A DNA stretch of 64,000 nucleotides. Source: Bacteroidales bacterium (lineage in GTDB: Bacteria; Bacteroidota; Bacteroidia; Bacteroidales; UBA932). Location of the stretch: NCBI GenBank assembly GCA_017395045.1, contig JAFPWG010000022.1:1-64000 (forward strand). The letters run 5' to 3'. The notes beneath the pieces were generated by a model. The model did no database searches. It saw only the letters and a program-made list of their open reading frames with translations, and had not been told where the DNA came from. Positions 1-64,000 of the stretch are shown here, in pieces; within the stretch, counting starts at the first letter, position 1, and each line of letters starts with the position of its first letter. A program made the translations under genes and the position numbers.

Positions 1-1431
<1,431 letters not shown>

Positions 1432-1463
1432 AATATTGTTCAGTTTTATTGTTTCTGTCAACA

Positions 1464-1480
1464 CCGCCCACCTCGGGCGG
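1464..1480 (-). other. Small GC-rich hairpin in the presumed dnaK leader
   Basis: CCGCCC (1464-1469) and GGGCGG (1475-1480) pair around a five-base loop, about 33 bases upstream of the dnaK start. It could affect translation or mRNA stability, but neither strand shows a terminator-like T tract right after it. No CIRCE-type repeat was seen. Function is inferred only. Confidence 0.3.
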
Positions 1481-1534
1481 CGCTTCCTTTTCAACGAACA
1501 TTGTGCCAACGGAACAATTCTGCCAAATTGTCAC

Positions 1535-1542
1535 TATCTTTG
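1535..1542 (+). promoter_or_regulatory. -7 box TATCTTTG of the pseudouridine synthase gene
   Basis: Matches the Bacteroidetes -7 consensus TAnnTTTG. Only nine bases separate it from the ATG at 1552, which predicts a leader of about five bases. No clear -33 TTG is present at the usual distance. Confidence 0.6.
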
Positions 1543-1551
1543 CGGAAAACC

Positions 1552-2262
1552 ATGACAGCGATGATCTACCGGCAACTCGACGACAAGGAATTCCATGACA
1601 TCCAGGACCGCATCCTCTACGAGGACAACCACCTGCTCATCTTCAACAAGCGGGCGGGCGAGATCGTCCAGGGCGACAAGACCGGCGACGAGCCGCTGAG
1701 CGAAACGCTCAAGGCGTTCGTCGCCCGGCGGGACGGAAAGCCCGGCCAGGTGTTCATGGGGGTCCCCCACCGCCTGGACCGGCCGGTGAGCGGCCTTGTC
1801 CTTTTCGCGAAGACCTCCAAGGCCCTGGAGCGCCTGAACGCGATGTTCCGGGACGGAGACGTCCACAAGACCTACTGGGCCCTCTGCTGCGGCAAACCCG
1901 AACCCGCATCGGCCCTCCTTACCGACTGGATGACCCGCAACGAGAAACTGAACAAATCCTTCATCGCCAAAGGTCCCGGACACGAAGCCAAGGAGGCGAA
2001 GCTCAAGTACACGTACCTGAAAAGCACGGAACGCTACCATCTCGTCGAGGTGGAACTCCTGACCGGACGGCATCACCAGATCCGCTGCCAGCTCGCACAC
2101 GTCGGCTGCCCCATCAAGGGCGACCTCAAGTACGGCGCTCCCCGGTCCAACCCCGACGGCGGCATCTCCCTCCATGCCCGGTCCATCCGCTTCATCCATC
2201 CCGTCAAAAAGACGGAAATCTTCCTGGAAGCGCCCGTACCGGCCTCCTGGAAAGGCATTTAA
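1552..2262 (+). CDS. RluA-family pseudouridine synthase
   Basis: Isomerises specific uridines in rRNA or tRNA to pseudouridine. The catalytic region reads PHRLDRPVSGLVLFAKT, with the RLD motif whose Asp is the nucleophile in this family. The downstream motif LLTGRHHQIRCQLAH is also typical. There is no N-terminal S4 domain, and at 236 residues it resembles the short single-domain members. The ATG at 1552 follows a -7 promoter box, so in-frame codons further upstream belong to the promoter and to the antisense of dnaK. The exact target position cannot be told from the sequence. Confidence 0.92.
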   Translation: MTAMIYRQLDDKEFHDIQDRILYEDNHLLIFNKRAGEIVQGDKTGDEPLSETLKAFVARRDGKPGQVFMGVPHRLDRPVSGLVLFAKTSKALERLNAMFRDGDVHKTYWALCCGKPEPASALLTDWMTRNEKLNKSFIAKGPGHEAKEAKLKYTYLKSTERYHLVEVELLTGRHHQIRCQLAHVGCPIKGDLKYGAPRSNPDGGISLHARSIRFIHPVKKTEIFLEAPVPASWKGI

Positions 2263-2269
2263 CCGAAAA

Positions 2270-2295
2270 CCCCGGCCTCCTTTCGGGGGTCGGGG
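2270..2295. terminator. Hairpin between convergent genes
   Basis: CCCCGGCCTCC (2270-2280) pairs with GGGGGTCGGGG (2285-2295), with two G-U pairs and a TTTC loop. It lies just after the pseudouridine synthase stop and before the end of the convergent AraC gene. No long T tract follows. Confidence 0.6.
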
Positions 2296-2322
2296 TCCGG
2301 GCTTCTCCGCACCGGGACGGTT

Positions 2323-2838
2323 TCACTTCGTGGTTTCCCGGTTTCTCTTCCTCAACCTTGCGCACCAGATGCTCGGAGACTCCTCCATTACGGTCTTGAA
2401 AGCCTGGTTGAAGGTTGTCGCCGAATGGAATCCGGACAGGCTTCCGAGTTCCGTCACCTTGAGCGACTTGTTTTTCCGGAACAGCTCCATCGCATACATC
2501 ACACGATAGTAGTTGACGTAGTTCCTGAAATTCTTTCCGGAAAAATAATTGATGGTCTTCGAAAGATAAACCTTGTTGGTATACAGCACGCGGGCAAGGT
2601 CTCCGAGGGAGAAGGACTCCACCAGGAACGGCTTGCGCTCCGCCATATACCGGCAACACCTGTCGTAGAGGAACTGGTCGATCGCCACAGGCCCGTCTGC
2701 TTGTGAGGAGGTGTCGTCTTCCTTTTCAGGAACGGGTTTCGACCGCTGCCGCTGCCCGCGGAGGGCTTGGATGCGGCCCAGGAAGTACACGCCGGCCAGG
2801 ACGGCCAAGGCGGAAAACAGCAACAGGACAAGTCTCAT
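2323..2838 (-). CDS. Membrane-anchored AraC-family transcription factor
   Basis: The protein is 171 residues. One hydrophobic segment at about residues 1-20 is followed by a charged linker and a C-terminal AraC/XylS double helix-turn-helix of about 100 residues (FSLGDLARVLYTNKVYLSK, then TELGSLSGFHSATTFNQAFK). There is no periplasmic sensor domain, unlike the large Bacteroidetes hybrid regulators. The start at 2838 makes the membrane segment N-terminal. An alternative ATG at 2898 would overlap the upstream yitT gene by 23 bases. It is the last gene of the long minus-strand block. Regulon unknown. Confidence 0.85.
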   Translation of the reverse strand: MRLVLLLFSALAVLAGVYFLGRIQALRGQRQRSKPVPEKEDDTSSQADGPVAIDQFLYDRCCRYMAERKPFLVESFSLGDLARVLYTNKVYLSKTINYFSGKNFRNYVNYYRVMYAMELFRKNKSLKVTELGSLSGFHSATTFNQAFKTVMEESPSIWCARLRKRNRETTK

Positions 2839-2875
2839 CGGCTGACTGTTTTCGCCCGGCGCGACAGAAGCTAGG

Positions 2876-3856
2876 TCATTTTCCCTTGATGGTGTCAAAT
2901 CCGCGCCCGTACACGCCGTTCACCGAAGAAACGGAGAGGAAGGCATCCGGGTCGATGGCCTTGATATATCTCAAGAGAAGGTTTACGTCGGTCTTGCGGG
3001 TGATCACCATCAGGACCTCGGTGGGTTCCTGGGTATACCAGCCCTTGCCGTCCAGGACGGTGACGCCCCGGTGCAGGTCGTGGGTGATGGAATCGGCGAT
3101 CTCCGCGAAATGCTTGGACAGGATGAACAGCTGGACGCTCTGCTGGGAACCGGACAGGTACATGTCGATGACCCGTCCGTTCACCGTGACCAGGATCAGG
3201 CCGTAGATGACCGTGGTGACCTTTTCAGCGAAAGGCATCAGGTGCGAGACCGGCTGTCCGTCCGGACCCAGAAGCTGCCTGCCCGTTTCCGGATCCAGGT
3301 CCGGAACCACGGAAGGAACGAGCAGCGAGGACAGGATGATGATGAAATCGATGTACAGGATCACCTTGCCCGGCGACACATTGCGGTATTTGGTATAGAT
3401 CAGGGCGATGATGTCGGTCCCGCCCGTACTGCCGCCGTTGGAGATGGACATCCCGATTCCGATACCGGCCATCAGGCCGCCGCACAGGGTGGACATCAGC
3501 TTTCCGTTCTGCAGGGCGAGGGTCTGGATGATTTCGGTCGGGATCAAACCCGGCAGGAACCGCAGGCCCACGGAAGCCAGCAGGATGGCATAGATAGTCT
3601 TGGCGCCGAAACCCATTCCGATGACGACTACCGCTGCGATGATCAGGAGGGCATTGATCACGAAATAGGAATAACCCATCTGGATCTTGCCCGCCGTGGC
3701 GTACTGGATCATGGAGCTGATACCGGAAACGCCTCCGCCGACCAGGTTGTTCGGCATCAGGAACAGGGCCCATCCCGTCACGTAGATCAGGATGCCGAGG
3801 GTAACGAGGGCCCATTCCTTGACAATGGTCCAGGCCGATTTCTTGAGTACAGGCAT
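2876..3856 (-). CDS. YitT family membrane protein (DUF161 + DUF2179), copy 1
   Basis: Integral inner-membrane protein of 326 residues with about five N-terminal transmembrane segments, including the conserved GGSTGGTDIIA motif. A soluble C-terminal DUF2179 domain follows (RGVTVLDGKGWYTQEPTEVL). The biochemical function of the family is not established. It lies three bases downstream of a paralogue at 3860-4777, in the leuS operon. Confidence 0.9.
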   Translation of the reverse strand: MPVLKKSAWTIVKEWALVTLGILIYVTGWALFLMPNNLVGGGVSGISSMIQYATAGKIQMGYSYFVINALLIIAAVVVIGMGFGAKTIYAILLASVGLRFLPGLIPTEIIQTLALQNGKLMSTLCGGLMAGIGIGMSISNGGSTGGTDIIALIYTKYRNVSPGKVILYIDFIIILSSLLVPSVVPDLDPETGRQLLGPDGQPVSHLMPFAEKVTTVIYGLILVTVNGRVIDMYLSGSQQSVQLFILSKHFAEIADSITHDLHRGVTVLDGKGWYTQEPTEVLMVITRKTDVNLLLRYIKAIDPDAFLSVSSVNGVYGRGFDTIKGK

Positions 3857-3859
3857 ATC

Positions 3860-4777
3860 TTATTCTTTTTTCTTTTTCCTCGGAAGGCCCACCTTCATCT
3901 CATCGAAGCCTTCACCGAATACGTTATTCGCCGGAACCACGGTGACGAAAGCCTTGGGATCCAGGTCCTTGACGGATTTCACGAGGTCCGGAAGCTCCGT
4001 TCTCCGCAGCATGACCATCAGCACCAGGCGGTCTTTCTGCGTGTACCAGCCGATCGCCTTGAGGGCGGTCACGCCCCGCTCCATCTCTTTGGTAATGTAG
4101 TTTCCGATCATCTCAATCTTATCCGAGAAGATGATGACCTGCACGGTGGAATCCTTGCCCAGGATGATCAGGTCCAGCACGTACGAACAAACCCCCATGG
4201 TGATGTAGCCGTACACCACGTCCGTAAAGCAGTGTCCCGGGACCAGGATCAGCAGGGTGATCACCACGAAGTCCGCATACAGGTAGAAGCGGCCCACGGT
4301 GATGGGCCAGAACTTGTTCACGATGAGTGCCAGGATGTCCGTTCCACCCGTGGAGCCGCCGCGCATGATAATCATCGCGAGGCCCACGGCTTCCAGGAGA
4401 CCGCCGATGACAGGCACCAGGATGGGCTCCTTGACATGGAGCGCATTCCCTTCCAGAGACCACAGCCAGGACATGCTTTCGCTGCCCAGGACCCGGAACA
4501 GGGCGGTGGACAGCAGGATGGCGTAGACCGTCTTGATCCCGAATCCACGGCCCAGGATGATCCAGGCCAGGATCAGGAGGAGGACGTTGATCCCGAAGTA
4601 CCAGATGTCCACGGATATGCCGGTGACCATGGCCAGGAGGGCGGAGGCACCTGTAAGTCCTCCGTCGATCATGTTGTTCGGAAGGAGGAAGCATTGCCAG
4701 GCCATCACGAACAAGATGACTCCCAGCGTAATGACGACATAGTCGTAGATGCCGACTATGACTTTGGTTTTTTTCAT
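3860..4777 (-). CDS. YitT family membrane protein, copy 2
   Basis: Paralogue of the adjacent gene, 305 residues, same architecture. It has membrane helices with GGSTGGTDILALIVNK, then a DUF2179 domain (RGVTALKAIGWYTQKDRLVL). It differs by a short Lys-rich C-terminal tail (RKKKKE). It starts three bases after the leuS stop, so it is almost certainly co-transcribed with leuS. Probably a tandem duplication; transported substrate, if any, is unknown. Confidence 0.9.
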   Translation of the reverse strand: MKKTKVIVGIYDYVVITLGVILFVMAWQCFLLPNNMIDGGLTGASALLAMVTGISVDIWYFGINVLLLILAWIILGRGFGIKTVYAILLSTALFRVLGSESMSWLWSLEGNALHVKEPILVPVIGGLLEAVGLAMIIMRGGSTGGTDILALIVNKFWPITVGRFYLYADFVVITLLILVPGHCFTDVVYGYITMGVCSYVLDLIILGKDSTVQVIIFSDKIEMIGNYITKEMERGVTALKAIGWYTQKDRLVLMVMLRRTELPDLVKSVKDLDPKAFVTVVPANNVFGEGFDEMKVGLPRKKKKE

Positions 4778-4780
4778 AGT

Positions 4781-7540
4781 TTATTTCTTGAGGACGACGT
4801 TCACGATGCGGCCGGGGACGACGATGACCTTGGCGATGGTCATGTCACCTACGTACTTCGGCGTCATTTCATGGGCGCGGACGGCCGCCTCCACCTCCGC
4901 CGGGGCCGTGCCGGCCGGGACATCGATGAGGAAGCGCGTCTTGCCGTTGAAGGAGACCGGATACTTGACGGTATTTTCAACCGTGAACTCCTTGTGATAC
5001 TCCGGGAAGGAAGCGAAGGCGATGGACTCCTCGTGTCCCAGCTGGTGCCAGAGTTCCTCCGTGATGTGCGGGGCGAACGGCGACAGCAGGATGAGCAGCG
5101 GCTCCAGGACGGCCCGCTTGGAACAGTTGCCCAGTTCGTTCAGGGCGATCATGAACGCCGAAATGGTTGTATTGTAGGAGAAGGTCTCGATGTCTTCCTG
5201 CTCCTTGCCGATGAGCTTGTGCAGTGCCTTGAGTTCATCCGCCGTGGGCTTTTCATCGTTCACGAGCCACTGGTCGCGGTCCCAGAACAGGCGCCAGAAC
5301 TTCTTCAGGAAACGGTGCACGCCGTCGATTCCCTTGGTATCCCAGGGTTTGGACTGCTCCACAGGACCCAGGAACATCTCATAGAGGCGCAGGGTGTCGG
5401 CCCCGTAGGTGTCGCACACCTGGTCGGGGTTCACGACGTTGTACATGGACTTGGACATCTTCTCGACCGCCCAGCCGCACACGTACTCCCCGTCCTCGAG
5501 GATGAACTCGGCCGTGGCGAATTCGGGACGCCAGGCCTTGAAGGCCTCGATGTCCAGCCGGTCGTTGCGCACGAGGTTGATGTCCACGTGGATCTCCGTC
5601 GTCTCATACCGGTCCTTCAGGCCAACCGACACGAACGTATTCGTATTCACGATCCGGTAAACGAAGTTGGAACGGCCCTGGATCATGCCCTGGTTGATGA
5701 GCTTCTTGAACGGCTCGTCCTCGCAGACATAGCCCAGGTCGAACAGGAACTTGTTCCAGAAACGGCTGTAAATCAAGTGCCCCGTGGCGTGCTCGGTACC
5801 GCCGATGTACAGGTCCACGTTACGCCAGTAATCGTCCGCCTCGCGGGAGACAAGGGCGTTGTCGTTGTGCGGGTCCATATAGCGCAGGTAATAGGCGCTG
5901 GAGCCTGCGAATCCCGGCATCGTGCTGGTTTCCAGCGGATAGCCGTCATAAGTCCAGTCCTTGGCACGCGCGAGCGGCGGTTCGCCGGACTCGGTGGGCT
6001 TGTACTGGTCGATCTCCGGCAGGGTAAGCGGAAGTTTTTCGAACGGAACGGGCGTCGCAATCCCGTCCTTGAAATAGATCGGGAAAGGTTCGCCCCAGTA
6101 GCGCTGACGGGAGAAGATGGCGTCGCGGAGACGGTAATTGATCTTCCGGCGGCCCAGGCCATGGGCCTCGACATAGTCGATGGCGGCGGGGATGGCCTCC
6201 TTCACGGTCATCCCGTTCAGGAAACCGCTGTTGCACATGGTGCCTTCCTTGGCATCGACGCTCTCCTCGGACACGTCGGCCCCCTCGATGACGGAGACGA
6301 TGGGAAGGTCGAACTTCTTCGCGAAGGCGTAGTCGCGGCTGTCGTGGGCAGGGACCGCCATGATGGCGCCCGTACCGTAGCCCGCGAGGACGTACTCGGA
6401 AATCCACACGGGGACTCTCTCTCCCGTGAGGGGGTTGGTCGCATAGGCTCCGGAGAACACGCCCGTCACCGCCTTGCCGGCGATGCGTTCGCGCTCGGTC
6501 TTCTTCTTGACCTGGTCCAGATAGGCCTGCACGGCCTCTTTCTGCGACGCGGAGGTGAGCTTCTCCACCCACTCGCTCTCGGGGGCAAGCACCATGAAGG
6601 TCACGCCGAAGACGGTGTCGGCCCGGGTCGTGAAGATGGTGACGTCGTACGAGGCCCCGTCACATTCCATCCGGAACACCATCTCGGCGCCCTGGGACTT
6701 GCCAATCCAGTTGCGCTGCATCTCCTTCAGGGAATCCGTCCAGTCCAGGCGGTCCAGTCCGTCGAGCAGGCGGCCGGCATAGGCCGAAACGCGCAGCTGC
6801 CACTGGGTCATTTTCTTCTGGAATACCGGGAAACCGCCGCGCTCGGAGTAGCCGTCCTTCACTTCATCGTTCGCCAGGACGGTACCCAGGGCCGGGCACC
6901 AGTTCACGGTGGACTCGCCCTGATACGCAATGCGATAATGCATCAGGATATCGGCTTTCTCCTTGTCGCTGAAAGAGTTCCATTCGGCAGCCGAGAATTC
7001 GGGGGCATCATTGTTCGCGGCATCCACGGCAGCGGAACCACCCTCGGCGAAAGCCTTTTCCAACTCGTCGATGGGACGGGCTTTCTGCAGGCGGTTGTCA
7101 TACCAGGATCCGAACATCTGAAGGAAGGCCCACTGGGTCCACTTGTAGTAGTCCGGGTCGCAGGTACGGAACTCCCGGTCCCAGTCGTAGGAAAAGCCGA
7201 TGCGGTCCATCTGGCGGCGGTACCGCGCCACGTTTTCGTGCGTGGTCTTCTCCGGGTGCTGGCCGGTCTGGATGGCGTACTGCTCAGCGGGAAGGCCGAA
7301 AGCGTCGTAGCCCATCGGGTGCAGGACGTTGAATCCCTTCAGGCGCTTGTAACGGGAGAAGATGTCGCTGGCGATGTATCCCAGCGGATGTCCCACGTGC
7401 AGGCCCGCTCCGGAAGGATACGGGAACATGTCCAGGACATAGTATTTCGGTTTTCCGCCGCCGGTTTCGGCCTTGTAGGTCTTGTGCCCGGCCCACCAGG
7501 ACTGCCACCGTTTCTCGATCTCGATGAAATTGTATTCCAT
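4781..7540 (-). CDS. leuS: Leucyl-tRNA synthetase
   Basis: Class I synthetase charging tRNA-Leu, 919 residues. The HIGH-type motif appears in [15 protein letters not shown] and the KMSKS motif in [10 protein letters not shown]. The CP1 editing domain lies between them, including the conserved [19 protein letters not shown] stretch, so post-transfer editing is expected. The ATG at 7540 ([13 protein letters not shown]) matches the usual family start; an in-frame TTG at 7552 is less likely. It is part of the minus operon and ends three bases before yitT copy 2. Confidence 0.97.
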
Positions 7541-7552
7541 ATTGTGTTTCAA

Positions 7553-8917
7553 TTATTTCAGTTTCACACCGTTCAGGCCCACCGACCCCTTTGAGTTCTT
7601 CTCCAGGCGGAAGTCCACCGGTACCGTCATCGCCACTTTCACCTTCTTGCCACGATGGCGTCCGGGACGCCATTTCGGCGAAGCCGAGATCACCCGGACC
7701 GCCTCTTCATCCAAGGCGGTGTGTGCGCCGCGGGAGACGCGGACATCCTTCACGTTGCCGCTCTCGTCGATGATGAAATCGACATATACGCGGCCCTGGA
7801 TACCGTTCTCGACGGCATACTTCGGATACTTCAGGTATTGGTACACCCATTTCTCCATGAAGAAGTTCGGATCCGAGGACGTCAGGAACATGGGCTTTAC
7901 GTCGCAGTCGTTCCAGGAAACCGCACCGCTTTCGGGGGCGGGAGCCTTGGAGGAATCCTGCCGGAACATCGGTTTCTGGCCGTTGCAGAGCGCCAGGGTG
8001 TAGGTGTAGATATACTCCAGCTCCTTCTCCATCCCGTCAAAGTCGATGATCCCGTAGGAATCGCGGCCCGTTCCGTGCTCCGGATAACGGCCCGTCGTGA
8101 AGAGGATGGAAGGGATCTCCTTGGAGTAAAACGCCCGGTGATCGGAGGAATAGGGCTCATCCGCAATCAGTTGCGCCTGTACGGGAAGAAGTTCCCCCTG
8201 CAGGGCACGGACGACCCTGTCCATGTCTTCGTTGGCCGACGTATAGGCATAGAAGCCCCGCTCGGCGGTTCCCAGCATATCCAGGTTCACCATCGCATCG
8301 ATCCGGTCGGCGTCGGAGAAAGCCCGGTTCAGGAAATACCACGAACCGGCCAGCGTTTCCTGCGAAGCACCGAAGGCGACGAAAAGGACGCTCCTGCGCA
8401 CCAGGATGCGGTTGGTGGACAAGCGGGACGCCAGTTCCAGCATCATCGCGAGTCCGGAGGCATTGCCGTTCGCCCCATAGTAGATGCGCGGGGTTTCCAC
8501 TCCGTCCACAAGATAGGTGTCCATCCCAAGGTTATCCAACCGGGCCCCGACGACGATGTATTTGCCATTCAAGGACTTGTCCCACCCCTGGAGGAAGCCC
8601 ACGACATTGCGGGAAATCAAGGTGTCACCGCTCTCCAGGGCCACGCCGAACTCCTGTCCCGTCACCGGGGAGATCAGGTCGATGCCATATCCTTCCAACA
8701 CCTTCGCCACATAGTCCGCGGCGAGACGCTCCCCTTCCGAACCGGCCTTGCGGCCTTCCAGTTCGGCGGAAGAAAGATAGGAGACGTGTTCCTTGAACGC
8801 GTGGACCGTCTCGGAGTCATACAAATCGTCGAAGGCCGAAGTTCCGTTGCGGAACTGGGCCTGCATCGCAATGGGCAGGGTCAGGAGAGCCGTTGCCAGG
8901 AGGAGACGCTTGATCAT
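7553..8917 (-). CDS. Probably inactive M28-type peptidase fused to a TonB C-terminal domain
   Basis: Secreted protein of 454 residues. A signal peptide (about 1-20, ending AMQAQ) is followed by an M28 aminopeptidase-like domain (about 30-315) and a TonB C-terminal domain (about 343-438; KYPKYAVENGIQGRVYVDF and PKWRPG). In M28 enzymes two zinc ions are held by His, Asp, Glu, Asp, His, with a Glu as base. Here the first His is Arg126 (GARLDNLG), the Asp-Asp pair is Asn150-Gly151 (GANGNASG), and the Glu-Glu pair is Ser185-Gln186 (GASQETLAG). Only Asp213 and His260 remain. Hydrolysis is therefore unlikely and a binding role is inferred. Unlike true TonB it has a cleavable signal and no Pro-rich spacer. 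It sits 12 bases before leuS. Confidence 0.85.
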   Translation of the reverse strand: MIKRLLLATALLTLPIAMQAQFRNGTSAFDDLYDSETVHAFKEHVSYLSSAELEGRKAGSEGERLAADYVAKVLEGYGIDLISPVTGQEFGVALESGDTLISRNVVGFLQGWDKSLNGKYIVVGARLDNLGMDTYLVDGVETPRIYYGANGNASGLAMMLELASRLSTNRILVRRSVLFVAFGASQETLAGSWYFLNRAFSDADRIDAMVNLDMLGTAERGFYAYTSANEDMDRVVRALQGELLPVQAQLIADEPYSSDHRAFYSKEIPSILFTTGRYPEHGTGRDSYGIIDFDGMEKELEYIYTYTLALCNGQKPMFRQDSSKAPAPESGAVSWNDCDVKPMFLTSSDPNFFMEKWVYQYLKYPKYAVENGIQGRVYVDFIIDESGNVKDVRVSRGAHTALDEEAVRVISASPKWRPGRHRGKKVKVAMTVPVDFRLEKNSKGSVGLNGVKLK

Positions 8918-8921
8918 TCCG

Positions 8922-9455
8922 TCATTCGTTTACGAGAATCCAGCCGTCCTCCGGGCAAATTCCGTTCCCGCGCAGTTCACGGAGTTTCTTGAGCGTATCG
9001 TTCAGGCTGTCCGACGGGCAGACGCCCACGGCCAGGAGGCCGTTCCGGAAGCTGATGATGGTAGCGGTATAGCCCGCCTCGTTGCACTTGGTGAGCTTGC
9101 GCTCGGCATAGGAGCGCGTCCGGAAAGCGCCCACCACGATGTAGTAGCGCGCTTCCAGCTTGGTCGTGTACAGGCCGCCCAGCTTGGAAGGATTCAGGAG
9201 CGTACCCTTGGTCTGTGACAGGGAGTCCAGCAGATGCGTTTCCAGCGCCGCCAGGGAATCCTCCATGCGCCGGCGGACCTTCTCCAGAGAATCCAGCCGC
9301 GCCCGGAGGCGTTCCTCCTCCTGAACGCGCTCGATGGCCACACGTTTTTCCTCCAACTGCTCCGAAGTGGGCCTTCCGGCCAGGGAGCGCAGGAAATCAC
9401 AGCTGTTCAGCAGCAGGGCGGCAAGCGCCAAGGACAGGATGACAGACCTTTTCAT
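8922..9455 (-). CDS. SPOR-domain lipoprotein
   Basis: Lipoprotein of 177 residues; lipobox LLNSC with Cys19. A Glu/Arg-rich coiled-coil follows (about residues 30-85), then a C-terminal SPOR-like domain (about 100-175; ARYYIVVGAFRTRSYAERKL). SPOR domains bind denuded peptidoglycan glycan strands, so it probably sits in the periplasm at the division site or cell wall. The ATG at 9455 gives the lipobox; the in-frame extension upstream runs through the promoter. It is four bases from the M28-like gene and has its own strong promoter. Confidence 0.85.
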   Translation of the reverse strand: MKRSVILSLALAALLLNSCDFLRSLAGRPTSEQLEEKRVAIERVQEEERLRARLDSLEKVRRRMEDSLAALETHLLDSLSQTKGTLLNPSKLGGLYTTKLEARYYIVVGAFRTRSYAERKLTKCNEAGYTATIISFRNGLLAVGVCPSDSLNDTLKKLRELRGNGICPEDGWILVNE

Positions 9456-9461
9456 AATCTG

Positions 9462-9492
9462 CAAAGTTAATGGTTTTTCACTCGCCGTCAAA
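9462..9492 (-). promoter_or_regulatory. Perfect -33/-7 promoter of the SPOR gene, overlapping the end of phoH
   Basis: Read on the minus strand: TTTG (9489-9492), 19 bases, TAACTTTG (9462-9469). The -33 box lies inside the last codons of phoH. Six bases separate the -7 box from the ATG at 9455, predicting an almost leaderless mRNA. Confidence 0.8.
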
Positions 9493-10443
9493 ATCCGCAG
9501 CCTTGTTTTCGATTTCATCGAAAGCCTTGACGATTTTCGTCACGAGCGGGTGCCGGACGATGTCCTCGTTGCGGAAGGTGATGGCGGCCACGCCCTTGAG
9601 TCCCTGCAGCATCCGGATGCCGGTCAGCAGGCCTGAATCCGACTTGCGGGGAAGGTCGATCTGCGTGGCATCGCCCGTGACGATGAACTTGGCGTTGGTA
9701 CCCATCCGGGTGAGGAACATCTTCAACTGGACCAGGTTCGTGTTCTGTGCCTCGTCCAGAATGACGCAGGCCCGGTCCAGCGTCCGGCCGCGCATATAGG
9801 CGAGCGGGGCGATCTGGATGGTCCCGTCGGCCATGAACTCCTGCAGTTTCCGCGACGGAATCATGTCTTCCAGCGCATCGTAAAGCGGCTGCAGGTACGG
9901 GTCCAGCTTGTCCTTGAGGTCGCCCGGCAGGAAGCCCAGCCGCTCCCCCGCTTCCACGGCGGGACGCGTGAGGATGATCCGTTTGATCTCCCGGTTCTTC
10001 AGCGCACGGACCGCCAGGGCGATGGCAATGTAGGTCTTTCCCGTTCCGGCAGGACCTACGGCGAAGATGAGGTCGTTGTCGAAATAGGACTTCACCAGCT
10101 CCTCCTGCGTCTTGTTGCGGGCCCGGATCGGCTTGCCGTCGGTCCCGTGGACGATGATGGCGTCGCCCGTAAGGCGGAACTTGTCGGCCGATGCGGTCCC
10201 GTCGAAAATGTCCTCGACGTCGTACACCGTCAGGTTCATCTTCCGGTGCCGGCGCTCCACGAGTTCGCCGAAGCGGACCTGGAACTCCGCGATGTCGCTC
10301 TCGCGGCCCTCCAGGATGAGTTCGTGCCCCCGCGCCACGACCTTCAGGTGCGGAAAATAGGAACAGAACTCCGTGAGGATCTTGTTTCCGGCCCCGTATA
10401 TCTCGATCGGGTCAATCGCTTCCAGCTGGATGGTTTTCTTCAT
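9478..10443 (-). CDS. phoH: PhoH family ATPase
   Basis: Cytosolic P-loop ATPase of 321 residues related to superfamily 1 helicases; linked in other bacteria to RNA metabolism. Walker A GPAGTGKT is at residues 130-137, and the Walker B-like CVILDEAQN follows. An N-terminal KH-like region precedes the ATPase, as in the long PhoH/YbeZ form. The ATG at 10443 overlaps the end of the capA-like gene by about 30 bases. No YbeY gene is adjacent. Confidence 0.93.
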   Translation of the reverse strand: MKKTIQLEAIDPIEIYGAGNKILTEFCSYFPHLKVVARGHELILEGRESDIAEFQVRFGELVERRHRKMNLTVYDVEDIFDGTASADKFRLTGDAIIVHGTDGKPIRARNKTQEELVKSYFDNDLIFAVGPAGTGKTYIAIALAVRALKNREIKRIILTRPAVEAGERLGFLPGDLKDKLDPYLQPLYDALEDMIPSRKLQEFMADGTIQIAPLAYMRGRTLDRACVILDEAQNTNLVQLKMFLTRMGTNAKFIVTGDATQIDLPRKSDSGLLTGIRMLQGLKGVAAITFRNEDIVRHPLVTKIVKAFDEIENKAADFDGE

Positions 10444-11515
10444 ATATCTTCTTAAAGGTGGCTTGCATGTTCTGATAGTCGGACTTCTCCCGCCACAGGG
10501 AGTCCGGCAGGGTAACGGGAACGGCGGAATAGGAATCCTCCACCATCCCGGGTTTCGTGCACCAGAGGTATTCATACCCCGGGGGCAACAGGCGCGGCGC
10601 TTTGTCGCGCTCCAGGACGATCCTGAGGGTAACGGCCATTTCCAGACGAGAATTGAGGTCGTTCTGGTTGGAAAGGGCGTTCCCCAGCGAATACAGGACC
10701 GGTTTTCCATCGATGTACTGTACGTCCTGGATTACGTGGGGATGGGCGCCCACGACCACGTCGGCCCCGTTCTCGATGAGCCATCGGGCCATCTCCTCCT
10801 GCTCCTGGTCATGGTGTAGCCGGTATTCGGTCCCCCAGTGCGGGAACACCATCACCAGGTCGGCCTGACGTGCCCGGACGAGCATCGGGAGGATGTCGGC
10901 CTTCCGCATGTAGTTCACCTTGGGCCATTTGTCAAAGGGGCCCGTATTCGTCCCATAGGTGAAATTGACGAGGGCGATCCGGAGCCCGCGGACGTGGACC
11001 ATCAAAGGGTTCAGCAACGTGTCGGCCTGTGCGTCCGCCGCGATGCCGGTATAAACCAGCCCCTTCCGCTCCAGGACTTCGATGGTGCGGCGGATGCCGG
11101 CCGTCCCTTTGTCCAGGATATGGTTGTTCGCCGTAAGGAAGATGTCGAATCCCACGTCCGACAGGTACTGCGCATACGCGTCGGGACCGGAAAACGCCGG
11201 GTATCCCGTGTAGGGCTTCCCGGCCAGGGGAAACTCCATGTTGCCGATGGCGAGATCCGCCCTCCCGATCCGGTCCTCGACGTGCCTGAAGAAGGATCCA
11301 TATCCGTGTTCCTCCGCACTCTTGGACACCGCCCGGTGGCTCATGATATCCCCGACGATGAACAGGGATACCGTGTCCGGCTTCGGCGGCAACAGGTCGA
11401 ACCGGAGCGGCCAGAGCGCCTCCATATCCGGGATCGGAGACCGCTCAGGCAAACGCTGCGCGGCCGCCGTCACGGCAGCCACGCAGCTGAGGATTATGCA
11501 TAGCAAGCGCTTCAC
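10412..11515 (-). CDS. CapA-family (PGA_cap) metallophosphatase-like protein
   Basis: Exported protein of 367 residues with an N-terminal signal peptide ending near TAAAQ. The calcineurin-like PGA_cap fold shows its motifs in order: IVGDIM, GNMEFPL, TANNHILDKG, FPHWGTEYR and GAHPHV. The named member, Bacillus CapA, takes part in poly-gamma-glutamate capsule synthesis, but no capB or capC is nearby, so a polyglutamate role should not be assumed. It lies 12 bases after the TPR gene. Confidence 0.88.
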   Translation of the reverse strand: MKRLLCIILSCVAAVTAAAQRLPERSPIPDMEALWPLRFDLLPPKPDTVSLFIVGDIMSHRAVSKSAEEHGYGSFFRHVEDRIGRADLAIGNMEFPLAGKPYTGYPAFSGPDAYAQYLSDVGFDIFLTANNHILDKGTAGIRRTIEVLERKGLVYTGIAADAQADTLLNPLMVHVRGLRIALVNFTYGTNTGPFDKWPKVNYMRKADILPMLVRARQADLVMVFPHWGTEYRLHHDQEQEEMARWLIENGADVVVGAHPHVIQDVQYIDGKPVLYSLGNALSNQNDLNSRLEMAVTLRIVLERDKAPRLLPPGYEYLWCTKPGMVEDSYSAVPVTLPDSLWREKSDYQNMQATFKKIYEENHPAGSD

Positions 11516-11527
11516 GCTTGCAAATGA

Positions 11528-12835
11528 TTACTGGTTACTGAGAATGTTGTTATACTTCTCGTAGGCAGCCTGATAATCGGCGCTCTCGTTGCGGAGCATG
11601 AAGTAGATCTGCTTCAGGAAAGAGGCGGCAGCCTGCTTCACGTTCGGGTCGGAGGTCTTCGCATAGCAGGCCTCGAACGGGGCGATCGCATTCTTCAGGC
11701 ACTGGACGCTCTCCGCCATCTTGGCATCGTACTCCTTGTAGGCGGTGACGGGAAGGGCATTGGCATCTTCGATGGCCTGGGCCTGCTTGGCAGCCCACAG
11801 GGAACCTTCACCATAGTAACCCCACTCGTAGTTCGGGTCGAGCTCGACGGACTTGCGGTAAGCGGCCAGGGCGCCGTCATAGTCCTTGATACCCGTGAGG
11901 ATGTTGCCTTCCACATAGTAGAGGGAAGGGTTGTCCGGCATCTGGGCCTTGGCCTCGTCCAGGAGCTCCACGATCTTCTTCGGGTCCTCCTTCATCTGGA
12001 TGTAGAGGTTGATGAGGTTGGTGAGGATGGAACCGTTGTCCGGATAGAGCTTCAGGCCGTCGGCAAGATACTGCTTCGCGGCAGTGGTGTCCTTGTCGGC
12101 CAGGGCGCAGTTGGAGAGGGAGGCGTACACGGAACCCTCAGCGGCATAACCCAGGTCAAGGCACTTGTTGTAGTACTGCTTCGCACGGGCGAAGTTGCCG
12201 GAATTGATGGCAGTGAACGCGGTGTTGTACACGGCGTTGGTGTCGATCTTGGAGCAAGGGGCGGTCATCGAAACCTCGGCGGCCTTTCCGAACAGATCGC
12301 TGGCTTTCACCAGGTCACCGAAAGAATAGGCGGTGATGGCGTCGTTGTAGTAGTACCCCGCAATTCCCTGGAGGGCGGAATCCACGTCCTTCTCCTTGGC
12401 ACCGAGCTGGAAGGCCTTGACATAGGCATTCGCGGCCTTGGCAAGGGGATCGCCGGTGACAGAGGGCTTCGTCACCTCCACGATGGCGAGCTGGCCCATC
12501 TGGTTGAAGTAGACGTTGGCACGGCTGAGGACCTGCTTCTCGTAAGTCTGGCCGTCCAGGGTGACCGTCTCCACGGCGGTGGGCTTCTCTCCGGCCATCA
12601 GGGCGAAGGTCTGCTTGTCGACGCCGGTCTGGATATTCGCCGTCGGATTGGTGTAAGCGGTGACATAGGCCTGGCCGAGCTTCATCCAAGGAGCGGGCTT
12701 GGCGCCCTTCTTGGCATCATTGGCCGTGGCTTCCGCCTTGTCGATGGCTTTCTGGATATCGGCGGCGGATTTCACCTGGGCGTTAGCTGCCTGCAGCGAG
12801 GCAACGATCGCAAGGGCAAACAAAATCTTTTTCAT
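11528..12835 (-). CDS. Secreted tetratricopeptide-repeat protein
   Basis: 435 residues with a clean signal peptide (MKKILFALAIVASLQAANAQ). Several TPR-like helical hairpins fill the middle and C-terminal half, for example around ARAKQYYNKCLDLGYAAEGS and YDGALAAYRKSVELDPNYEW. TPRs mediate protein contacts; no catalytic motif is visible. It lies 24 bases after gyrA with no promoter of its own visible, so co-transcription with gyrA is likely. Partner unknown; probably periplasmic. Confidence 0.85.
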   Translation of the reverse strand: MKKILFALAIVASLQAANAQVKSAADIQKAIDKAEATANDAKKGAKPAPWMKLGQAYVTAYTNPTANIQTGVDKQTFALMAGEKPTAVETVTLDGQTYEKQVLSRANVYFNQMGQLAIVEVTKPSVTGDPLAKAANAYVKAFQLGAKEKDVDSALQGIAGYYYNDAITAYSFGDLVKASDLFGKAAEVSMTAPCSKIDTNAVYNTAFTAINSGNFARAKQYYNKCLDLGYAAEGSVYASLSNCALADKDTTAAKQYLADGLKLYPDNGSILTNLINLYIQMKEDPKKIVELLDEAKAQMPDNPSLYYVEGNILTGIKDYDGALAAYRKSVELDPNYEWGYYGEGSLWAAKQAQAIEDANALPVTAYKEYDAKMAESVQCLKNAIAPFEACYAKTSDPNVKQAAASFLKQIYFMLRNESADYQAAYEKYNNILSNQ

Positions 12836-12859
12836 AAACTACTATAGGTTAATTAGTTA

Positions 12860-15391
12860 TTATTGTTCTTGGTTCTCTGCAGGCTGGGACTCTTCCTCGT
12901 CGCTGTGGGCCACGACCGATACGGCGGCGATGGAATCCCCTTCGCGGATGCTCACCAGCTTCACCCCCTGGGTGGCGCGTCCCGCCACGCGGATGGTGCC
13001 GACCGGCATCCGGATCGTCATTCCCGACCGGTTGATGATCATCAGGTCGTCTTCGTCGCAGACGTTCTTGATGGCCACCAGGGCTCCGGTCTTCTCCGTG
13101 ATGTTGAGGGTGCGGACACCCTTCGCGCCACGGGCGGTCTGACGGTACTCCATCGGATCGGAACGCTTGCCGAACCCGTTCTCGGAAACCACGAGGACCT
13201 GGCGTTTATCCGCGCCTTCGGCCTCCGGATCCTGGCATACGACACCGATCACATAATCCCCTTCATCAAGATTGATGCCACGCACGCCGGTGGATGTCCG
13301 TCCGAGCGGCCGGGCCTCCTGTTCGTTGAAGCGGACGCAGCGTCCGCCGTGGGCCGCGATCATGATGAAGCAGCGGCCGTTGGTGAGGATGGCCTCGAGC
13401 AGTTCGTCGTCCTCGCGGATGTTGATGGCGTTCACGCCGTTGGTGCGCGGACGGGAATAAGCCTCCAGGGAGGTCTTCTTCACGATACCGTTCCGGGTGA
13501 CCATCATGATGTAGTTGTTGTTCACGAACTCTTCGTCCTTGAGGGTCTTCACGTTCACGTAGGCCTTGATCTTGTCGTCCGGGTCGATCATCAGGATATT
13601 CTGGATCGCGCGGCCCTTGGAGGCGCGGTTGCCCTCCGGGATCTCGTAAACCTTGAGCCAATGGCAACGGCCCTTCTGCGTGAACAGGAGCAGGGTCGAG
13701 TGGTTGTTGGCGATGTAGATGTGCTCGATGAAGTCGGCATCCCGGGTGGCGCTGGCCTTGATGCCCACGCCGCCGCGGTTCTGGGTGCGGAACTCAGTGA
13801 GGGCGGTGCGCTTGATGTAGCCGAGGTGGGAGATCGTAATGACCTGGTCCTCGTCGGAATAGAAGTCCTCGGGGTTGAACTCGTCCTCGGAGAGGGTGAT
13901 TTCGGTGCGGCGCGGATCGCCGTATTTCTCTTTCAGTTCACGGGTTTCGTCCTTGACGACGCCCAGCTGGAGTTCCACGCTGCCCAGGATGGCCTCGCAG
14001 TGGGCGATGAACTTCTCCAGTTCCTCGTATTCGTTGCGGAGGCGCTCCCGTTCCAGTCCGGCGAGCTGTCCGAGGGTGAGGGCGACGATGGCGGAAGCCT
14101 GCGGCTCGGTGAAGCCGTAGCGCTCCATCAGGATCACCTTCGCGTCGTCGCGGCTCTTGGCCTCGTAGCGGATCACGTGCACGATCTCGTCGATGATGTC
14201 CATCGCCTTCAGGAGGCCTTCCAGGATGTGGGCGCGCTTCTGGGCCTTGTCCAGTTCGAACTTCGTGCGGCGCACGACGACCTCGTGGCGGAAGTCCACG
14301 AAATTCTGGAGGATTTCCTTCAGGGACAGGGTGCGCGGACGGCCCTTCACGAGGGCCACGTTGTTGAACGAGAAGCTGGACTGCAGCGGGGTGTACTTGA
14401 ACAGGGTGTTCAGCACGACACCGGAATTCACGCCCTGCTTGAGGCGGATCACCACGCGGATGCCCTCGCGGGAGCTTTCGTCGTTGATATAGGAAATGCC
14501 TTCGATCTTCTTGTCTTCGGCCATCTGCGCGATCTTCTCGATCATCTCGCGCTTGTTCACCATGTAGGGGATCTCGGTGACGACGATGGTCTCGTGACCG
14601 TGGTCATCGACCTCGATGTCGGTCTTGGAACGTACGACGACGCGGCCGCGGCCGGTCTCGTAGGCTTCCTTGATGCCGCTGCGGCCCATCACGATGCCGC
14701 CCGTCGGGAAATCGGGGCCCTTGATGTACTGCATCAGTTCATCCACGGTGATTTCCGGATTGTCGATGTAGGCGCAGATTGCGTCGCAGCACTCGCCCAG
14801 GTTGTGCGGAGCCATGTTCGTAGCCATGCCGACCGCGATGCCGGAAGCGCCGTTCAGCAGCAGGAGCGGAGCCTTCGTCGGAAGGACGGTGGGCTCCTGG
14901 AGGGTATCGTCGAAGTTCAGGGTCATGTCCACGGTATCCTTCTCCATGTCGGCGAGAACGTCCTCGGACATCTTCTCGAGCTTGGCCTCGGTGTATCGCA
15001 TGGCCGCCGGGGAATCGCCGTCCATCGAACCGAAGTTGCCCTGTCCCCACACCAGCGGATAGCGCTGGTTCCACCATTGGCCCAGACGGACCATCGCGTC
15101 GTACACGCTGGAGTCGCCGTGCGGGTGGTACTTACCCATCACGTCACCCACGATACGGGCCGATTTCTTCGTCTGTCCGTTATATTTGACACCCATCTCG
15201 TTCATTCCGTAAAGCACGCGCCGCTGGACGGGCTTGAGGCCGTCACGGGCGTCCGGGAGGGCGCGGGACACGATCACGGACATCGAATAGTCGATGTACG
15301 CGGTGCGCATCTCGTGGTCTATCTCCACAGGCTGGATAAACCCCGTCGACTGGGGCTCTTCCACCGGGTTCTTCTCTTCGTTGTTCTCCAT
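12860..15391 (-). CDS. gyrA: DNA gyrase subunit A
   Basis: Breaks and rejoins DNA in the ATP-dependent supercoiling enzyme with GyrB; 843 residues. The active-site Tyr is Tyr133 ([10 protein letters not shown]). The quinolone region [12 protein letters not shown] keeps Ser94 and Asp98, equivalent to E. coli Ser83 and Asp87, so no classical target resistance is seen. The C-terminal beta-pinwheel carries a variant GyrA box, QNRGGVG rather than QRRGGKG. The C-terminus is acidic and Gln-rich. A complete -33/-7 promoter lies upstream and is divergent from that of the Clp gene. Confidence 0.97.
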
Positions 15392-15416
15392 TTTTTCGGT
15401 AGTATCTATTAACTTG

Positions 15417-15447
15417 CAAATGTAACGATTTTTATTGACTTTTCAAA
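15417..15447 (-). promoter_or_regulatory. gyrA promoter, full -33/-7
   Basis: Minus strand: TTTG (15444-15447), 19 bases, TACATTTG (15417-15424). The -7 box ends 25 bases before the gyrA ATG at 15391. Exact match to the Bacteroidetes consensus in sequence and spacing. Confidence 0.8.
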
Positions 15448-15483
15448 GACTGACAAATTGTCCGGAAACCAGTTTCCGCACGA

Positions 15484-15513
15484 TTGTTGATTCGTGGGAA
15501 TTTGCTAAATTTG
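15484..15513 (+). promoter_or_regulatory. clp promoter, full -33/-7
   Basis: TTG (15484-15486), 19 bases, TAAATTTG (15506-15513). Only six bases separate the -7 box from the ATG at 15520, predicting an almost leaderless transcript. Confidence 0.75.
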
Positions 15514-15519
15514 TACCCT

Positions 15520-17853
15520 ATGCAAATACAGATATCCGACCAGTTGAACGGCATCATCAAGTATGCCCGCGAAGAGGCGATGCGCACCGGAAGTTACGGC
15601 ATCGGCCCCGATCACCTGTTCCTCGGCATCATCCGCCACGAGGAGAACAATGCCTTCCAGGTACTCCAGGGACTCGGGATCGTGCCGGCCGACCTGAAGG
15701 CTTTCATCGACGGAAGAATCTTCACGAACGAGACCATCCCCTACTCTGAAATCGACCATATCAATTTCTCCCGCCAGGCACAGAACGTCCTGAGCATCAC
15801 GGTGATGGAGGCTACCCGGCTCAAGAGTACCGAAGCCGCGCCGCACCACCTGCTGCTCGCCCTCTGCCGCACGACCGACAGCTACGGCCAGGCCTATCTC
15901 CGGAGTCGGGGCGTGGACTACGGACGGATGCTGGCCTTCATGGAGAAGGAAGGGATGCTCAAGGTCCCCCGCCAGGAGCAGCAGCCGGCGCAGGCCGACG
16001 AGGACGAAGACGAAGGGCAGGCCGAAGGACAGAAAAAGGAACTGGACATCGAAGAGTTCGGCTACGACCTGACCAAGGCGGCCCGCGACGGGAAACTGGA
16101 TCCGGTCGTGGGACGGGACAACGAGATCGCCCGCGTCATCGAAATCCTGGGCCGGCGCAAGAAGAACAATCCGATGCTCATCGGCGAGCCCGGCGTGGGA
16201 AAGTCCGCCATCGTGGAGGGAATCGCCCTCCGGATTGCCTCCGGTGACATCTCCGCCGCCCTTGCCAAGAAGCGCATCCTTTCGCTGGACATCGCTTCGG
16301 TGGTGGCCGGCACCAAATACCGGGGAGACTTCGAGAAACGCCTCAAGTCCATCATCAAGGAGGCCCAGTCGAACCCCGACCTGATCCTCTTTATCGACGA
16401 ATTCCACACCATCGTGGGCGCCGGCGGCGCCTCCGGAAGCCTGGATGCGGCCAACATGCTGAAGCCGGCCCTCGCCCGCGGGGAGCTCCAGTGCATCGGC
16501 GCGACCACCGTGGATGAATTCACCAAGATCGTGGAGAAGGACGGCGCCCTGGACCGCCGTTTCCAGAAGATCGTCGTGGAACCCACGGACGTGCAGGAAT
16601 CCATCGAGATCCTCCGCCACCTGAAACCCAGCTACGAGGAATTCCACCACATCACCTATACGGACGAATCGCTGGACGCCGCCGTCCGGCTTACCGACCG
16701 TTACCTGACCGACCGTTCCCTGCCGGACAAGGCCATCGACGCCCTGGACGAAGCCGGTTCCATGGTACGCCTGAACCTCGCCCGGAAGAAGGGCGGTGCG
16801 TCCACGGTGACCGCCGAGGACGTCGCTTCCGTCGTTTCCAAGATGACCGGGATTCCCGTGAACAAGGTCGCCGAATCCGAGGGCAACCGCATCCTGAAGA
16901 TGAAACAGCGCCTCCAGGGGCGGATCATCGGCCAGGACGAGGCCATCGACACGGTCGTCCGCGCCATTCAGCGCGGCCGCGCCGGCCTGAAGGACCCGAA
17001 CCGGCCCATCGGCACCTTCCTGTTCTTCGGCCCTACCGGCGTGGGCAAGACCCAGCTGGCGCGGTCCCTGGCGGAATACCTGTTCGATTCGGAGGAGAAC
17101 ATGGTCCGGATCGACATGAGCGAGTACATGGAAAAGTTCTCCGTCTCGCGGCTCATCGGCGCGCCTCCGGGCTACGTCGGGTACGAGGAGGGCGGCCAGC
17201 TCTCGGAACGGGTGCGCCGCAAGCCCTATTGCGTGGTGCTGCTGGACGAAATCGAGAAGGCCCATCCCGACATCTTCAACCTGCTCCTGCAGGTGATGGA
17301 CGAAGGCCGGCTGACCGACAGCAACGGCCGGAGGGTGGACTTCAAGAACACCATCGTGATCATGACTTCCAACGTGGGCAGCCGCGAAGTGGAGGAATAC
17401 GGCACCGGCATCGGATTCTCAACGGCCGGAAGGAAGGTGGAGGACGACCGGAAGAACGTGGTCGCCAAGGCGGTGAAGAAGGCGTTCCCGCCGGAATTCA
17501 TCAACCGGGTGGACGAGCAGGTGTATTTCAACTCCCTGTCCAAGGAAGATATCGAAAAGATCATCGACATCGAACTGAAGGGCCTGAAGAAGCGGGCGCT
17601 GGAGGCGGGTTACCGGATTACGGTCACCCCTGCGGCCAAGCACTTCGTGGCCGATGCGGGTTACGACCCCGCGTACGGTGCCCGGCCCCTGAAACGCGCC
17701 ATTTCGCGCTTCATCGAGGATCCGGTGTCCGAGTTCATCATCGCCGACCGCATCCTGGTATCCCGCAGCAAGGAACTTGCCGACGTCCGGGAGATCAAGG
17801 TCGGGCTGAACGCGGAAAAGGAAGGCATCACGGTCTCCCTTAAAGAGAAGTGA
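15520..17853 (+). CDS. clpC: ClpC/ClpA-type AAA+ unfoldase lacking the middle domain
   Basis: ATP-driven unfoldase that feeds substrates to ClpP; 777 residues. Order: N-domain repeat (about 1-145), acidic linker, AAA-1 with Walker A GEPGVGKS, AAA-2 with Walker A GPTGVGKT, then the small C-terminal domain. The GIGF in YGTGIGFSTAG fits the ClpP-docking loop. AAA-2 reads like ClpC, but the coiled M-domain/UVR insert normally inside AAA-1 is absent: LDEAGSMVRLNLARKKGG runs straight on to VTAEDVASVV. That is the ClpA arrangement, without the known McsB/MecA docking site. The start at 15520 is fixed by the promoter just upstream. No clpS or clpP is adjacent. Confidence 0.9.
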   Translation: MQIQISDQLNGIIKYAREEAMRTGSYGIGPDHLFLGIIRHEENNAFQVLQGLGIVPADLKAFIDGRIFTNETIPYSEIDHINFSRQAQNVLSITVMEATRLKSTEAAPHHLLLALCRTTDSYGQAYLRSRGVDYGRMLAFMEKEGMLKVPRQEQQPAQADEDEDEGQAEGQKKELDIEEFGYDLTKAARDGKLDPVVGRDNEIARVIEILGRRKKNNPMLIGEPGVGKSAIVEGIALRIASGDISAALAKKRILSLDIASVVAGTKYRGDFEKRLKSIIKEAQSNPDLILFIDEFHTIVGAGGASGSLDAANMLKPALARGELQCIGATTVDEFTKIVEKDGALDRRFQKIVVEPTDVQESIEILRHLKPSYEEFHHITYTDESLDAAVRLTDRYLTDRSLPDKAIDALDEAGSMVRLNLARKKGGASTVTAEDVASVVSKMTGIPVNKVAESEGNRILKMKQRLQGRIIGQDEAIDTVVRAIQRGRAGLKDPNRPIGTFLFFGPTGVGKTQLARSLAEYLFDSEENMVRIDMSEYMEKFSVSRLIGAPPGYVGYEEGGQLSERVRRKPYCVVLLDEIEKAHPDIFNLLLQVMDEGRLTDSNGRRVDFKNTIVIMTSNVGSREVEEYGTGIGFSTAGRKVEDDRKNVVAKAVKKAFPPEFINRVDEQVYFNSLSKEDIEKIIDIELKGLKKRALEAGYRITVTPAAKHFVADAGYDPAYGARPLKRAISRFIEDPVSEFIIADRILVSRSKELADVREIKVGLNAEKEGITVSLKEK

Positions 17854-17965
17854 TCTCCTCGACCTCGAGACCGAGGTCGTCGATGATGTCCTTCAGGGCC
17901 TGGAAGGAGGCGTCGGAAGAAAGGAAGGAACCGAGGGCGCTGATGTTGTAATCCGTGTTTCTCAT
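17840..17965 (-). CDS. 41-residue acidic protein of unknown function
   Basis: Short frame starting at ATG 17965 (MRNTDYNISALGS) and ending VEEITSL with TAA. It has a Bacteroidetes -7 box at 17991-17998, 25 bases upstream, which argues that it is real. It is acidic in its second half, with no Cys, no signal peptide and no membrane segment. Its 3' end overlaps the convergent clp gene by 14 bases. An in-frame start at 18025 would run through the promoter. No family recognised; a regulatory peptide or modified-peptide precursor is possible. Confidence 0.6.
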   Translation of the reverse strand: MRNTDYNISALGSFLSSDASFQALKDIIDDLGLEVEEITSL

Positions 17966-17990
17966 GACTTCGTTCGTTTGGTTTCTGGTG

Positions 17991-17998
17991 CAAAGGTA
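17991..17998 (-). promoter_or_regulatory. -7 box TACCTTTG of the 41-residue gene
   Basis: TAnnTTTG match on the minus strand, 25 bases before the ATG at 17965; no convincing -33 box. Confidence 0.55.
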
Positions 17999-18120
17999 CG
18001 CCCACCTTGTGCCAAACCGAAGCACAATACAAAAAACTTGGTCAATTTCTACTGAAACAAATTACAGATTGATTCCACACGTTCGGTGGCATCTAACCCA
18101 TTATTAATCAAGTAAATAAA

Positions 18121-18156
18121 GGTTGCCCCCTGTGTCGAGAAGCACAGGGGGCAACC
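18121..18156 (-). terminator. Strong terminator after the uridine phosphorylase gene
   Basis: A perfect 14-base inverted repeat, GGTTGCCCCCTGTG (18121-18134) with CACAGGGGGCAACC (18143-18156), encloses an eight-base loop. On the minus strand it is followed by TTTATTTA, giving a U-rich tail. It lies 40 bases downstream of the stop at 18197. The remaining gap to 17998 shows nothing else convincing. Confidence 0.85.
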
Positions 18157-18196
18157 AGTAAATCAATTATCAGTCAAGACCTTGGGTGCCACCAGG

Positions 18197-19081
18197 CTAC
18201 AGCGTGGACATCCTGTCCACTGCAATCTCCGCAAGCCTGCGGATCAACGGTTTGTAGTCCGGATTGGAGCTCTGGAGATAACGGTTTGCGATGGCGCAGC
18301 ACACGGTGCAGGCGTTGTGGCCCAGGTGGGCGCACAGGCCGGCAAGCGGGGCGCTCTCCATCTCGAAGTTGGTGATGCGGCGCTCCATCCCGTCTGCTTC
18401 GAAGCGGAAGGATTCGATGCGCTCCAGCATGTCCGGCATGGCGAGCGGGATGCGGACCACTCGGCCCTGGGGACCGTAGAACCCCGGTGCGGAGATAGTG
18501 ACGCCCGGAACGGTGACGTCCTTCATCAGGTCGATGATCTTGTCCGACGCCTTTACGAAGTAGGGGGACTGGAGTGACTTTTCCCAGTTCATATGGACCT
18601 TGAAAGCCTCCTCGACCTCGGGAATCGTGACTTTCTCGCGGTCCGCATACCAGTTCATCACGCCGTCGAAACCGACGGAGTAGTGCGACAGGATGTAGGA
18701 TCCGAGGGGAATGTCCGCGTGCAGGGCGCCGGAGGTGCCGATACGGAGGATGTTCAGGGCCTTGTGCTCGGGCTTAACCTCCCGGGTGGCGAAATCCACG
18801 TTGGCCAGGGCGTCCAGCTCGGTCATTACGATGTCGATGTTGTCGGGACCGATCCCGTGCGAAAGGACGGTGATGCGCTTTCCGTGGCGTTTGCCCGTGA
18901 CGGATACGAATTCACGGGAGGCGTGACGGAACTCCAGTTCGTCCAGCAGGTCCGCGATCATGTCCACGCGGCCGGGATCGCCCACGAGGATGACGTTGTC
19001 GGCCAGTTCTTCGGGCTTGAGGTGGATGTGGAAGACGGAGCCGTCGCCGTTGATGATGAGTTCGGATTCAGGGATTCTCAT
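18197..19081 (-). CDS. udp: Nucleoside phosphorylase, uridine phosphorylase type
   Basis: Cleaves uridine (or a related nucleoside) with phosphate to the base and ribose-1-phosphate; pyrimidine salvage in the cytosol. 294 residues. Family motifs: ILVGDPGRV (phosphate binding), SHGIGPDNIDIVM, LRIGTSGAL and the ribose-binding ITNFEMESAPL. Monocistronic, with its own -7 box and a strong terminator. Nucleoside preference cannot be fixed from sequence alone. Confidence 0.9.
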   Translation of the reverse strand: MRIPESELIINGDGSVFHIHLKPEELADNVILVGDPGRVDMIADLLDELEFRHASREFVSVTGKRHGKRITVLSHGIGPDNIDIVMTELDALANVDFATREVKPEHKALNILRIGTSGALHADIPLGSYILSHYSVGFDGVMNWYADREKVTIPEVEEAFKVHMNWEKSLQSPYFVKASDKIIDLMKDVTVPGVTISAPGFYGPQGRVVRIPLAMPDMLERIESFRFEADGMERRITNFEMESAPLAGLCAHLGHNACTVCCAIANRYLQSSNPDYKPLIRRLAEIAVDRMSTL

Positions 19082-19107
19082 GGTCCATCAGTTTTTGCGT
19101 TGATTCA

Positions 19108-19115
19108 CAAATATA
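19108..19115 (-). promoter_or_regulatory. -7 box TATATTTG of udp
   Basis: Minus-strand TAnnTTTG match, 26 bases before the ATG at 19081. Its divergent partner for the DUF4293 gene lies 21 bases away. Confidence 0.6.
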
Positions 19116-19136
19116 GGTTTTTCCCGGGACAATTCC

Positions 19137-19144
19137 TATCTTTG
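19137..19144 (+). promoter_or_regulatory. -7 box TATCTTTG of the DUF4293 gene
   Basis: Plus-strand TAnnTTTG match, 17 bases before the ATG at 19162. Confidence 0.6.
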
Positions 19145-19161
19145 CGGGAAACAATCGCATT

Positions 19162-19605
19162 ATGTGGCAACGGATCCAAACTTTATATCTGGCCATCTCG
19201 GCCGTCCTCGTGACCATTCTTTTCTTCAATGACGCCTATACCGTATCCGCCCCGGACGGGATGAGATACGTGACGTACCTTCAGATCCAGAAACCTTATT
19301 TCGCCATCCTGCTGGGCATCCTGGCAGCGATGGTCGCCCTGGCGCTCGTGTCGTTCAAGGTGAGGATCCTCCAAATGCGGCTCGCCACCCTGTCCGGCCT
19401 GGTGGCCCTGGGGATGCAGGGCTGGCTGGCTTATTACTATTTCACGGCTCCGGAGAACATCACGTTCAAGTGGACGGTCATCTTCCCGCTTGTGATTGCC
19501 ATCTGCAATTTCCTCGCGGCCCGCGGCTGCTTCCAGGACCAGCTGATGGTCGAGAGCGCCTACCGGATCCGCGAGTCGCGCAAGAGGGACCGGAAGAAGA
19601 GATAG
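19162..19605 (+). CDS. DUF4293 family membrane protein
   Basis: 147 residues, four predicted transmembrane helices (about 6-22, 45-65, 75-92, 105-125) and a basic C-terminal tail (RESRKRDRKKR). The opening MWQRIQTLYL is typical of DUF4293, a Bacteroidota family of unknown function. It stands alone between divergent udp and convergent fabZ. Confidence 0.82.
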   Translation: MWQRIQTLYLAISAVLVTILFFNDAYTVSAPDGMRYVTYLQIQKPYFAILLGILAAMVALALVSFKVRILQMRLATLSGLVALGMQGWLAYYYFTAPENITFKWTVIFPLVIAICNFLAARGCFQDQLMVESAYRIRESRKRDRKKR

Positions 19606-19619
19606 GCGCGCTCCAATTT

Positions 19620-20039
19620 CTATTTCATCTGGACGACCGCGATCGTGACCTTTCCCCGGCAGCAGAGCCGACCGTCCACTTCCAGCCGGACCGAACAGAA
19701 GAAGGTGTCGGCTTTCCGGGCGTCGAGGACGCAAGTGATCTCGCACAGGTCGCCGGGACGGACTTTTTCCCTGAATTTCACATCGTCGATGCCCCGATAA
19801 ACCGGAATACGGCCCGGGAGGGCGTCCAGCATCAAGCCAGAGCAGGTCTGCGCCATGATCTCACAGAGAATCACGCCCGGGACGATGGGATTTCCAGGGA
19901 AATGGCCCCGACAGTAAAAAGCGTCCTCGGGAACACGGTATCGGCCGTGGGCCACACCATCGGCATCAACGGCGATTTCGTCCACCAGGAGCATCGGCTC
20001 CCGATGGGGAAGGTACTTCTGAATCTCCTCCCGGTCCAT
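19620..20039 (-). CDS. fabZ: 3-hydroxyacyl-ACP dehydratase, FabZ-like
   Basis: Hot-dog-fold enzyme removing water from 3-hydroxyacyl-ACP in fatty-acid elongation. 139 residues. His46 in CRGHFPGNPIVPG and Glu60 in VILCEIMAQ have the 14-residue spacing of FabZ catalytic residues, and PHREPMLLVDEI is the usual N-terminal motif. The start codon overlaps the fabF stop (TAATG), so the two are translationally coupled. Third gene of fabK-fabF-fabZ. Confidence 0.88.
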   Translation of the reverse strand: MDREEIQKYLPHREPMLLVDEIAVDADGVAHGRYRVPEDAFYCRGHFPGNPIVPGVILCEIMAQTCSGLMLDALPGRIPVYRGIDDVKFREKVRPGDLCEITCVLDARKADTFFCSVRLEVDGRLCCRGKVTIAVVQMK

Positions 20040-21295
20040 TACCCTTCGTAACGGCGGAACGCGACACAGGCGTCATGGCCGCCGAAGCCCAGCGAATCGG
20101 AGATACCGATGGTCAGAGGGGTCCGGACGGCGACGTTCGGCGTGTAGTCCAGGTCGCATTCCGGGTCCGGGCAGTCCAGGTTGATGGTCGGCGGAACGAC
20201 CCCGTCGCGGAGGGCCAGCACCGTGGCGATGGCCTCGGCTGCACCGGCGGCGCCGAACATATGACCCGTCATCGACTTGATGGAGCTGATGTGGGCCTTG
20301 TAGGCGTAATCGCCGAGGGCCACCTTGTACGCGACGGTTTCGGCGACATCGTTGAGCTGGGTGCCGGTTCCGTGGGCGTTGATGTACAGATTGTCCTTGG
20401 CCGGGTCGAATCCGGCTTCCTCCAGGGCCAGGGTGATGGCCTTGGCCTGGGTGGTGCCGTCCGGACGGGGGGCGGTGGCGTGGTAGGCATCGCAGGTGTT
20501 TCCGTAGCCCACCATCTCACCGTAGATGGTCGCACCGCGCGCCAGGGCGTGCTCCAACGACTCGAGGACGAGGACGGCGGCGCCGTCACCCATCACGAAA
20601 CCCTGCCGGTTCTTGTTGAACGGGAGGGAGGCATATTTCGGATCCTCAGCGCGCGAAAGGGCCTTCGCATTGGCGAAACCGGCCACGCCCAGCGGGATGG
20701 ACGCATGCTCGGAGCCGCCGGCGATGATGGCGTCGGCATATCCGTGACGGACGGCGCGGAACGCCTCGCCGATGCAGTGCGACGAGGTCGCGCAGGCCGT
20801 GACGATATCAAGGCAGGGGCCCATCGCCTGGTGCCGGATGGCCACATGGCCCGCAGCGATGTTGGAAATCATCGTCGGAATGAACAGCGGGGAAATCCAT
20901 CGGCCGGAGGGATCTTCGATCATCTTGGCCGTCTCGCGGTACTGGATTTCGAAGCCGCCGATACCCGAGCCCACATACACGCCCAGGCGGAAAGGTTCGA
21001 TGTTCCTGTCCTCTCCTTCAGAACGCAGGCCAGCCGCATCCATGGCCTGCACGGAAGCCGCGATGGCATACTGGGTGAAATTGTCCTGCTTGCGGACGAA
21101 CGCCTTGTCCATCCCATACTTTTCGGGATCGAAATCCTTCACCTTGCCGGCGATGGTGACGGGCATGTCCTTGAAATCCTCGACGAAGTCGATGCCGCAG
21201 ACGCCGTTCACCAGATTCTTCCAATACGTGTCGATATCATTCCCAACGGAGGAAATGATGCCCATTCCTGTTACTACTACTCTTTTAGGTTCCAT
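20039..21295 (-). CDS. fabF: Beta-ketoacyl-ACP synthase II
   Basis: Condenses malonyl-ACP with acyl-ACP in chain elongation. 418 residues. The catalytic triad is complete: Cys168 in VTACATSSHC, His308 in NAHGTGTQLND and His345 in KSMTGHMFGAAGA. It follows fabK by one base and overlaps fabZ. The set suggests membrane fatty-acid synthesis; a dedicated aryl-polyene or polyketide role is less likely because no ACP or chain-length partner is adjacent. Confidence 0.94.
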   Translation of the reverse strand: MEPKRVVVTGMGIISSVGNDIDTYWKNLVNGVCGIDFVEDFKDMPVTIAGKVKDFDPEKYGMDKAFVRKQDNFTQYAIAASVQAMDAAGLRSEGEDRNIEPFRLGVYVGSGIGGFEIQYRETAKMIEDPSGRWISPLFIPTMISNIAAGHVAIRHQAMGPCLDIVTACATSSHCIGEAFRAVRHGYADAIIAGGSEHASIPLGVAGFANAKALSRAEDPKYASLPFNKNRQGFVMGDGAAVLVLESLEHALARGATIYGEMVGYGNTCDAYHATAPRPDGTTQAKAITLALEEAGFDPAKDNLYINAHGTGTQLNDVAETVAYKVALGDYAYKAHISSIKSMTGHMFGAAGAAEAIATVLALRDGVVPPTINLDCPDPECDLDYTPNVAVRTPLTIGISDSLGFGGHDACVAFRRYEG

Positions 21296-21296
21296 A

Positions 21297-22244
21297 TCAC
21301 GTCAATAAATCAGGGGCGGAAGCGAGCAGTTTCTCCGCTCCGCCGATGATGTCGTTTACAATTTCGGCCGCGCTCTCGCGGCGTGTGACCATCCCGGCCA
21401 CTTCTCCGGCCAGGAAACTGCCTCCGGAGAGGTCTCCTTCCTGGACCGCTTTCCGGACCGATCCGGTTCCGAAGGCACGGACATCCTCGTCCGGGACGGC
21501 CGGATCGGCCTCCAGCTTCGCGAACTTCTTCGCGAAAGGGGTCTTGAGGCTGCGGACGGCGTCGCCGAGGGACTTGCCCGTAACCATCGTTCCCAAGTCG
21601 GAAGCCTTGATCAGGCGTTCCTTGTAGGTGTCGTGCACCCGGCACTCGTCGGCTACGAGGAAGCGGGTGCCCACCTGGACGCCGCAAGCGCCCATCAGGA
21701 ACATCGCCGCCGCTCCGCGCCCGTCGAAGATGCCGCCGGCCGCAAGGACCGGAATATCCACGGCGTCAACCACTTGCGGCACCAGGGCCATGGTGTGCGT
21801 GTCCCCGATGTGTCCACCGGATTCGGCACCTTCAGCAATGACCGCCGTCGCTCCGAGCTCCTGCATTTTAAGCGCATAAGCCACGGATGCGACCACGGGG
21901 ATCACCCGGATGCCGGCCGCCAGCCATTTTTCCATGTACGGAGCCGGGGAGCCGGCGCCCGTCGTCACAATCTTCACCCCTTCCTCCACCACCAGGTCCG
22001 CGATTTCCGCGGCATTCGGGGCCGCCAGCATGACGTTCACCCCGAAAGGCTTGTCCGTCAGCGTCCGGACCTTCCGGATTTCATCGCGGACGGCATCCGA
22101 ACCGGCATTGATGGACGAGATGATCCCCAGTCCGCCGGCGTTGGAAACCGCCGCGGCCAGGCGCGCATCCGCAATCCAGGCCATGCCGCCCTGGAACACC
22201 GGTTTCTCGATTCCGAGAAGGTCGCAGATCGCGCTTTTAATCAT
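21297..22244 (-). CDS. fabK: FabK-type enoyl-ACP reductase (nitronate-monooxygenase-like flavoprotein)
   Basis: FMN-dependent TIM-barrel enzyme, expected to reduce enoyl-ACP. 315 residues from ATG 22244. Motifs: PVFQGGMAWIADARLAAAVS, AEGAESGGHIG, VLAAGGIFDGRGAAAM and GVQVGTRF. Lying first in an operon with fabF and fabZ favours FabK over nitronate monooxygenase. A TTG in frame at 22256 lies inside the -7 promoter box and cannot be the start if that box is used. Confidence 0.88.
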   Translation of the reverse strand: MIKSAICDLLGIEKPVFQGGMAWIADARLAAAVSNAGGLGIISSINAGSDAVRDEIRKVRTLTDKPFGVNVMLAAPNAAEIADLVVEEGVKIVTTGAGSPAPYMEKWLAAGIRVIPVVASVAYALKMQELGATAVIAEGAESGGHIGDTHTMALVPQVVDAVDIPVLAAGGIFDGRGAAAMFLMGACGVQVGTRFLVADECRVHDTYKERLIKASDLGTMVTGKSLGDAVRSLKTPFAKKFAKLEADPAVPDEDVRAFGTGSVRKAVQEGDLSGGSFLAGEVAGMVTRRESAAEIVNDIIGGAEKLLASAPDLLT

Positions 22245-22253
22245 AACAGACTG

Positions 22254-22261
22254 CAAATATA
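22254..22261 (-). promoter_or_regulatory. -7 box TATATTTG of the fabKFZ operon
   Basis: Minus-strand match, nine bases before the fabK ATG; predicted leader about five bases. Confidence 0.65.
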
Positions 22262-22276
22262 CGAATTAATTACCGA

Positions 22277-22308
22277 TTTGCATATCCGGGTCGATTTGTT
22301 TATTTTTG
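22277..22308 (+). promoter_or_regulatory. -33/-7 promoter of the LytTR regulator gene
   Basis: TTTG (22277-22280), 20 bases, TATTTTTG (22301-22308), then 12 bases to the ATG at 22321. It lies back to back with the fabK promoter in a 76-base gap. Confidence 0.7.
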
Positions 22309-22320
22309 TAACCCTGAATC

Positions 22321-23196
22321 ATGGAAGAAGGACAGAAGAAATACATCCCCTCCTATCTGCGGGAACGCTATCAGCTTCTGGGCACGGTGACCTTCGCCGC
22401 GTTCTTCTCGGTTGTCTTCCTGCTGGTGAGCATCCCCTTTTCCAACAATGCATGGTTCCGCCTCGGAAACAGCACCTTCTTCGGCTTCACCGCCCTTTTC
22501 GCCGCCGGCTGCCTCCTGATCATGATCGTGAGCAAGGTGGTGATGTACAAGACCCGGAACCGCTTCCCGATGACCTATTGGCAGTATGCCGCCTGGAACC
22601 TTGCCGAAATCGTCCTCATCAGCGTCCTGTACACCGTCTTCACGGTGACCATCGCCCAGCCTGAGGACCAGAGCCTCCTGGCCATTTTCTTCCATTCACT
22701 GGTTTATACCTTCATCTGCCTGGGCGTACCCTGCATCATCGCGGCGATGTTTTTCACCATCGTCGACCAGAACCGGACCATCCGCCTGATGAACATGCAG
22801 GACGTCGTTACCGACGACGCCCCCGAAGAGACCGCCACCGTCCAGAAATTCACCCTTTTCGACAATAACGGCGTCCTCAAACTGTCCGTCTCCAGCGCCA
22901 ACCTCTACTACGTGGAGGCCGACGACAACTACATCAAGGTGTGGTACTCCGACAACAAGGGCGAACTGCAGACCTACATGCTGCGCTGCCGCCTGAAGAC
23001 GGTGGAGGAGAGCTTCGCCGGTTCCGACCTCATCCGCTGCCACCGGAAGTTCATCGTGAACATGCAGAAGGTCAAGGTCCTGCAGAAAGTCGGGGCCGTC
23101 TATGAAATCACCCTGGACAACGAAACCATCGCCCCGATCCCGGTCACGAAGACCTATATCGGGAACGTGCTCGCGCACTTCCAGGAAAAAGCCTGA
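22321..23196 (+). CDS. Membrane-bound LytTR-family transcription regulator
   Basis: 291 residues. Four transmembrane helices occupy about residues 20-155; a C-terminal LytTR DNA-binding domain follows (about 185-285), with NLYYVEADDNYIKVWY and LIRCHRKFIVNMQKV. No receiver domain and no histidine kinase are adjacent, so it probably senses through its membrane part. It is divergent from fabKFZ and shares a 76-base promoter region, which makes control of that operon a reasonable but untested idea. Confidence 0.9.
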   Translation: MEEGQKKYIPSYLRERYQLLGTVTFAAFFSVVFLLVSIPFSNNAWFRLGNSTFFGFTALFAAGCLLIMIVSKVVMYKTRNRFPMTYWQYAAWNLAEIVLISVLYTVFTVTIAQPEDQSLLAIFFHSLVYTFICLGVPCIIAAMFFTIVDQNRTIRLMNMQDVVTDDAPEETATVQKFTLFDNNGVLKLSVSSANLYYVEADDNYIKVWYSDNKGELQTYMLRCRLKTVEESFAGSDLIRCHRKFIVNMQKVKVLQKVGAVYEITLDNETIAPIPVTKTYIGNVLAHFQEKA

Positions 23197-23652
23197 TTAT
23201 TCGTGGGTGGCGAAACGCTGCCCGGCCAGTTGCTCCCACTTCGTGCCGGGGCGGCCGTAATTCGCGTAAGGATAGATGGAAATGCCCCCGCGCGGGGTAA
23301 AGAAACCGGTGACCTCGATATACTTGGGGTCCATCAGTTTCACGAGGTCCTTCAGGATGGTGTTCACGCAATCCTCATGGAAACCGCCGTGGCTGCGGAA
23401 ACTGAACAGATACAGTTTGAGGCTCTTGGACTCGACCATCCGGACATCGGGGACGTAGCTGATGCGGATTTCCGCGAAGTCGGGCTGGCCCGTGATGGGG
23501 CACAGGGTGGTGAATTCCGGGCAGTTGAAACGGACCCAGTAGTCGTTCTCCTGATGCTGGTTCTCAAAGGTTTCCAGAACCGTCGGATCGTAGTGCTGGC
23601 TGTAGACGGACTTGCCGCCCAGGGCTTTCAGGCCTTCTTCCTTCCTTTCCAT
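23197..23652 (-). CDS. queF: NADPH-dependent 7-cyano-7-deazaguanine (preQ0) reductase
   Basis: Reduces preQ0 to preQ1 for queuosine in tRNA. 151 residues, the short single-domain type. Cys51 ([13 protein letters not shown]), which forms the thioimide intermediate, and Asp58 are present. The [21 protein letters not shown] motif region at about residues 74-94 supplies substrate and NADPH contacts. It is convergent with the LytTR gene with no gap and lies one base from prfA. Confidence 0.95.
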
Positions 23653-23653
23653 A

Positions 23654-24751
23654 TCATGCTTCCTCCCCCGCTTCTTTCAACCGTTCGGCGTTCTCCGCGA
23701 TCTGGAGCTGGTCGATGCACTCCTGGATGTCGCCGTCCATGAAGACGGGAAGGTTGTACATGCTCCAGCCGATGCGGTGGTCCGTCACGCGGCCCTGCGG
23801 ATAATTGTAGGTACGGATCTTGGCCGAGCGGTCGCCGGTGGAGACCATCGTCTTGCGCTTGGCGGCGATGCCGTCCAGGTATTTCTGGTGCTCGAGGTTA
23901 TACAGGCGGGTGCGGAGTTCCTCCATCGCCCGGTCCAGGTTCTTCAGCTGCGACCGCTCCTCCTGGCACTGTACCACCAGGCCGGAAGGGATATGGGTGA
24001 GACGCACGGCGGAATAGGTCGTGTTCACGCCCTGTCCGCCGGGACCGGAGGCACAGAACAGGTCCTTCCGGATATCGGCGGGATTCAGTTCCACATCGAA
24101 TTCACCGGCCTCCGGGAATACGGCCACGGAAGCGGCGGAGGTCTGGATGCGGCCCTGGGTTTCGGTCTGCGGGACCCGCTGGACGCGGTGGACGCCGGAT
24201 TCGTACTTCATCACGCCGTACACGCCGTCCTGGCTGGAGGAAAGCTTGAAGACGATCTGCTTGTAGCCACCGGCGGTGCCGGGAGCCTGATCGGTGACCT
24301 CCAGCTTCCAGCCCCTGCGCTCGGCAAAGTGCTGGTACATCCGGAACAGGTCGCCGGCGAAGATCGCCGCCTCGTCGCCACCGGTGCCGCCGCGGATTTC
24401 CACCATGGCGTTCTTGGAATCGTCCGGATCGGCAGGGATGAGCAGGAGCTTGATATTCTGCTCCATGTCGGGAATCTTCGGCTCGATTTCAGCGACCTCG
24501 TCGCGAGCCATCTCCTTCAGGTCCTCATCCTTTTCGTTCATCAGGATGTCCTTCGCCTGGGCGAGTTCGTCCAGCATGCGCTTGTACTCGAGGCCGGCCT
24601 GGATGATGGGCTGCAGTTCCTTGTAGTCCTTGTTCAGCTGAACGAATTTCTTCATGTCCGCGATGACGGCCGGGTCGGCGAGCGACTCTTCCAGCTTCCT
24701 GTATTTGTCCTGAAGGCTCAGTACCTTCTCCAGCAATGTGTTCTCTGCCAT
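23654..24751 (-). CDS. prfA: Peptide chain release factor 1
   Basis: Recognises UAA and UAG stop codons and triggers peptide release; 365 residues. The catalytic GGQ lies in [19 protein letters not shown]. The codon-recognition tripeptide is PQT in [10 protein letters not shown], fitting the RF1 PxT form, not the SPF of RF2. The ATG at 24751 follows the promoter by 24 bases; an in-frame TTG at 24778 is part of the -7 box. Confidence 0.95.
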
Positions 24752-24775
24752 GGGGGCGGGTTTTGAATTAGTCTG

Positions 24776-24783
24776 CAAAGATA
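24776..24783 (-). promoter_or_regulatory. -7 box TATCTTTG of prfA
   Basis: Minus-strand match in the 56-base gap after mazG, 24 bases before the ATG. queF, one base behind prfA, probably shares it. Confidence 0.6.
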
Positions 24784-24807
24784 CGGAAAAAACTCCGAAT
24801 TACCATA

Positions 24808-25599
24808 TCAGAGCCCTTTCGCCTTCCCTTCGTCCCAGATGGCGTCCATCTCGGTGAGGGTCATGTCGGCGAGTTTCAGGCCGCGCCGAAGCGTCTCTTC
24901 TTCCATATACGAGAAACGGCGGCGGAACTTGTCGCAGGCGCCGTTCAGGGCCGCTTCCGGGTCGATACCATACAGGCGGGAAGCGTTGATAACGGCGAAA
25001 AGCAGGTCGCCGAATTCCTCCTGCATATGCTTCGGGTCGTTTTCGGCACAGGCTTCCTCCGCCTCGCCGGCCTCTTCCCGGACCTTGGGCCAGACATCTT
25101 CCTTCTGCTCCCAGTCAAAGCCGCAGCCGCGGGCTTTCTCCTGCATGGACAAAGCCTTGAGGATGGCGGGCATGGCATCGGGAATGCCGGACATGACGCG
25201 CTTGTTCCCGTCCTTTTCCTTCGCCTTCACGAGTTCCCAGGTATCGGCGATCTCCTTCGCGGTCGTAGGCTTGCCGGCCTCGGGGCCGAAAACATGCGGG
25301 TGGCGGAAGACCATCTTGTCGCACACCTTGTTCAGGGAGTCGGCGATGTCGAAGGTTCCCTCCTCCTGCGCGATACGCGCATAAAAGACCATATGGTAGA
25401 GCAGGTCGCCGATTTCCTTCGCCGTGCCTTTCCGGTCTCCCTTCAGGATGGTGTCACTGAGTTCGTACACTTCCTCCTCGGTCATCGGACGGATGGTGTC
25501 GATGGTCTGCGCCGCATTCCACGGGCATTTTTCCCTCAAGAGGTCCATGATATCCAGCAAACGGCCGAAGGCGGCCACCTTTTCTTCCCTGGTATGCAT
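24808..25599 (-). CDS. mazG: Nucleoside triphosphate pyrophosphohydrolase MazG
   Basis: Hydrolyses NTPs or dNTPs to the monophosphate and pyrophosphate. 263 residues with two MazG domains: the first with TEEEVYELSDTI and KEIGDLLYHMVF, the second with REEAGEAEEA and EEFGDLLFAVIN. The paired Glu/Asp residues that bind Mg2+ are present in both. It has its own promoter, divergent from the CoA-transferase gene. A second, unrelated-length MazG-type protein is encoded at 59587. Confidence 0.93.
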   Translation of the reverse strand: MHTREEKVAAFGRLLDIMDLLREKCPWNAAQTIDTIRPMTEEEVYELSDTILKGDRKGTAKEIGDLLYHMVFYARIAQEEGTFDIADSLNKVCDKMVFRHPHVFGPEAGKPTTAKEIADTWELVKAKEKDGNKRVMSGIPDAMPAILKALSMQEKARGCGFDWEQKEDVWPKVREEAGEAEEACAENDPKHMQEEFGDLLFAVINASRLYGIDPEAALNGACDKFRRRFSYMEEETLRRGLKLADMTLTEMDAIWDEGKAKGL

Positions 25600-25619
25600 A
25601 TTATTCGTTAAAATTTTTA

Positions 25620-25627
25620 CAAATATA
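25620..25627 (-). promoter_or_regulatory. -7 box TATATTTG of mazG
   Basis: Minus-strand match, 20 bases before the ATG at 25599; only 13 bases from the divergent -7 box at 25641. Confidence 0.6.
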
Positions 25628-25640
25628 CAAAGAATCTGCC

Positions 25641-25648
25641 TATATTTG
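25641..25648 (+). promoter_or_regulatory. -7 box TATATTTG of the CoA-transferase gene
   Basis: Plus-strand match, 13 bases before the ATG at 25662. Confidence 0.6.
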
Positions 25649-25661
25649 CACGGTTCGAGCC

Positions 25662-26945
25662 ATGAAGCCCTTGTCTTTCATATCGTCCGACGAAGCCGTC
25701 CGCGGCGTCCGGAGCGGGGACCACATCCACCTCTCCAGCATCGCCAGCGTTCCCCATGTCCTCATCGACGCCCTGTGCCGCAGGGCGGGAGAACTGCGGG
25801 ACCTCCACTTCCACCATTTCCATACGGAGGGGCCCGCCCCCTATGGCTCCAGGGAATATGAAGGCATCTTCTTCGACCAGGGTTTCTTTGTGGGCCCGAA
25901 CGTCCGGAAAAGCGTCCAGGAAGGGTATGCGGACTATCTCCCCGCGCACCTGTTCGAATCGCAGGCCATGTACCGCAGCGGTGCCCTGCCCTGCGACGTG
26001 GCGATGGTCCAGGTCTCGGAGCCGGCGGACGGCGTGGTCTCTTTGGGAACTTCCGTGGACTGTTCCATCGCCGCCCTGGAAGTGGCTCGCCTGAAACTGG
26101 CGGTCGTAAACCCGCACGTCCCCTTCTCCTATGGCGAACCCATCCCGGTGGAACGCTTCGACGCCCTGGTCCGGGACGAGACTCCGCTGATCACCAAGGA
26201 TTACGTACAGCCCTCCGAAACCGACCGGCTGATCGGCCGGAACTGCTCGGAACTGGTCCCCGACGGAGCCTGCCTGCAGATGGGAATCGGCTCCCTGCCC
26301 AATGCGGTCTGTTCGGAACTGACCGGGCATCAGCACCTTGGGCTGCACACCGAGATGTTCGCCGACGGCGCCCTGGAACTGATCCGGAAAGGCATCATCG
26401 ACGGTGCCGCCAAAAAGATCGACACGGGCAAAGTGGTCGCGTCCTTCCTCCTGGGTTCGCAGGACGTGTATGACTTCATCGACCGGAACCCGGCCGTCCT
26501 GATGCGGGAAATCGCCTATACGAACGACCCCTGGACCATCGCGAAAAACCCGAACGTGGTATCCATCAACTCCGCCACGGAAATCGACCTCACCGGCCAG
26601 GTGTGCGCCGACTCCATCGGTACCCGGATGTACTCCGGCACCGGCGGCCAGCTGGATTTCGTCCGCGGTGCCAAGATGTCCCCCGGCGGCAAGGCCATCA
26701 TCGCCCTGGCCTCCCGCACCGCCAAGGGCGCTCCGAAGATCGTCCCCACGCTCAAGCCCGGCGCCGGCGTCGTCACGCCCCGCGCCGACGTGCAATGGGT
26801 CGTCACAGAATGGGGCGCCGTGAACCTGTACGGCAAGTCCCTGCAGGAAAGGGCCCGCCTCCTCATCTCCATCGCCCACCCCGAAGACAGGGAAGCGCTC
26901 GAAAGGGCGGCTTTCGAGCGCTTCGGCATGCATTGGCGGGGATAA
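25662..26945 (+). CDS. Acetyl-CoA hydrolase/CoA-transferase family protein
   Basis: 427 residues, full length for the family that includes 4-hydroxybutyrate and succinyl-CoA:acetate CoA-transferases. The conserved Glu proposed to carry CoA is seen in LGLHTEMFADGA; the oxyanion-loop-like LQMGIGSLPNAV and the C-terminal SGTGGQLDF and TEWGAVNLYGKS are typical. It probably swaps CoA between acetate and another short-chain acid during fermentation. Substrate is not resolvable. Single gene, convergent with the HerA-like gene. Confidence 0.88.
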   Translation: MKPLSFISSDEAVRGVRSGDHIHLSSIASVPHVLIDALCRRAGELRDLHFHHFHTEGPAPYGSREYEGIFFDQGFFVGPNVRKSVQEGYADYLPAHLFESQAMYRSGALPCDVAMVQVSEPADGVVSLGTSVDCSIAALEVARLKLAVVNPHVPFSYGEPIPVERFDALVRDETPLITKDYVQPSETDRLIGRNCSELVPDGACLQMGIGSLPNAVCSELTGHQHLGLHTEMFADGALELIRKGIIDGAAKKIDTGKVVASFLLGSQDVYDFIDRNPAVLMREIAYTNDPWTIAKNPNVVSINSATEIDLTGQVCADSIGTRMYSGTGGQLDFVRGAKMSPGGKAIIALASRTAKGAPKIVPTLKPGAGVVTPRADVQWVVTEWGAVNLYGKSLQERARLLISIAHPEDREALERAAFERFGMHWRG

Positions 26946-26948
26946 TCC

Positions 26949-28553
26949 CTACTTGATCAGGTTCCCGAGGATACTCCGGGTGAGTTCCCTCGTGATGGTG
27001 TTGGTGGCCGACTTGGTCGCCTTCTGGACCGCTTTCTTGGTGGTGGAAGTACCGCTCTTCTTCTTGGTGCCGGTGACGGAATCGGCCACGGAAGCGGCCA
27101 CGACCCCGGTCACGGCGGTAATGACGGACTTCAGCACCTTGGAGGCGATGCTGTTCTTCTTTTTCTTGGCCTTTTCCTTGTCGGCCTTCTCCTGCTCCTT
27201 GGCCTCGGCGGCTGCCTGCTTCTCGGCTTCCTTCTGGGCCTCAAGTTCAGCCTTCTGGCGTTCTGCCTCGGCCGTGGCGGCAGTCAGGATCTCATAGGCG
27301 CTCTCCCGGTCGATCGCGTTGTCGTAGCGGCCCCACAGGCGGGACTGCTTGATGATGAGGGCGCGCTGGTCCTCGGTGATGGCGCCGATCTGGCTCAGCG
27401 GGAAGAGGATCTTCGCCCGTTCGACCATGGACGGAGCGCCTTTTTCGTCCAGGAAGGAGACCAGGGCCTCTCCGGTTTCGAGCTGCAGGATAGCCTCGTA
27501 GGTGTCGAACTGCGGATTCGCCCGGAAGGTCTCTGCGGCGACCTTGACCGCCTTCTGGTCCTTGGGCGTGTAGGCGCGGAGGGCATGCTGTACGCGGTTA
27601 CCCAGCTGGCCCAGGATGTTCTCCGGGATATCGGTCGGACTCTGGGTGATGAAGTAGATACCCACGCCCTTGGAACGGATGAGGCGGATGACCTGCTCGA
27701 TCTTCGCGGTCAGGGCCTTGGACGTATCCTCGAAGAGCATATGCGCTTCGTCGAAGAAGAAGACAAGTTTCGGAAGCTCCATGTCGCCGACCTCCGGGAG
27801 CGTGCTGTACAGTTCGGAAAGCAGCCAGAGGAGGAAGGTGGAATAGAGCTTCGGCTTGAGCATGAGCTTGTCCGCCGCAAGGACGTTCATCACACCCTTG
27901 CCACCCTCGCACTGAAGGAGGTCGTAGATGTCGAAGGACGGTTCGCCGAAGAACTTTTCGGCGCCCTGGTTCTCCAGATGGAGCAGGGCACGCTGGATGG
28001 CACCGACCGATGCCGTGGACACGTTACCGTACTTGATGGTGAACTCGGAGGCATTCTGGCCCACGAAGTTGAGCATGGCGCGGAGGTCCTTCAGGTCGAT
28101 GAGCAGCAGTCCGTTTTCGTCGGCGATCCGGAAGACGATGTTCAGGACGCCAGTCTGCGTCTCATTCAGTTCCAGCATGCGAGCCAGCAGATCCGGACCC
28201 ATGTTGGAGATGGTCGAGCGCATGGGATGTCCCTGTTCGCCATAGACGTCGAAGAAACGCACCGGGCAGCTCTGGAACTGCGGATCCTCGATACCGAATT
28301 CCGGCAGGCGCTTCTGGATGAAGCCCGAGAGCTTGCCCACCTGGCTGATGCCGCTCAGGTCGCCCTTCATGTCGGCCATGAAACAAGGCACGCCGGCCTG
28401 GCAGAAGGTTTCGGCCAGCACCTGCAGGGTAACGGTCTTACCGGTACCGGTGGCACCGGCGATGAGGCCGTGGCGGTTGGCCATCTTGCCGACCAGGGAG
28501 ATGGGGCCATTGGCGCAGTGGGCTACATACAGCCCGCGTTCTTTATCAAGCAT
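26949..28553 (-). CDS. HerA-like ATPase (DUF853)
   Basis: 534 residues. FtsK/HerA-superfamily ATPase with Walker [13 protein letters not shown] near residues 33-42 and Walker B-like [13 protein letters not shown]. After the ATPase core comes an Ala/Glu/Lys-rich coiled-coil (about 425-470) and a basic Ser/Thr-rich tail. Members act as DNA-translocase-like enzymes, but YjgR/DUF853 proteins have no settled function. It stands two bases after cstA. No NurA nuclease is adjacent, so this is not the archaeal-type HerA-NurA pair. Confidence 0.88.
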
Positions 28554-28555
28554 AG

Positions 28556-30010
28556 CTATCTGTTTTTACGATATTTCCAAAGATAGAAAAGAATCGTCGA
28601 AATCGCAAAAGTTCCCAGGGCGATCCAAGGAATCGTAGAGGCCGGAAGCCCCAGGCCGATCTTGTCCACCAGGATGAACGTCGTACATACGGAAGTCATG
28701 AACAGGGCCGGAATCAGGGCGATCAGGTAATAGGCGCCCTTCTTGTTGAGGACCAGATATACGGTCGCGGTCCAGAACATGAACACCGACAGGGTCTGGT
28801 TGCTCCAGCCGAAATACCTCCATATGACGTTGAAACCGTTGGAATCGGCGATGTTGTACCATAACAGGAGACCGGAAAGGGCGAAGAGCGGAATGGCGAT
28901 GTAAAGGCGCTTCCGCATGGGTTTCTGGTCCAGATGCAGGAAATCAGCGATGATGAGCCTCGCGCTGCGGAAAGCCGTGTCACCGCTGGTGATCGGGGCC
29001 GCTACGACGCCGAGGACGGCCAGGATGCCGCCCAGAATGCCGAGCCAGCTCTGGGAGACTTTCGTCACCACCGTGGGGGCTGCGGCGGACAGGTCGGAGC
29101 CGACCTCGGCCGCGCCGCCGTCGAAGAAAAAGTAGGAAGCGACCGCCGCCCAGATCAGGGCCACCAGTCCTTCCGTGATCATCGCCCCGTAGAAAATGGG
29201 ACGTCCCAGTTTCTCCGTCGTGATGCAGCGGGCCATCAGCGGACTCTGGGTCGCATGGAAGCCGCTCACCGCGCCGCACGCGATCGTAATGAACAGGCAG
29301 GGGAAGATCGGCTGTCCATACATGCCCAGCGACGGACCGCGGTTCTGCAGGCCGTCCCAGAATTCAGGAAGCGTGGGCCATTTGACCAGCAGGCACACCA
29401 TCAGGGCAACCGCCATGAACAGCAGGGCCACGGCGAAAACCGGGTAGATCCGGCCGATGATCTTGTCAATGGGGAGCAGGGTGGCGATGACGTAATATGC
29501 GAAGATGATGAAAACCCACAGCATCATGGACCATTGTCCTCCGTCTCCGACCATTCCGCCCAGGATGACGGCCGGACTGTACACGAAAACGGCCCCCACC
29601 ATCAGGAGAAGGAGAACGGAGAAAATGAGCATGACCTTCTTGGTCGTCTCCCCGAGATAGCGGCCCACCAGGACGGGATAACCCGCCCCGCCGTGCCGGA
29701 CGGAGAGCATACCGGACAGGTAATCATGGACGGCACCGGCGAAGATGCAGCCGAACACGATCCACAGGTAGGCCGACGGCCCGAACTTCGCGCCCATGAT
29801 GGCGCCGAAGATGGGCCCGGTCCCCGCAATGTTCAGGAACTGGATCATGTACACCTTCCACGGAGGCATCGCGATGAAGTCCACGTTGTCGGCCTTGGCG
29901 ACGGCAGGCGTCACCAGATTCGGATTGGGGCCGAAGACCTTGTCCACGAAGCCCCCATACAGGAGATAGCCCACGACGAGCGCGGCCACGCTGATCAGGA
30001 ACGAAAACAT
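28556..30010 (-). CDS. cstA: CstA-type carbon starvation membrane protein
   Basis: 484 residues with about 12-13 membrane helices. The N-terminal half has family motifs such as [19 protein letters not shown] and [14 protein letters not shown]. Characterised CstA/BtsT proteins import peptides or pyruvate; this is the shorter form (E. coli CstA is about 700 residues). It sits between rsmD (three bases) and the HerA-like gene (two bases). Substrate inferred only. Confidence 0.9.
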
Positions 30011-30013
30011 AGT

Positions 30014-30553
30014 CTATCCAGGTTGTTCGAAGAACGAAAAATGGACACGGCCGTACACCTTCTCCTTCTTGAAACGGGGATGCTCCGAGAAGGAATGCCC
30101 GCTCCCGTGTTCCAGGATGAAATAGGCGCCGGGGTGCAGGATATCCTGCGAGAAAACCCGGTCCGGAAGGGTGTCCAGCCCTTCCAGGGCGTAAGGCGGA
30201 TCGGCAAAGATGATGTCAAACTTCTCGCGGCAGAGGGGCAGGAAGTCGAACACGTTGTCCCGGACCATCGTCACGTTCGGGAGACCCAGCCGCTCCGCCT
30301 CCCGTTTGATGAAGGAAGCGTTCTCGCGGGTCATCTCCACGCAATAAACGCGGGCAGCCCCGCGGGAGGCGAACTCAAAAGAAATGGCGCCGGTGCCTCC
30401 GAAGAGGTCCAGCACCTTGAGGTCTTCGAATTCGTATTCGTTGTCCAGGACATTGAAAAGGCCCTCGCGGGCGAAGTCCGTGGTGGGTCGGGCCTTGTAA
30501 CCCGCCGGAGGCAGGATGGTCTTGCCCTTGAGGCGTCCGCCGATGATCCTCAT
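30014..30553 (-). CDS. rsmD: 16S rRNA (guanine(966)-N2)-methyltransferase
   Basis: Methylates G966 of 16S rRNA using S-adenosylmethionine. 179 residues. It opens MRIIGGRLKGKTI, has the SAM-binding LDLFGGTGAISFEFASRG and the catalytic FADPPYAL motif (DPPY, N6/N2 amino methylases). The start at 30553 overlaps the DUF3822 stop by four bases (ATGA), which fixes it against longer in-frame extensions. Confidence 0.94.
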   Translation of the reverse strand: MRIIGGRLKGKTILPPAGYKARPTTDFAREGLFNVLDNEYEFEDLKVLDLFGGTGAISFEFASRGAARVYCVEMTRENASFIKREAERLGLPNVTMVRDNVFDFLPLCREKFDIIFADPPYALEGLDTLPDRVFSQDILHPGAYFILEHGSGHSFSEHPRFKKEKVYGRVHFSFFEQPG

Positions 30554-31239
30554 AGCTGGACGACAGCCTTGAAATACCGGTACAGGGACATTTCCTCCTC
30601 CGGGGCAAGCGGCGTCCGGAAGCACACGGTGGACACCTCCGGATTCAACTGTAATTTCTTGAGGACCAGGAAGAGATAGTACTCCGCCGTCGTGAAATCG
30701 GCCGCCTGATACACATTGGACAGAAGCAGTGTCCGGCCCTGGGCAACCACCAGGTGCAGCCAGCCGTCCCGCCAGGAGGCCACGACCTTGTTGTAGTCTT
30801 CGCACAATGGAAGTGCCTGCAGGAGGTAGTACATCTCGGGAAGGACCGGAGCCTGTGCCCCCGAAGTGTCGAGGACCGTCAGCGAGAGTACCCGGGACAG
30901 GGATTCGCCGATGGTATTCGAAAAGACGAGGACGGCTCCCTGCTCGGGAACGCGCACGGACTCCACGGCATCCGCCGCATCCAGGGCGACGACGTCGGAC
31001 AGGAGCGCACGGGCGGCTTCGGGCCGGAAGAAGGACTCGGGAACCAGCGTACACTTGGGAGTAAGCAGGGCGATGTCCACCTTGTCGTACCGCCGCTGGA
31101 ATTCCGGCGTAGTGAAGATGCGGTCCGCCCCCAACCACCCGGAGGAACGGATCTCTCCACCCTCCAGCACCTTAAAAGAATATCCACTCAAGGAAACTTG
31201 AATGGATATTCCTGTAGTCGATGTGCGCGGACTTTCCAT
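30550..31239 (-). CDS. DUF3822 family protein
   Basis: 229 residues, soluble, no signal peptide. The sequence (VSLSGYSFKVL near the N-terminus, FSNTIGESLSRVLSL in the middle) resembles DUF3822, a Bacteroidota family commonly placed next to rsmD; its fold is reported as actin-like/ASKHA-type, function unknown. It overlaps rsmD by four bases and follows the anchored protein at 31248 by eight. Confidence 0.72.
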   Translation of the reverse strand: MESPRTSTTGISIQVSLSGYSFKVLEGGEIRSSGWLGADRIFTTPEFQRRYDKVDIALLTPKCTLVPESFFRPEAARALLSDVVALDAADAVESVRVPEQGAVLVFSNTIGESLSRVLSLTVLDTSGAQAPVLPEMYYLLQALPLCEDYNKVVASWRDGWLHLVVAQGRTLLLSNVYQAADFTTAEYYLFLVLKKLQLNPEVSTVCFRTPLAPEEEMSLYRYFKAVVQL

Positions 31240-31247
31240 CGGAGCGG

Positions 31248-31949
31248 CTACTCCCAGTTACCGGCGTTGTTGTTCGGCGCAGTGACGGAACCGACCTGGA
31301 GACCCTGGTAGTGACCCAGGTCTTCGCACTCGGCGTCAAGATTGATACGAAGCTGGTTGTCCATGCCCTTGAGGAGGGCCTTCCAAGGCATGCGGGCCTC
31401 GAACAGCGGAACCTGGACACCGGAAACGGTCTTCACCAGGGATTCCATCTCCACCTTCTGGCCACCGGAGAACGGGATGAAGGCCAGAGAGTCGATGCAG
31501 AAGTTCTCACGACCATGGAAGAGGGTGTCCTTCACGGCGATCGGCGTGCTGATGGAGAAGACGAGCTTCTGTCCCTGCCTGTAGAGTTCCATGAACTTGG
31601 CGTTCAGTTCGTCCTTTTTCAGGTTCTTGAAGGCCTTCTTCACCCGGGCGGTGTTCTCCACGGCGAGAGAGTCATCGTTGGAACCGACCTGCATGACGAT
31701 GTCCATCTTGCCGGTGTTGTAGAAGTTGATCAGGGAGTCGATGTCGCCCGTGAAACGGTTGTTCACGCCCTTGTAGGCGACCTGGAGGGTACGGATGTCC
31801 TTCAGGCGCTGGACGGCGACCTCCTGGCGACGCGCCTTCTCCTTGTTGAAGTTCACCGGCTTCATGACGCTGTTGTAGATGGCATACACAAGCCCTACCG
31901 CGGCGAGGGCGAGGACAATCTCGAGGATGATCTTGACTGCTTTGTTCAT
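31248..31949 (-). CDS. Conserved membrane-anchored protein with pseudopilin-like N-terminus
   Basis: 233 residues. One N-terminal membrane helix (about 5-26) runs on into a charged amphipathic helix (NKEKARRQEVAVQRLKDIR) and then the soluble part LQVAYKGVNNRFTGDIDSL. This layout resembles type II secretion pseudopilins, but there is no prepilin peptidase cleavage site and no secretion genes nearby. I know similar proteins as conserved Bacteroidales unknowns. First gene of the DUF3822-rsmD-cstA-HerA block. Confidence 0.7.
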   Translation of the reverse strand: MNKAVKIILEIVLALAAVGLVYAIYNSVMKPVNFNKEKARRQEVAVQRLKDIRTLQVAYKGVNNRFTGDIDSLINFYNTGKMDIVMQVGSNDDSLAVENTARVKKAFKNLKKDELNAKFMELYRQGQKLVFSISTPIAVKDTLFHGRENFCIDSLAFIPFSGGQKVEMESLVKTVSGVQVPLFEARMPWKALLKGMDNQLRINLDAECEDLGHYQGLQVGSVTAPNNNAGNWE

Positions 31950-31984
31950 TATTTTAGTGTTTTATAAATTATCAAACTTTCCGA

Positions 31985-31992
31985 CAAAGTTA
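31985..31992 (-). promoter_or_regulatory. -7 box TAACTTTG of the 31949 gene
   Basis: Minus-strand match, 35 bases before the ATG, with a TTG about 20 bases further upstream. Confidence 0.6.
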
Positions 31993-32024
31993 TAAAAATC
32001 ATTTATGAAAAGCAATATATTTTG

Positions 32025-32032
32025 TATTTTTG
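32025..32032 (+). promoter_or_regulatory. -7 box TATTTTTG of the DHH operon
   Basis: Plus-strand match, 11 bases before the ATG at 32044. It heads a seven-gene operon ending at 38450. Confidence 0.65.
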
Positions 32033-32043
32033 CACCTGCAAAA

Positions 32044-33096
32044 ATGATTACGACGTTTGACTGCATCACTCCGGAAGGCATCCGGACGTTCAACTCCCTG
32101 CTGGAAGGCAGCCACACCCTGACCGTGACCACGCACACGCACCCTGACGGGGATGCGCTGGGCAGTGCATCGGCCCTGGTGTGCCACCTCCGTCAAGCCC
32201 GGGGCATGGACGCCGTAGCCGTTCTCCCGGACAGTCCTTCCTCCACCGTCCGTCCCATCATCCCGGACGGCGCACCCTTCCTGTTCCTCGATACGGAACC
32301 GGAAGCCTGCCTGGAGCGTATCCGCCGGAGCGACCTGGTCATCCTCCTGGACGGCAACGGCTTTTCCCGCACGGAAGGGCTCCAGGCCGCTTTCGAGGCC
32401 TCCGGGGCACGGAAAGTCCTGATCGACCATCACCTGAATCCCGAGAAAGACTCTTTCGGACTGGTCTTTTCCACCCCTGACATCTCTTCCGCTTCGGAAC
32501 TGCTCTTCTTCGTCCTCATGGAGCTTCCGGAGGTCGGCGGGGACGCAGCCCGGCTCCCGGCCGACACCGCCCGCGCCCTGATGACCGGCATGACCACGGA
32601 CACCAACAATTTCGCCAACTCCGTCTTCCCGTCCACCCTGGAGATGGCCTCCGCCCTGCTCGCAGCGGGTGTGGACCGGGATGCCATCCTTGCAAGCCTG
32701 TACAACAACTACCGGGAGAACCGGGTCCGCCTGATGGGCTATCTCCAGTACGAGGACATGCGCATCACCCCGGAAGGGATGGCCTACATGGTCGCCACCC
32801 GGGAAATCATGGACCGATTCGGCGCCGAAGAAGGTGAGACGGAGGGACTGGTGAACGTTCCCCTGTCCATCGGCCGCGTAAGGATGAGCATCCTCCTGAA
32901 GGAAAGCGACGGCCATTTCCGGGTGTCCATCCGCTCCAAGCGAGGCACTTCCGCCCAGCAGTGCGCCCTGGACTGGTTCCACGGAGGCGGTCACGAGAAC
33001 GCCGCCGGCGGGAAACTCTTCTGGCCCGGGGACATCCCTGCCCCGGAAGACGCCGCCGCCTATCTTGAAAACGTATCCCGCCAATGCCTGAAATGA
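32044..33096 (+). CDS. nrnA: DHH-family phosphoesterase, NrnA-like
   Basis: Degrades very short RNA (nanoRNA) and/or pAp in characterised NrnA proteins. 350 residues. Motif I is HTHPDGDALGS (His31, Asp35, Asp37), then LLDGN (Asp103) and IDHH (128-130) in the DHH domain; the C-terminal DHHA1 domain carries GGGHENAAGG. Metal ligands are complete. The start at 32044 lies after the promoter; an in-frame ATG at 32005 lies before it. The stop overlaps the next gene's start (ATGA). Confidence 0.92.
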   Translation: MITTFDCITPEGIRTFNSLLEGSHTLTVTTHTHPDGDALGSASALVCHLRQARGMDAVAVLPDSPSSTVRPIIPDGAPFLFLDTEPEACLERIRRSDLVILLDGNGFSRTEGLQAAFEASGARKVLIDHHLNPEKDSFGLVFSTPDISSASELLFFVLMELPEVGGDAARLPADTARALMTGMTTDTNNFANSVFPSTLEMASALLAAGVDRDAILASLYNNYRENRVRLMGYLQYEDMRITPEGMAYMVATREIMDRFGAEEGETEGLVNVPLSIGRVRMSILLKESDGHFRVSIRSKRGTSAQQCALDWFHGGGHENAAGGKLFWPGDIPAPEDAAAYLENVSRQCLK

Positions 33097-33659
33097 ACCG
33101 TTCCTCCCTGCTTCTGTCCGCCCTCCTGACCCTCGGGCTCGTCTTCGGCTGTACCAAGCAGTCGGTTCAGGCCGTGTATGACAAGCAGGAGACCAACATC
33201 TCCTCGTTCGTCGAAGCCCAGGTCAAGAAAGACTCCACCGCCACCGTCACCTACAAGAACGGCACGGTGCGGCTGACCCTGCACGACACCCTGGGCCGGG
33301 AAGGCCTCCGGGCCGACTCGCTCTCCGCCGGCGGAATCGTCTCTTTCTATTATGCAGGCTACGTGCTGAAAGGATCCAACGTCAGCCGCGACCAGCTGTT
33401 CGCCACCAACCACAAGGCTACGGCCGACGCCGCCGGCTGGAACATTTCCGACACGACCGCTTTCCAGATCGAGACCCTCCCGCTGGACGACAGCCTGCTG
33501 CCCGGCCTGTACAACGGGCTGGAAGGTGTCCGGAACCAGGACGAGTGTTTCATCCTGTTTTCCGGGAAATATGCATACGGCTCGCACACCCAAGGCACGA
33601 TTCCTGCAAGGTCTGCCCTGGTTTACCACATTTGGGTGAGCAGCATTTCCAACGATTAA
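33093..33659 (+). CDS. FKBP-type peptidyl-prolyl isomerase-like lipoprotein
   Basis: 188 residues. Lipobox LVFGC with Cys20 from the ATG at 33093, which overlaps the upstream stop; an ATG nine bases earlier is possible. A single FKBP-like domain fills about residues 55-188, seen in VSFYYAGYVLKG and YAYGSHTQGTIPARSALVY. The Trp that lines the pocket of human FKBP12 is Leu here, as often in Bacteroidota members, so activity is uncertain. Expected to be membrane-anchored and face the periplasm. Confidence 0.82.
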   Translation: MNRSSLLLSALLTLGLVFGCTKQSVQAVYDKQETNISSFVEAQVKKDSTATVTYKNGTVRLTLHDTLGREGLRADSLSAGGIVSFYYAGYVLKGSNVSRDQLFATNHKATADAAGWNISDTTAFQIETLPLDDSLLPGLYNGLEGVRNQDECFILFSGKYAYGSHTQGTIPARSALVYHIWVSSISND

Positions 33660-33663
33660 ACAA

Positions 33664-34689
33664 ATGAGAATGAACAATATACTGAAAACCGCCTGCCTGC
33701 TGGCCTTTGGAGCCTGCGTGCTCGGCTCCTGCGCCAAGTCGTCCACCGAAGGGACCAACGAGGCCCAACTTCGATACCTGGACGCCTGGCGGGACATCAA
33801 CTATCCCGGATCGACCCTCAAGGACGGCATCTATATCGTAAAGGATGTCCCGGGAACGGGAACGGCCTGGAACAGCGCCCAGACGGTCAGTTTCGTCACC
33901 TACACGATCCGCGACCTGAACGGCGCGGTCACCGCCAACACCGACGAGGAGTGGGCGAAACAGCTGGGCAAATGGGACCAGACCTACTATTACGGGAAGC
34001 AGGTGCTCATCACCGGAGACGGCATGAGTTACGCCGGTCTGGACGCCCTTCTGGACGGAATGCGCGTGGGCGGTACCCGGACTGCGGTCATCCCTTCCTG
34101 GATGCTGACGCTCGAGCGCTACGACAGCACCGACGAGTATTTCAAGCACGAGACCAAGAACACCAGCGCCGTCTACACCATCACCCTGCTGGGTCAGACG
34201 GACAACCTGAACGATTATGAGTACGGCGAACTGAGCCGCTATTCCGCCGGGAAATGGGGCGTAACCGATACCCTTTCCACCGCCGCCGTCTTCTTCAAGT
34301 CCCATACGGAATTCGAAGGGGAGGCCCCGGCGATGCCCCACGACACCACCGTGTACATCAATTTCACCGGCCGCCGCATTTCCGACGGACAGGTATTCGA
34401 CACCACCATCGCCGATACGGCCAAGTTCTACCACATCTACAATCCGTCCAAATCCTACGCCCCTGTCTCCGTCGTCATGGCGGAAGACCTCGCCGACATT
34501 TCGCTGGGCGGCAGCAAGACGCTGATCAACGGTTTCAAGTACGGCCTGAAAGCCATGCATCCCGGAGAATCGGCCAGCTTTGCATTCGGCTATGGCCTGG
34601 GTTATGGGAGTTCCGGCAGCAGCGATACGCGCATGATCCCGCCGTACACCGCTCTCCGATTCGACGTCGACCTGGTTCCCCAGCCGTAA
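33664..34689 (+). CDS. Lipoprotein with two FKBP-like domains
   Basis: 341 residues, lipobox LGSC near residue 23. Two FKBP-like repeats: about 65-175 (ending MRVGGTRTAVIPSWML and VYTITLLG) and about 225-340 (VYINFTGRRISDGQVFDTT to MIPPYTALRFDVDLV). It lies four bases after the single-domain FKBP lipoprotein, so the operon supplies three FKBP domains for envelope protein folding. Gliding-type GldI is related but no gliding genes are present. Confidence 0.8.
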   Translation: MRMNNILKTACLLAFGACVLGSCAKSSTEGTNEAQLRYLDAWRDINYPGSTLKDGIYIVKDVPGTGTAWNSAQTVSFVTYTIRDLNGAVTANTDEEWAKQLGKWDQTYYYGKQVLITGDGMSYAGLDALLDGMRVGGTRTAVIPSWMLTLERYDSTDEYFKHETKNTSAVYTITLLGQTDNLNDYEYGELSRYSAGKWGVTDTLSTAAVFFKSHTEFEGEAPAMPHDTTVYINFTGRRISDGQVFDTTIADTAKFYHIYNPSKSYAPVSVVMAEDLADISLGGSKTLINGFKYGLKAMHPGESASFAFGYGLGYGSSGSSDTRMIPPYTALRFDVDLVPQP

Positions 34690-34692
34690 TCC

Positions 34693-36090
34693 ATGGCAGG
34701 AAACGTCCCGACCGAACTGGGCGTCAAGCCCATCAACCAGCTGATCCGCCAGTATGCGGTCCCCGGCATCATCGCGATGACCGCGTCCTCGCTGTATAAC
34801 ATGGTGGACCGCATCTTCATCGGTCACATCCCGGACGTGGGTTCGCTCGCCATCTCGGGCCTGGCCGTCACCTTCCCCCTGATGAACATCTCCACGGCGT
34901 TCGGCACCCTGGTGGGTGTGGGCGCCGCGACGATGATTTCCGTACTCCTGGGACAGAAGAACTACGCAGTGGCAAACAAGGTCCTCTCCAACGAAGTCAC
35001 CCTGAACATCATCACCGGCATCGTCTTTACCTTCGTAACCCTGATGTGGATGGATCCGATCCTCCGCTTCTTCGGAGCCAGCGACAGCACGCTTCCCTAT
35101 GCCCGGGACTATATGATGATCATCGCCGTCGGGAATGCCGTCACGCATCTGTACTTCGGCCTGAACAGCGTCATCCGGTCGTCAGGAAACCCGAAGACCG
35201 CCATGGGACTCACCCTGTTTACGGTGACCTCCAACGCCATCCTGGACCCGGTCTTCATTTTCGGACTGAACATGGGTATCCGCGGCGCCGCGGTCGCCAC
35301 CGTCCTGTGCCAGATGATGGCCCTGGGTTATACCATGTGGTTCTTCCTGGACCAGGACAAGTTCCTCCACCTCCCCCGCAGCCGCAAGATCTTCCAGATC
35401 GACTGGCGGATTGCCAAGGATTCCCTCGCCATCGGCATGGGACCGTTCCTGATGAACCTCGCCAGCTGCATCGTCGTCCTGTTCATCAACCAGCAGCTCG
35501 TCAAATGGGGCAGTGACCTGGCGCTCGGCGCCTATGGCATCGTGAACAGCATCAGCTTCCTGTTCGTGATGGTGATCATGGGCTTCAACCAGGGCATGCA
35601 ACCCATCGCGGGATACAACTACGGCGCACGCCAGTACGCCCGCGTCCGGGAGGTTTATGTGAAGACGGCCGGATGGGCGACGCTCGTCTGCATCGTCGGT
35701 TTCATCGTCGCAGAGGTGTTCCCCGGCCCCACGGTGAGCATCTTCACGCCGGACCCGGTCATGCACGACCTGGCCGCCAAAGGTTTCCGGATCATGAGCC
35801 TGGCCTTCCCCATCATCGGCTTCCAGATGGTCACCACCAACCTGTTCCAATGCCTCGGCATGGTGAACAAATCCATCTTCCTGTCCCTGTCGCGACAGCT
35901 GCTGTTCCTCCTCCCCTGCATCTACATCCTGCCGGTCCTCCTCCAGTCGGAAGCCGGCGTCTGGTATAGTTTCCCGATTTCTGACACCATCGCAGCCCTC
36001 GTCACCGCCCTGTTCGCCGTGGGCCTGCTGCGCAAACTCGGCCGCCTCAAGGACGGGGACGATCCGGCCATCCTCGGAAGCAAGATATGA
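34693..36090 (+). CDS. MATE family efflux transporter
   Basis: 465 residues, twelve membrane helices in two pseudo-repeats. Typical signs are YNMVDRIFIGHIPDVGSLAISGLAV near the N-terminus (residues about 29-53), then NSVIRSSGNPKTAM and GFNQGMQPIAGYNYGA. Exports drugs or metabolites using a Na+ or H+ gradient; substrate unknown. Its end overlaps the kinase-like gene (ATGA), and these two families often occur side by side. Confidence 0.94.
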   Translation: MAGNVPTELGVKPINQLIRQYAVPGIIAMTASSLYNMVDRIFIGHIPDVGSLAISGLAVTFPLMNISTAFGTLVGVGAATMISVLLGQKNYAVANKVLSNEVTLNIITGIVFTFVTLMWMDPILRFFGASDSTLPYARDYMMIIAVGNAVTHLYFGLNSVIRSSGNPKTAMGLTLFTVTSNAILDPVFIFGLNMGIRGAAVATVLCQMMALGYTMWFFLDQDKFLHLPRSRKIFQIDWRIAKDSLAIGMGPFLMNLASCIVVLFINQQLVKWGSDLALGAYGIVNSISFLFVMVIMGFNQGMQPIAGYNYGARQYARVREVYVKTAGWATLVCIVGFIVAEVFPGPTVSIFTPDPVMHDLAAKGFRIMSLAFPIIGFQMVTTNLFQCLGMVNKSIFLSLSRQLLFLLPCIYILPVLLQSEAGVWYSFPISDTIAALVTALFAVGLLRKLGRLKDGDDPAILGSKI

Positions 36091-36695
36091 ACACGATCAT
36101 CAACGTAGGCAGGCAGTTCGGCAGCGGCGGCGGTTTCGTCGCCCAGGCCGTCGGAAAGAAGCTCGGCATCCCGGTGTACGACAACGAACTCATCTCCAAG
36201 GCCGCCGAAGAGAGCGGATACTCGAAGAGCCTCTTCGAGGGCGGCGAACAGCGGAAAAGCCTGTTCTCCATGTCCAGTTTCTTCTCGTCGGGCCGCCTGG
36301 GCTTCGGCGAGACCGGCTATGTCAATGACGACTTGCTGTTCAAGATCCAGAGCGAAGTCATCCGGAACATCGCCGGGAAGGGCGACGCCATCATCGTAGG
36401 CCGCTGCGCCGACTACATCCTCCGCGACCTGGAATGCCTGGACGTATTCGTGTGCGCCCCGATGGAATACCGTATCAAGCGTCTCGTGGAAAGCGAGGGC
36501 CTGGACGCCGACGAGGCGGAGGCCCTGATGCGCCGGAAGGACCGCACCCGCGAGGCCTATTACAACTTCTACACCTTCGGAGCCTGGGGCGTGGCTTCCA
36601 ACTACGACCTGTGCGTGGACAGTTCCATCCTGGGAATCGACGGCACGGCCGACTTCATCATCGATTTCGGACGCAGGGCCGGGCTGATCAAGTGA
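36087..36695 (+). CDS. Cytidylate-kinase-like protein
   Basis: 202 residues, P-loop GRQFGSGGG at about 8-16, then VYDNELISKAA and IIVGRCADYIL, and a lid-like RRKDRTREAYYNFY. This is the cytidylate-kinase-like family, distinct from canonical Cmk; its substrate is not established. Translationally coupled to the MATE gene upstream and to the serine hydrolase downstream (GTGA overlap). Confidence 0.85.
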   Translation: MNTIINVGRQFGSGGGFVAQAVGKKLGIPVYDNELISKAAEESGYSKSLFEGGEQRKSLFSMSSFFSSGRLGFGETGYVNDDLLFKIQSEVIRNIAGKGDAIIVGRCADYILRDLECLDVFVCAPMEYRIKRLVESEGLDADEAEALMRRKDRTREAYYNFYTFGAWGVASNYDLCVDSSILGIDGTADFIIDFGRRAGLIK

Positions 36696-37912
36696 AACGT
36701 CTCATCCTCATACTGTTCCTTCTCCTCCCCTGCCTTTCTTCCGGGCAGGACAGGGGCCTCAACGACCGCCTGACCAACGACCTGTCCCGGCTTCCCGCGA
36801 TGGATGCCGCCGTGGACAGTTTCATGAACGTCTGGTCGCTGAAGGGCGTTTCCCTGAGCATCATGCGGAACGATTCGCTCCTGTACGCCCGCGGCTATGG
36901 CCGGGCCGACGGAGCCAGGCCCATGGTCCCGGGCACCCTCCTCCGGATGGCATCGGTGTCGAAACTGCTCACCGCCGTAGGCATCATGAAGTTGCAGGAA
37001 AGAGGAAAACTGGTCCTGGACACCCCGGTTTTCGGTCCGTTCGGCGTCCTGCCGGAGTATGACAAGTACATTACCGACGACAACTATTATCTGATTACCG
37101 TCGAGCACCTGCTGCGGCACCAGGCGGGATTCACCCAGCAAGGCGGAGACCCGATGTTCTCCACCGCCCGGATGATGCAGGAAATCGGGACCTCAAAGGC
37201 TCCTACCGCCGAACAGCTTACACGCCATCTGGTTCGGCGTCCCCTCGCCTACCTCCCGGGAACCACGCAGGAGTATTCCAATTTCGGGTACCTCCTGCTG
37301 TCGATGATCATCGAGAAAATCACCGGTGAAGACTACGAGGCCTGGATGCAGCGGGAAGTACTGCGGCCCGCCGGGTGCGTGGATTTCCACATCGGCGGGA
37401 ACTTCTATGCCGACCGCTTTCCCGGCGAAACCCGCTACCACATGCACAAGGAAGCCAAGCCCAGCGACTCCTACGACGGCCGCGGGAAAGTGGAACGCTG
37501 CTACGGCGGCAACGACATCCGGGGCCTGTCCGGCGCCGGCGCCTGGATCGGCTCCACCCCGGAACTGGCGCGCCTGGTCGCCTCCATCGACGGCATTCCC
37601 GAGCTCGGCGACCAGATTTCAGAATTCAGCGTGTACCAGATGACCCAGCGTCTCTCGGACGAAATCTTCTCCCTGGGCTGGGTGGACTGCAAGGAGGATG
37701 GAGAGTGGACTCGTACTGGCTCATTCTCAGGAACTTCCGCCCTCGTCAAAACCTTTCCCGACGGCGAATGCTGGATCCTGATTACCAACACGTCCACCTG
37801 GAAAGGCTCCCGTTTCTCCCGCGATACCGGTGCCCTGTGCAAGAACCTGCGGAGCCGCTTCTCGGACCGTTTGCCGGTCAGAAACCTCTTCGACATTGCG
37901 GAACAAGACTGA
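36692..37912 (+). CDS. Exported serine hydrolase, class C beta-lactamase-like
   Basis: 406 residues with a signal peptide (residues 1-19). It starts at GTG 36692, overlapping the upstream TGA. The catalytic SxxK is Ser88-Val-Ser-Lys91, and the YxN motif is Tyr195-Ser-Asn197. This family includes D-Ala-D-Ala peptidases, esterases and some beta-lactamases; the sequence does not show a true AmpC. Likely periplasmic, acting on cell wall or peptides. Confidence 0.87.
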   Translation: MKRLILILFLLLPCLSSGQDRGLNDRLTNDLSRLPAMDAAVDSFMNVWSLKGVSLSIMRNDSLLYARGYGRADGARPMVPGTLLRMASVSKLLTAVGIMKLQERGKLVLDTPVFGPFGVLPEYDKYITDDNYYLITVEHLLRHQAGFTQQGGDPMFSTARMMQEIGTSKAPTAEQLTRHLVRRPLAYLPGTTQEYSNFGYLLLSMIIEKITGEDYEAWMQREVLRPAGCVDFHIGGNFYADRFPGETRYHMHKEAKPSDSYDGRGKVERCYGGNDIRGLSGAGAWIGSTPELARLVASIDGIPELGDQISEFSVYQMTQRLSDEIFSLGWVDCKEDGEWTRTGSFSGTSALVKTFPDGECWILITNTSTWKGSRFSRDTGALCKNLRSRFSDRLPVRNLFDIAEQD

Positions 37913-37913
37913 T

Positions 37914-38450
37914 ATGATCGACCAAATCCTCGCTTACAACGCCCGTTTCGTGGCGGAGAAAGGCTATGAGCCCTACGTAACGGACAAGTTTCCCGCCAGG
38001 AAACTGGCGGTACTCACCTGCATGGACACCCGGCTGACGGAACTGCTTCCGAAAGCCCTGGGACTGCGGAACGGTGACGCCAAGATCATCAAGAATGCCG
38101 GCGGACTGGTCCTGTCGGAGACCGATTCTGCCATCCGGTCGCTGCTCGTAGGCATTTACGAACTGGGAGTTCGGGAGGTGATGGTGGTCCACCACTCTAC
38201 CTGCGGCGCCTGCCACATGAGCTACGGAGAATTCAAACCGCACATGCTGGAGCGCGGCATTCCGGAAGAAGTTCTGGATCAATGGGAATCCAAAGGCATC
38301 GACACCTGGCTCGAAGGCTTCCACGACACGGAAGCCTCTGTCCGGAAAACGGTCGCGGCCATCGTGAACCACCCGCTGGTGCCCGGGGACGTCACGGTGA
38401 GGGGGTTCATCATCGACTCCGTCACCGGGGCCCTCTCGGAGGTTGTCTGA
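37914..38450 (+). CDS. Beta-class carbonic anhydrase
   Basis: Interconverts CO2 and bicarbonate. 178 residues. Zinc ligands Cys36, His94 and Cys97 and the Asp38-Arg40 dyad (CMDTR ... HHSTCGAC) are present, as in the short archaeal-like (Cab) type. Last gene of the plus operon, one base after the serine hydrolase stop; convergent with the gene at 38452. Confidence 0.93.
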   Translation: MIDQILAYNARFVAEKGYEPYVTDKFPARKLAVLTCMDTRLTELLPKALGLRNGDAKIIKNAGGLVLSETDSAIRSLLVGIYELGVREVMVVHHSTCGACHMSYGEFKPHMLERGIPEEVLDQWESKGIDTWLEGFHDTEASVRKTVAAIVNHPLVPGDVTVRGFIIDSVTGALSEVV

Positions 38451-38451
38451 C

Positions 38452-39141
38452 CTATTTCTCCACCGCTCTCAGGCTGATGGCATCCTCATCCAGGGAGAAG
38501 CCGACGATATCCACGGAAGCCAGCTTCTTCTTCAACTGCGGGATGGCGGAAAGATTGATGACCGCGCGGCCATTGGAAAACGAGTCCACGAGGCCTGAAG
38601 GAAGGCGCTCCAGGATCATCGGGGCGAAAACGTCGGCGGCGATGTTCATCGCGGTGCCGGAATCAAGCTGAAGGACCAGACGGTTCCCTTTTACTTCCAC
38701 GACCTTGAAACCCGCAGAGAAGTTCATGTCCTGTTCCCCAAGCATGGGGATATCCACCTTGCCGGAATAGGAAAGGATGATCCGGTCGGGAGCCTGCGCC
38801 GTCAGGAGGATGTCCCGGCCGCTCTTTTCGCGGAGCAGCCCGTTGATGTCCCGGACCGGGACCGTCACGACCATCTCCGTGGCCGCAGCGGGCATTTCCT
38901 CTTCCGTATTATCTGTTTCCACCTTCCGTTCCCGGACGACGGGAACCGACTCGCCGTCGACTTTCACGTACACGGTGTCACGGACGACCGCAGCGGCGGA
39001 ACCGGTCTCTTCGGAAGGGGTCGATGCATCCGGCAAGCCGGACCGGCCGGCCGGCTTCCGGTGAAGGAAAAGGCTGGCGGCCACGGCAACGGCGATCGCC
39101 GCAACCAGCCACCAGCCCCATTTTCGGCGGTGTGAGCCCAT
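38452..39141 (-). CDS. Membrane-anchored protein of unknown function
   Basis: 229 residues. One membrane helix near residues 9-26 (KWGWWLVAAIAVAVAASLF), then a Ser/Glu-rich low-complexity stretch and a folded C-terminal half of beta-type sequence. It ends FSLDEDAISLRAVEK. The start at 39141 lies five bases after the ptb stop. No family recognised. Position suggests co-transcription with ackA-ptb, but a metabolic link is not obvious. Confidence 0.7.
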   Translation of the reverse strand: MGSHRRKWGWWLVAAIAVAVAASLFLHRKPAGRSGLPDASTPSEETGSAAAVVRDTVYVKVDGESVPVVRERKVETDNTEEEMPAAATEMVVTVPVRDINGLLREKSGRDILLTAQAPDRIILSYSGKVDIPMLGEQDMNFSAGFKVVEVKGNRLVLQLDSGTAMNIAADVFAPMILERLPSGLVDSFSNGRAVINLSAIPQLKKKLASVDIVGFSLDEDAISLRAVEK

Positions 39142-39146
39142 CGGAA

Positions 39147-40055
39147 CTACTTCACGCTCATCACCGCGGATGCGATGGAGTTGAGCTTGACATCCACGGA
39201 ATCGGCGCGGGAAGCGAGGACGCAAGGGACCTTGGTACCCACGAGGAAGCCGGCCTGGCGGACGCCCAGGGCGAGCTTGGAGTTGGTCTTCCAGAAGACG
39301 TTGGCGGACTCGATGTTCGGGAACAGGAGGCAGTCGGCATCGCCGGCGACCGGGCTCACGAGCTTCTTGATCTGCACGGATTCCTCGTCGATGGCGACAT
39401 CCAGGGCAAGCGGACCGTCACCGATGCAGCCCTTGATCTGGCCGCGGTCGCACATCTTGGCGAGCATGGCGCCCTCGATGCAGGCGGGCATCGAATCGAG
39501 CATCTGCTCAGAAGCGGCGATGAAGGCGATCTTCGGCTTCGCGATGCCGAAGGAACGGGCGACGGTGGTCACATAGCCGGCGAGCTTCACCTTCTGGCGG
39601 AAGTCCGGGAGCGGAATCACGGCCATGTCGGTGAGGAAGAGCAGCTTGTGGTAGTTCGGGTTCTCGATCACGCCCACGTGGCTCAGGACGCCCTTCGGCG
39701 GCAGGAGGCCGGTTTCCTTGTTCAGGATGGCGCGGAGGAACTTGTCGGTGGAGCAGAGGCCCTTCATCAGGACGTCGCCCTGTCCGTCGTGGACCATCTT
39801 CACGGCTTCGGCGACCGCCTTCAGTTCGTCCTTGATGTCCACCACCTCGAACTTGGCGAGGTCGATGTTGTTGTCGGCGCAGACCTTCTTGATGAGATCC
39901 TCGTCACCCACGAGGGTAACCTTCACGAATCCCATGTCGGTGGCCAGGGAGGCCGCCTCGATCGTGTGCTCATCGACAGCCCAGGCTGCCACCATCTTCT
40001 TGCAGATGCCCTTCGCCTTGAGCTCGACGAAGAGGTCGTTGAAATTCTGGATCAT
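39147..40055 (-). CDS. ptb: Phosphate acyltransferase (Ptb/Pta catalytic family)
   Basis: Transfers an acyl group from CoA to phosphate. 302 residues, the short form without the N-terminal regulatory domains of large Pta. Conserved parts are LMKGLCSTDKFLRAIL and HVGVIENPNYHKLLFLTDMAV, followed by the C-terminal GPLALDVAIDEES. Length and motifs match phosphate butyryltransferase. It is 17 bases downstream of ackA, so acyl phosphate passes directly to the kinase; whether acetyl-, propionyl- or butyryl-CoA is preferred is not known. Confidence 0.88.
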   Translation of the reverse strand: MIQNFNDLFVELKAKGICKKMVAAWAVDEHTIEAASLATDMGFVKVTLVGDEDLIKKVCADNNIDLAKFEVVDIKDELKAVAEAVKMVHDGQGDVLMKGLCSTDKFLRAILNKETGLLPPKGVLSHVGVIENPNYHKLLFLTDMAVIPLPDFRQKVKLAGYVTTVARSFGIAKPKIAFIAASEQMLDSMPACIEGAMLAKMCDRGQIKGCIGDGPLALDVAIDEESVQIKKLVSPVAGDADCLLFPNIESANVFWKTNSKLALGVRQAGFLVGTKVPCVLASRADSVDVKLNSIASAVMSVK

Positions 40056-40072
40056 AGTTGGTTATGTAGTTT

Positions 40073-41287
40073 TTAGTCTTGCAGGTCGAGCACGATGTGC
40101 ATCGTGTCGCGGGCGATCACGAGCTCCTCGTTGGTGCAGATGAGGGCGGCCTTCACCTTGGAGTCCTCCGTGGTGATGATGGCATCCTCGCCGAAGGCGA
40201 CATTGGCCTCGTAGTCCACCTTCAGGCCCAGGTAGGAGAAGTTCTCCAGCACGCGGCGGCGGAGACGGGAATTGTGCTCGCCGATGCCGCCGGTGAAGAC
40301 GATCAGGTCCACGCCGTTCATCGCGGCGACATAGGAACCGATGTTCTTGATGATGTCGTAAGTGTACTTCTTGAGGGCGAGTTTCGCCTTGGGATCGCCG
40401 TTGTTCGCGCGGTCATTCAGCTCGCGGCAGTCGGAACTGTATTCGGAAACGCCCAGGAAGCCGGACTTGCGGTTCAGGATGGTGGACATCTCGTCCGGGG
40501 TGACACCGAGCTTGTTCTCGAGATAGATGACGGCATTCGCGTCAATGTTGCCCACGCGGGTACCCATGATCATGCCTTCCAGCGGGGAGAAGCCCATGGA
40601 AGTATCCACGCACTTGCCGTTCTGGATGGCGCAGATGGAGCTGCCGGCGCCCAGATGGCACGTGATGATCTTGGATTCGTTGACGTCCAGGCCGGCCAGT
40701 TTCGCACCGACTCCGGCCACGAACTGGTGGCTCGTGCCATGGGCGCCGTAGCGGCGGACGCGGAATTTCTCATAATACTCGTACGGAAGGCCGTACATAT
40801 AGGCGTAGGCAGGCATCGTCTGATGGAAAGCCGTGTCGAAAGTCACGACCTGCGGGACCGCAGGAAGGACCTCCTGCATCGCGTGGATGCCCAGCAGGTG
40901 CGCCGGATTGTGGAGCGGAGCGAAATCGCTGCAGAAGGCGATCTTCTCCAGGACATCGTCGTCCACCAGCACGGAACCGGAGAAGAAGTCGCCGCCCTGG
41001 ACGATGCGGTGGCCCACCGCCTCGATGTCCTCGAGGGACTTCAGGACGCCGGTCTCCGGGTCGGTCAACGCGGCCAGGATAAGCTGCATGCCCACTTTGT
41101 GGTCGGGAATCGGGAGGTCTTTCACGATCTTATCGCGGCCTGCGGGGGCATACTGGAGGATGCCGGCGGGAAGACCGATCTTCTCGGCGATACCTTTGGC
41201 GATGACGTCGAAGACATCGTCGTTCTTCATGTCCAGCAACTGGTACTTGATGGAAGAACTTCCACAATTAATGACAAGGATGATCAT
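40073..41287 (-). CDS. ackA: Acetate kinase
   Basis: Makes ATP from acetyl phosphate. 404 residues, usual length. N-terminal VINCGSSSIKYQL, catalytic-region CHLGAGSSICAI and MGFSPLEGMIMGTRVGNID, then VFTGGIGEHN. These are acetate-kinase rather than butyrate-kinase signatures. It has a -7 box upstream and is followed by ptb, so the pair would perform substrate-level phosphorylation in fermentation. Confidence 0.95.
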   Translation of the reverse strand: MIILVINCGSSSIKYQLLDMKNDDVFDVIAKGIAEKIGLPAGILQYAPAGRDKIVKDLPIPDHKVGMQLILAALTDPETGVLKSLEDIEAVGHRIVQGGDFFSGSVLVDDDVLEKIAFCSDFAPLHNPAHLLGIHAMQEVLPAVPQVVTFDTAFHQTMPAYAYMYGLPYEYYEKFRVRRYGAHGTSHQFVAGVGAKLAGLDVNESKIITCHLGAGSSICAIQNGKCVDTSMGFSPLEGMIMGTRVGNIDANAVIYLENKLGVTPDEMSTILNRKSGFLGVSEYSSDCRELNDRANNGDPKAKLALKKYTYDIIKNIGSYVAAMNGVDLIVFTGGIGEHNSRLRRRVLENFSYLGLKVDYEANVAFGEDAIITTEDSKVKAALICTNEELVIARDTMHIVLDLQD

Positions 41288-41324
41288 ATCTTGGTTATTG
41301 TTAATAATTATCTGCCAATCCTTG

Positions 41325-41332
41325 CAAAGATA
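41325..41332 (-). promoter_or_regulatory. -7 box TATCTTTG of ackA-ptb
   Basis: Minus-strand match, 37 bases before the ackA ATG at 41287. Confidence 0.6.
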
Positions 41333-41345
41333 ACAAATTATTCAG

Positions 41346-41353
41346 TATTTTCG
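41346..41353 (+). promoter_or_regulatory. -7-like box TATTTTCG of the comEC-like gene
   Basis: One mismatch to TAnnTTTG; 17 bases before the ATG at 41371, with a TTG about 21 bases upstream. Confidence 0.45.
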
Positions 41354-41370
41354 CAGTAAACTTGTAGGAA

Positions 41371-42441
41371 ATGGCCGGGGCGGAGAACATAGAGGCGTTG
41401 GCAGTCCATTTCACGGCCGGAGCGGCGGCCGGGGCGTTTCTGCTGCACACTTCCGCCGACCCTTATCTCCTCTCCGGCGGACTCTTCCTGGTCCTTGCAT
41501 CACTCGTCGCTTCGGTCGTCCGGACAGAGCGTGAAGCGCTCCTTTTTCCGGCCTTCCTCCTCTGCGGAATGGTGTGCGTACTCACCGACTCCTTTGCGGG
41601 CGGCGGTTCCGAAACGCTGCTGGAGCGCTGGGCCGTCGTCCCGGCTGCGCACCTGCGCGCCTTCATCGACGCCGTTCCCTTCCCTTCCGAAGGAACGGCT
41701 CCCCTGCTGAAAGCCTTCCTGACCGGCGACCGGAGCGGACTGTCCCGGGAGACGGTGCAAACCTTTCGCGAGAGCGGCGCTTCGCACCTGCTGGCTCTGT
41801 CCGGCCTCCATATGGGAATCCTGTACCTGATGCTCACGAAACTACTATGGCCCGTGGGAAACAGTACCAGAGCCAAGGGGTTCCGGTATGCAGCGGTCCT
41901 GTCGGCAGCCGGCTTTTTCACGCTGATGACGGGCGCTTCCCCGTCCATCGTCCGGGCCTTCCTGTTCATCGCGCTGAACGAGACCACGCGTCTTCTCCAC
42001 CGGCCCCGAAGCCCCCTGCGGGTGCTGTCGGCCGCCCTCCTGATCCAGCTTGTCCTGACCCCGTCGGCCATCCGCTCGGTCGGTTTCCAGCTGTCCTACC
42101 TGGCGATGGCGGGCATCTTCCTGCTTTATCCCGTCCTGGAATCCTGGTATCCGGAAGGACTCCGGTTCGACCCGCTGCGCAAGATCTGGCAGGCTGCCGC
42201 CCTGTCCGTCTCGTGCCAGCTATTCACCGGTCCCCTTGTCTGGTACCGGTTCCATTCCTTTCCTTCTTATTTCCTGATTACCAATCTTTTGGCGATGCCG
42301 CTCACGACCCTGCTGATGGGTACGGCGGCAGGAACGCTCATCCTGCAGGCCATCGGATGCTGTCCCGATATCCTGATCCATGCCACGGATGCGCTTTGCA
42401 ATGTCCTTTCCTTCGTACTGAGAACGATAGCCAGTCTCTGA
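41371..42441 (+). CDS. Short ComEC/Rec2-type membrane protein
   Basis: 356 residues with 8-9 membrane helices. The competence domain signature is FLTGDRSGLSRETVQTFRES, followed by SHLLALSGLHMGILYLM. Full ComEC DNA channels also have an N-terminal OB-like domain and a C-terminal beta-lactamase-fold nuclease, together about 700 residues; both are missing. The stop at 42441 is clean and abuts apbE. Either a specialised short form or a decayed gene; DNA uptake cannot be assumed. Confidence 0.85.
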   Translation: MAGAENIEALAVHFTAGAAAGAFLLHTSADPYLLSGGLFLVLASLVASVVRTEREALLFPAFLLCGMVCVLTDSFAGGGSETLLERWAVVPAAHLRAFIDAVPFPSEGTAPLLKAFLTGDRSGLSRETVQTFRESGASHLLALSGLHMGILYLMLTKLLWPVGNSTRAKGFRYAAVLSAAGFFTLMTGASPSIVRAFLFIALNETTRLLHRPRSPLRVLSAALLIQLVLTPSAIRSVGFQLSYLAMAGIFLLYPVLESWYPEGLRFDPLRKIWQAAALSVSCQLFTGPLVWYRFHSFPSYFLITNLLAMPLTTLLMGTAAGTLILQAIGCCPDILIHATDALCNVLSFVLRTIASL

Positions 42442-43497
42442 CTACCTGGCCAGCCGGAAACCCGGCGTGGACCATTCGTCCATCGTCCCGTCTTCCGCCG
42501 TAAAGATAAGATAGCCTTCCACGCCCGAGAGGCCGGTCAGGAGCGTTTTCGCCTCCTCCAGGCCGACGACCATGCACCAGGTGGCCAGGGCATCCGCATC
42601 CGCCGCGCCGTCCGGGCATACGACCGTGGCGCTGAGGAGGTTATGCTGCACGGGATATCCGCTTCGGGGGTCGATGGAATGGGCGTATTTGCGTCCGTCA
42701 CGGACATAAAACTTGCGATAGTTGCCGGAGGTGACGATCCCGCACCCGGAACCGTCCGAGGACCAGATTCCGTCGAGTTCGGCCCCCAGTTCGTCCGTTC
42801 CGTCATCCGGACGGTCGAACGGACGGTCCACCCCAACGCTCCAGGACTTTCGGCCGGGATTGAGCCCGTCGCACCAGATCTCACCGATGTCCACGAGCAT
42901 GTCTTTCACGCCGATCGAATAAAGATAGGCCGCCACCAGGTCGCAGGAATAGCCCTGGGCGATGGCGTTGTAATTGAGCACGACCGGCGCATCCGTTCCG
43001 TCCAGCCGGAGGTCGCGGACGGAGAGCATCCCGTTTTCATCAGGCGTCATTTCCGGCTTCAACAGGCGCATCCCGCAAGAAGTCCGGATCCGGGCAACCT
43101 CTTCATCGGACGGCATTTCCCCGGACTTGAAGCCGAAACCCCAGGCATCGAACACGGGGCCTGCCGCGAAATCGAGCACGCCTCCGGATCGTCCGTACCA
43201 CCCGTACGCCTCAAGGTACATCTCCAGGAACAGCCCGTTCGGCCGGATGGTTTCCCCGGCGTTGAACCGCGACAGCAAAGACCCTTTGTTGTAACCGGAA
43301 AGGGTGGTATCGATGCGCGTCAGGATGGATTCAATGGAATCCCGGACTGTCCCGGGGGCAACGCCGACACCCTTGAGATTCAGCTTTACGGTGTAGGTCC
43401 CGCCCTGCGCATAGCCGGAGACCTGGACATAGCGGTCCCGTTCCCCGCACGACGACAGGAGGAGCAGGACGAGGACGAGAAGGGGCGTTTTTTTCAT
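42442..43497 (-). CDS. apbE: FAD:protein FMN transferase (ApbE), lipoprotein
   Basis: Attaches FMN covalently to Thr of target proteins such as Nqr and Rnf subunits, outside the inner membrane. 351 residues, lipobox LLSSC near residue 17. Motifs: NKGSLLSRFNAGE, NYNAIAQGYSCDLVAAYL, MLVDIGEIW (Glu where many have GGE) and AHSIDPRSGYPV. The ATG at 43497 gives the lipobox; in-frame extension upstream lacks it. No nqr or rnf genes are in the window. Confidence 0.92.
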   Translation of the reverse strand: MKKTPLLVLVLLLLSSCGERDRYVQVSGYAQGGTYTVKLNLKGVGVAPGTVRDSIESILTRIDTTLSGYNKGSLLSRFNAGETIRPNGLFLEMYLEAYGWYGRSGGVLDFAAGPVFDAWGFGFKSGEMPSDEEVARIRTSCGMRLLKPEMTPDENGMLSVRDLRLDGTDAPVVLNYNAIAQGYSCDLVAAYLYSIGVKDMLVDIGEIWCDGLNPGRKSWSVGVDRPFDRPDDGTDELGAELDGIWSSDGSGCGIVTSGNYRKFYVRDGRKYAHSIDPRSGYPVQHNLLSATVVCPDGAADADALATWCMVVGLEEAKTLLTGLSGVEGYLIFTAEDGTMDEWSTPGFRLAR

Positions 43498-43547
43498 TTC
43501 CAGGGCGCTTGCGGCAAGATAGTTGCACAAAATTAAGATAAAATCAC

Positions 43548-43555
43548 GATATTTG
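43548..43555 (+). promoter_or_regulatory. -7-like box GATATTTG of the FISUMP gene
   Basis: One mismatch to the consensus; 24 bases before the ATG at 43580. Confidence 0.4.
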
Positions 43556-43579
43556 CAGATTGAATCACGAAAGAATTCT

Positions 43580-44536
43580 ATGAAAAGAAGCATTTTGCTC
43601 TATATGTCCCTCGCCCTGGCTGCCGCCCTCGCCCTTTCCTGCAAGAAAGATGAGGAAAAGACGACGACACTCCCCTATCTGTACGGCGTGGACTTCGACC
43701 TGCCCGTTTTCGCCCGTCCCGGCGATTCCTTCACGCTGACTCCTTACGGCGTCTATTATACCGAGGGCGAAGGTGTGGAGAAATACAACTACAAGTGGAA
43801 GATCAATACTGACAGTTATTCCGATCCGATGGACACGTTCACCTTCACGGCGAACGAGGTGGGCAATTACACGATCTATTGCCAGGCGTCCGACCCGGAC
43901 GGAAAATATTACTCTGTCGCCACTTCCAAACTGCTGATCGTCATCGATCCCGCCTTGGGAAAGACGCTCACCGGAACCGGGATCTCCGCTTCGGACGATC
44001 ATATCGCCGATTCCCGGGACAAAGCCGGGGAAAACGAGTATTTCTATATCCGGAAGGGTAACCTGGACTGGTTCCGCAACAACCTCGCGTGGACCGGTGC
44101 CGGCGTAGCCTACGAGAATTCTGACGTCACTTCCTATCCCCTCGGCCGATACTACACCTGGGACGAGGCGATGACCGCCTGCCCGGCCGGATGGAGGCTT
44201 CCTACCGACGAAGAATGGGAATCCCTGGGCAACGACGCCGGTGCTTTGTCGGCCGATGCCTACCTGAACAGCCACCGGATGTGGGAGTACTGGCCGGACG
44301 TGGCCCGCACGAACGACACGAAGATGTCTGTCATCCCTTCCGGCTACACGCTGGTCGGAAAAGACGCTCCTACCTTCAAGCGCCTGTATGACTACGCCGC
44401 CTTCTGGACCGCGACCGAATCGGCTGACGACCCGTCCGTGGCGCGTTACCGCTATATCTATGTGGAAGAGAATGACGTGAAGGCCACGTACGGAGACAAG
44501 TCCTCCCTGGCCCTGTCCGTTCGTTGCGTTCGCTAA
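43580..44536 (+). CDS. Lipoprotein with PKD-like and FISUMP domains
   Basis: 318 residues. Lipobox LALSC near residue 20. A PKD-like beta-sandwich (about 35-125; WKINTDSYSDPMDTFTFTA) is followed by a FISUMP domain (about 170-318; YYTWDEAMTACPAGWRLPTD, ending LSVRCVR). Such proteins are surface or periplasmic binding-type proteins of unknown ligand. It overlaps the convergent lolA-like gene by four bases. Confidence 0.8.
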   Translation: MKRSILLYMSLALAAALALSCKKDEEKTTTLPYLYGVDFDLPVFARPGDSFTLTPYGVYYTEGEGVEKYNYKWKINTDSYSDPMDTFTFTANEVGNYTIYCQASDPDGKYYSVATSKLLIVIDPALGKTLTGTGISASDDHIADSRDKAGENEYFYIRKGNLDWFRNNLAWTGAGVAYENSDVTSYPLGRYYTWDEAMTACPAGWRLPTDEEWESLGNDAGALSADAYLNSHRMWEYWPDVARTNDTKMSVIPSGYTLVGKDAPTFKRLYDYAAFWTATESADDPSVARYRYIYVEENDVKATYGDKSSLALSVRCVR

Positions 44537-45060
44537 CGGAGGTCGGTAATCACATACGAAGAGGAGAGCGATTTCACGTCCAGCGTGAAGTCGCTTTTTC
44601 CTTTCCTGTCCAGGAAACGGATATCCTTCAGGACAAAACGGGCGGAGGTATCTTCATCCAGTTCCAAGGTAACGTCCAGGGAATTCTGAGACGAGGAATT
44701 CACCTTGATATGGTCCATGTAGGACCGGTAGGAACTGATGAACAGGGCCGGATTCGTGAACAGGTCCTCCTTCTCCACCTTCTCGATCAGGACCTCTTCG
44801 GCCTCCCGGTCGATGCTCCAGCGGGAAACGCCGTCGCTGCGGACTTCCAGGCCGAGGCCCGAAAGCAGGAAGGCATTGTCCTCCACGGTGACTTCGCCGT
44901 CGGTGACCTGCGTCATCGGCTTTCCGTCCTTGGAGAGGCTGTAGGTGTAGTGGAACTGCACGCGGTGGCCCGGTACACGGTCCAGGATGGGGATGGTTCC
45001 CTGCGCAAAGGCTGCGAGGGAGACGAACAGTGCTGCGAAAACCGTTAAAAACCTTCTCAT
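44533..45060 (-). CDS. LolA-like periplasmic lipoprotein carrier
   Basis: 175 residues with a signal peptide ending near AAFAQ. Beta-rich sequence with DGEVTVEDNAFLLSGLGLEV and SLDVTLELDEDTSARF. Size, signal and position directly after ftsK (ATGA overlap) fit the LolA family, which ferries lipoproteins to the outer membrane. Sequence similarity of this family is weak, so the call rests partly on context. Confidence 0.65.
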   Translation of the reverse strand: MRRFLTVFAALFVSLAAFAQGTIPILDRVPGHRVQFHYTYSLSKDGKPMTQVTDGEVTVEDNAFLLSGLGLEVRSDGVSRWSIDREAEEVLIEKVEKEDLFTNPALFISSYRSYMDHIKVNSSSQNSLDVTLELDEDTSARFVLKDIRFLDRKGKSDFTLDVKSLSSSYVITDLR

Positions 45061-47471
45061 TGTTCTCCGTTCATAAAGTGGCTCAGGATCTGGTCCAGTT
45101 CGTTGAAATCCTTTACCAGGACTTCCCGCGGCTTGGATCCGTTCTGCGGACCCACGACGCCGGCGGCTTCGAGCTGGTCCATCACCCTACCTGCCTTTGC
45201 ATAACCCATGCCAAGCCGGCGCTGGAGGTCGGAAGTGGAGCCGCGCTGGGACGTCACGATCAGGCGGGCCGCCTCTTCGAAACGCTCGTCCAGCTGCTTC
45301 ATGTCCACCATGCCGCCGCCGGAGCCTTCATCACCTTCGGCAGAAGGCGGTTCAGGCAGGTAATACGGAGTATTGTAAGATTTCTGATAACCGATCTGGC
45401 TTCCCACCGCATCGGTGAGTTCCGCGATTTCGTCATTGCCGATGAGCGCGCACTGGATGCGTTCCATGTCCACCCCGCTGTACAGGAGCATGTCGCCCCG
45501 GCCGATGAGCTTGTCGGCGCCCGGCTGGTCCAGGATGGTGGAAGAGTCGATACGGGAGGTCACGCGGAAGGCGATGCGCATCGGGAAGTTCGCCTTGATG
45601 AGGCCGGTGATCACGTCCACGGTCGGGCGCTGCGTCGCCAGGATCACGTGCAGGCCGGCGGCACGGCCCTTCTGCGCCAGGCGGATGACCGACGTGGTAA
45701 TGCTTCGGGCAATGGCCTTGGATTCAGGACCGGCGCCCACGGACATCGTAAGGTCCGCGTACTCATCGATCACGACGACGATGTACGGAAGGAAACGGTG
45801 ACCTTCGGTAGGAAGGAGGTGGCGGTCGCGGTACTTGTCGTTGTACAGCTTGATATTGTTCACCATCGCCTTGTTCAGGAGGGAGTACCGCTCGTCCATC
45901 TCCACGCACAGGGACTGGAGGACGGCCGCGGCGCTCTTGGCGTTCTTGACGATGGCCTGGTCCCGTTCATCCTGATCGTCGGATGCGGTGGGCAGGACGG
46001 CCAGGTAGTGGTTCAAAAGCTTGCCGTAGGCGGAGAATTCCACCATCTTCGGGTCGATGAAGACGAACTTCAACTCGGACGGGTGCTTCGAATACAGGAG
46101 CGAGGACACGATGACGTTCAGGCCCACGGACTTACCCTGCTTCGTGGCACCGGCCACCAGCAGATGCGGAGCGTCGGCCAGATCGAACACCTTCACCTTC
46201 TGGGAGATGGTGTAGCCGATGGCGACGGGCAGTTCGGCCTTGCTGTTGCGGAAGGCGTCGTCGTTCAGGAGCTGCTTCAACGGGACGATGGATGCCGTAT
46301 CGTTCGCCACCTCGATTCCCACGGAATCGGACAGGGTGACGATACGTACGCCCTTGGCGTTCAGGGAGATGGCGATATCGTCCTGCAGGGTCTTGATGGA
46401 GGATATCTTCACGCCCGGGGCGGGATAGACCTTGTACAGGGTGACGGTCGGGCCAACGATGGCGGTGACGTCACGGACCTGGATCTTGTAACTCGCCAGG
46501 GTCGCGCGGATCTTGTTGTTATTGCGGTTCAGTTCGTCCTGCGAGACGACGTGCTGCGAACTGGCATAGTCGCTCAGGATATCCAGCGACGGGAACTTGT
46601 AGCGGGGCAGTTCATCCCGGTTGTTGATGCGCGGGAGCGGCTTGCGGACCTCCTTCGTGAGGGTGTCGTCCGTTTCCACGGTGAATGTGCCTTCCGGTTC
46701 ATCCTTCACTTCGGGAACCTCCTCAGGAACAGCGTCTTCCACTTCCTCAGTCTCTTCCGCCACGGGCTCATACACCGGGTCGGGACGGGAGATGGACGGA
46801 GTCCGGCGGAACGGTTCCGGAGCGACAACCGGCTCCGGCTCCACGAACGGCTCTTCCGCCAGCGGTTCTTCTTCCTCCGGTTCCTCCTCCACCCGGGCCA
46901 GGGAGCGGAAACCTCCGGTCACGAAGTACAGCCAAAGGGCAAGCAGGGCCAGCAGGGCGACGATCGTGACGATCGGACCCACCAGGTTCAGGCAGGAATC
47001 CACCAGCGCGCCGCCGGCACGCCCGCCCAGGCCGCCGCCGAAGACGGTGTCCCAGCCGGCCACCTTCCCGAGGAAGGCCAGGATCCACGAACCCAGGAAC
47101 GTTCCGGTGACACTGGCGACCAGCCATTTACCAAGACGGATCTTGAGCTTGGGCACGGCCCGGCTCAGGGTCCAGGCCACCAGGAAAGCGACCAGCCCGA
47201 GGACGGCGAGGCCGAAACTGCGGGTCACGAGGAAGTGCCCCCAGCGGAAGCCCAGTTTGGAGCCGGCATTGCCGGCATCCACGGCCGGATCCATCATCCG
47301 GGGATCCGAGAGCAGACTCGCGTCCTGCTTCCAGGTGAAGAAATAGGAGCCCACCGCAATGGCGGTGAACAGGGTGAAGAGTCCCAATAGGACAGCGGCG
47401 ACGATCCGGTACTCGGACCGCCGCTTCTCGTCCAGGCTCGACCAGTATGCGGAAGGGCTTTGCAGTTTCAT
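45057..47471 (-). CDS. ftsK: DNA translocase FtsK
   Basis: Pumps DNA at the septum and activates XerCD at dif. 804 residues. Four to five N-terminal membrane helices (about 25-190), an acidic Glu/Pro-rich linker (about 195-285), then the motor with Walker A AGATKQGKSVGLNV and Walker B IVVVIDEYADL, and the C-terminal gamma winged helix (LQRRLGMGYAKAGRVMDQLE) that reads KOPS-type sites. It overlaps DUF4290 upstream and lolA downstream by four bases each. Confidence 0.95.
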   Translation of the reverse strand: MKLQSPSAYWSSLDEKRRSEYRIVAAVLLGLFTLFTAIAVGSYFFTWKQDASLLSDPRMMDPAVDAGNAGSKLGFRWGHFLVTRSFGLAVLGLVAFLVAWTLSRAVPKLKIRLGKWLVASVTGTFLGSWILAFLGKVAGWDTVFGGGLGGRAGGALVDSCLNLVGPIVTIVALLALLALWLYFVTGGFRSLARVEEEPEEEEPLAEEPFVEPEPVVAPEPFRRTPSISRPDPVYEPVAEETEEVEDAVPEEVPEVKDEPEGTFTVETDDTLTKEVRKPLPRINNRDELPRYKFPSLDILSDYASSQHVVSQDELNRNNNKIRATLASYKIQVRDVTAIVGPTVTLYKVYPAPGVKISSIKTLQDDIAISLNAKGVRIVTLSDSVGIEVANDTASIVPLKQLLNDDAFRNSKAELPVAIGYTISQKVKVFDLADAPHLLVAGATKQGKSVGLNVIVSSLLYSKHPSELKFVFIDPKMVEFSAYGKLLNHYLAVLPTASDDQDERDQAIVKNAKSAAAVLQSLCVEMDERYSLLNKAMVNNIKLYNDKYRDRHLLPTEGHRFLPYIVVVIDEYADLTMSVGAGPESKAIARSITTSVIRLAQKGRAAGLHVILATQRPTVDVITGLIKANFPMRIAFRVTSRIDSSTILDQPGADKLIGRGDMLLYSGVDMERIQCALIGNDEIAELTDAVGSQIGYQKSYNTPYYLPEPPSAEGDEGSGGGMVDMKQLDERFEEAARLIVTSQRGSTSDLQRRLGMGYAKAGRVMDQLEAAGVVGPQNGSKPREVLVKDFNELDQILSHFMNGEQ

Positions 47472-48145
47472 TTCTTCTTGCCGTTCTTCTTGTAGTTGAC
47501 CCAGTTCTTCTTGCCGCCGTTGTTCCCTCCCCGGTTGAATCCGAGATTCATGCCGGGACGGGCGAAGTTGGCACCGGCGTCGATCTTCGTCAGCTCCAGT
47601 CCCTCAGGTACTTTCACCCGCCCGCCGGAAAGGCGTTCGATGTCGGCGAAGATGGTCTGGTCGGCCACGGTATCCTTGTTCCAGATCAGGTACTGCTGGC
47701 GCATGTAGATGGCCAGGGAGCGGATCATCGCCGTCTTCACCTCCCCTTCCGGTTCGGTGGCGATCAGGTCGATGATGCTCTCGATATTGCGGCCGTAGTG
47801 CCGGGCCTTGATGGGCTTCGTGTTCAGCGGAATGGTTTCCGGGCGGCTGTTGATCACTTCCGGCTGCGGCGCGGGATAGGGTGCGTCGATATCCAGGTCA
47901 TAGCCGGCGATCATATACAGGTGGTCCCACAGCTTCTGCTCGAAGTTCTCCTGCTGGTGAACCTGCGGGTTCAGCGTCTCCATCACCTTGACGATGGCAC
48001 GCGCCTGTTCCGACCGCTTCGTACGGTCCTCGATGGCTTTCATCTGCTCCACCATCTTCAGGATGTTCCGCCCGTACTCGGGCATCGCCAGTTTCTCGAC
48101 TTCGGTATTGTAGTACAGCTTGATGGTATTCTCGTTCGCTTCCAT
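47468..48145 (-). CDS. DUF4290 family protein
   Basis: 225 residues, soluble. The conserved YNTEVEKLAMPEYGRNILKM opens the family domain (residues 12-31), followed by KARHYGRNIESIIDL. The C-terminus is Gly/Asn/Lys-rich (GGNNGGKKNWVNYKKNGKKK), possibly nucleic-acid binding. Function unknown. The ATG at 48145 follows a -7 box by 26 bases. It heads the DUF4290-ftsK-lolA operon. Confidence 0.85.
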   Translation of the reverse strand: MEANENTIKLYYNTEVEKLAMPEYGRNILKMVEQMKAIEDRTKRSEQARAIVKVMETLNPQVHQQENFEQKLWDHLYMIAGYDLDIDAPYPAPQPEVINSRPETIPLNTKPIKARHYGRNIESIIDLIATEPEGEVKTAMIRSLAIYMRQQYLIWNKDTVADQTIFADIERLSGGRVKVPEGLELTKIDAGANFARPGMNLGFNRGGNNGGKKNWVNYKKNGKKK

Positions 48146-48171
48146 TCTTCAAAGACATTTTGTATAGTGTG

Positions 48172-48179
48172 CAAAGATA
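48172..48179 (-). promoter_or_regulatory. -7 box TATCTTTG of the DUF4290-ftsK operon
   Basis: Minus-strand match, 26 bases before the ATG at 48145, just behind the addA stop. Confidence 0.6.
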
Positions 48180-48190
48180 ATGATTTTTTG

Positions 48191-51100
48191 CTACACTTCC
48201 ACGAATTCATCCTCCCCGTTCTCCCGGATATACCACAAGGTGGCGGAAACGGAAGGATGCCCCATCGCCCTATAAAGGGCGGCGTAACGGGCTACCTGAT
48301 CCCTGTGCTTCCGCTCCGGCTGCCCGAACTTGTAGTCCACCACCGCGACGGACCCGTCGTCCCGGATGACGACGCGGTCCGGACGGAGTTCCCCGCCGTC
48401 GGTGTCAATGAGAGAAACCTCGTTCAGGATGTGCGCCCCCTCGACGGTGAACCAGCCCCGCCCGGCCACCGAAGAGACCTCTTCCTCCAGGAAACGGAGC
48501 GTATGGTCCCTGTCACCTCTGGGAAGGGCACCGGATGCAACGGCGCGGTCCACGGCCTTCGGAAGGTCCTCCGGGACCGTAACGGCCGCAAGGATGTCGT
48601 GCAGGACCAGACCGCGGAGCCGGTTGGAGGCGTCCGGGCCCACGAGGCCGTCGGGGCCGAAATAGTCGGCCGCGTCGCGGCTGAACCGGAGGCGGCCGCG
48701 GTCACCGGCCGGGAAGGACGGATACCCCGTCCGGAGCGGCATGGCCGGCCCGGCCTTCCGCTCCAGCGAGCCGAAGTCGTACATCGTCCCCACGTGATGG
48801 CTGAGCGTCCCGACAAAGCCGTAGAGGACCTGCGAAAGATTCTTCCAATCGGCGGGGGTTTTGTCCCTGACCGCCTGGAGCACCTTCTGCGGAGGCTCTT
48901 TCGCAATGACCTTCAGGCCATATTTCGCCCGAGTCATGGCCACGTAAAAGACGTTGATGTTGTCAATGAACTGGAGCTTCCGCTCGCGATGATAGTCCTC
49001 CGCGAACAGCGTACTCTCGCTGGTTCCGCTCAGTTCCACGTGATACACGCCGTCGGCGAAGGCGGCCAGCGGAGTTCCGTCCACGTCCGGACGGCACCAG
49101 TAGGACGAACCTTTGTATAAGGATACCTTTTCCGCGAACGGAAAGATCACGTACGGGAACTCCAGTCCCTTGGATTTGTGGACCGTCATTACGCGGACGG
49201 CCGATCCGGTCTCGGGCGAGGCGATCTTGGGGTCCGCATCCGCCCACTCGCGGAGGAAAGCGGACAGGTCGTTCCCGCGGGAGGCGGACCAGTCCAGCAG
49301 AAAGTCCATGAAAGACTGGATATAAGGCACTTCCGCCTCGAACGTATCCGGATCGGCCGTCCGCAGGTCGCGAAGGAGTGATTCGGCCAGGTCCGTCAGC
49401 GAGTGATAATGGTCGGGGATCCGGATGTCCATGGACCGGGCCAGGAAGCCGGCCACGGATGCGTGCCCTTCCGTGTCGGGCGAGTCCACCAGCGACAGCT
49501 GGGACACGAGCCGCCGCACGGTCACGGAGGATTTGACGAACAGCGAATCGTCGGACACGACCGGAATCCCTTCGGATACGAGCCGGGCCGCGATTTCGGA
49601 TCCTTCCTGGTTGCCCCGGACGAGGATGGCGACGTCACCATACTGACCGCCTGCGGCAATTACGCTCCGGACCGAGGCGACGATCTCGTCCATTTCGGCG
49701 TCGTAGTCCTCCAGGAAGCGGATGTCGACGGATCCCTCGGCCGGGTCCTTGAAGCAGACCTGCTGGTCCACGTCCCGGTAGATGCGGCTCACGTCATTCC
49801 CGCCCAGAAGGGCATCCAGCTGCTCCGCCGCATAAGGGAAGAACGCATTGTTGAACGCCACGATGGCCTTGCAGGTGCGGTAGTTGCCGTCCAGCACCTT
49901 CTCGGCTCCCGGTCCCAGGCGGAAATCCGCCCGCACGCCGGAATCCAGCAGGTGCCAGTCGGAGCCGCGCCAGCGGTAGATGGACTGCTTCACGTCGCCC
50001 ACGACCAGGTTGTCGAACCCGCCGGCCTCGCTGTTCAGCAGCAGCGGACGGAAGTTCTCCCACTGGATCGTGGACGTATCCTGGAACTCGTCCAGGAGGA
50101 AATCCTCGAACCGGACGCCCAGCTTCTCGTACACGAACGGGGCGTCTGACCCGTCGATGATGCCTTTCAGGATGGTGTTCGAGTCCTCGATGGACAGGAC
50201 GTTCCTTTCTTTCTGCACCTCGTCGAAGGCCTTCCGCAGTTCTGCCGCGATGCCCAGCGTATAAGCCTGGCCGCCGATGAGACAGGCGGTCCTGTACTGG
50301 CGGAAACGGTCTCCGAACAAAGCGCAGAAAGCGTTCAGCGGCCCCTCCAGGCTGCCTTCCAGTTCCACGCGGTACTTGTCTTTGGATTTTGCGAACCACT
50401 TCGAGGGATCGGGCGCCTTGTCCAGGAACGAGTCCGTTGGCAGGCCGACGGCGTCGTGCGGGCCCAAGTCCCGGAAGCCGTACAGGGCTTTCAGGAAGCC
50501 GCGGTTGCTGTCGGCCGGGTCCACGCCATGCTTCTCCAGCACGTCCAGGGCCGCCTGCGCGGCGTTCCGGACGTCTTTCACGAACGCATCGGCAAGGGCG
50601 GCGCAGCCTTTCCGGATCTCCTTCAGATGATCCTTCGCATAGGCGGCGTCCTCGTCGATGCCGTAACGACGCACGGCTTCCGCATGGTCCATGGACTTGA
50701 GGTTTTTGGCCATCTCCTTGAGGGGAGGCTCCAGGTTGAAACGGCTGCCGCTTTCCAGGCCGGCTTTCACGTTGTCGGTCAGCCAGTCCAGGAGAACCCG
50801 GTCGTCCTCCGTGAGGCCGTCCAGGATCCGGTCCACGCTTTCCTCCACCAGGGCGGCCTTGTCCAGTTCCACCTGGTAGGAAGCGAACTGTCCGATCTCC
50901 CGGGAGAAGGCCCGCAGCGTCTGCTGGAAGAACTTGTCGATGGTGGACACCGCAAAGGAGGAATAGTCGTGGAGAATGCCCCCGAGCTGCCCGGAAGCCC
51001 GTTTCTGCAAGGCCTCCGCCGTCGGGAAAAGACTCGGGACGAAGTCCTCGTAATAAGGCGATTCCGCCGGTTTTGACGACAGGACGAACAGCTCGTCCAG

Positions 51101-51262
51101 AATGCGGTGTTTCATCTCCTCGGTGGCCTTGTTCGTGAAGGTCACGGCGAGGATGTGGCGGTAGGCCTGCGGATCCTTCTTCGAAAGAAGCAGGCGGATG
51201 TATTCACGGGCCAGGTTCCAGGTCTTTCCCGAACCGGCCGAAGCTTTGAGAACCCGGATCAT
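48191..51262 (-). CDS. addA: AddA-type UvrD-family helicase-nuclease
   Basis: ATP-dependent helicase subunit of a RecBCD-like double-strand-break repair enzyme. 1023 residues. Walker A ASAGSGKTWNLA at the N-terminus, TFTNKATEEMK (motif Ia), LLDEFQDTSTIQW (motif II), VMTVHKSKGLEFP and VAMTRAK (motifs V-VI). The C-terminal PD-(D/E)XK nuclease shows RPDRVVIRDDGSVAVVDYK and a following QVARYAALY. Overlaps addB by four bases. Confidence 0.92.
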   Translation of the reverse strand: MIRVLKASAGSGKTWNLAREYIRLLLSKKDPQAYRHILAVTFTNKATEEMKHRILDELFVLSSKPAESPYYEDFVPSLFPTAEALQKRASGQLGGILHDYSSFAVSTIDKFFQQTLRAFSREIGQFASYQVELDKAALVEESVDRILDGLTEDDRVLLDWLTDNVKAGLESGSRFNLEPPLKEMAKNLKSMDHAEAVRRYGIDEDAAYAKDHLKEIRKGCAALADAFVKDVRNAAQAALDVLEKHGVDPADSNRGFLKALYGFRDLGPHDAVGLPTDSFLDKAPDPSKWFAKSKDKYRVELEGSLEGPLNAFCALFGDRFRQYRTACLIGGQAYTLGIAAELRKAFDEVQKERNVLSIEDSNTILKGIIDGSDAPFVYEKLGVRFEDFLLDEFQDTSTIQWENFRPLLLNSEAGGFDNLVVGDVKQSIYRWRGSDWHLLDSGVRADFRLGPGAEKVLDGNYRTCKAIVAFNNAFFPYAAEQLDALLGGNDVSRIYRDVDQQVCFKDPAEGSVDIRFLEDYDAEMDEIVASVRSVIAAGGQYGDVAILVRGNQEGSEIAARLVSEGIPVVSDDSLFVKSSVTVRRLVSQLSLVDSPDTEGHASVAGFLARSMDIRIPDHYHSLTDLAESLLRDLRTADPDTFEAEVPYIQSFMDFLLDWSASRGNDLSAFLREWADADPKIASPETGSAVRVMTVHKSKGLEFPYVIFPFAEKVSLYKGSSYWCRPDVDGTPLAAFADGVYHVELSGTSESTLFAEDYHRERKLQFIDNINVFYVAMTRAKYGLKVIAKEPPQKVLQAVRDKTPADWKNLSQVLYGFVGTLSHHVGTMYDFGSLERKAGPAMPLRTGYPSFPAGDRGRLRFSRDAADYFGPDGLVGPDASNRLRGLVLHDILAAVTVPEDLPKAVDRAVASGALPRGDRDHTLRFLEEEVSSVAGRGWFTVEGAHILNEVSLIDTDGGELRPDRVVIRDDGSVAVVDYKFGQPERKHRDQVARYAALYRAMGHPSVSATLWYIRENGEDEFVEV

Positions 51263-54123
51263 CGGCCGCAGATCATTTTGAAATCACAGAATTCACAGGT
51301 TTTCCGTTCCTCCGTCCGGCGGAAAGGCACGGACGGATCCGTCATCTCCGCGAGGAGGTCCTTGAGGCGTTCCCGCGTCAGGCGGGCGAATTCGGGACTG
51401 GCCGGACGGTCCCGGAGCGGGTCCGTGAACAGGCGGGAAACCGAATAGATGGAATTGACCACGGGGCGGCCCCTGAGTTCCTCCCGTTCCTGCGCCAGGA
51501 GGCCGTACAGGAACAGCTGAAGGGCAATCTTCGGCCGGCCGTTGTTCGTGGGACCGAAGAGTTTCCCCACCACCGAAGCCGCATTGTCATCGGTAATGTC
51601 GATGTCGTCCTGCTCCACCTTGCCCGTCTTGTAGTCCACGATGCGGGCCTCGCCGCCCAGGTAACTGTCGATGCGGTCCGCATAGCCCTTGATCCGGAAG
51701 CCTTCGAACGTTCCGGTCATCTTCGTTTCCAGGAACAGGATCCGGAAACCTTCCGATCCGGACTGTGCGAGGAGGTCCCTGTCGTGCCGGAGCGTCCGGA
51801 GGACATATTCGACGATGACCTCTTCCACGACGAGGTCGCGGCCGGAGACATCGACCGTCTGCATCTCCCGGAGGATGAACTCCCGGACGCGGGCCTTGAC
51901 GGCCTTCCGGTCCTTCAGCATCGCGTCCAAGGCTTCCGCTGTCAGGACCTTGCCCCTGTAGGGCCCGTACAGCGCCTGCATGGTGCTGTGGTACACGGTC
52001 CCCAGGGTGCCGGCATCCATCGACTCCAACACCTCGTCTTCGGTACTCAGGCGCTTGATGAAGGAGTAGTAGAACTTGGCCGGGCAGTACAGGTAGTTCT
52101 GGAGGGACGAGGCGGAGAGCTCTCCTTCGCGGATGATGTCGATGTCGGCCTGCGACTTGGGAATGGCGTCGGCCTCGGGGGCCAGCTCCATCCGGGACGT
52201 GGCGACAAACCGCTCCAGGGGCACCCGGTAATGGTATTCCAACTGTTTCACATACCGGCTCTCCTCCCCGGTCTTGAGACCTTCGGTACGGCTGTCCGAT
52301 ACCAGCCACACATGCTCCGCACGCTGGATCATCCGATAGAAATAATAGGCCCACACACTGTCCTGATATTCGAAGGTAGGCAGTCCGAAGCCCTTGCGGA
52401 GTTCCGGAGGGACGAAAGAGGCACTGCTGCTCCGGCGCGGGAAGGTCCCTTCATTCGCGGAAAGAAGGATGACGTTCCGGAAATCCAGGGCGCGCGTTTC
52501 CAGCGGGCCCATCACCTGCAAACCTTCCAGCGGCTCGCCCCGGAACGGGACGGCCTCACCGGACAGCAGTTCGTCCAGAAGGCGCAGCCAGGTGGCGGGA
52601 AGGACGTCCAGGTCGATGCCGCCGAGCAGGTTCAGCGACTGCAGGCACCGCTTTGCAAAATCCAGTTCCAGAAGCATTTCCTCCACGCCGCGGAGTTTCC
52701 AGCCTACATAGCTCACGATGTCGGAGAGGTATTGGACCAGCCGGCGGTTCTGGCCGGCATCCGCCTCCTTTGGATGTGTCACGACAGGCCGGAAGACCAG
52801 GTCCAGCAACGGCCCGCCCTGCAGGTCCTCCTGCGGAATGTAATATTTCGCCTGGTTCTTGACTTTCAGGACGGCCTGTTCTTCCGCCGGATCCAGGACG
52901 GCGCGGAAGAGGCTGTTGGTGAAGATGGAACGCACCTCGCGGTGATAGAAATACCAGCCGCCCGCCTTCTCCCGCAGACGCAGCTGCAACGCGGAAAGGG
53001 AGGACAGGAGGGAATAGACGGCTCCGCCCGTGAGGGGGCAGCCCATCGTCACGTTGATGCTGTCGTACTCCGACGGAATCGAGTTCAGCAGGGGCATCAG
53101 GAGGTTCTCGTCGGGCAGGATGAAGGCCGTTTCCACCGGATTGTCCGTGTTGCAGCGCCCGAGGATGGCGGGGGCCAGTTTCGCCTGCCCCACGGAAGAA
53201 GGGACGCTCACGACGTGGAAGGAGGGCTCCCGGAGGCCTTCCGGGTCCACCTGGAAGGCATTCGGAAAGTCACGGACATTGTCCCGCATGAAGACTGACG
53301 ACTTGTTCCGCGGGTCGCGCACGGCCTCGGAGACGTAGTCCCAGCAGAACTCCGCCAGGCCCGCGTCGCGGAGACGCCGGAGGACCGTCTTCTCGCACTC
53401 GTTCAGGGCATTCAAGCCCACGAAAACGTACCGGCGCACCTGCGGAAAAACGCCCGACAGGATGTCGGTTACGGACTCGCCTCCCTTCAGGCGCTCGGCC
53501 AGGTGGCGGTACACCATCCCCTCATACGCCATCCCCCGGGCATCCAGACGCCTGCGGAAATCCGTATAAAGCGGGTAAAGGATGTTCCAAACCTGGAGAA
53601 AGCGGGCTTTCACCGTAGCATCGTCCGTGTCCAGGCGGACGGTCAGGCGGCCGTTGCGGTCGCGGAAATGGTCCACGAAATGCAGGATGGCCTCCCGCTG
53701 GACGTCGGACAGGTGGCTGTAGTCGTCCTGGATTCCCTTGAAGTCCGCCACGTCGGTGAACAGGTCCTCCGCGTCCACGAGGAACTTGTCCACATCGCCG
53801 AAGTCAGCGAGGATCACCTCCCCCCAGAAGATGAACTCGTCCAGGGGCTCGGCCTTCGGATACACGGCCTTGTAGGACTCGTACAATTCCAGCAGCAGAC
53901 GGATTCGGTCCGTCGCCTCTCCGCCATACACCTGATAGAAGAAGTCATTGATGGTCAACGACATCGGCGCACGCATCGGTCGAGTGGCCCCGCCTTCCCG
54001 CAAGAGGTCGCCCAGATACTTCCGGAAGAAGACGGACGACCGTCGGTTCGGGAAGACGAAGCACGTCTGCCGTATGTCCGTTGCCAGGTAATGGGCGGCA
54101 ACCTGTCTCAAAAATGGTATCAT
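51259..54123 (-). CDS. addB: AddB-type nuclease subunit
   Basis: Partner of AddA; 954 residues from ATG 54123. N-terminal inactivated helicase-like region beginning near [16 protein letters not shown], with no Walker A. The C-terminal nuclease has [20 protein letters not shown] followed by KTGK. Four Cys that could hold a 4Fe-4S cluster, as in AddB, are seen: [10 protein letters not shown] and [10 protein letters not shown] at the extreme end. A GTG 39 bases further upstream is in frame but less likely. Confidence 0.9.
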
Positions 54124-54242
54124 GCGGTAAAAATACGGAGTTCTTTTGCCAAACTGTGGCACAACCGTCGTTTGTCCCCTACTAAATTAGTCAAACTTTC
54201 AAAACATTTCAAGAGGCTGATAGTAAATCCGGCAGAATTGAT

Positions 54243-54250
54243 TATCTTTG
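54243..54250 (+). promoter_or_regulatory. -7 box TATCTTTG of the rubrerythrin gene
   Basis: Plus-strand match, 38 bases before the ATG at 54289, in the 165-base gap after addB. Confidence 0.6.
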
Positions 54251-54288
54251 TTTTTAGAATAATTCAAAACACACAACATCGAACCGAT

Positions 54289-54843
54289 ATGAAGAAAAAA
54301 TTCCGCTGCCTCGTGTGCGGATACGTCCACGAAGGCGAAAATCCGCCCGCTGAGTGCCCCGTATGCCATGTGAAGTCCGACAAGTTCGTCGAAATCAAGG
54401 AAGAGGAAGGCAAGCCCATGTGGGCCTGCGAGCACGAACTCGGCGTCGCCAAGGGCTGCGACCCTGAAATCTGGGCCGGCCTGCAGGAGCACTTCCACGG
54501 TGAATGCACGGAAGTGGGCATGTATCTCGCCATGAGCCGCCAGGCGGACCGCGAAGGCTATCCCGAGGCCGCCGACGCCTTCAAGCGCTACGCTTTCGAG
54601 GAGGCCGACCACGCCGCCCGCATCGCCGAACTCCTCGGCGAGGTGGTCTGGGATACCAAGACCAACCTCAAGAAGCGTTACGAGGCCGAAGCCGGGGCAT
54701 GCGAAGGCAAGCTCGCCATCGCCACGAAGGCGAAGAAGCTCGGCTACGACGCCATCCACGACACGATCCACGAAATGGCCCGTGACGAAGCCCGCCACGG
54801 CGCCGGTTTCCTGGGTCTTTACAACCGCCTCTTTAAGAAATAA
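54289..54843 (+). CDS. Rubrerythrin with N-terminal rubredoxin domain (reverse type)
   Basis: Peroxide-reducing non-haem iron protein of anaerobes. 184 residues. The rubredoxin-like iron site is at the N-terminus (CLVCGYVH ... [11 protein letters not shown], two CxxC), and the diiron four-helix domain follows, with Glu/ExxH pairs in [19 protein letters not shown] and ARDEARHG. Classical rubrerythrin has the opposite order. Monocistronic: own promoter and a strong terminator. Supports an anaerobic, oxygen-exposed lifestyle. Confidence 0.93.
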
Positions 54844-54864
54844 GGCAGGCGCTCCTTCAAACGA

Positions 54865-54894
54865 AAGGGTCGGCTCGAAAACGAGCCGACCCTT
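54865..54894. terminator. Bidirectional terminator
   Basis: A perfect 13-base stem, AAGGGTCGGCTCG (54865-54877) with CGAGCCGACCCTT (54882-54894), and an AAAA loop. It serves the rubrerythrin gene and possibly the convergent acyltransferase operon. Confidence 0.85.
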
Positions 54895-54900
54895 GTTTCA

Positions 54901-56028
54901 TTACACCCGCAGGAAGACCTTGTTCCTGTACATCAGCCAGAGGATGAATAAGAGGATGGACGAATTCGACAGGGCGATCAGGACGGGATACCACGAGAAT
55001 CCGCTGAAGCCGTGCAAAAGGGATTCGGAAACGGAAGAGAATCGGACCACCATGCCCAACATATAGGCCGTGATGGCGTTCATACCGTACATTTTCAGCC
55101 AGTCCGCCCCCCTGTGCCATCCACGCACGTCCACCAGATAATAGGTCAATGCGATGAGAAGGAAGCAGATACCGCCCGAATAGAGGGTCATGCTGCTGCT
55201 CCAGATCTTCTTGATGATCGGGAAGACGGGAGACATCGCAAGCCCCGCGGCGATGAGGCCGGCGCCGGCCACGGCCACCAGCGCGGCCCGTTTCGACGGC
55301 CGGAAACGCTTGCTCGCAAGCATCTGCCCGGCAAAACTGCCCAACAGTACGGTGACCGCAAAATTGAGGCTGGAAAGAATCCAGGTATATTCGTACCTCG
55401 AACTGAATTGCCAACTGCCATCCGGGGCCCAGATGACGCCGCCGCGATGGGACCCCAGGACGGTCTTGTCCACGACCATCGCGACATTGTCCTGCCCGTC
55501 CAGGTTCATCCCGGTGCAGGCGAAGGCGATCCAGTATCCGGCGAAGAGCACTACGGTGAAGACGGCCTGCCACTTGAAATCGAAATGGACGAAAAGCAGG
55601 GCCGCAATCACATAACCGACGGCAATGGCCTGGAGCGTATTGGCATAAGGGTGGAACGTCTTCCAGTTGAAATCCAGCAGGTTCCCCTGTACGATCCATC
55701 CCAGCAGGAACAGCAGGAAGAAGCGCCGGAGGAGTTTCAGATAGAACGGGCCATCCGGTCTGACCCCATTCCTGTAACGGGCCATGGAGAACGGGATGGT
55801 CATGCCGGACATGAACAGGAAAAGCGGCATGATGAGGTCCCACAGCACGAATCCCTCCCAAGCGACATGCTCACACTGGTGTAAAAGCCAGGCGGTTCCA
55901 TCCGGATACACGTCGCACAGGCTGTGGATGACCGGTCCCAGGAACAGCAGCAGGAACAGGTCTGCCCCGCGGAGGATGTCCAGAGAAGCCAGACGCTTCT
56001 TCGCCGGTATTTCTCCTTGTCCGGCCAT
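54901..56028 (-). CDS. DUF5009/HGSNAT-like membrane acyltransferase
   Basis: 375 residues, about ten membrane helices. N-terminal RLASLDILRGADLFLLLF and PLFLFMSGMTIPFS are typical of the heparan-alpha-glucosaminide acetyltransferase-like family; a His-rich loop (IHSLCD, HQCEHVAWEG) could carry the acyl group. It may acetylate sugars at the membrane. Last gene of the six-gene operon, three bases after bcp. Confidence 0.85.
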   Translation of the reverse strand: MAGQGEIPAKKRLASLDILRGADLFLLLFLGPVIHSLCDVYPDGTAWLLHQCEHVAWEGFVLWDLIMPLFLFMSGMTIPFSMARYRNGVRPDGPFYLKLLRRFFLLFLLGWIVQGNLLDFNWKTFHPYANTLQAIAVGYVIAALLFVHFDFKWQAVFTVVLFAGYWIAFACTGMNLDGQDNVAMVVDKTVLGSHRGGVIWAPDGSWQFSSRYEYTWILSSLNFAVTVLLGSFAGQMLASKRFRPSKRAALVAVAGAGLIAAGLAMSPVFPIIKKIWSSSMTLYSGGICFLLIALTYYLVDVRGWHRGADWLKMYGMNAITAYMLGMVVRFSSVSESLLHGFSGFSWYPVLIALSNSSILLFILWLMYRNKVFLRV

Positions 56029-56031
56029 CGC

Positions 56032-56484
56032 TTACTCCAGGATCTGCCCGGCGGCGTTCTTGGTATCCACCTTTTCGATGATGCGTTCCAGGATTCCGTC
56101 CTCGTCGAAGATGAAGGTGCGGCGGAGAGTACCCATGGTGGTCTTGCCGTACATCTTCTTCTCGCCCCAGGCGCCGAAGTCCTGAAGCATCTTCAGGGAC
56201 GTGTCGGACAGAAGCCGGAACGGGAGTTCATATTTCGCACGGAAGCCGGTATGGGATTTCGCACTGTCCCTGCTCACGCCCACGACATTGTATCCCGCAG
56301 CCGTCAGTTCCGCATAGTTGTCGCGGAAGGAACATGCCTCGGCCGTGCAGCCGGAGGTATTGTCCTTGGGATAGAAGTAGACGATGGTCTTGCGGCCCTT
56401 GCCGATGAAATCCTCCGATTTCACCGCATTCCCGTCCTGGTCCACGACCTCGAAGGACGGCATCTTGTCTCCGATTTTCAGCAT
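56032..56484 (-). CDS. bcp: Thiol peroxidase Bcp/PrxQ
   Basis: Reduces H2O2 and organic peroxides with thioredoxin. 150 residues. Peroxidatic Cys46 and resolving Cys51 (NTSGCTAEACSFRD), the C-x4-C spacing of PrxQ. Arg in the conserved C-terminal TLRRTFIFDEDG. Cytosolic. Lies four bases after the NADHX dehydratase gene. Confidence 0.94.
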   Translation of the reverse strand: MLKIGDKMPSFEVVDQDGNAVKSEDFIGKGRKTIVYFYPKDNTSGCTAEACSFRDNYAELTAAGYNVVGVSRDSAKSHTGFRAKYELPFRLLSDTSLKMLQDFGAWGEKKMYGKTTMGTLRRTFIFDEDGILERIIEKVDTKNAAGQILE

Positions 56485-56488
56485 GTTA

Positions 56489-57340
56489 TCAGAATGTATA
56501 CAGTTCCTTGAATCCTTGATGAAGGTTGTCGATGAGTTCCTGGCTGGAGTACGCTTCAGCCGTACGCTCCTGTGTCAGGATGTCACCGGCGCGACCATGG
56601 AGCCATACAGCGAGCGCGGCCGCATCGGCCGGTGCGTAACCGCGTGCCAGAAGACCGCCCAGAAGGCCCGTCAGGACATCACCGCTTCCTCCTTTCGCCA
56701 GGCCCGGGTTGCCGGTCGCATTGACCAGGCAATCCCCGGTGGGGATGAAGACCTTCGTATGGAAACCCTTCATTATGAGCGTACAGCCGGTTTCGGCGCA
56801 GAGCGCCCGTACCCGGCAATCCCGTTCGTCGTCATCGCTCCAGGACAGCAGGCGACGCAACTCTCCAAGATGCGGTGTCAGGACCGCACCCCCAGGCACA
56901 CATTCCTGCCAGTCCGGCATTTCCGAGAGGATATTCAGCGCATCGGCATCCATCACCGCCGGGATCTTCCGCTCCCTCACGGCACTCAGCAGCGTGAGCA
57001 GCGCCTCTTTTGTCTCCGGGCGCCGTCCGAGTCCCGGTCCCACCGCAACGGCGGAGTACCGGTCCATAGACTCCGGAACCAGGCTGAAACAGTCTCCCGG
57101 ATCCTCCGACAGCATCGCTGAAGGGTCCCGGACGACCATCGCCTGCAACGCACGCTCCGTGGAGTGCAGCGTCACGAGGCCGCACCCGGACCGGAGCGCG
57201 GCCCCGGCAGCCAGCACCGCCGCCCCGGGCATCGTCCGGCATCCTGCCACGACAAGCAGGTGTCCGTAATCGCCCTTGTGGGTTTCATCCGGACGGTGAA
57301 ACAGCCGCGGACGGAGGTATGCGGGACCGATCGTGATCAC
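56489..57340 (-). CDS. nnrD: ADP-dependent NAD(P)H-hydrate dehydratase, single-domain
   Basis: Repairs damaged hydrated NAD(P)H. 283 residues, ribokinase-like fold. HKGDYGHLLVVAG at the N-terminus, VMDADALNIL, VLTPHLGEL and the anion-hole ATGNPGLAKGGSGDVLTG are all present. The N-terminal epimerase (NnrE) that is usually fused is absent and none is nearby. It starts at GTG 57340. Confidence 0.92.
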   Translation of the reverse strand: MITIGPAYLRPRLFHRPDETHKGDYGHLLVVAGCRTMPGAAVLAAGAALRSGCGLVTLHSTERALQAMVVRDPSAMLSEDPGDCFSLVPESMDRYSAVAVGPGLGRRPETKEALLTLLSAVRERKIPAVMDADALNILSEMPDWQECVPGGAVLTPHLGELRRLLSWSDDDERDCRVRALCAETGCTLIMKGFHTKVFIPTGDCLVNATGNPGLAKGGSGDVLTGLLGGLLARGYAPADAAALAVWLHGRAGDILTQERTAEAYSSQELIDNLHQGFKELYTF

Positions 57341-57353
57341 GACTGCAGCGCTC

Positions 57354-58028
57354 CTATTCCACGAAAACCTTTCCGGCGCCCCAGGCCTTGCCCACTACCC
57401 CGCCGATGGAGCGGTAGGTCATGGAAGCGGCGTCGAAGACAATGGGTTGGAGCTTCTCCAGATCCACCTTGCCGTCCGTCAGGATGCGTTCGTCGGCGCT
57501 CATGTTCACCACCTCACCCACGAGGATGCCGTCGGCCCAGCTCACGACCTTGCATTCCAGCGTGAGGGGATACTCGTTGATGATGGGAGCGTCCACATTC
57601 GGGCTGGGCGTGACGGAGAATCCTGCCTTGGCGACCTTGTCCGGAACCTTGTTGCCGCTCACCAGGCCGAAATAGTCGGATTCGGCCACCGTGCGGATGT
57701 CGGCGAAACTCACGGTAAAGGCGCCGGTGCGCTCGAGGTTCTCCGTGGTCTTGTGCTTGGACATGCTCACGACGATCTGTTTGTAGTCGTACTGTCCTGC
57801 CCAGGCGGCCATCATCACGTCGGGCGTGTGGTCCTTGTCCCAGGTGGCGATCATCACGCACGGCTGGGGCGTCGTCACGAGAGCGTGGTCCGCGCCGAAA
57901 TTCTTGCGTCCGGCCACCTCTTTGAAAGTTTCTTGGGTGCTCATTTCATTCATGTTTTGGTTGTCAGCGTTTCCGCAGCCGGCCAGGGTCATCATCGCGG
58001 CCAGCACTGTGTAAAATACTTTTTTCAT
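57354..58028 (-). CDS. Flavin-reductase-fold protein with lipoprotein signal (copy 1)
   Basis: 224 residues. Residues 1-18 look like a lipoprotein signal with lipobox LAGC. Then comes an FMN-binding split-barrel of the flavin reductase family (ATWDKDHTPDVMMAAWAGQ, FTVSFADIRTVAESDYFG, ECKVVSWADGILVGEVVNM). Relatives are normally cytosolic. An internal ATG near residue 26 would remove the signal, but the start overlaps the DUF1295 stop by four bases, favouring the long form. If exported, it may use flavin outside the membrane. Confidence 0.8.
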   Translation of the reverse strand: MKKVFYTVLAAMMTLAGCGNADNQNMNEMSTQETFKEVAGRKNFGADHALVTTPQPCVMIATWDKDHTPDVMMAAWAGQYDYKQIVVSMSKHKTTENLERTGAFTVSFADIRTVAESDYFGLVSGNKVPDKVAKAGFSVTPSPNVDAPIINEYPLTLECKVVSWADGILVGEVVNMSADERILTDGKVDLEKLQPIVFDAASMTYRSIGGVVGKAWGAGKVFVE

Positions 58029-58876
58029 ATCAATATCCTTGTCTTTTTCCTGTATTCCGAATAGCCCGGCTTGTTCGCCAGCTGGCGCCGTTCCATCATC
58101 GGAATGCTGATGAAAAGGAAGAGGGCAGTCATGGCCACGGGCCCCAGGATGAACCAGTCGACCCCATGGGCCGATGCGTACATCACCCAGACGCCCCACC
58201 ACATCAGGATCTCTCCGAAATAGTTCGGATGCCGCCCATGCTTCCAGAGACCTGCGTTGCACACCTCTCCCGGATGGTCCGTCCGGAACTGATGGATCTG
58301 CGTATCCGCGACCAGTTCGATATTGGCAGCGGCCACGCACAGGACGAAGCCTGTCCACAGGATCCATCCGGCAGTGCCGGGCTCTTCGATAAGCCGGAAT
58401 CCCGGCAGCATGCAGGCGAACACCAGGAGCGTGGGCATCATGTTCAATCCGAAGAAATTCGTGATGTGGAACAGGAATGGGGACAGTTCCCCGCGATAAC
58501 GGGTATACCGCCAGTCCTCGTGTCCCAGGCCCTTGAACGTATGGACCCAGTTTCCGGTCAGCCGGATACCCCAATACCACACCGCAGCGAGCAGCAGGAT
58601 GACGGGCAGGGAGAATGAATCCTGGACCAGGGCCCATCCGGTGAACATCACCGGCGGCGCGACGCTCCAGTAGGGGTCATAGACCGACACGTTCTCATAC
58701 AAAAGGCCGTCGCACCAGATGACGACCGTTGCGACGACATCCGCCAGGAGCAGGGCCCATACGTCCGGCATCACTCCCCGCGCCTTTTGGCAGACCAGGA
58801 TTCCGACAACCGTCGCGACGGCATACATCGCCGTGACCAGAACCAGGCTGCCACCCTTTCCAAGGTCCCTCCTCAT
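58025..58876 (-). CDS. DUF1295 membrane protein (steroid 5-alpha-reductase-like)
   Basis: 283 residues with seven to eight membrane helices. The C-terminal signature GLWKHGRHPNYFGEILMWWG is that of DUF1295, related to 3-oxo-5-alpha-steroid dehydrogenases and isoprenylcysteine methyltransferase. Substrate unknown. The ATG at 58876 overlaps the upstream small gene by four bases; longer in-frame extension is antisense-like filler. Confidence 0.88.
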   Translation of the reverse strand: MRRDLGKGGSLVLVTAMYAVATVVGILVCQKARGVMPDVWALLLADVVATVVIWCDGLLYENVSVYDPYWSVAPPVMFTGWALVQDSFSLPVILLLAAVWYWGIRLTGNWVHTFKGLGHEDWRYTRYRGELSPFLFHITNFFGLNMMPTLLVFACMLPGFRLIEEPGTAGWILWTGFVLCVAAANIELVADTQIHQFRTDHPGEVCNAGLWKHGRHPNYFGEILMWWGVWVMYASAHGVDWFILGPVAMTALFLFISIPMMERRQLANKPGYSEYRKKTRILI

Positions 58877-59061
58877 AGATATTTCCGGAAATCGTACTGC
58901 TCCCGAAGGGCCGCTTTCGTCTCTTCGTCCTGATGCGTGAAATAACCTTTCCAGCCCGGGCAGAAATTGATGTGCCATCGCCAGATCCGACCCAGGACCG
59001 ATTTGGGATTCTTGTCGTAATGCGCTCTGAACCTGCAGTTCTCGCAAGGGTATTTATCCAT
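58873..59061 (-). CDS. 62-residue Cys/Trp-rich protein
   Basis: It starts MDKYPCENCRFRAHYDKNP and continues with the Trp-rich segment RIWRWHINFCPGW. A CxxC and one later Cys, plus many aromatic and basic residues, suggest metal binding. It has its own -7 box (59084-59091) and overlaps the DUF1295 gene by four bases, so it leads the six-gene operon. I recall similar small proteins in Bacteroidales; function unknown. Confidence 0.8.
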   Translation of the reverse strand: MDKYPCENCRFRAHYDKNPKSVLGRIWRWHINFCPGWKGYFTHQDEETKAALREQYDFRKYL

Positions 59062-59083
59062 GACAGTAAATGTTTTACGGACA

Positions 59084-59091
59084 CAAAGATA
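59084..59091 (-). promoter_or_regulatory. -7 box TATCTTTG of the six-gene operon
   Basis: Minus-strand match, 22 bases before the ATG at 59061. Confidence 0.6.
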
Positions 59092-59106
59092 GGAAGAATG
59101 GCAGAC

Positions 59107-59502
59107 CTAAGCAAAACTCTCCGGCAGGCAGATGTTCTCCACCTCCCGGGCAGCTGCAAACAAAGGGGCTATCTCTTCATCCCTGAACCCTGCTATCCCG
59201 CATCCGATCCTTGTCACAAAGAAGAAACGCTCGGGATGGGACCTGGCATAGTCGATGAACCCGTCCACATAAGGTTTGATCGTCTCCACCCCGCCCTGCA
59301 TGGTCGGAATGGCATACGACTGCCCCTGAAGGCCGACGCCGCAGCCCCAGACGGCCCCGAACTTCCTGAAGGCCACATGGGCCGCTCCACCCCCGTGCAT
59401 CCCCGCCAGGTTCGAGCCGAAGACGAAGACTTCATCGGCCTTGAGTTCTGTGATCCGCTCCGGAGTGAAATCGGGACGGGGAATGTCGTTATAGGTTCTC
59501 AT
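59107..59502 (-). CDS. Macro-like conserved protein (A1S_2505-type)
   Basis: 131 residues. FVFGSNLAGMHGGGAAHVAF, then GCGVGLQGQSYAIPTMQGG, and FFFVTRIGCGIAGF match a widespread family with a macro-domain-like fold, often found in phages and near NAD-related genes. ADP-ribose or nucleotide binding is inferred. The ATG at 59502 follows the -7 box by 11 bases; an in-frame ATG at 59526 lies upstream of it. GC here looks like the host. Divergent from the MazG-type gene. Confidence 0.7.
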   Translation of the reverse strand: MRTYNDIPRPDFTPERITELKADEVFVFGSNLAGMHGGGAAHVAFRKFGAVWGCGVGLQGQSYAIPTMQGGVETIKPYVDGFIDYARSHPERFFFVTRIGCGIAGFRDEEIAPLFAAAREVENICLPESFA

Positions 59503-59513
59503 CGTGGTTTTTA

Positions 59514-59521
59514 CAAAGATA
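59514..59521 (-). promoter_or_regulatory. -7 box TATCTTTG of the macro-like gene
   Basis: Minus-strand match, 11 bases before the ATG; predicted leader about seven bases. Confidence 0.6.
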
Positions 59522-59557
59522 ATCATTTTTGGGATAGTATAATGCCGGACGAATTCT

Positions 59558-59565
59558 TATCTTTG
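59558..59565 (+). promoter_or_regulatory. -7 box TATCTTTG of the MazG/DUF2075 pair
   Basis: Plus-strand match, 21 bases before the ATG at 59587. Confidence 0.6.
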
Positions 59566-59586
59566 CGTATCAACCAGAATGACAGA

Positions 59587-59919
59587 ATGATGAACGACAT
59601 TGAGACGATCCTGGCCGAGCTCCGCAAGTTCAACCGGGAACGGGACTGGGACCAGTTCCACAACGGGAAAGACCTTGCTGTCGCCATCTCCATCGAAGCC
59701 GGAGAGTTGTTGGAAGCCTTCCTCTGGAAATCCCCGGAAGAAGCCAAGGTCGACAAGGTCCGCGAAGAACTGGCCGACGTCCTTAATTATGCTTTCCAGA
59801 TGGCAGACCGGTATAACCTGGACATCAAGGAAATCATGCTGGAGAAAATTCGGAGGAACGCAGAAAAGTATCCGGCTGAAAAGGCAAGGGGTTCAGCGAA
59901 AAAGTACAATGAAATTTAG
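59587..59919 (+). CDS. Short MazG-type nucleotide pyrophosphohydrolase
   Basis: 110 residues, single domain of the all-alpha NTP pyrophosphohydrolase superfamily (RS21-C6/MazG-like). Metal ligands lie in SIEAGELLEAFLW and REELADVLNYAFQM. Expected to hydrolyse (d)NTPs or modified nucleotides. It is different from the two-domain MazG at 24808. It lies directly before the GIY-YIG/DUF2075 gene and probably forms a two-gene unit with it. A second ATG follows immediately at 59590. Confidence 0.9.
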   Translation: MMNDIETILAELRKFNRERDWDQFHNGKDLAVAISIEAGELLEAFLWKSPEEAKVDKVREELADVLNYAFQMADRYNLDIKEIMLEKIRRNAEKYPAEKARGSAKKYNEI

Positions 59920-59923
59920 GCAT

Positions 59924-61753
59924 ATGGCATCTCCGGTTTTCTTTACCACGGCTGAAGACACAGGCTTCCTTCAGGATTTCCAGAACAGGATTCTCCATGA
60001 TTCCCGGATCAAGCAACCCGAGACCTTCTTGAATTATCCCATCGTCTATATCCACTACTGGCCTTCACAAACCATCTCTTATTTTGATAAGAAGACGGGG
60101 TTGGAAAAAACCTCGACAAAATATGACGTCTATGTCGGCGAGAGCAATGACTTGATCGGAAGGACGAACCAGCATTATGATACCGGTAAAAAGGCCGCTT
60201 CAGAACAAGAAGCCTGGCAATACAGCCTTGTGAACATCAAGCAGAACAATATCATCCCGTATATCATCGTAATCGGGTGTGAGCATTTCAACAAGTCTTT
60301 TACGCTGGATGTCGAGAACAGACTGATAGAATATGTCGTTGCCATGCAGGACAGTGTTCGCTGCTCCCTCAATGGCAGAGGCAATCCCCAAGGAGCCTAT
60401 TATCCATATGAAGAGTTTGATTCTGTATTCAGTAAAATCTGGACAGGCCTGAGAAAGATCAACCGTAACCTGTTCCTTCCAGAAACCAGGATTAAGGATT
60501 CAGCCATTTTCAAGGCCTCCCCGTTAAAAAAGCTTAAGCCTGAACAGATTGAAGCGAAGGAACTGATCATCCGGAAAGTTTGCGACGCATATGAAAGCGG
60601 AAAGGAAGGGCAGTTGATTTTCGTTCAAGGTGAAGCCGGAACGGGTAAAACCGTTTTGACCACATCAACCTTCTATGAACTGATCAAAAGAGGTGAAGAA
60701 ACACCCCTTCCCGGACAACCTCACTTCCCCAAGATGAAATGCCATCTGATGGTCAATCATGACCAGCAGGCGCATGTGTATGAGCAGATGGCCAAAAGAT
60801 TGAATCTTGGAGAAGATACTGTCAGCAGGCCGACTTCATTTATCAACAGGTTCAGCAAGGACAACAGAGTCGACGTAGCCTTCATCGATGAAGGGCACCT
60901 GCTTTGGACACAGAAACACCAGGCTTATTCAAGCGATGCGGCCAATCAGCTGGTCGACATCATGGAAAGGGCCCGCGTTACCGTCATCATGTTTGACGAA
61001 TACCAGGTCCTTACTACTGAAGAGTATTGGGAACCGGCCCTCCTCGAGAAGTTCAAACAGTTATCCATCTCGCAGGACAATTATATCAGACTCAACCACC
61101 AGCTGCGAATGGAGTGCTCTCTTTCGACCATGGTGTGGATCAATGACTTTGTCCTGAATAAAAGGATTACTCCGTTTATCCCTGACAGCAAGTACGAAGT
61201 CAAATCCTTCGATTCGCCCAAGCTCCTTCATCAGGCCATCACCAAGCTTGCGTCAAAAGAAGACAGCAAGCTCTCCCGTCTGGTAGCCACATACGACTGG
61301 GAGTATAACCAGAAATCGACACCCGCCGAGGGAGGATCCTGGGCAGTCCACATCGGCAACTGGAGCCTGCCTTGGAATTATGAAATCGAGCGGAAGATGA
61401 CCTTGAAAGAAAAAAGGAGGATCAGATCGCTTGCCTGGGCGGAACAACCTCAGACGATCGACGAAATCGGATCGACCTTCACCGTCCAAGGATTTGACTT
61501 ATCCTACGTCGGGGTTATCCTCGGACCTTCCGTACAATACCGGGACGGGCACGTTGTCTTTTGTCCCGAGAACAGCAAGAACGCAAAAGCAACCAGAAAC
61601 AGGACGCTGGCCGACGGATCCAAAGTCCAGTTCGGAGAGACCTTCATCCGCAACGAGGTCAAGGTTCTCCTGACCCGGGGCGTCAAAGGTCTTTTTATCT
61701 ATGCCTGCGACCCGGCCTTAAGGGAAGCCCTGAAAGAGATAGCGAAAATCTAG
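59924..61753 (+). CDS. GIY-YIG nuclease domain fused to DUF2075 P-loop ATPase
   Basis: 609 residues. The N-terminal GIY-YIG-like nuclease (about 38-140) has VYIHYW, YDVYVGES, Arg80 and ENRLIEYV. The DUF2075 ATPase (about 205-600) has Walker A GEAGTGKT (236-243), Walker B AFIDEGHLL (319-327), and the family motifs VQGFDLSYVGVILG and NEVKVLLTRGVKGLFIY. It probably couples NTP-driven nucleic-acid remodelling to cutting. Hand counts of two 60-base lines give about 47% GC against 55-65% in lines counted elsewhere, suggesting transfer. An ATG at 59909 (overlapping the upstream stop) is an alternative start. Confidence 0.88.
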   Translation: MASPVFFTTAEDTGFLQDFQNRILHDSRIKQPETFLNYPIVYIHYWPSQTISYFDKKTGLEKTSTKYDVYVGESNDLIGRTNQHYDTGKKAASEQEAWQYSLVNIKQNNIIPYIIVIGCEHFNKSFTLDVENRLIEYVVAMQDSVRCSLNGRGNPQGAYYPYEEFDSVFSKIWTGLRKINRNLFLPETRIKDSAIFKASPLKKLKPEQIEAKELIIRKVCDAYESGKEGQLIFVQGEAGTGKTVLTTSTFYELIKRGEETPLPGQPHFPKMKCHLMVNHDQQAHVYEQMAKRLNLGEDTVSRPTSFINRFSKDNRVDVAFIDEGHLLWTQKHQAYSSDAANQLVDIMERARVTVIMFDEYQVLTTEEYWEPALLEKFKQLSISQDNYIRLNHQLRMECSLSTMVWINDFVLNKRITPFIPDSKYEVKSFDSPKLLHQAITKLASKEDSKLSRLVATYDWEYNQKSTPAEGGSWAVHIGNWSLPWNYEIERKMTLKEKRRIRSLAWAEQPQTIDEIGSTFTVQGFDLSYVGVILGPSVQYRDGHVVFCPENSKNAKATRNRTLADGSKVQFGETFIRNEVKVLLTRGVKGLFIYACDPALREALKEIAKI

Positions 61754-61882
61754 CGTCGAATGCAACTGATTGATAAACAATGCTTTATAACATTTACCCC
61801 GAGAAAAACGGACCAGGCTGTTCTCATTAACTCGTTGATCCAGAGTAACTTCCACTTTACGTCAAACCGGATAGTCATAGCC

Positions 61883-62476
61883 ATGAACAGAATTATCACC
61901 ACTTTACTGATCGCCATTACGATGATGAGCTGCGGAAACAACACCAAGAAGGCGGAAGCCACGGCAGATAGGCCGTGGCAGGAAATCGCGCCGACGGAGA
62001 TTGAGCTCAATCCTCTCCAGATGATTGACAAGGACTGGCTGGAGGTATCGGCCGGAAAAGAAGGGAAGATGAACCTGATGACCATTTCCTGGGGAACCAT
62101 CGGCGAGCTTTGGAACAAACCCGTCTTTACCGTATTCGTGTCCACGAGCCGATACACGCATCAGTTCATGGAAGAGAACGACTACTTCACGGTCACGCAC
62201 TTCCCGGAGTCCATGCGGGACAAGCTGGCCTATCTGGGCCGCGCCTCCGGCCGGAATGAAGACAAGGTGGCCGGTGCCGGCCTGACCGTCGAATTCACCG
62301 AACTGGGCAACCCCATCTATGCCGAGGCCGACCTGGCCATCGAATGCAGGAAGATCTATAGCCAGCAGTTCGACGCCGACCTGATTCCGGCGGAGCAAAG
62401 GGCGTGGTATGAGAAATCAGGCTTGGGCATCCACCACATGTACATCGGCGAAATCGTCCACGTCTGGAAGAAGTAG
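61883..62476 (+). CDS. Flavin-reductase-fold protein with lipoprotein signal (copy 2)
   Basis: 197 residues. Signal MNRIITTLLIAITMMSC with lipobox MMSC (Cys17), then a flavin reductase-family split barrel: MTISWGTIGELWNKPVFTVF, RYTHQFMEENDYFTVTHFPE and ending GIHHMYIGEIVHVWKK. Related cytosolic proteins lack the signal. It follows the DUF2075 gene by 129 bases in which I see no clear promoter box. Not closely similar to copy 1. Confidence 0.8.
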   Translation: MNRIITTLLIAITMMSCGNNTKKAEATADRPWQEIAPTEIELNPLQMIDKDWLEVSAGKEGKMNLMTISWGTIGELWNKPVFTVFVSTSRYTHQFMEENDYFTVTHFPESMRDKLAYLGRASGRNEDKVAGAGLTVEFTELGNPIYAEADLAIECRKIYSQQFDADLIPAEQRAWYEKSGLGIHHMYIGEIVHVWKK

Positions 62477-62477
62477 C

Positions 62478-62927
62478 CTACAGGTAGTTTTCAGTCACGA
62501 CCTTGACGTTCGGATTCACTTTCCGGATCTGGGCGACGATCTTTTCGGCATTCTCCCTGGATGTCCGGATATCCATGAATCCCACCCCCGTATCGTGCAG
62601 GAAGAGAGAGCGGAATCTCCCCTTCCTGCTCTCCTTGTAGGTAGCCGACTTGATCCGGGATATCTTCAGCGGGTACTTTTTCTGCCGGCTGTCCGTAATC
62701 GTGTCCGCTTCCTCGTCGATGGTCAGGGTCAGGAGCTTGTACTGTCCATAGAAAATAGCGCCATAGACCAGCAGGAAGGACGCCACGTACAGGGACAGCA
62801 GGATAACTTTGTTCCGGGATAACTCGAGCAGATAAATGACGAATAAGATAATCCCGAGAACGGCGGCTACGATGGATGACCATTTGATGAGCTGGGGATG
62901 GCTCGTATTGGAATAGACGGTTTTCAT
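62478..62927 (-). CDS. Small membrane protein with PH-like C-terminus
   Basis: 149 residues. Two membrane helices (about 17-35 and 43-62) are followed by a beta-rich soluble part, LTLTIDEEADTITDSR and FRSLFLHDTGVGFMDIRTS, resembling bacterial PH domains. No catalytic residues. It is convergent with the flavin-reductase lipoprotein with a one-base gap. Function unknown. Confidence 0.65.
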   Translation of the reverse strand: MKTVYSNTSHPQLIKWSSIVAAVLGIILFVIYLLELSRNKVILLSLYVASFLLVYGAIFYGQYKLLTLTIDEEADTITDSRQKKYPLKISRIKSATYKESRKGRFRSLFLHDTGVGFMDIRTSRENAEKIVAQIRKVNPNVKVVTENYL

Positions 62928-62934
62928 AAAACAA

Positions 62935-64000
62935 TCACATATCCTGATGATTCCAGTACCGCTTTACGTCCTGCCAATGGTAGTAGGGAGCGCAGTCCGT
63001 CTCCACGGGAACGGAGGTTTCGTTCTCATTCAGGAGGAACTTGACCAGCACGTCGTCCGACCCTGCCTTGCGGTAGAAAACCAGCTGGATGTTCGCCGCC
63101 ATGGGGATGAGTTTGTCGATGGAGATGTGCTTGTGCAGGTTCTCCAGGTCCGTCGTTCCGCCCATGGCTTCCTTCAGGCCCATCAGATAGGCCAGCGGGA
63201 GCACGGAGCCGTCGTGGCTGAAGCGGAGCGTCAGTGCGGGCTCGCCCGTGCGGATGACCCGGTCGGCAATGCTGACGATGCTGTCGCGCACCTCCATCTG
63301 CTGCAGGTATGCAGGAGTGGAACCGGGGATGAGACCGCATTCCAGCAGGATTGCGGCATTGCACGCCTTCCAGGCCCCGAACAGTTCTTCCTTGGTGAAC
63401 AGGTCCGTGAGGGAAAGGTTCAGCTCTGGCAGGTTCTGAAGGTCCGAGGACACGTTGTAAAGACACTCCAGGAATGAGTCTACATCGATGAACGATCTGG
63501 CCCTGGAGACGTCCGTAAACAGGGTTTTCATCAGACGGGAAACATCCACGGCCTTCGAGAAAAGCTTCTCGGCCTGTTTCTCCAGACCGGCCATGGCCGG
63601 TGTTTCTTCCGGCCTTACCCTCCGGTTCCCGACCACGAAACGCATGTCGCGGTTGCTGGCGTTCATCCGGATGGACATCGAAGGGTTCAGGCCCTGGAGC
63701 TCCTGGCAGAAATAGAACATGCTGATCATGCAGCGTCCTGCGGTCGATGAGCGGGCATCGGCCTTCAGCGGCTGCGAAAGCAGCGACGGGAAACGGTCGT
63801 ACATCCGCCGGGCGATCTCCTGATGCTGGCGCCCGCCGAGCGCGGTCAGGTCGCCGTCGCGGTTAAAGGCATCGGCATATCCTTTCTGCAGGATTCCGAG
63901 GACTTCGGCCCCCTTCGGTTTGAGGATGCCCAGCTGCGCCGCGGTATCCAGGGCCCAGATGGCAAAGGTATAATGGCCGTTGTCTTCCATGTACCGGGAG
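62935..64000 (-). CDS. Histidine phosphatase, MINPP/phytase-like, N-terminus outside the window
   Basis: At least 354 residues, open to the window edge. The first visible residues are SRYMEDNGHYTF, which fit the end of the catalytic RHGxR motif with the RHG cut off. The acid catalyst region LRFSHDGSVLPLAYLMGL (His-Asp) is present. QHQEIARRMYDRFPSL and the alpha-domain in between match branch-2 histidine phosphatases such as Bacteroides MINPP, which remove phosphate from inositol phosphates. Signal peptide cannot be seen. The call depends on the missing N-terminus. Confidence 0.8.
   Translation of the reverse strand, partial: SRYMEDNGHYTFAIWALDTAAQLGILKPKGAEVLGILQKGYADAFNRDGDLTALGGRQHQEIARRMYDRFPSLLSQPLKADARSSTAGRCMISMFYFCQELQGLNPSMSIRMNASNRDMRFVVGNRRVRPEETPAMAGLEKQAEKLFSKAVDVSRLMKTLFTDVSRARSFIDVDSFLECLYNVSSDLQNLPELNLSLTDLFTKEELFGAWKACNAAILLECGLIPGSTPAYLQQMEVRDSIVSIADRVIRTGEPALTLRFSHDGSVLPLAYLMGLKEAMGGTTDLENLHKHISIDKLIPMAANIQLVFYRKAGSDDVLVKFLLNENETSVPVETDCAPYYHWQDVKRYWNHQDM

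Follow-up and report, generated by a model that had tools for sequence, protein, structure and literature searches.

A dCTPP1-type MazG-like gene coupled to a GIY-YIG/SLFN-g3 nuclease-helicase gene in a Bacteroidales bacterium: a conserved pair with exchanged partners and a candidate defence role

The window analysed in this work is a stretch of 64,000 nucleotides from a Bacteroidales bacterium (contig JAFPWG010000022.1). The locus under study consists of two genes on the same strand: a short mazG-like gene and, after a gap of four bases, a gene encoding a 609-aa protein. The positions of the genes, of the domains and of the surrounding features are presented in Table 1. An initial annotation of this DNA had described a MazG-type gene four bases before a 609-residue protein, and both the spacing and the assignment of the first gene are confirmed.

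Table 1. Features of the mazG/nuclease-helicase locus and its flanks.
Feature	Positions	Strand	Description
Left flanking gene	59107..59526	-	139 aa; no Pfam match at E 0.1; outside the module
GC dip over the pair	59500..62000	.	GC content 48.9% in the pair, 59.6% in the window
-7 promoter-like motif TATCTTTG of the divergent flanking gene	59514..59521	-	motif match
Bacteroidota-type -7 promoter-like motif TATCTTTG before mazG	59558..59565	+	not significant alone
mazG-like gene	59587..59919	+	110 aa; dCTPP1-type nucleotide pyrophosphohydrolase; PF12643 and dCTPP1 matches
Nuclease-helicase gene	59924..61753	+	609 aa; GIY-YIG nuclease and SLFN-g3 (SF1-type) helicase
GIY-YIG nuclease region	60038..60403	+	residues about 39-160; sub-threshold PF01541 at residues 69-135; invariant residues in 37 relatives
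SLFN-g3 helicase domain	60611..61711	+	residues 230-596; PF09848
Right flanking flavin-reductase-like gene	61883..62476	+	Pfam match; outside the module

In a Pfam scan, the 110-aa protein matches the MazG-like family PF12643 with an E-value of 4e-19 and 69.1 bits against a cut-off of 27. Its closest PDB match is dCTP pyrophosphatase 1 (6sqw, E 1.4e-17). The acidic metal-binding residues E37, E40, E61 and D64 are intact, as are W21, H25 and K87, and all of them are invariant in the 23 aligned MazG proteins. Given a score over the cut-off and the presence of the acidic residues, the window MazG is, judging from its sequence, a member of the short dCTPP1-type MazG-like family. An assignment to the E. 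coli-type MazG was rejected, as NCBIfam model PRK09562 gives 16 bits against a cut-off of 208. The alignment with human DCTPP1 runs through the WxQFH, E..E, EEL.DV and RGSA.KY stretches; unlike the human enzyme, the window protein is bacterial and the operon partner of a nuclease, and its substrate is a prediction only. According to PMC7162842, dCTPP1 acts on dCTP and modified dCTP, and by analogy one or the other would be the substrate of the window MazG.

The 609-aa protein contains the whole SLFN-g3_helicase domain, PF09848 (E 9.7e-85; 285.4 bits, with the cut-off at 24; positions 2-354 of the 354 in the profile), and belongs to this family by Pfam's curated cut-off. We take PF09848 to be the family formerly named DUF2075. 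With 16.5 bits (E 0.011), the GIY-YIG match (PF01541) of the window protein stays under the Pfam cut-off of 22.6, which one relative, L049, passes (24.1 bits). In an alignment of 37 relatives, residues Y42, Y70, G72, R80, H84, E131 and N150, which we assign to the GIY-YIG signature with its presumed catalytic residues, are invariant, and so are G236, G239, G241, K242, D322, E323, Q522, G523 and R585 of the helicase part. The fusion of a GIY-YIG nuclease to a DUF2075 ATPase with intact motifs, as first proposed, is thus upheld, with the nuclease part recognized by its invariant signature and a sub-threshold profile match. No modified-base reader (SRA, EVE and the like) was seen in this protein by Pfam at E 0.1, a level at which a divergent reader is possible, and the Pfam scan shows it to be without an S24 domain. 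A phmmer search of the PDB with the 609-aa protein returned no credible match; a profile search of the same database returned ATPase-core matches only, such as ORC1 (best 9e-5), with a GIY-YIG homing endonuclease at E 0.31. The window helicase shares its Pfam family with the helicase domain of vertebrate Schlafen (group 3) proteins, yet no Schlafen core nuclease domain is seen in the window protein, which has a GIY-YIG region in its place.

The motif TANNTTTG, which we take to be the Bacteroidota-type -7 promoter motif, has 3 matches in the 3.2-kb locus against 1.05 expected, a number that 18 of 200 shuffles reach and that is therefore not beyond chance. Sigma-70-like promoter matches are also present at the locus. 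The proposal that mazG has a promoter of its own is hence only plausible: a -7-like motif does precede the gene, but its occurrence does not exceed chance.

The GC content of the pair is lower than that of every other non-overlapping 2,167-base piece of the 64-kb window, and the pair occurs as a single copy in its own genome. In the genus, 13 of 121 genomes (own included) match the 609-aa protein at 1e-20, and the only close relatives are found in G362 (85%), in G350 (60%) and, as a fragment, in G382 (67%). The family has such matches in 12 of 149 genomes (own included). The pair seems to be horizontally mobile, on grounds that include the low GC content and the patchiness in the genus. An origin as a phage gene was rejected, given that 4 of 50,697 phage records match, none above 27.8% identity. 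Near-copies on plasmids were likewise rejected, since a DNA search with the pair recovered no more than 11% of its length, in a single record. A pattern-based scan turned up one viral contig, where a MazG stands beside the match.

Scanning genome contigs with the 609-aa protein yielded 47 loci, 38 of which (L002-L039, including near-copies such as L006/L008 and L007/L011/L012) are full-length GIY-YIG relatives. A MazG adjoins 35 of these 38, directly in 34 and as a partial gene running off the contig end in L018; the other three (L020, L023 and L038) are GIY-YIG nuclease-helicases without MazG. Beyond the full-length relatives, a MazG accompanies the helicase fragment L040 and stands beside a broken helicase gene at L048, and it is absent at the fragment L041 and at six Lentilactobacillus helicases without a GIY-YIG part (L042-L047). 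Within the genus, 8 of the 12 other matches have a MazG beside them (G362, G350, G314, G332, G322, G298, G339 and G372) and four do not (G306, G325, G321 and the G382 fragment). Within the family, with loci found via the helicase alone, MazG is next door in 11 of 11 other matches.

The association was also counted from the Pfam families. PF12643 is present in 12 of 148 Bacteroidota genomes, with 13 matches, nine of which lie beside an SLFN helicase ORF (a count that includes one 231-aa helicase fragment, in G212). PF09848 is present in 23 of the 148 genomes, with a MazG beside 8 of 23 matches, and most of the Bacteroidota helicases without MazG score far lower against the window-helicase profile. 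Random placement in these Bacteroidota genomes would give far fewer than one adjacency, about 0.002 by our own estimate. The phylum of the clostridial genome G412, which was picked as the centre of the sample because the pair is present there, has PF12643 in 108 of 199 genomes and PF09848 in 8 of 199 (9 matches). A MazG is directly beside three of these nine matches (G412, G458 and G421) and one gene from the helicase at a second G458 locus; at the remaining five no MazG was seen. Most MazG-like genes of this phylum have no SLFN helicase, hence such MazGs have other roles.

Clustering of the N-terminal regions divides the nuclease-helicases into two large classes: class A, with 51 GIY-YIG ORFs, and class B, with 29 ORFs. 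The N-terminal pattern of class B (R.D...G, ELKQW, HPS.Q...Y) is PD-(D/E)XK-like, and we read it as PD-(D/E)XK; the Pfam match of this class, PF10107, is weak and under the cut-off in three scanned proteins. Four class A and nine class B proteins carry a C-terminal extension with the LexA/UmuD-like pattern A(A/C)G, G.SM, TIK.Y, which we take to be an S24 cleavage site and Ser/Lys pattern, and Pfam matches to S24 are found in 4 of 10 scanned proteins (L049, L050, L051 and L056). By these patterns, both nuclease classes appear to occur with or without a LexA/UmuD-like S24 protease. This division, together with the conflict between the MazG and helicase trees described below, is new to this work.

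In class A, MazG is upstream in 20 cases, downstream in 22 and divergent in 1; in class B, it is upstream in 22 and downstream in 2. Considering ORFs of at least 500 aa, a MazG lies within 1.5 kb in 43 of 50 class A and 24 of 29 class B cases, rates that are biased by plasmid loci L060, L065 and L066, which were opened because both genes matched. Adjacency is found in Bacteroidota, in Bacillota, in an actinomycete and on an archaeal plasmid. Hence, a real pairing of MazG with the nuclease-helicase, conserved in both gene orders, is well supported by these comparisons, and the adjacency on which the initial annotation made its proposal depend does recur in other genomes of several phyla. MazG is not strictly needed, given the three GIY-YIG loci, two plasmids (L061 and L064) and four genus matches without it.

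Trees were built on 65 pairs of MazG and helicase. In the helicase tree, where some long branches join according to program warnings, a single branch splits class B from class A (98/99), and the window helicase sits among class A helicases, beside clostridial ones. The MazG tree, which has 116 columns and many unresolved forks, needs 8 class changes, at least five of which are forced by well-supported branches, and puts the window MazG in a group of 15 rows (100/100), eight of them class B pairs and seven class A. Among the class A helicases, the four that bear S24 cluster with class B helicases (100/100), hence the GIY-YIG part may have moved too.

Pairwise identities present the same conflict. 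In comparison with seven class B pairs of its genus and family, the window MazG is 72-80% identical and the window helicase 26-31%, whereas in comparison with four clostridial class A pairs the MazG is 45-56% identical and the helicase 54-56%. Slow evolution of MazG was rejected as the cause, as it cannot account for both contrasts. The sister genome G298 (L158) has the same neighbourhood, with bcp at 95%, nnrD at 76% and the left flanking gene at 81% identity, and 1.8 kb beyond the common part it has a MazG (79%) and a class B helicase (25%); this comparison covers the left flank, and the two pairs may have been inserted independently at a hot spot. At L024 and L027, a single MazG lies between a class B (PD-(D/E)XK) and a class A (GIY-YIG) nuclease-helicase. 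Taken together, trees and identities show, at the level of sequence comparison, that the nuclease-helicase partner was exchanged while its adjacency to MazG was kept.

Matches are present in 37 of 72,556 plasmid records, seven of which were opened, including the four best (L061-L064). L061 has a class A gene without MazG, beside cas6 and cas10, and L062 has the pair, MazG included, after type I restriction genes. L063, on a mobilizable Lactiplantibacillus plasmid, presents the order Nudix, PLD-helicase-DUF3427, MazG, GIY-YIG-helicase, two unknowns and DUF2357/PD-(D/E)XK, and its PLD-helicase-DUF3427 protein has a SauUSI-like architecture. L064 has no MazG, with a Nudix gene, DUF262 and a restriction endonuclease nearby; L065, from an archaeon, has a MazG; L066 carries MutT, MrcB_N, MazG, the nuclease-helicase and type I genes; and L060 carries a MazG and a broken helicase.

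At L105 and L106, MazG adjoins an HNH_2 endonuclease and not an SLFN helicase, and L235 has the order MazG, HNH_2 protein, SLFN helicase. At L237, a Nudix gene (E 1.4e-18), a gene for a 275-aa protein and an SLFN helicase gene touch each other. The 275-aa protein matches SRA (E 0.0078) and HNH_2 (E 0.0077), both below the Pfam cut-off; no other SRA or HNH_2 match reaches E 0.01 in this genome of 5.6 Mb. The helicase belongs to a distant clade (8e-13 against the window-helicase profile).

The neighbourhoods were compared with controls in terms of PADLOC families at E 1e-10. In 32 GIY-YIG loci (L004-L039, with L008, L011, L012 and L018 left out), 117 near genes, i.e., those within two ORFs, yielded 171 families, and 115 control genes of these loci, at distances above 6.5 kb, yielded 141; the controls also held CRISPR, Dpd and methyltransferase genes among the matches listed. 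In Bacteroidota, 139 near genes yielded 109 families, versus 80 for 128 control genes elsewhere in the same genomes. Given these are counts of families and not of genes, the difference is suggestive at most, and near and control genes are not cleanly separated. Pfam counts for the 117 near genes of class A loci, obtained for the near set only, include NOV_C 4, MrcB_N 3, PLDc_2 3, NUDIX 2 and Fic 2. Many Bacteroidota loci have ordinary neighbours. The expectation that homologues would lie near known defence genes is therefore borne out at several loci, set among restriction or CRISPR genes, but not as a clean enrichment over controls.

Nhi is a nuclease-helicase immunity system. When searched against PADLOC-DB v2.0.0, the 609-aa protein matches Nhi (2.4e-8), AbiO (9.1e-8), PDC-S41 (1.9e-4), mad8 (0.0014) and PDC-S14 (0.0016), and the window MazG matches 0 families at E up to 1; the suggested search against defence profiles thus gave a result for the helicase and none for MazG. 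Nhi and AbiO resemble the window protein as single nuclease-helicase proteins, but the scores are weak and restricted to the helicase part (profile positions 186-377 of 470 and 181-384 of 468, respectively, so that neither match is full-length), and the window has a GIY-YIG nuclease and a fixed MazG gene. The match to PDC-S41 covers residues 511-593 only, too little for membership; PDC-S41 and PDC-S14 are PADLOC candidate defence proteins, presumably single-gene candidates as their "S" implies, with models that have no MazG partner. Class B proteins match PDC-S41 at 1e-13 to 1e-20 (5 of 5 scanned, two matched stretches each), and 4 of the 5 match AbiO and Nhi at 8e-11 to 2e-17. The GIY-YIG parts of L122 and L063 match PDC-S14, up to 1.1e-10 in L122, with no Nhi or AbiO match at 1e-3. 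The window helicase is best read, from these profile matches, as distantly related to Nhi/AbiO.

A resemblance to type IV restriction of the SauUSI type is also seen. SauUSI consists of a PLD nuclease, an SF2 ATPase and an SRA reader, as stated in PMC7913695, and MutT is found beside SauUSI homologues according to PMC7641849. The pair likewise joins a nuclease and a motor ATPase and has a small nucleotide pyrophosphohydrolase as its neighbour, an arrangement also seen at L063, but the window protein has a GIY-YIG nuclease and an SF1-type helicase, with no reader detected. In line with the initial annotation, which knew of none, no named system with exactly this pair was found, either in PADLOC (for MazG) or among the literature matches listed: a full-text search returned no paper on a MazG and nuclease-helicase pair among these, and papers mentioning DUF2075 include none on the pair as far as titles and the start of abstracts go. 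Burroughs et al. 2015, cited in the DefensePredictor paper (PMC13092281) for the predicted defence roles of several listed domains, might already describe it.

A defence role is a likely candidate for the pair, possibly a bacterial defence module of a kind not yet described, although its neighbourhoods are not cleanly separated from controls. The explanation we tentatively prefer, granting it somewhat less than an even chance, is that of a mobile two-gene module against invaders, with MazG as its nucleotide-pool partner and preferably as a sanitiser of modified dCTP. The helicase would engage invading or replicating foreign DNA, as its relatives suggest, the GIY-YIG domain would cut the engaged DNA as in Nhi/AbiO-type nuclease-helicases, and MazG would work on the nucleotide pool in the same task. 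In the preferred version, MazG would hydrolyse non-canonical dCTP, such as 5-methyl- or 5-hydroxymethyl-dCTP, and would thereby keep out of host DNA the modified base by which DNA is marked for cleavage; with such a sanitiser a host could safely retain a modification-dependent nuclease, whichever nuclease is the partner. This mechanism is the boldest and most tentative step of the reading. A constant MazG with exchangeable nucleases, a single MazG flanked on both sides by a nuclease, and repeated finds of Nudix or MazG enzymes near modification-dependent nucleases all suggest a cleaning of the pool that spares host DNA. Adjacency, tree conflict, type IV context, defence relatives, low GC content and patchiness count for the explanation; the lack of a detected reader in the 609-aa protein, the distant helicase of L237, the common MazGs elsewhere, the loci without MazG and the neighbourhood counts close to those of controls count against it.

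The domains fit the earlier suggestion that one protein removes or senses nucleotides while the other cuts, but the evidence leans to MazG as a pool partner over simple dNTP depletion. Were MazG instead a second effector, it would hydrolyse dCTP or other dNTPs and starve phage replication while the nuclease-helicase cuts phage DNA. A dCTPP1-type MazG would act on dCTP itself, and depletion of dNTPs by defence enzymes such as dCTP deaminase and dGTPase is known. MazG is also listed among the predicted but unvalidated defence domains in the DefensePredictor paper (PMC13092281). We nevertheless consider such an effector unlikely, given a small, stand-alone MazG without sign of an infection switch, whose constancy while nucleases are exchanged is a better fit to a shared partner. 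A role in genome maintenance, in which a sanitising enzyme and a nuclease-helicase deal with damaged or stalled DNA, with a link of the S24 variants to the SOS response, draws on the S24 pattern of 13 aligned proteins and the Pfam matches to it, and on the ordinary neighbours of many Bacteroidota loci. It too is improbable in our estimate, set against a patchy, low-GC, partly plasmid-borne pair with exchanged partners and kin among defence models, and a window protein without the S24 domain.

A toxin-antitoxin-like or selfish pair would persist by addiction, the host being protected from its nuclease-helicase through binding by MazG or through a change in the pool. Mobility, a fixed small partner, and genes on one strand that overlap or lie close together agree with it. 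This is quite improbable, however: the catalytic residues of MazG are invariant, which argues for an enzyme rather than only a binding protein, and solitary nuclease-helicases exist without MazG (L020, L023, L038, L061 and L064). That the two genes are chance neighbours or hitch-hikers without shared function is hardly credible; although MazG-like genes are common in some phyla, the adjacency counts contradict it: several phyla have the two genes side by side, in either order, and they stayed together when partners were exchanged.

Although defence proteins of the nuclease-helicase kind are known, no description was found of a constant nucleotide pyrophosphohydrolase beside exchanged partners. 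Extending the preferred explanation of a pool partner, it is conceivable, though rather doubtful, that these loci form an uncatalogued modular defence family, with a constant dCTPP1-type MazG and interchangeable GIY-YIG or PD-(D/E)XK nuclease-helicases, some of them bearing a self-cleaving S24 switch of the LexA/UmuD type, in which MazG would be a chemical immunity protein that marks 'self' in the nucleotide pool and not by DNA methylation. The S24-fused variants suggest some versions may be wired to a RecA-type damage signal. Given the helicase belongs to the Schlafen-named domain family, a function in bacteria would bear on the origin of that domain. If MazG cleans the host pool, discrimination between self and non-self would rest on DNA precursors rather than on DNA marks and, if true, this would provide a testable reason for the recurrence of MutT or MazG beside modification-dependent nucleases.

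The genes flanking the MazG-helicase pair and other features of the window are listed in the table below. On the right, the pair is followed by a flavin-reductase-like gene, and a gene of similar look lies about 1.2 kb to its left; a close relative of this left-hand gene (84%) is found 2 kb from the MazG pair at L131, one of the relatives' loci. The 139-aa protein on the left flank gave no Pfam match at E 0.1, and is present in 12 of 41 genomes of the genus.

Features of the window around the MazG-helicase pair
Feature	Position	Strand	Place
Two overlapping large genes (967 aa and 1023 aa)	48191-54162	-	
Gene of similar look to the flavin-reductase-like one	57354-58637	-	left of pair
139-aa protein	59107-59526	-	left flank of pair
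Flavin-reductase-like gene	61883-62476	+	right of pair
Histidine-phosphatase-like gene	62935-63990		

The histidine-phosphatase-like gene in the table has a 45% identical counterpart (L115:4250-5287) lying just beyond the right-hand end of the window. The two large overlapping genes resemble an AddAB/RecBCD-type helicase-nuclease and are probably a housekeeping recombination complex; the 1023-aa gene matched GajB (UvrD-like) models (1.2e-29), and the 967-aa gene gave weak Cas4-like matches.

Other arrangements were observed among relatives. Contig C29 of a single clostridial-phylum genome, G458, carries two MazG-helicase loci (L234 and L235) spaced by about 57 kb, in one of which an HNH_2 gene sits in between. 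At L024:7702-11773 and L027:7866-11743, three genes stand in a row, with one MazG in the middle and a class B (PD-(D/E)XK-like) nuclease-helicase and a class A (GIY-YIG) one on either side of it. A second short protein directly follows MazG at L005:12082-12381, L012:12093-12392 and L040:10993-11313, and these were weakly matched by the MazG profile (~8e-5).

At L237:6616-9662, a Nudix gene, an SRA/HNH-like gene and the distant-clade SLFN-g3 helicase gene follow one another with their ends touching; this row resembles a modification-dependent restriction operon that has not been annotated as such.
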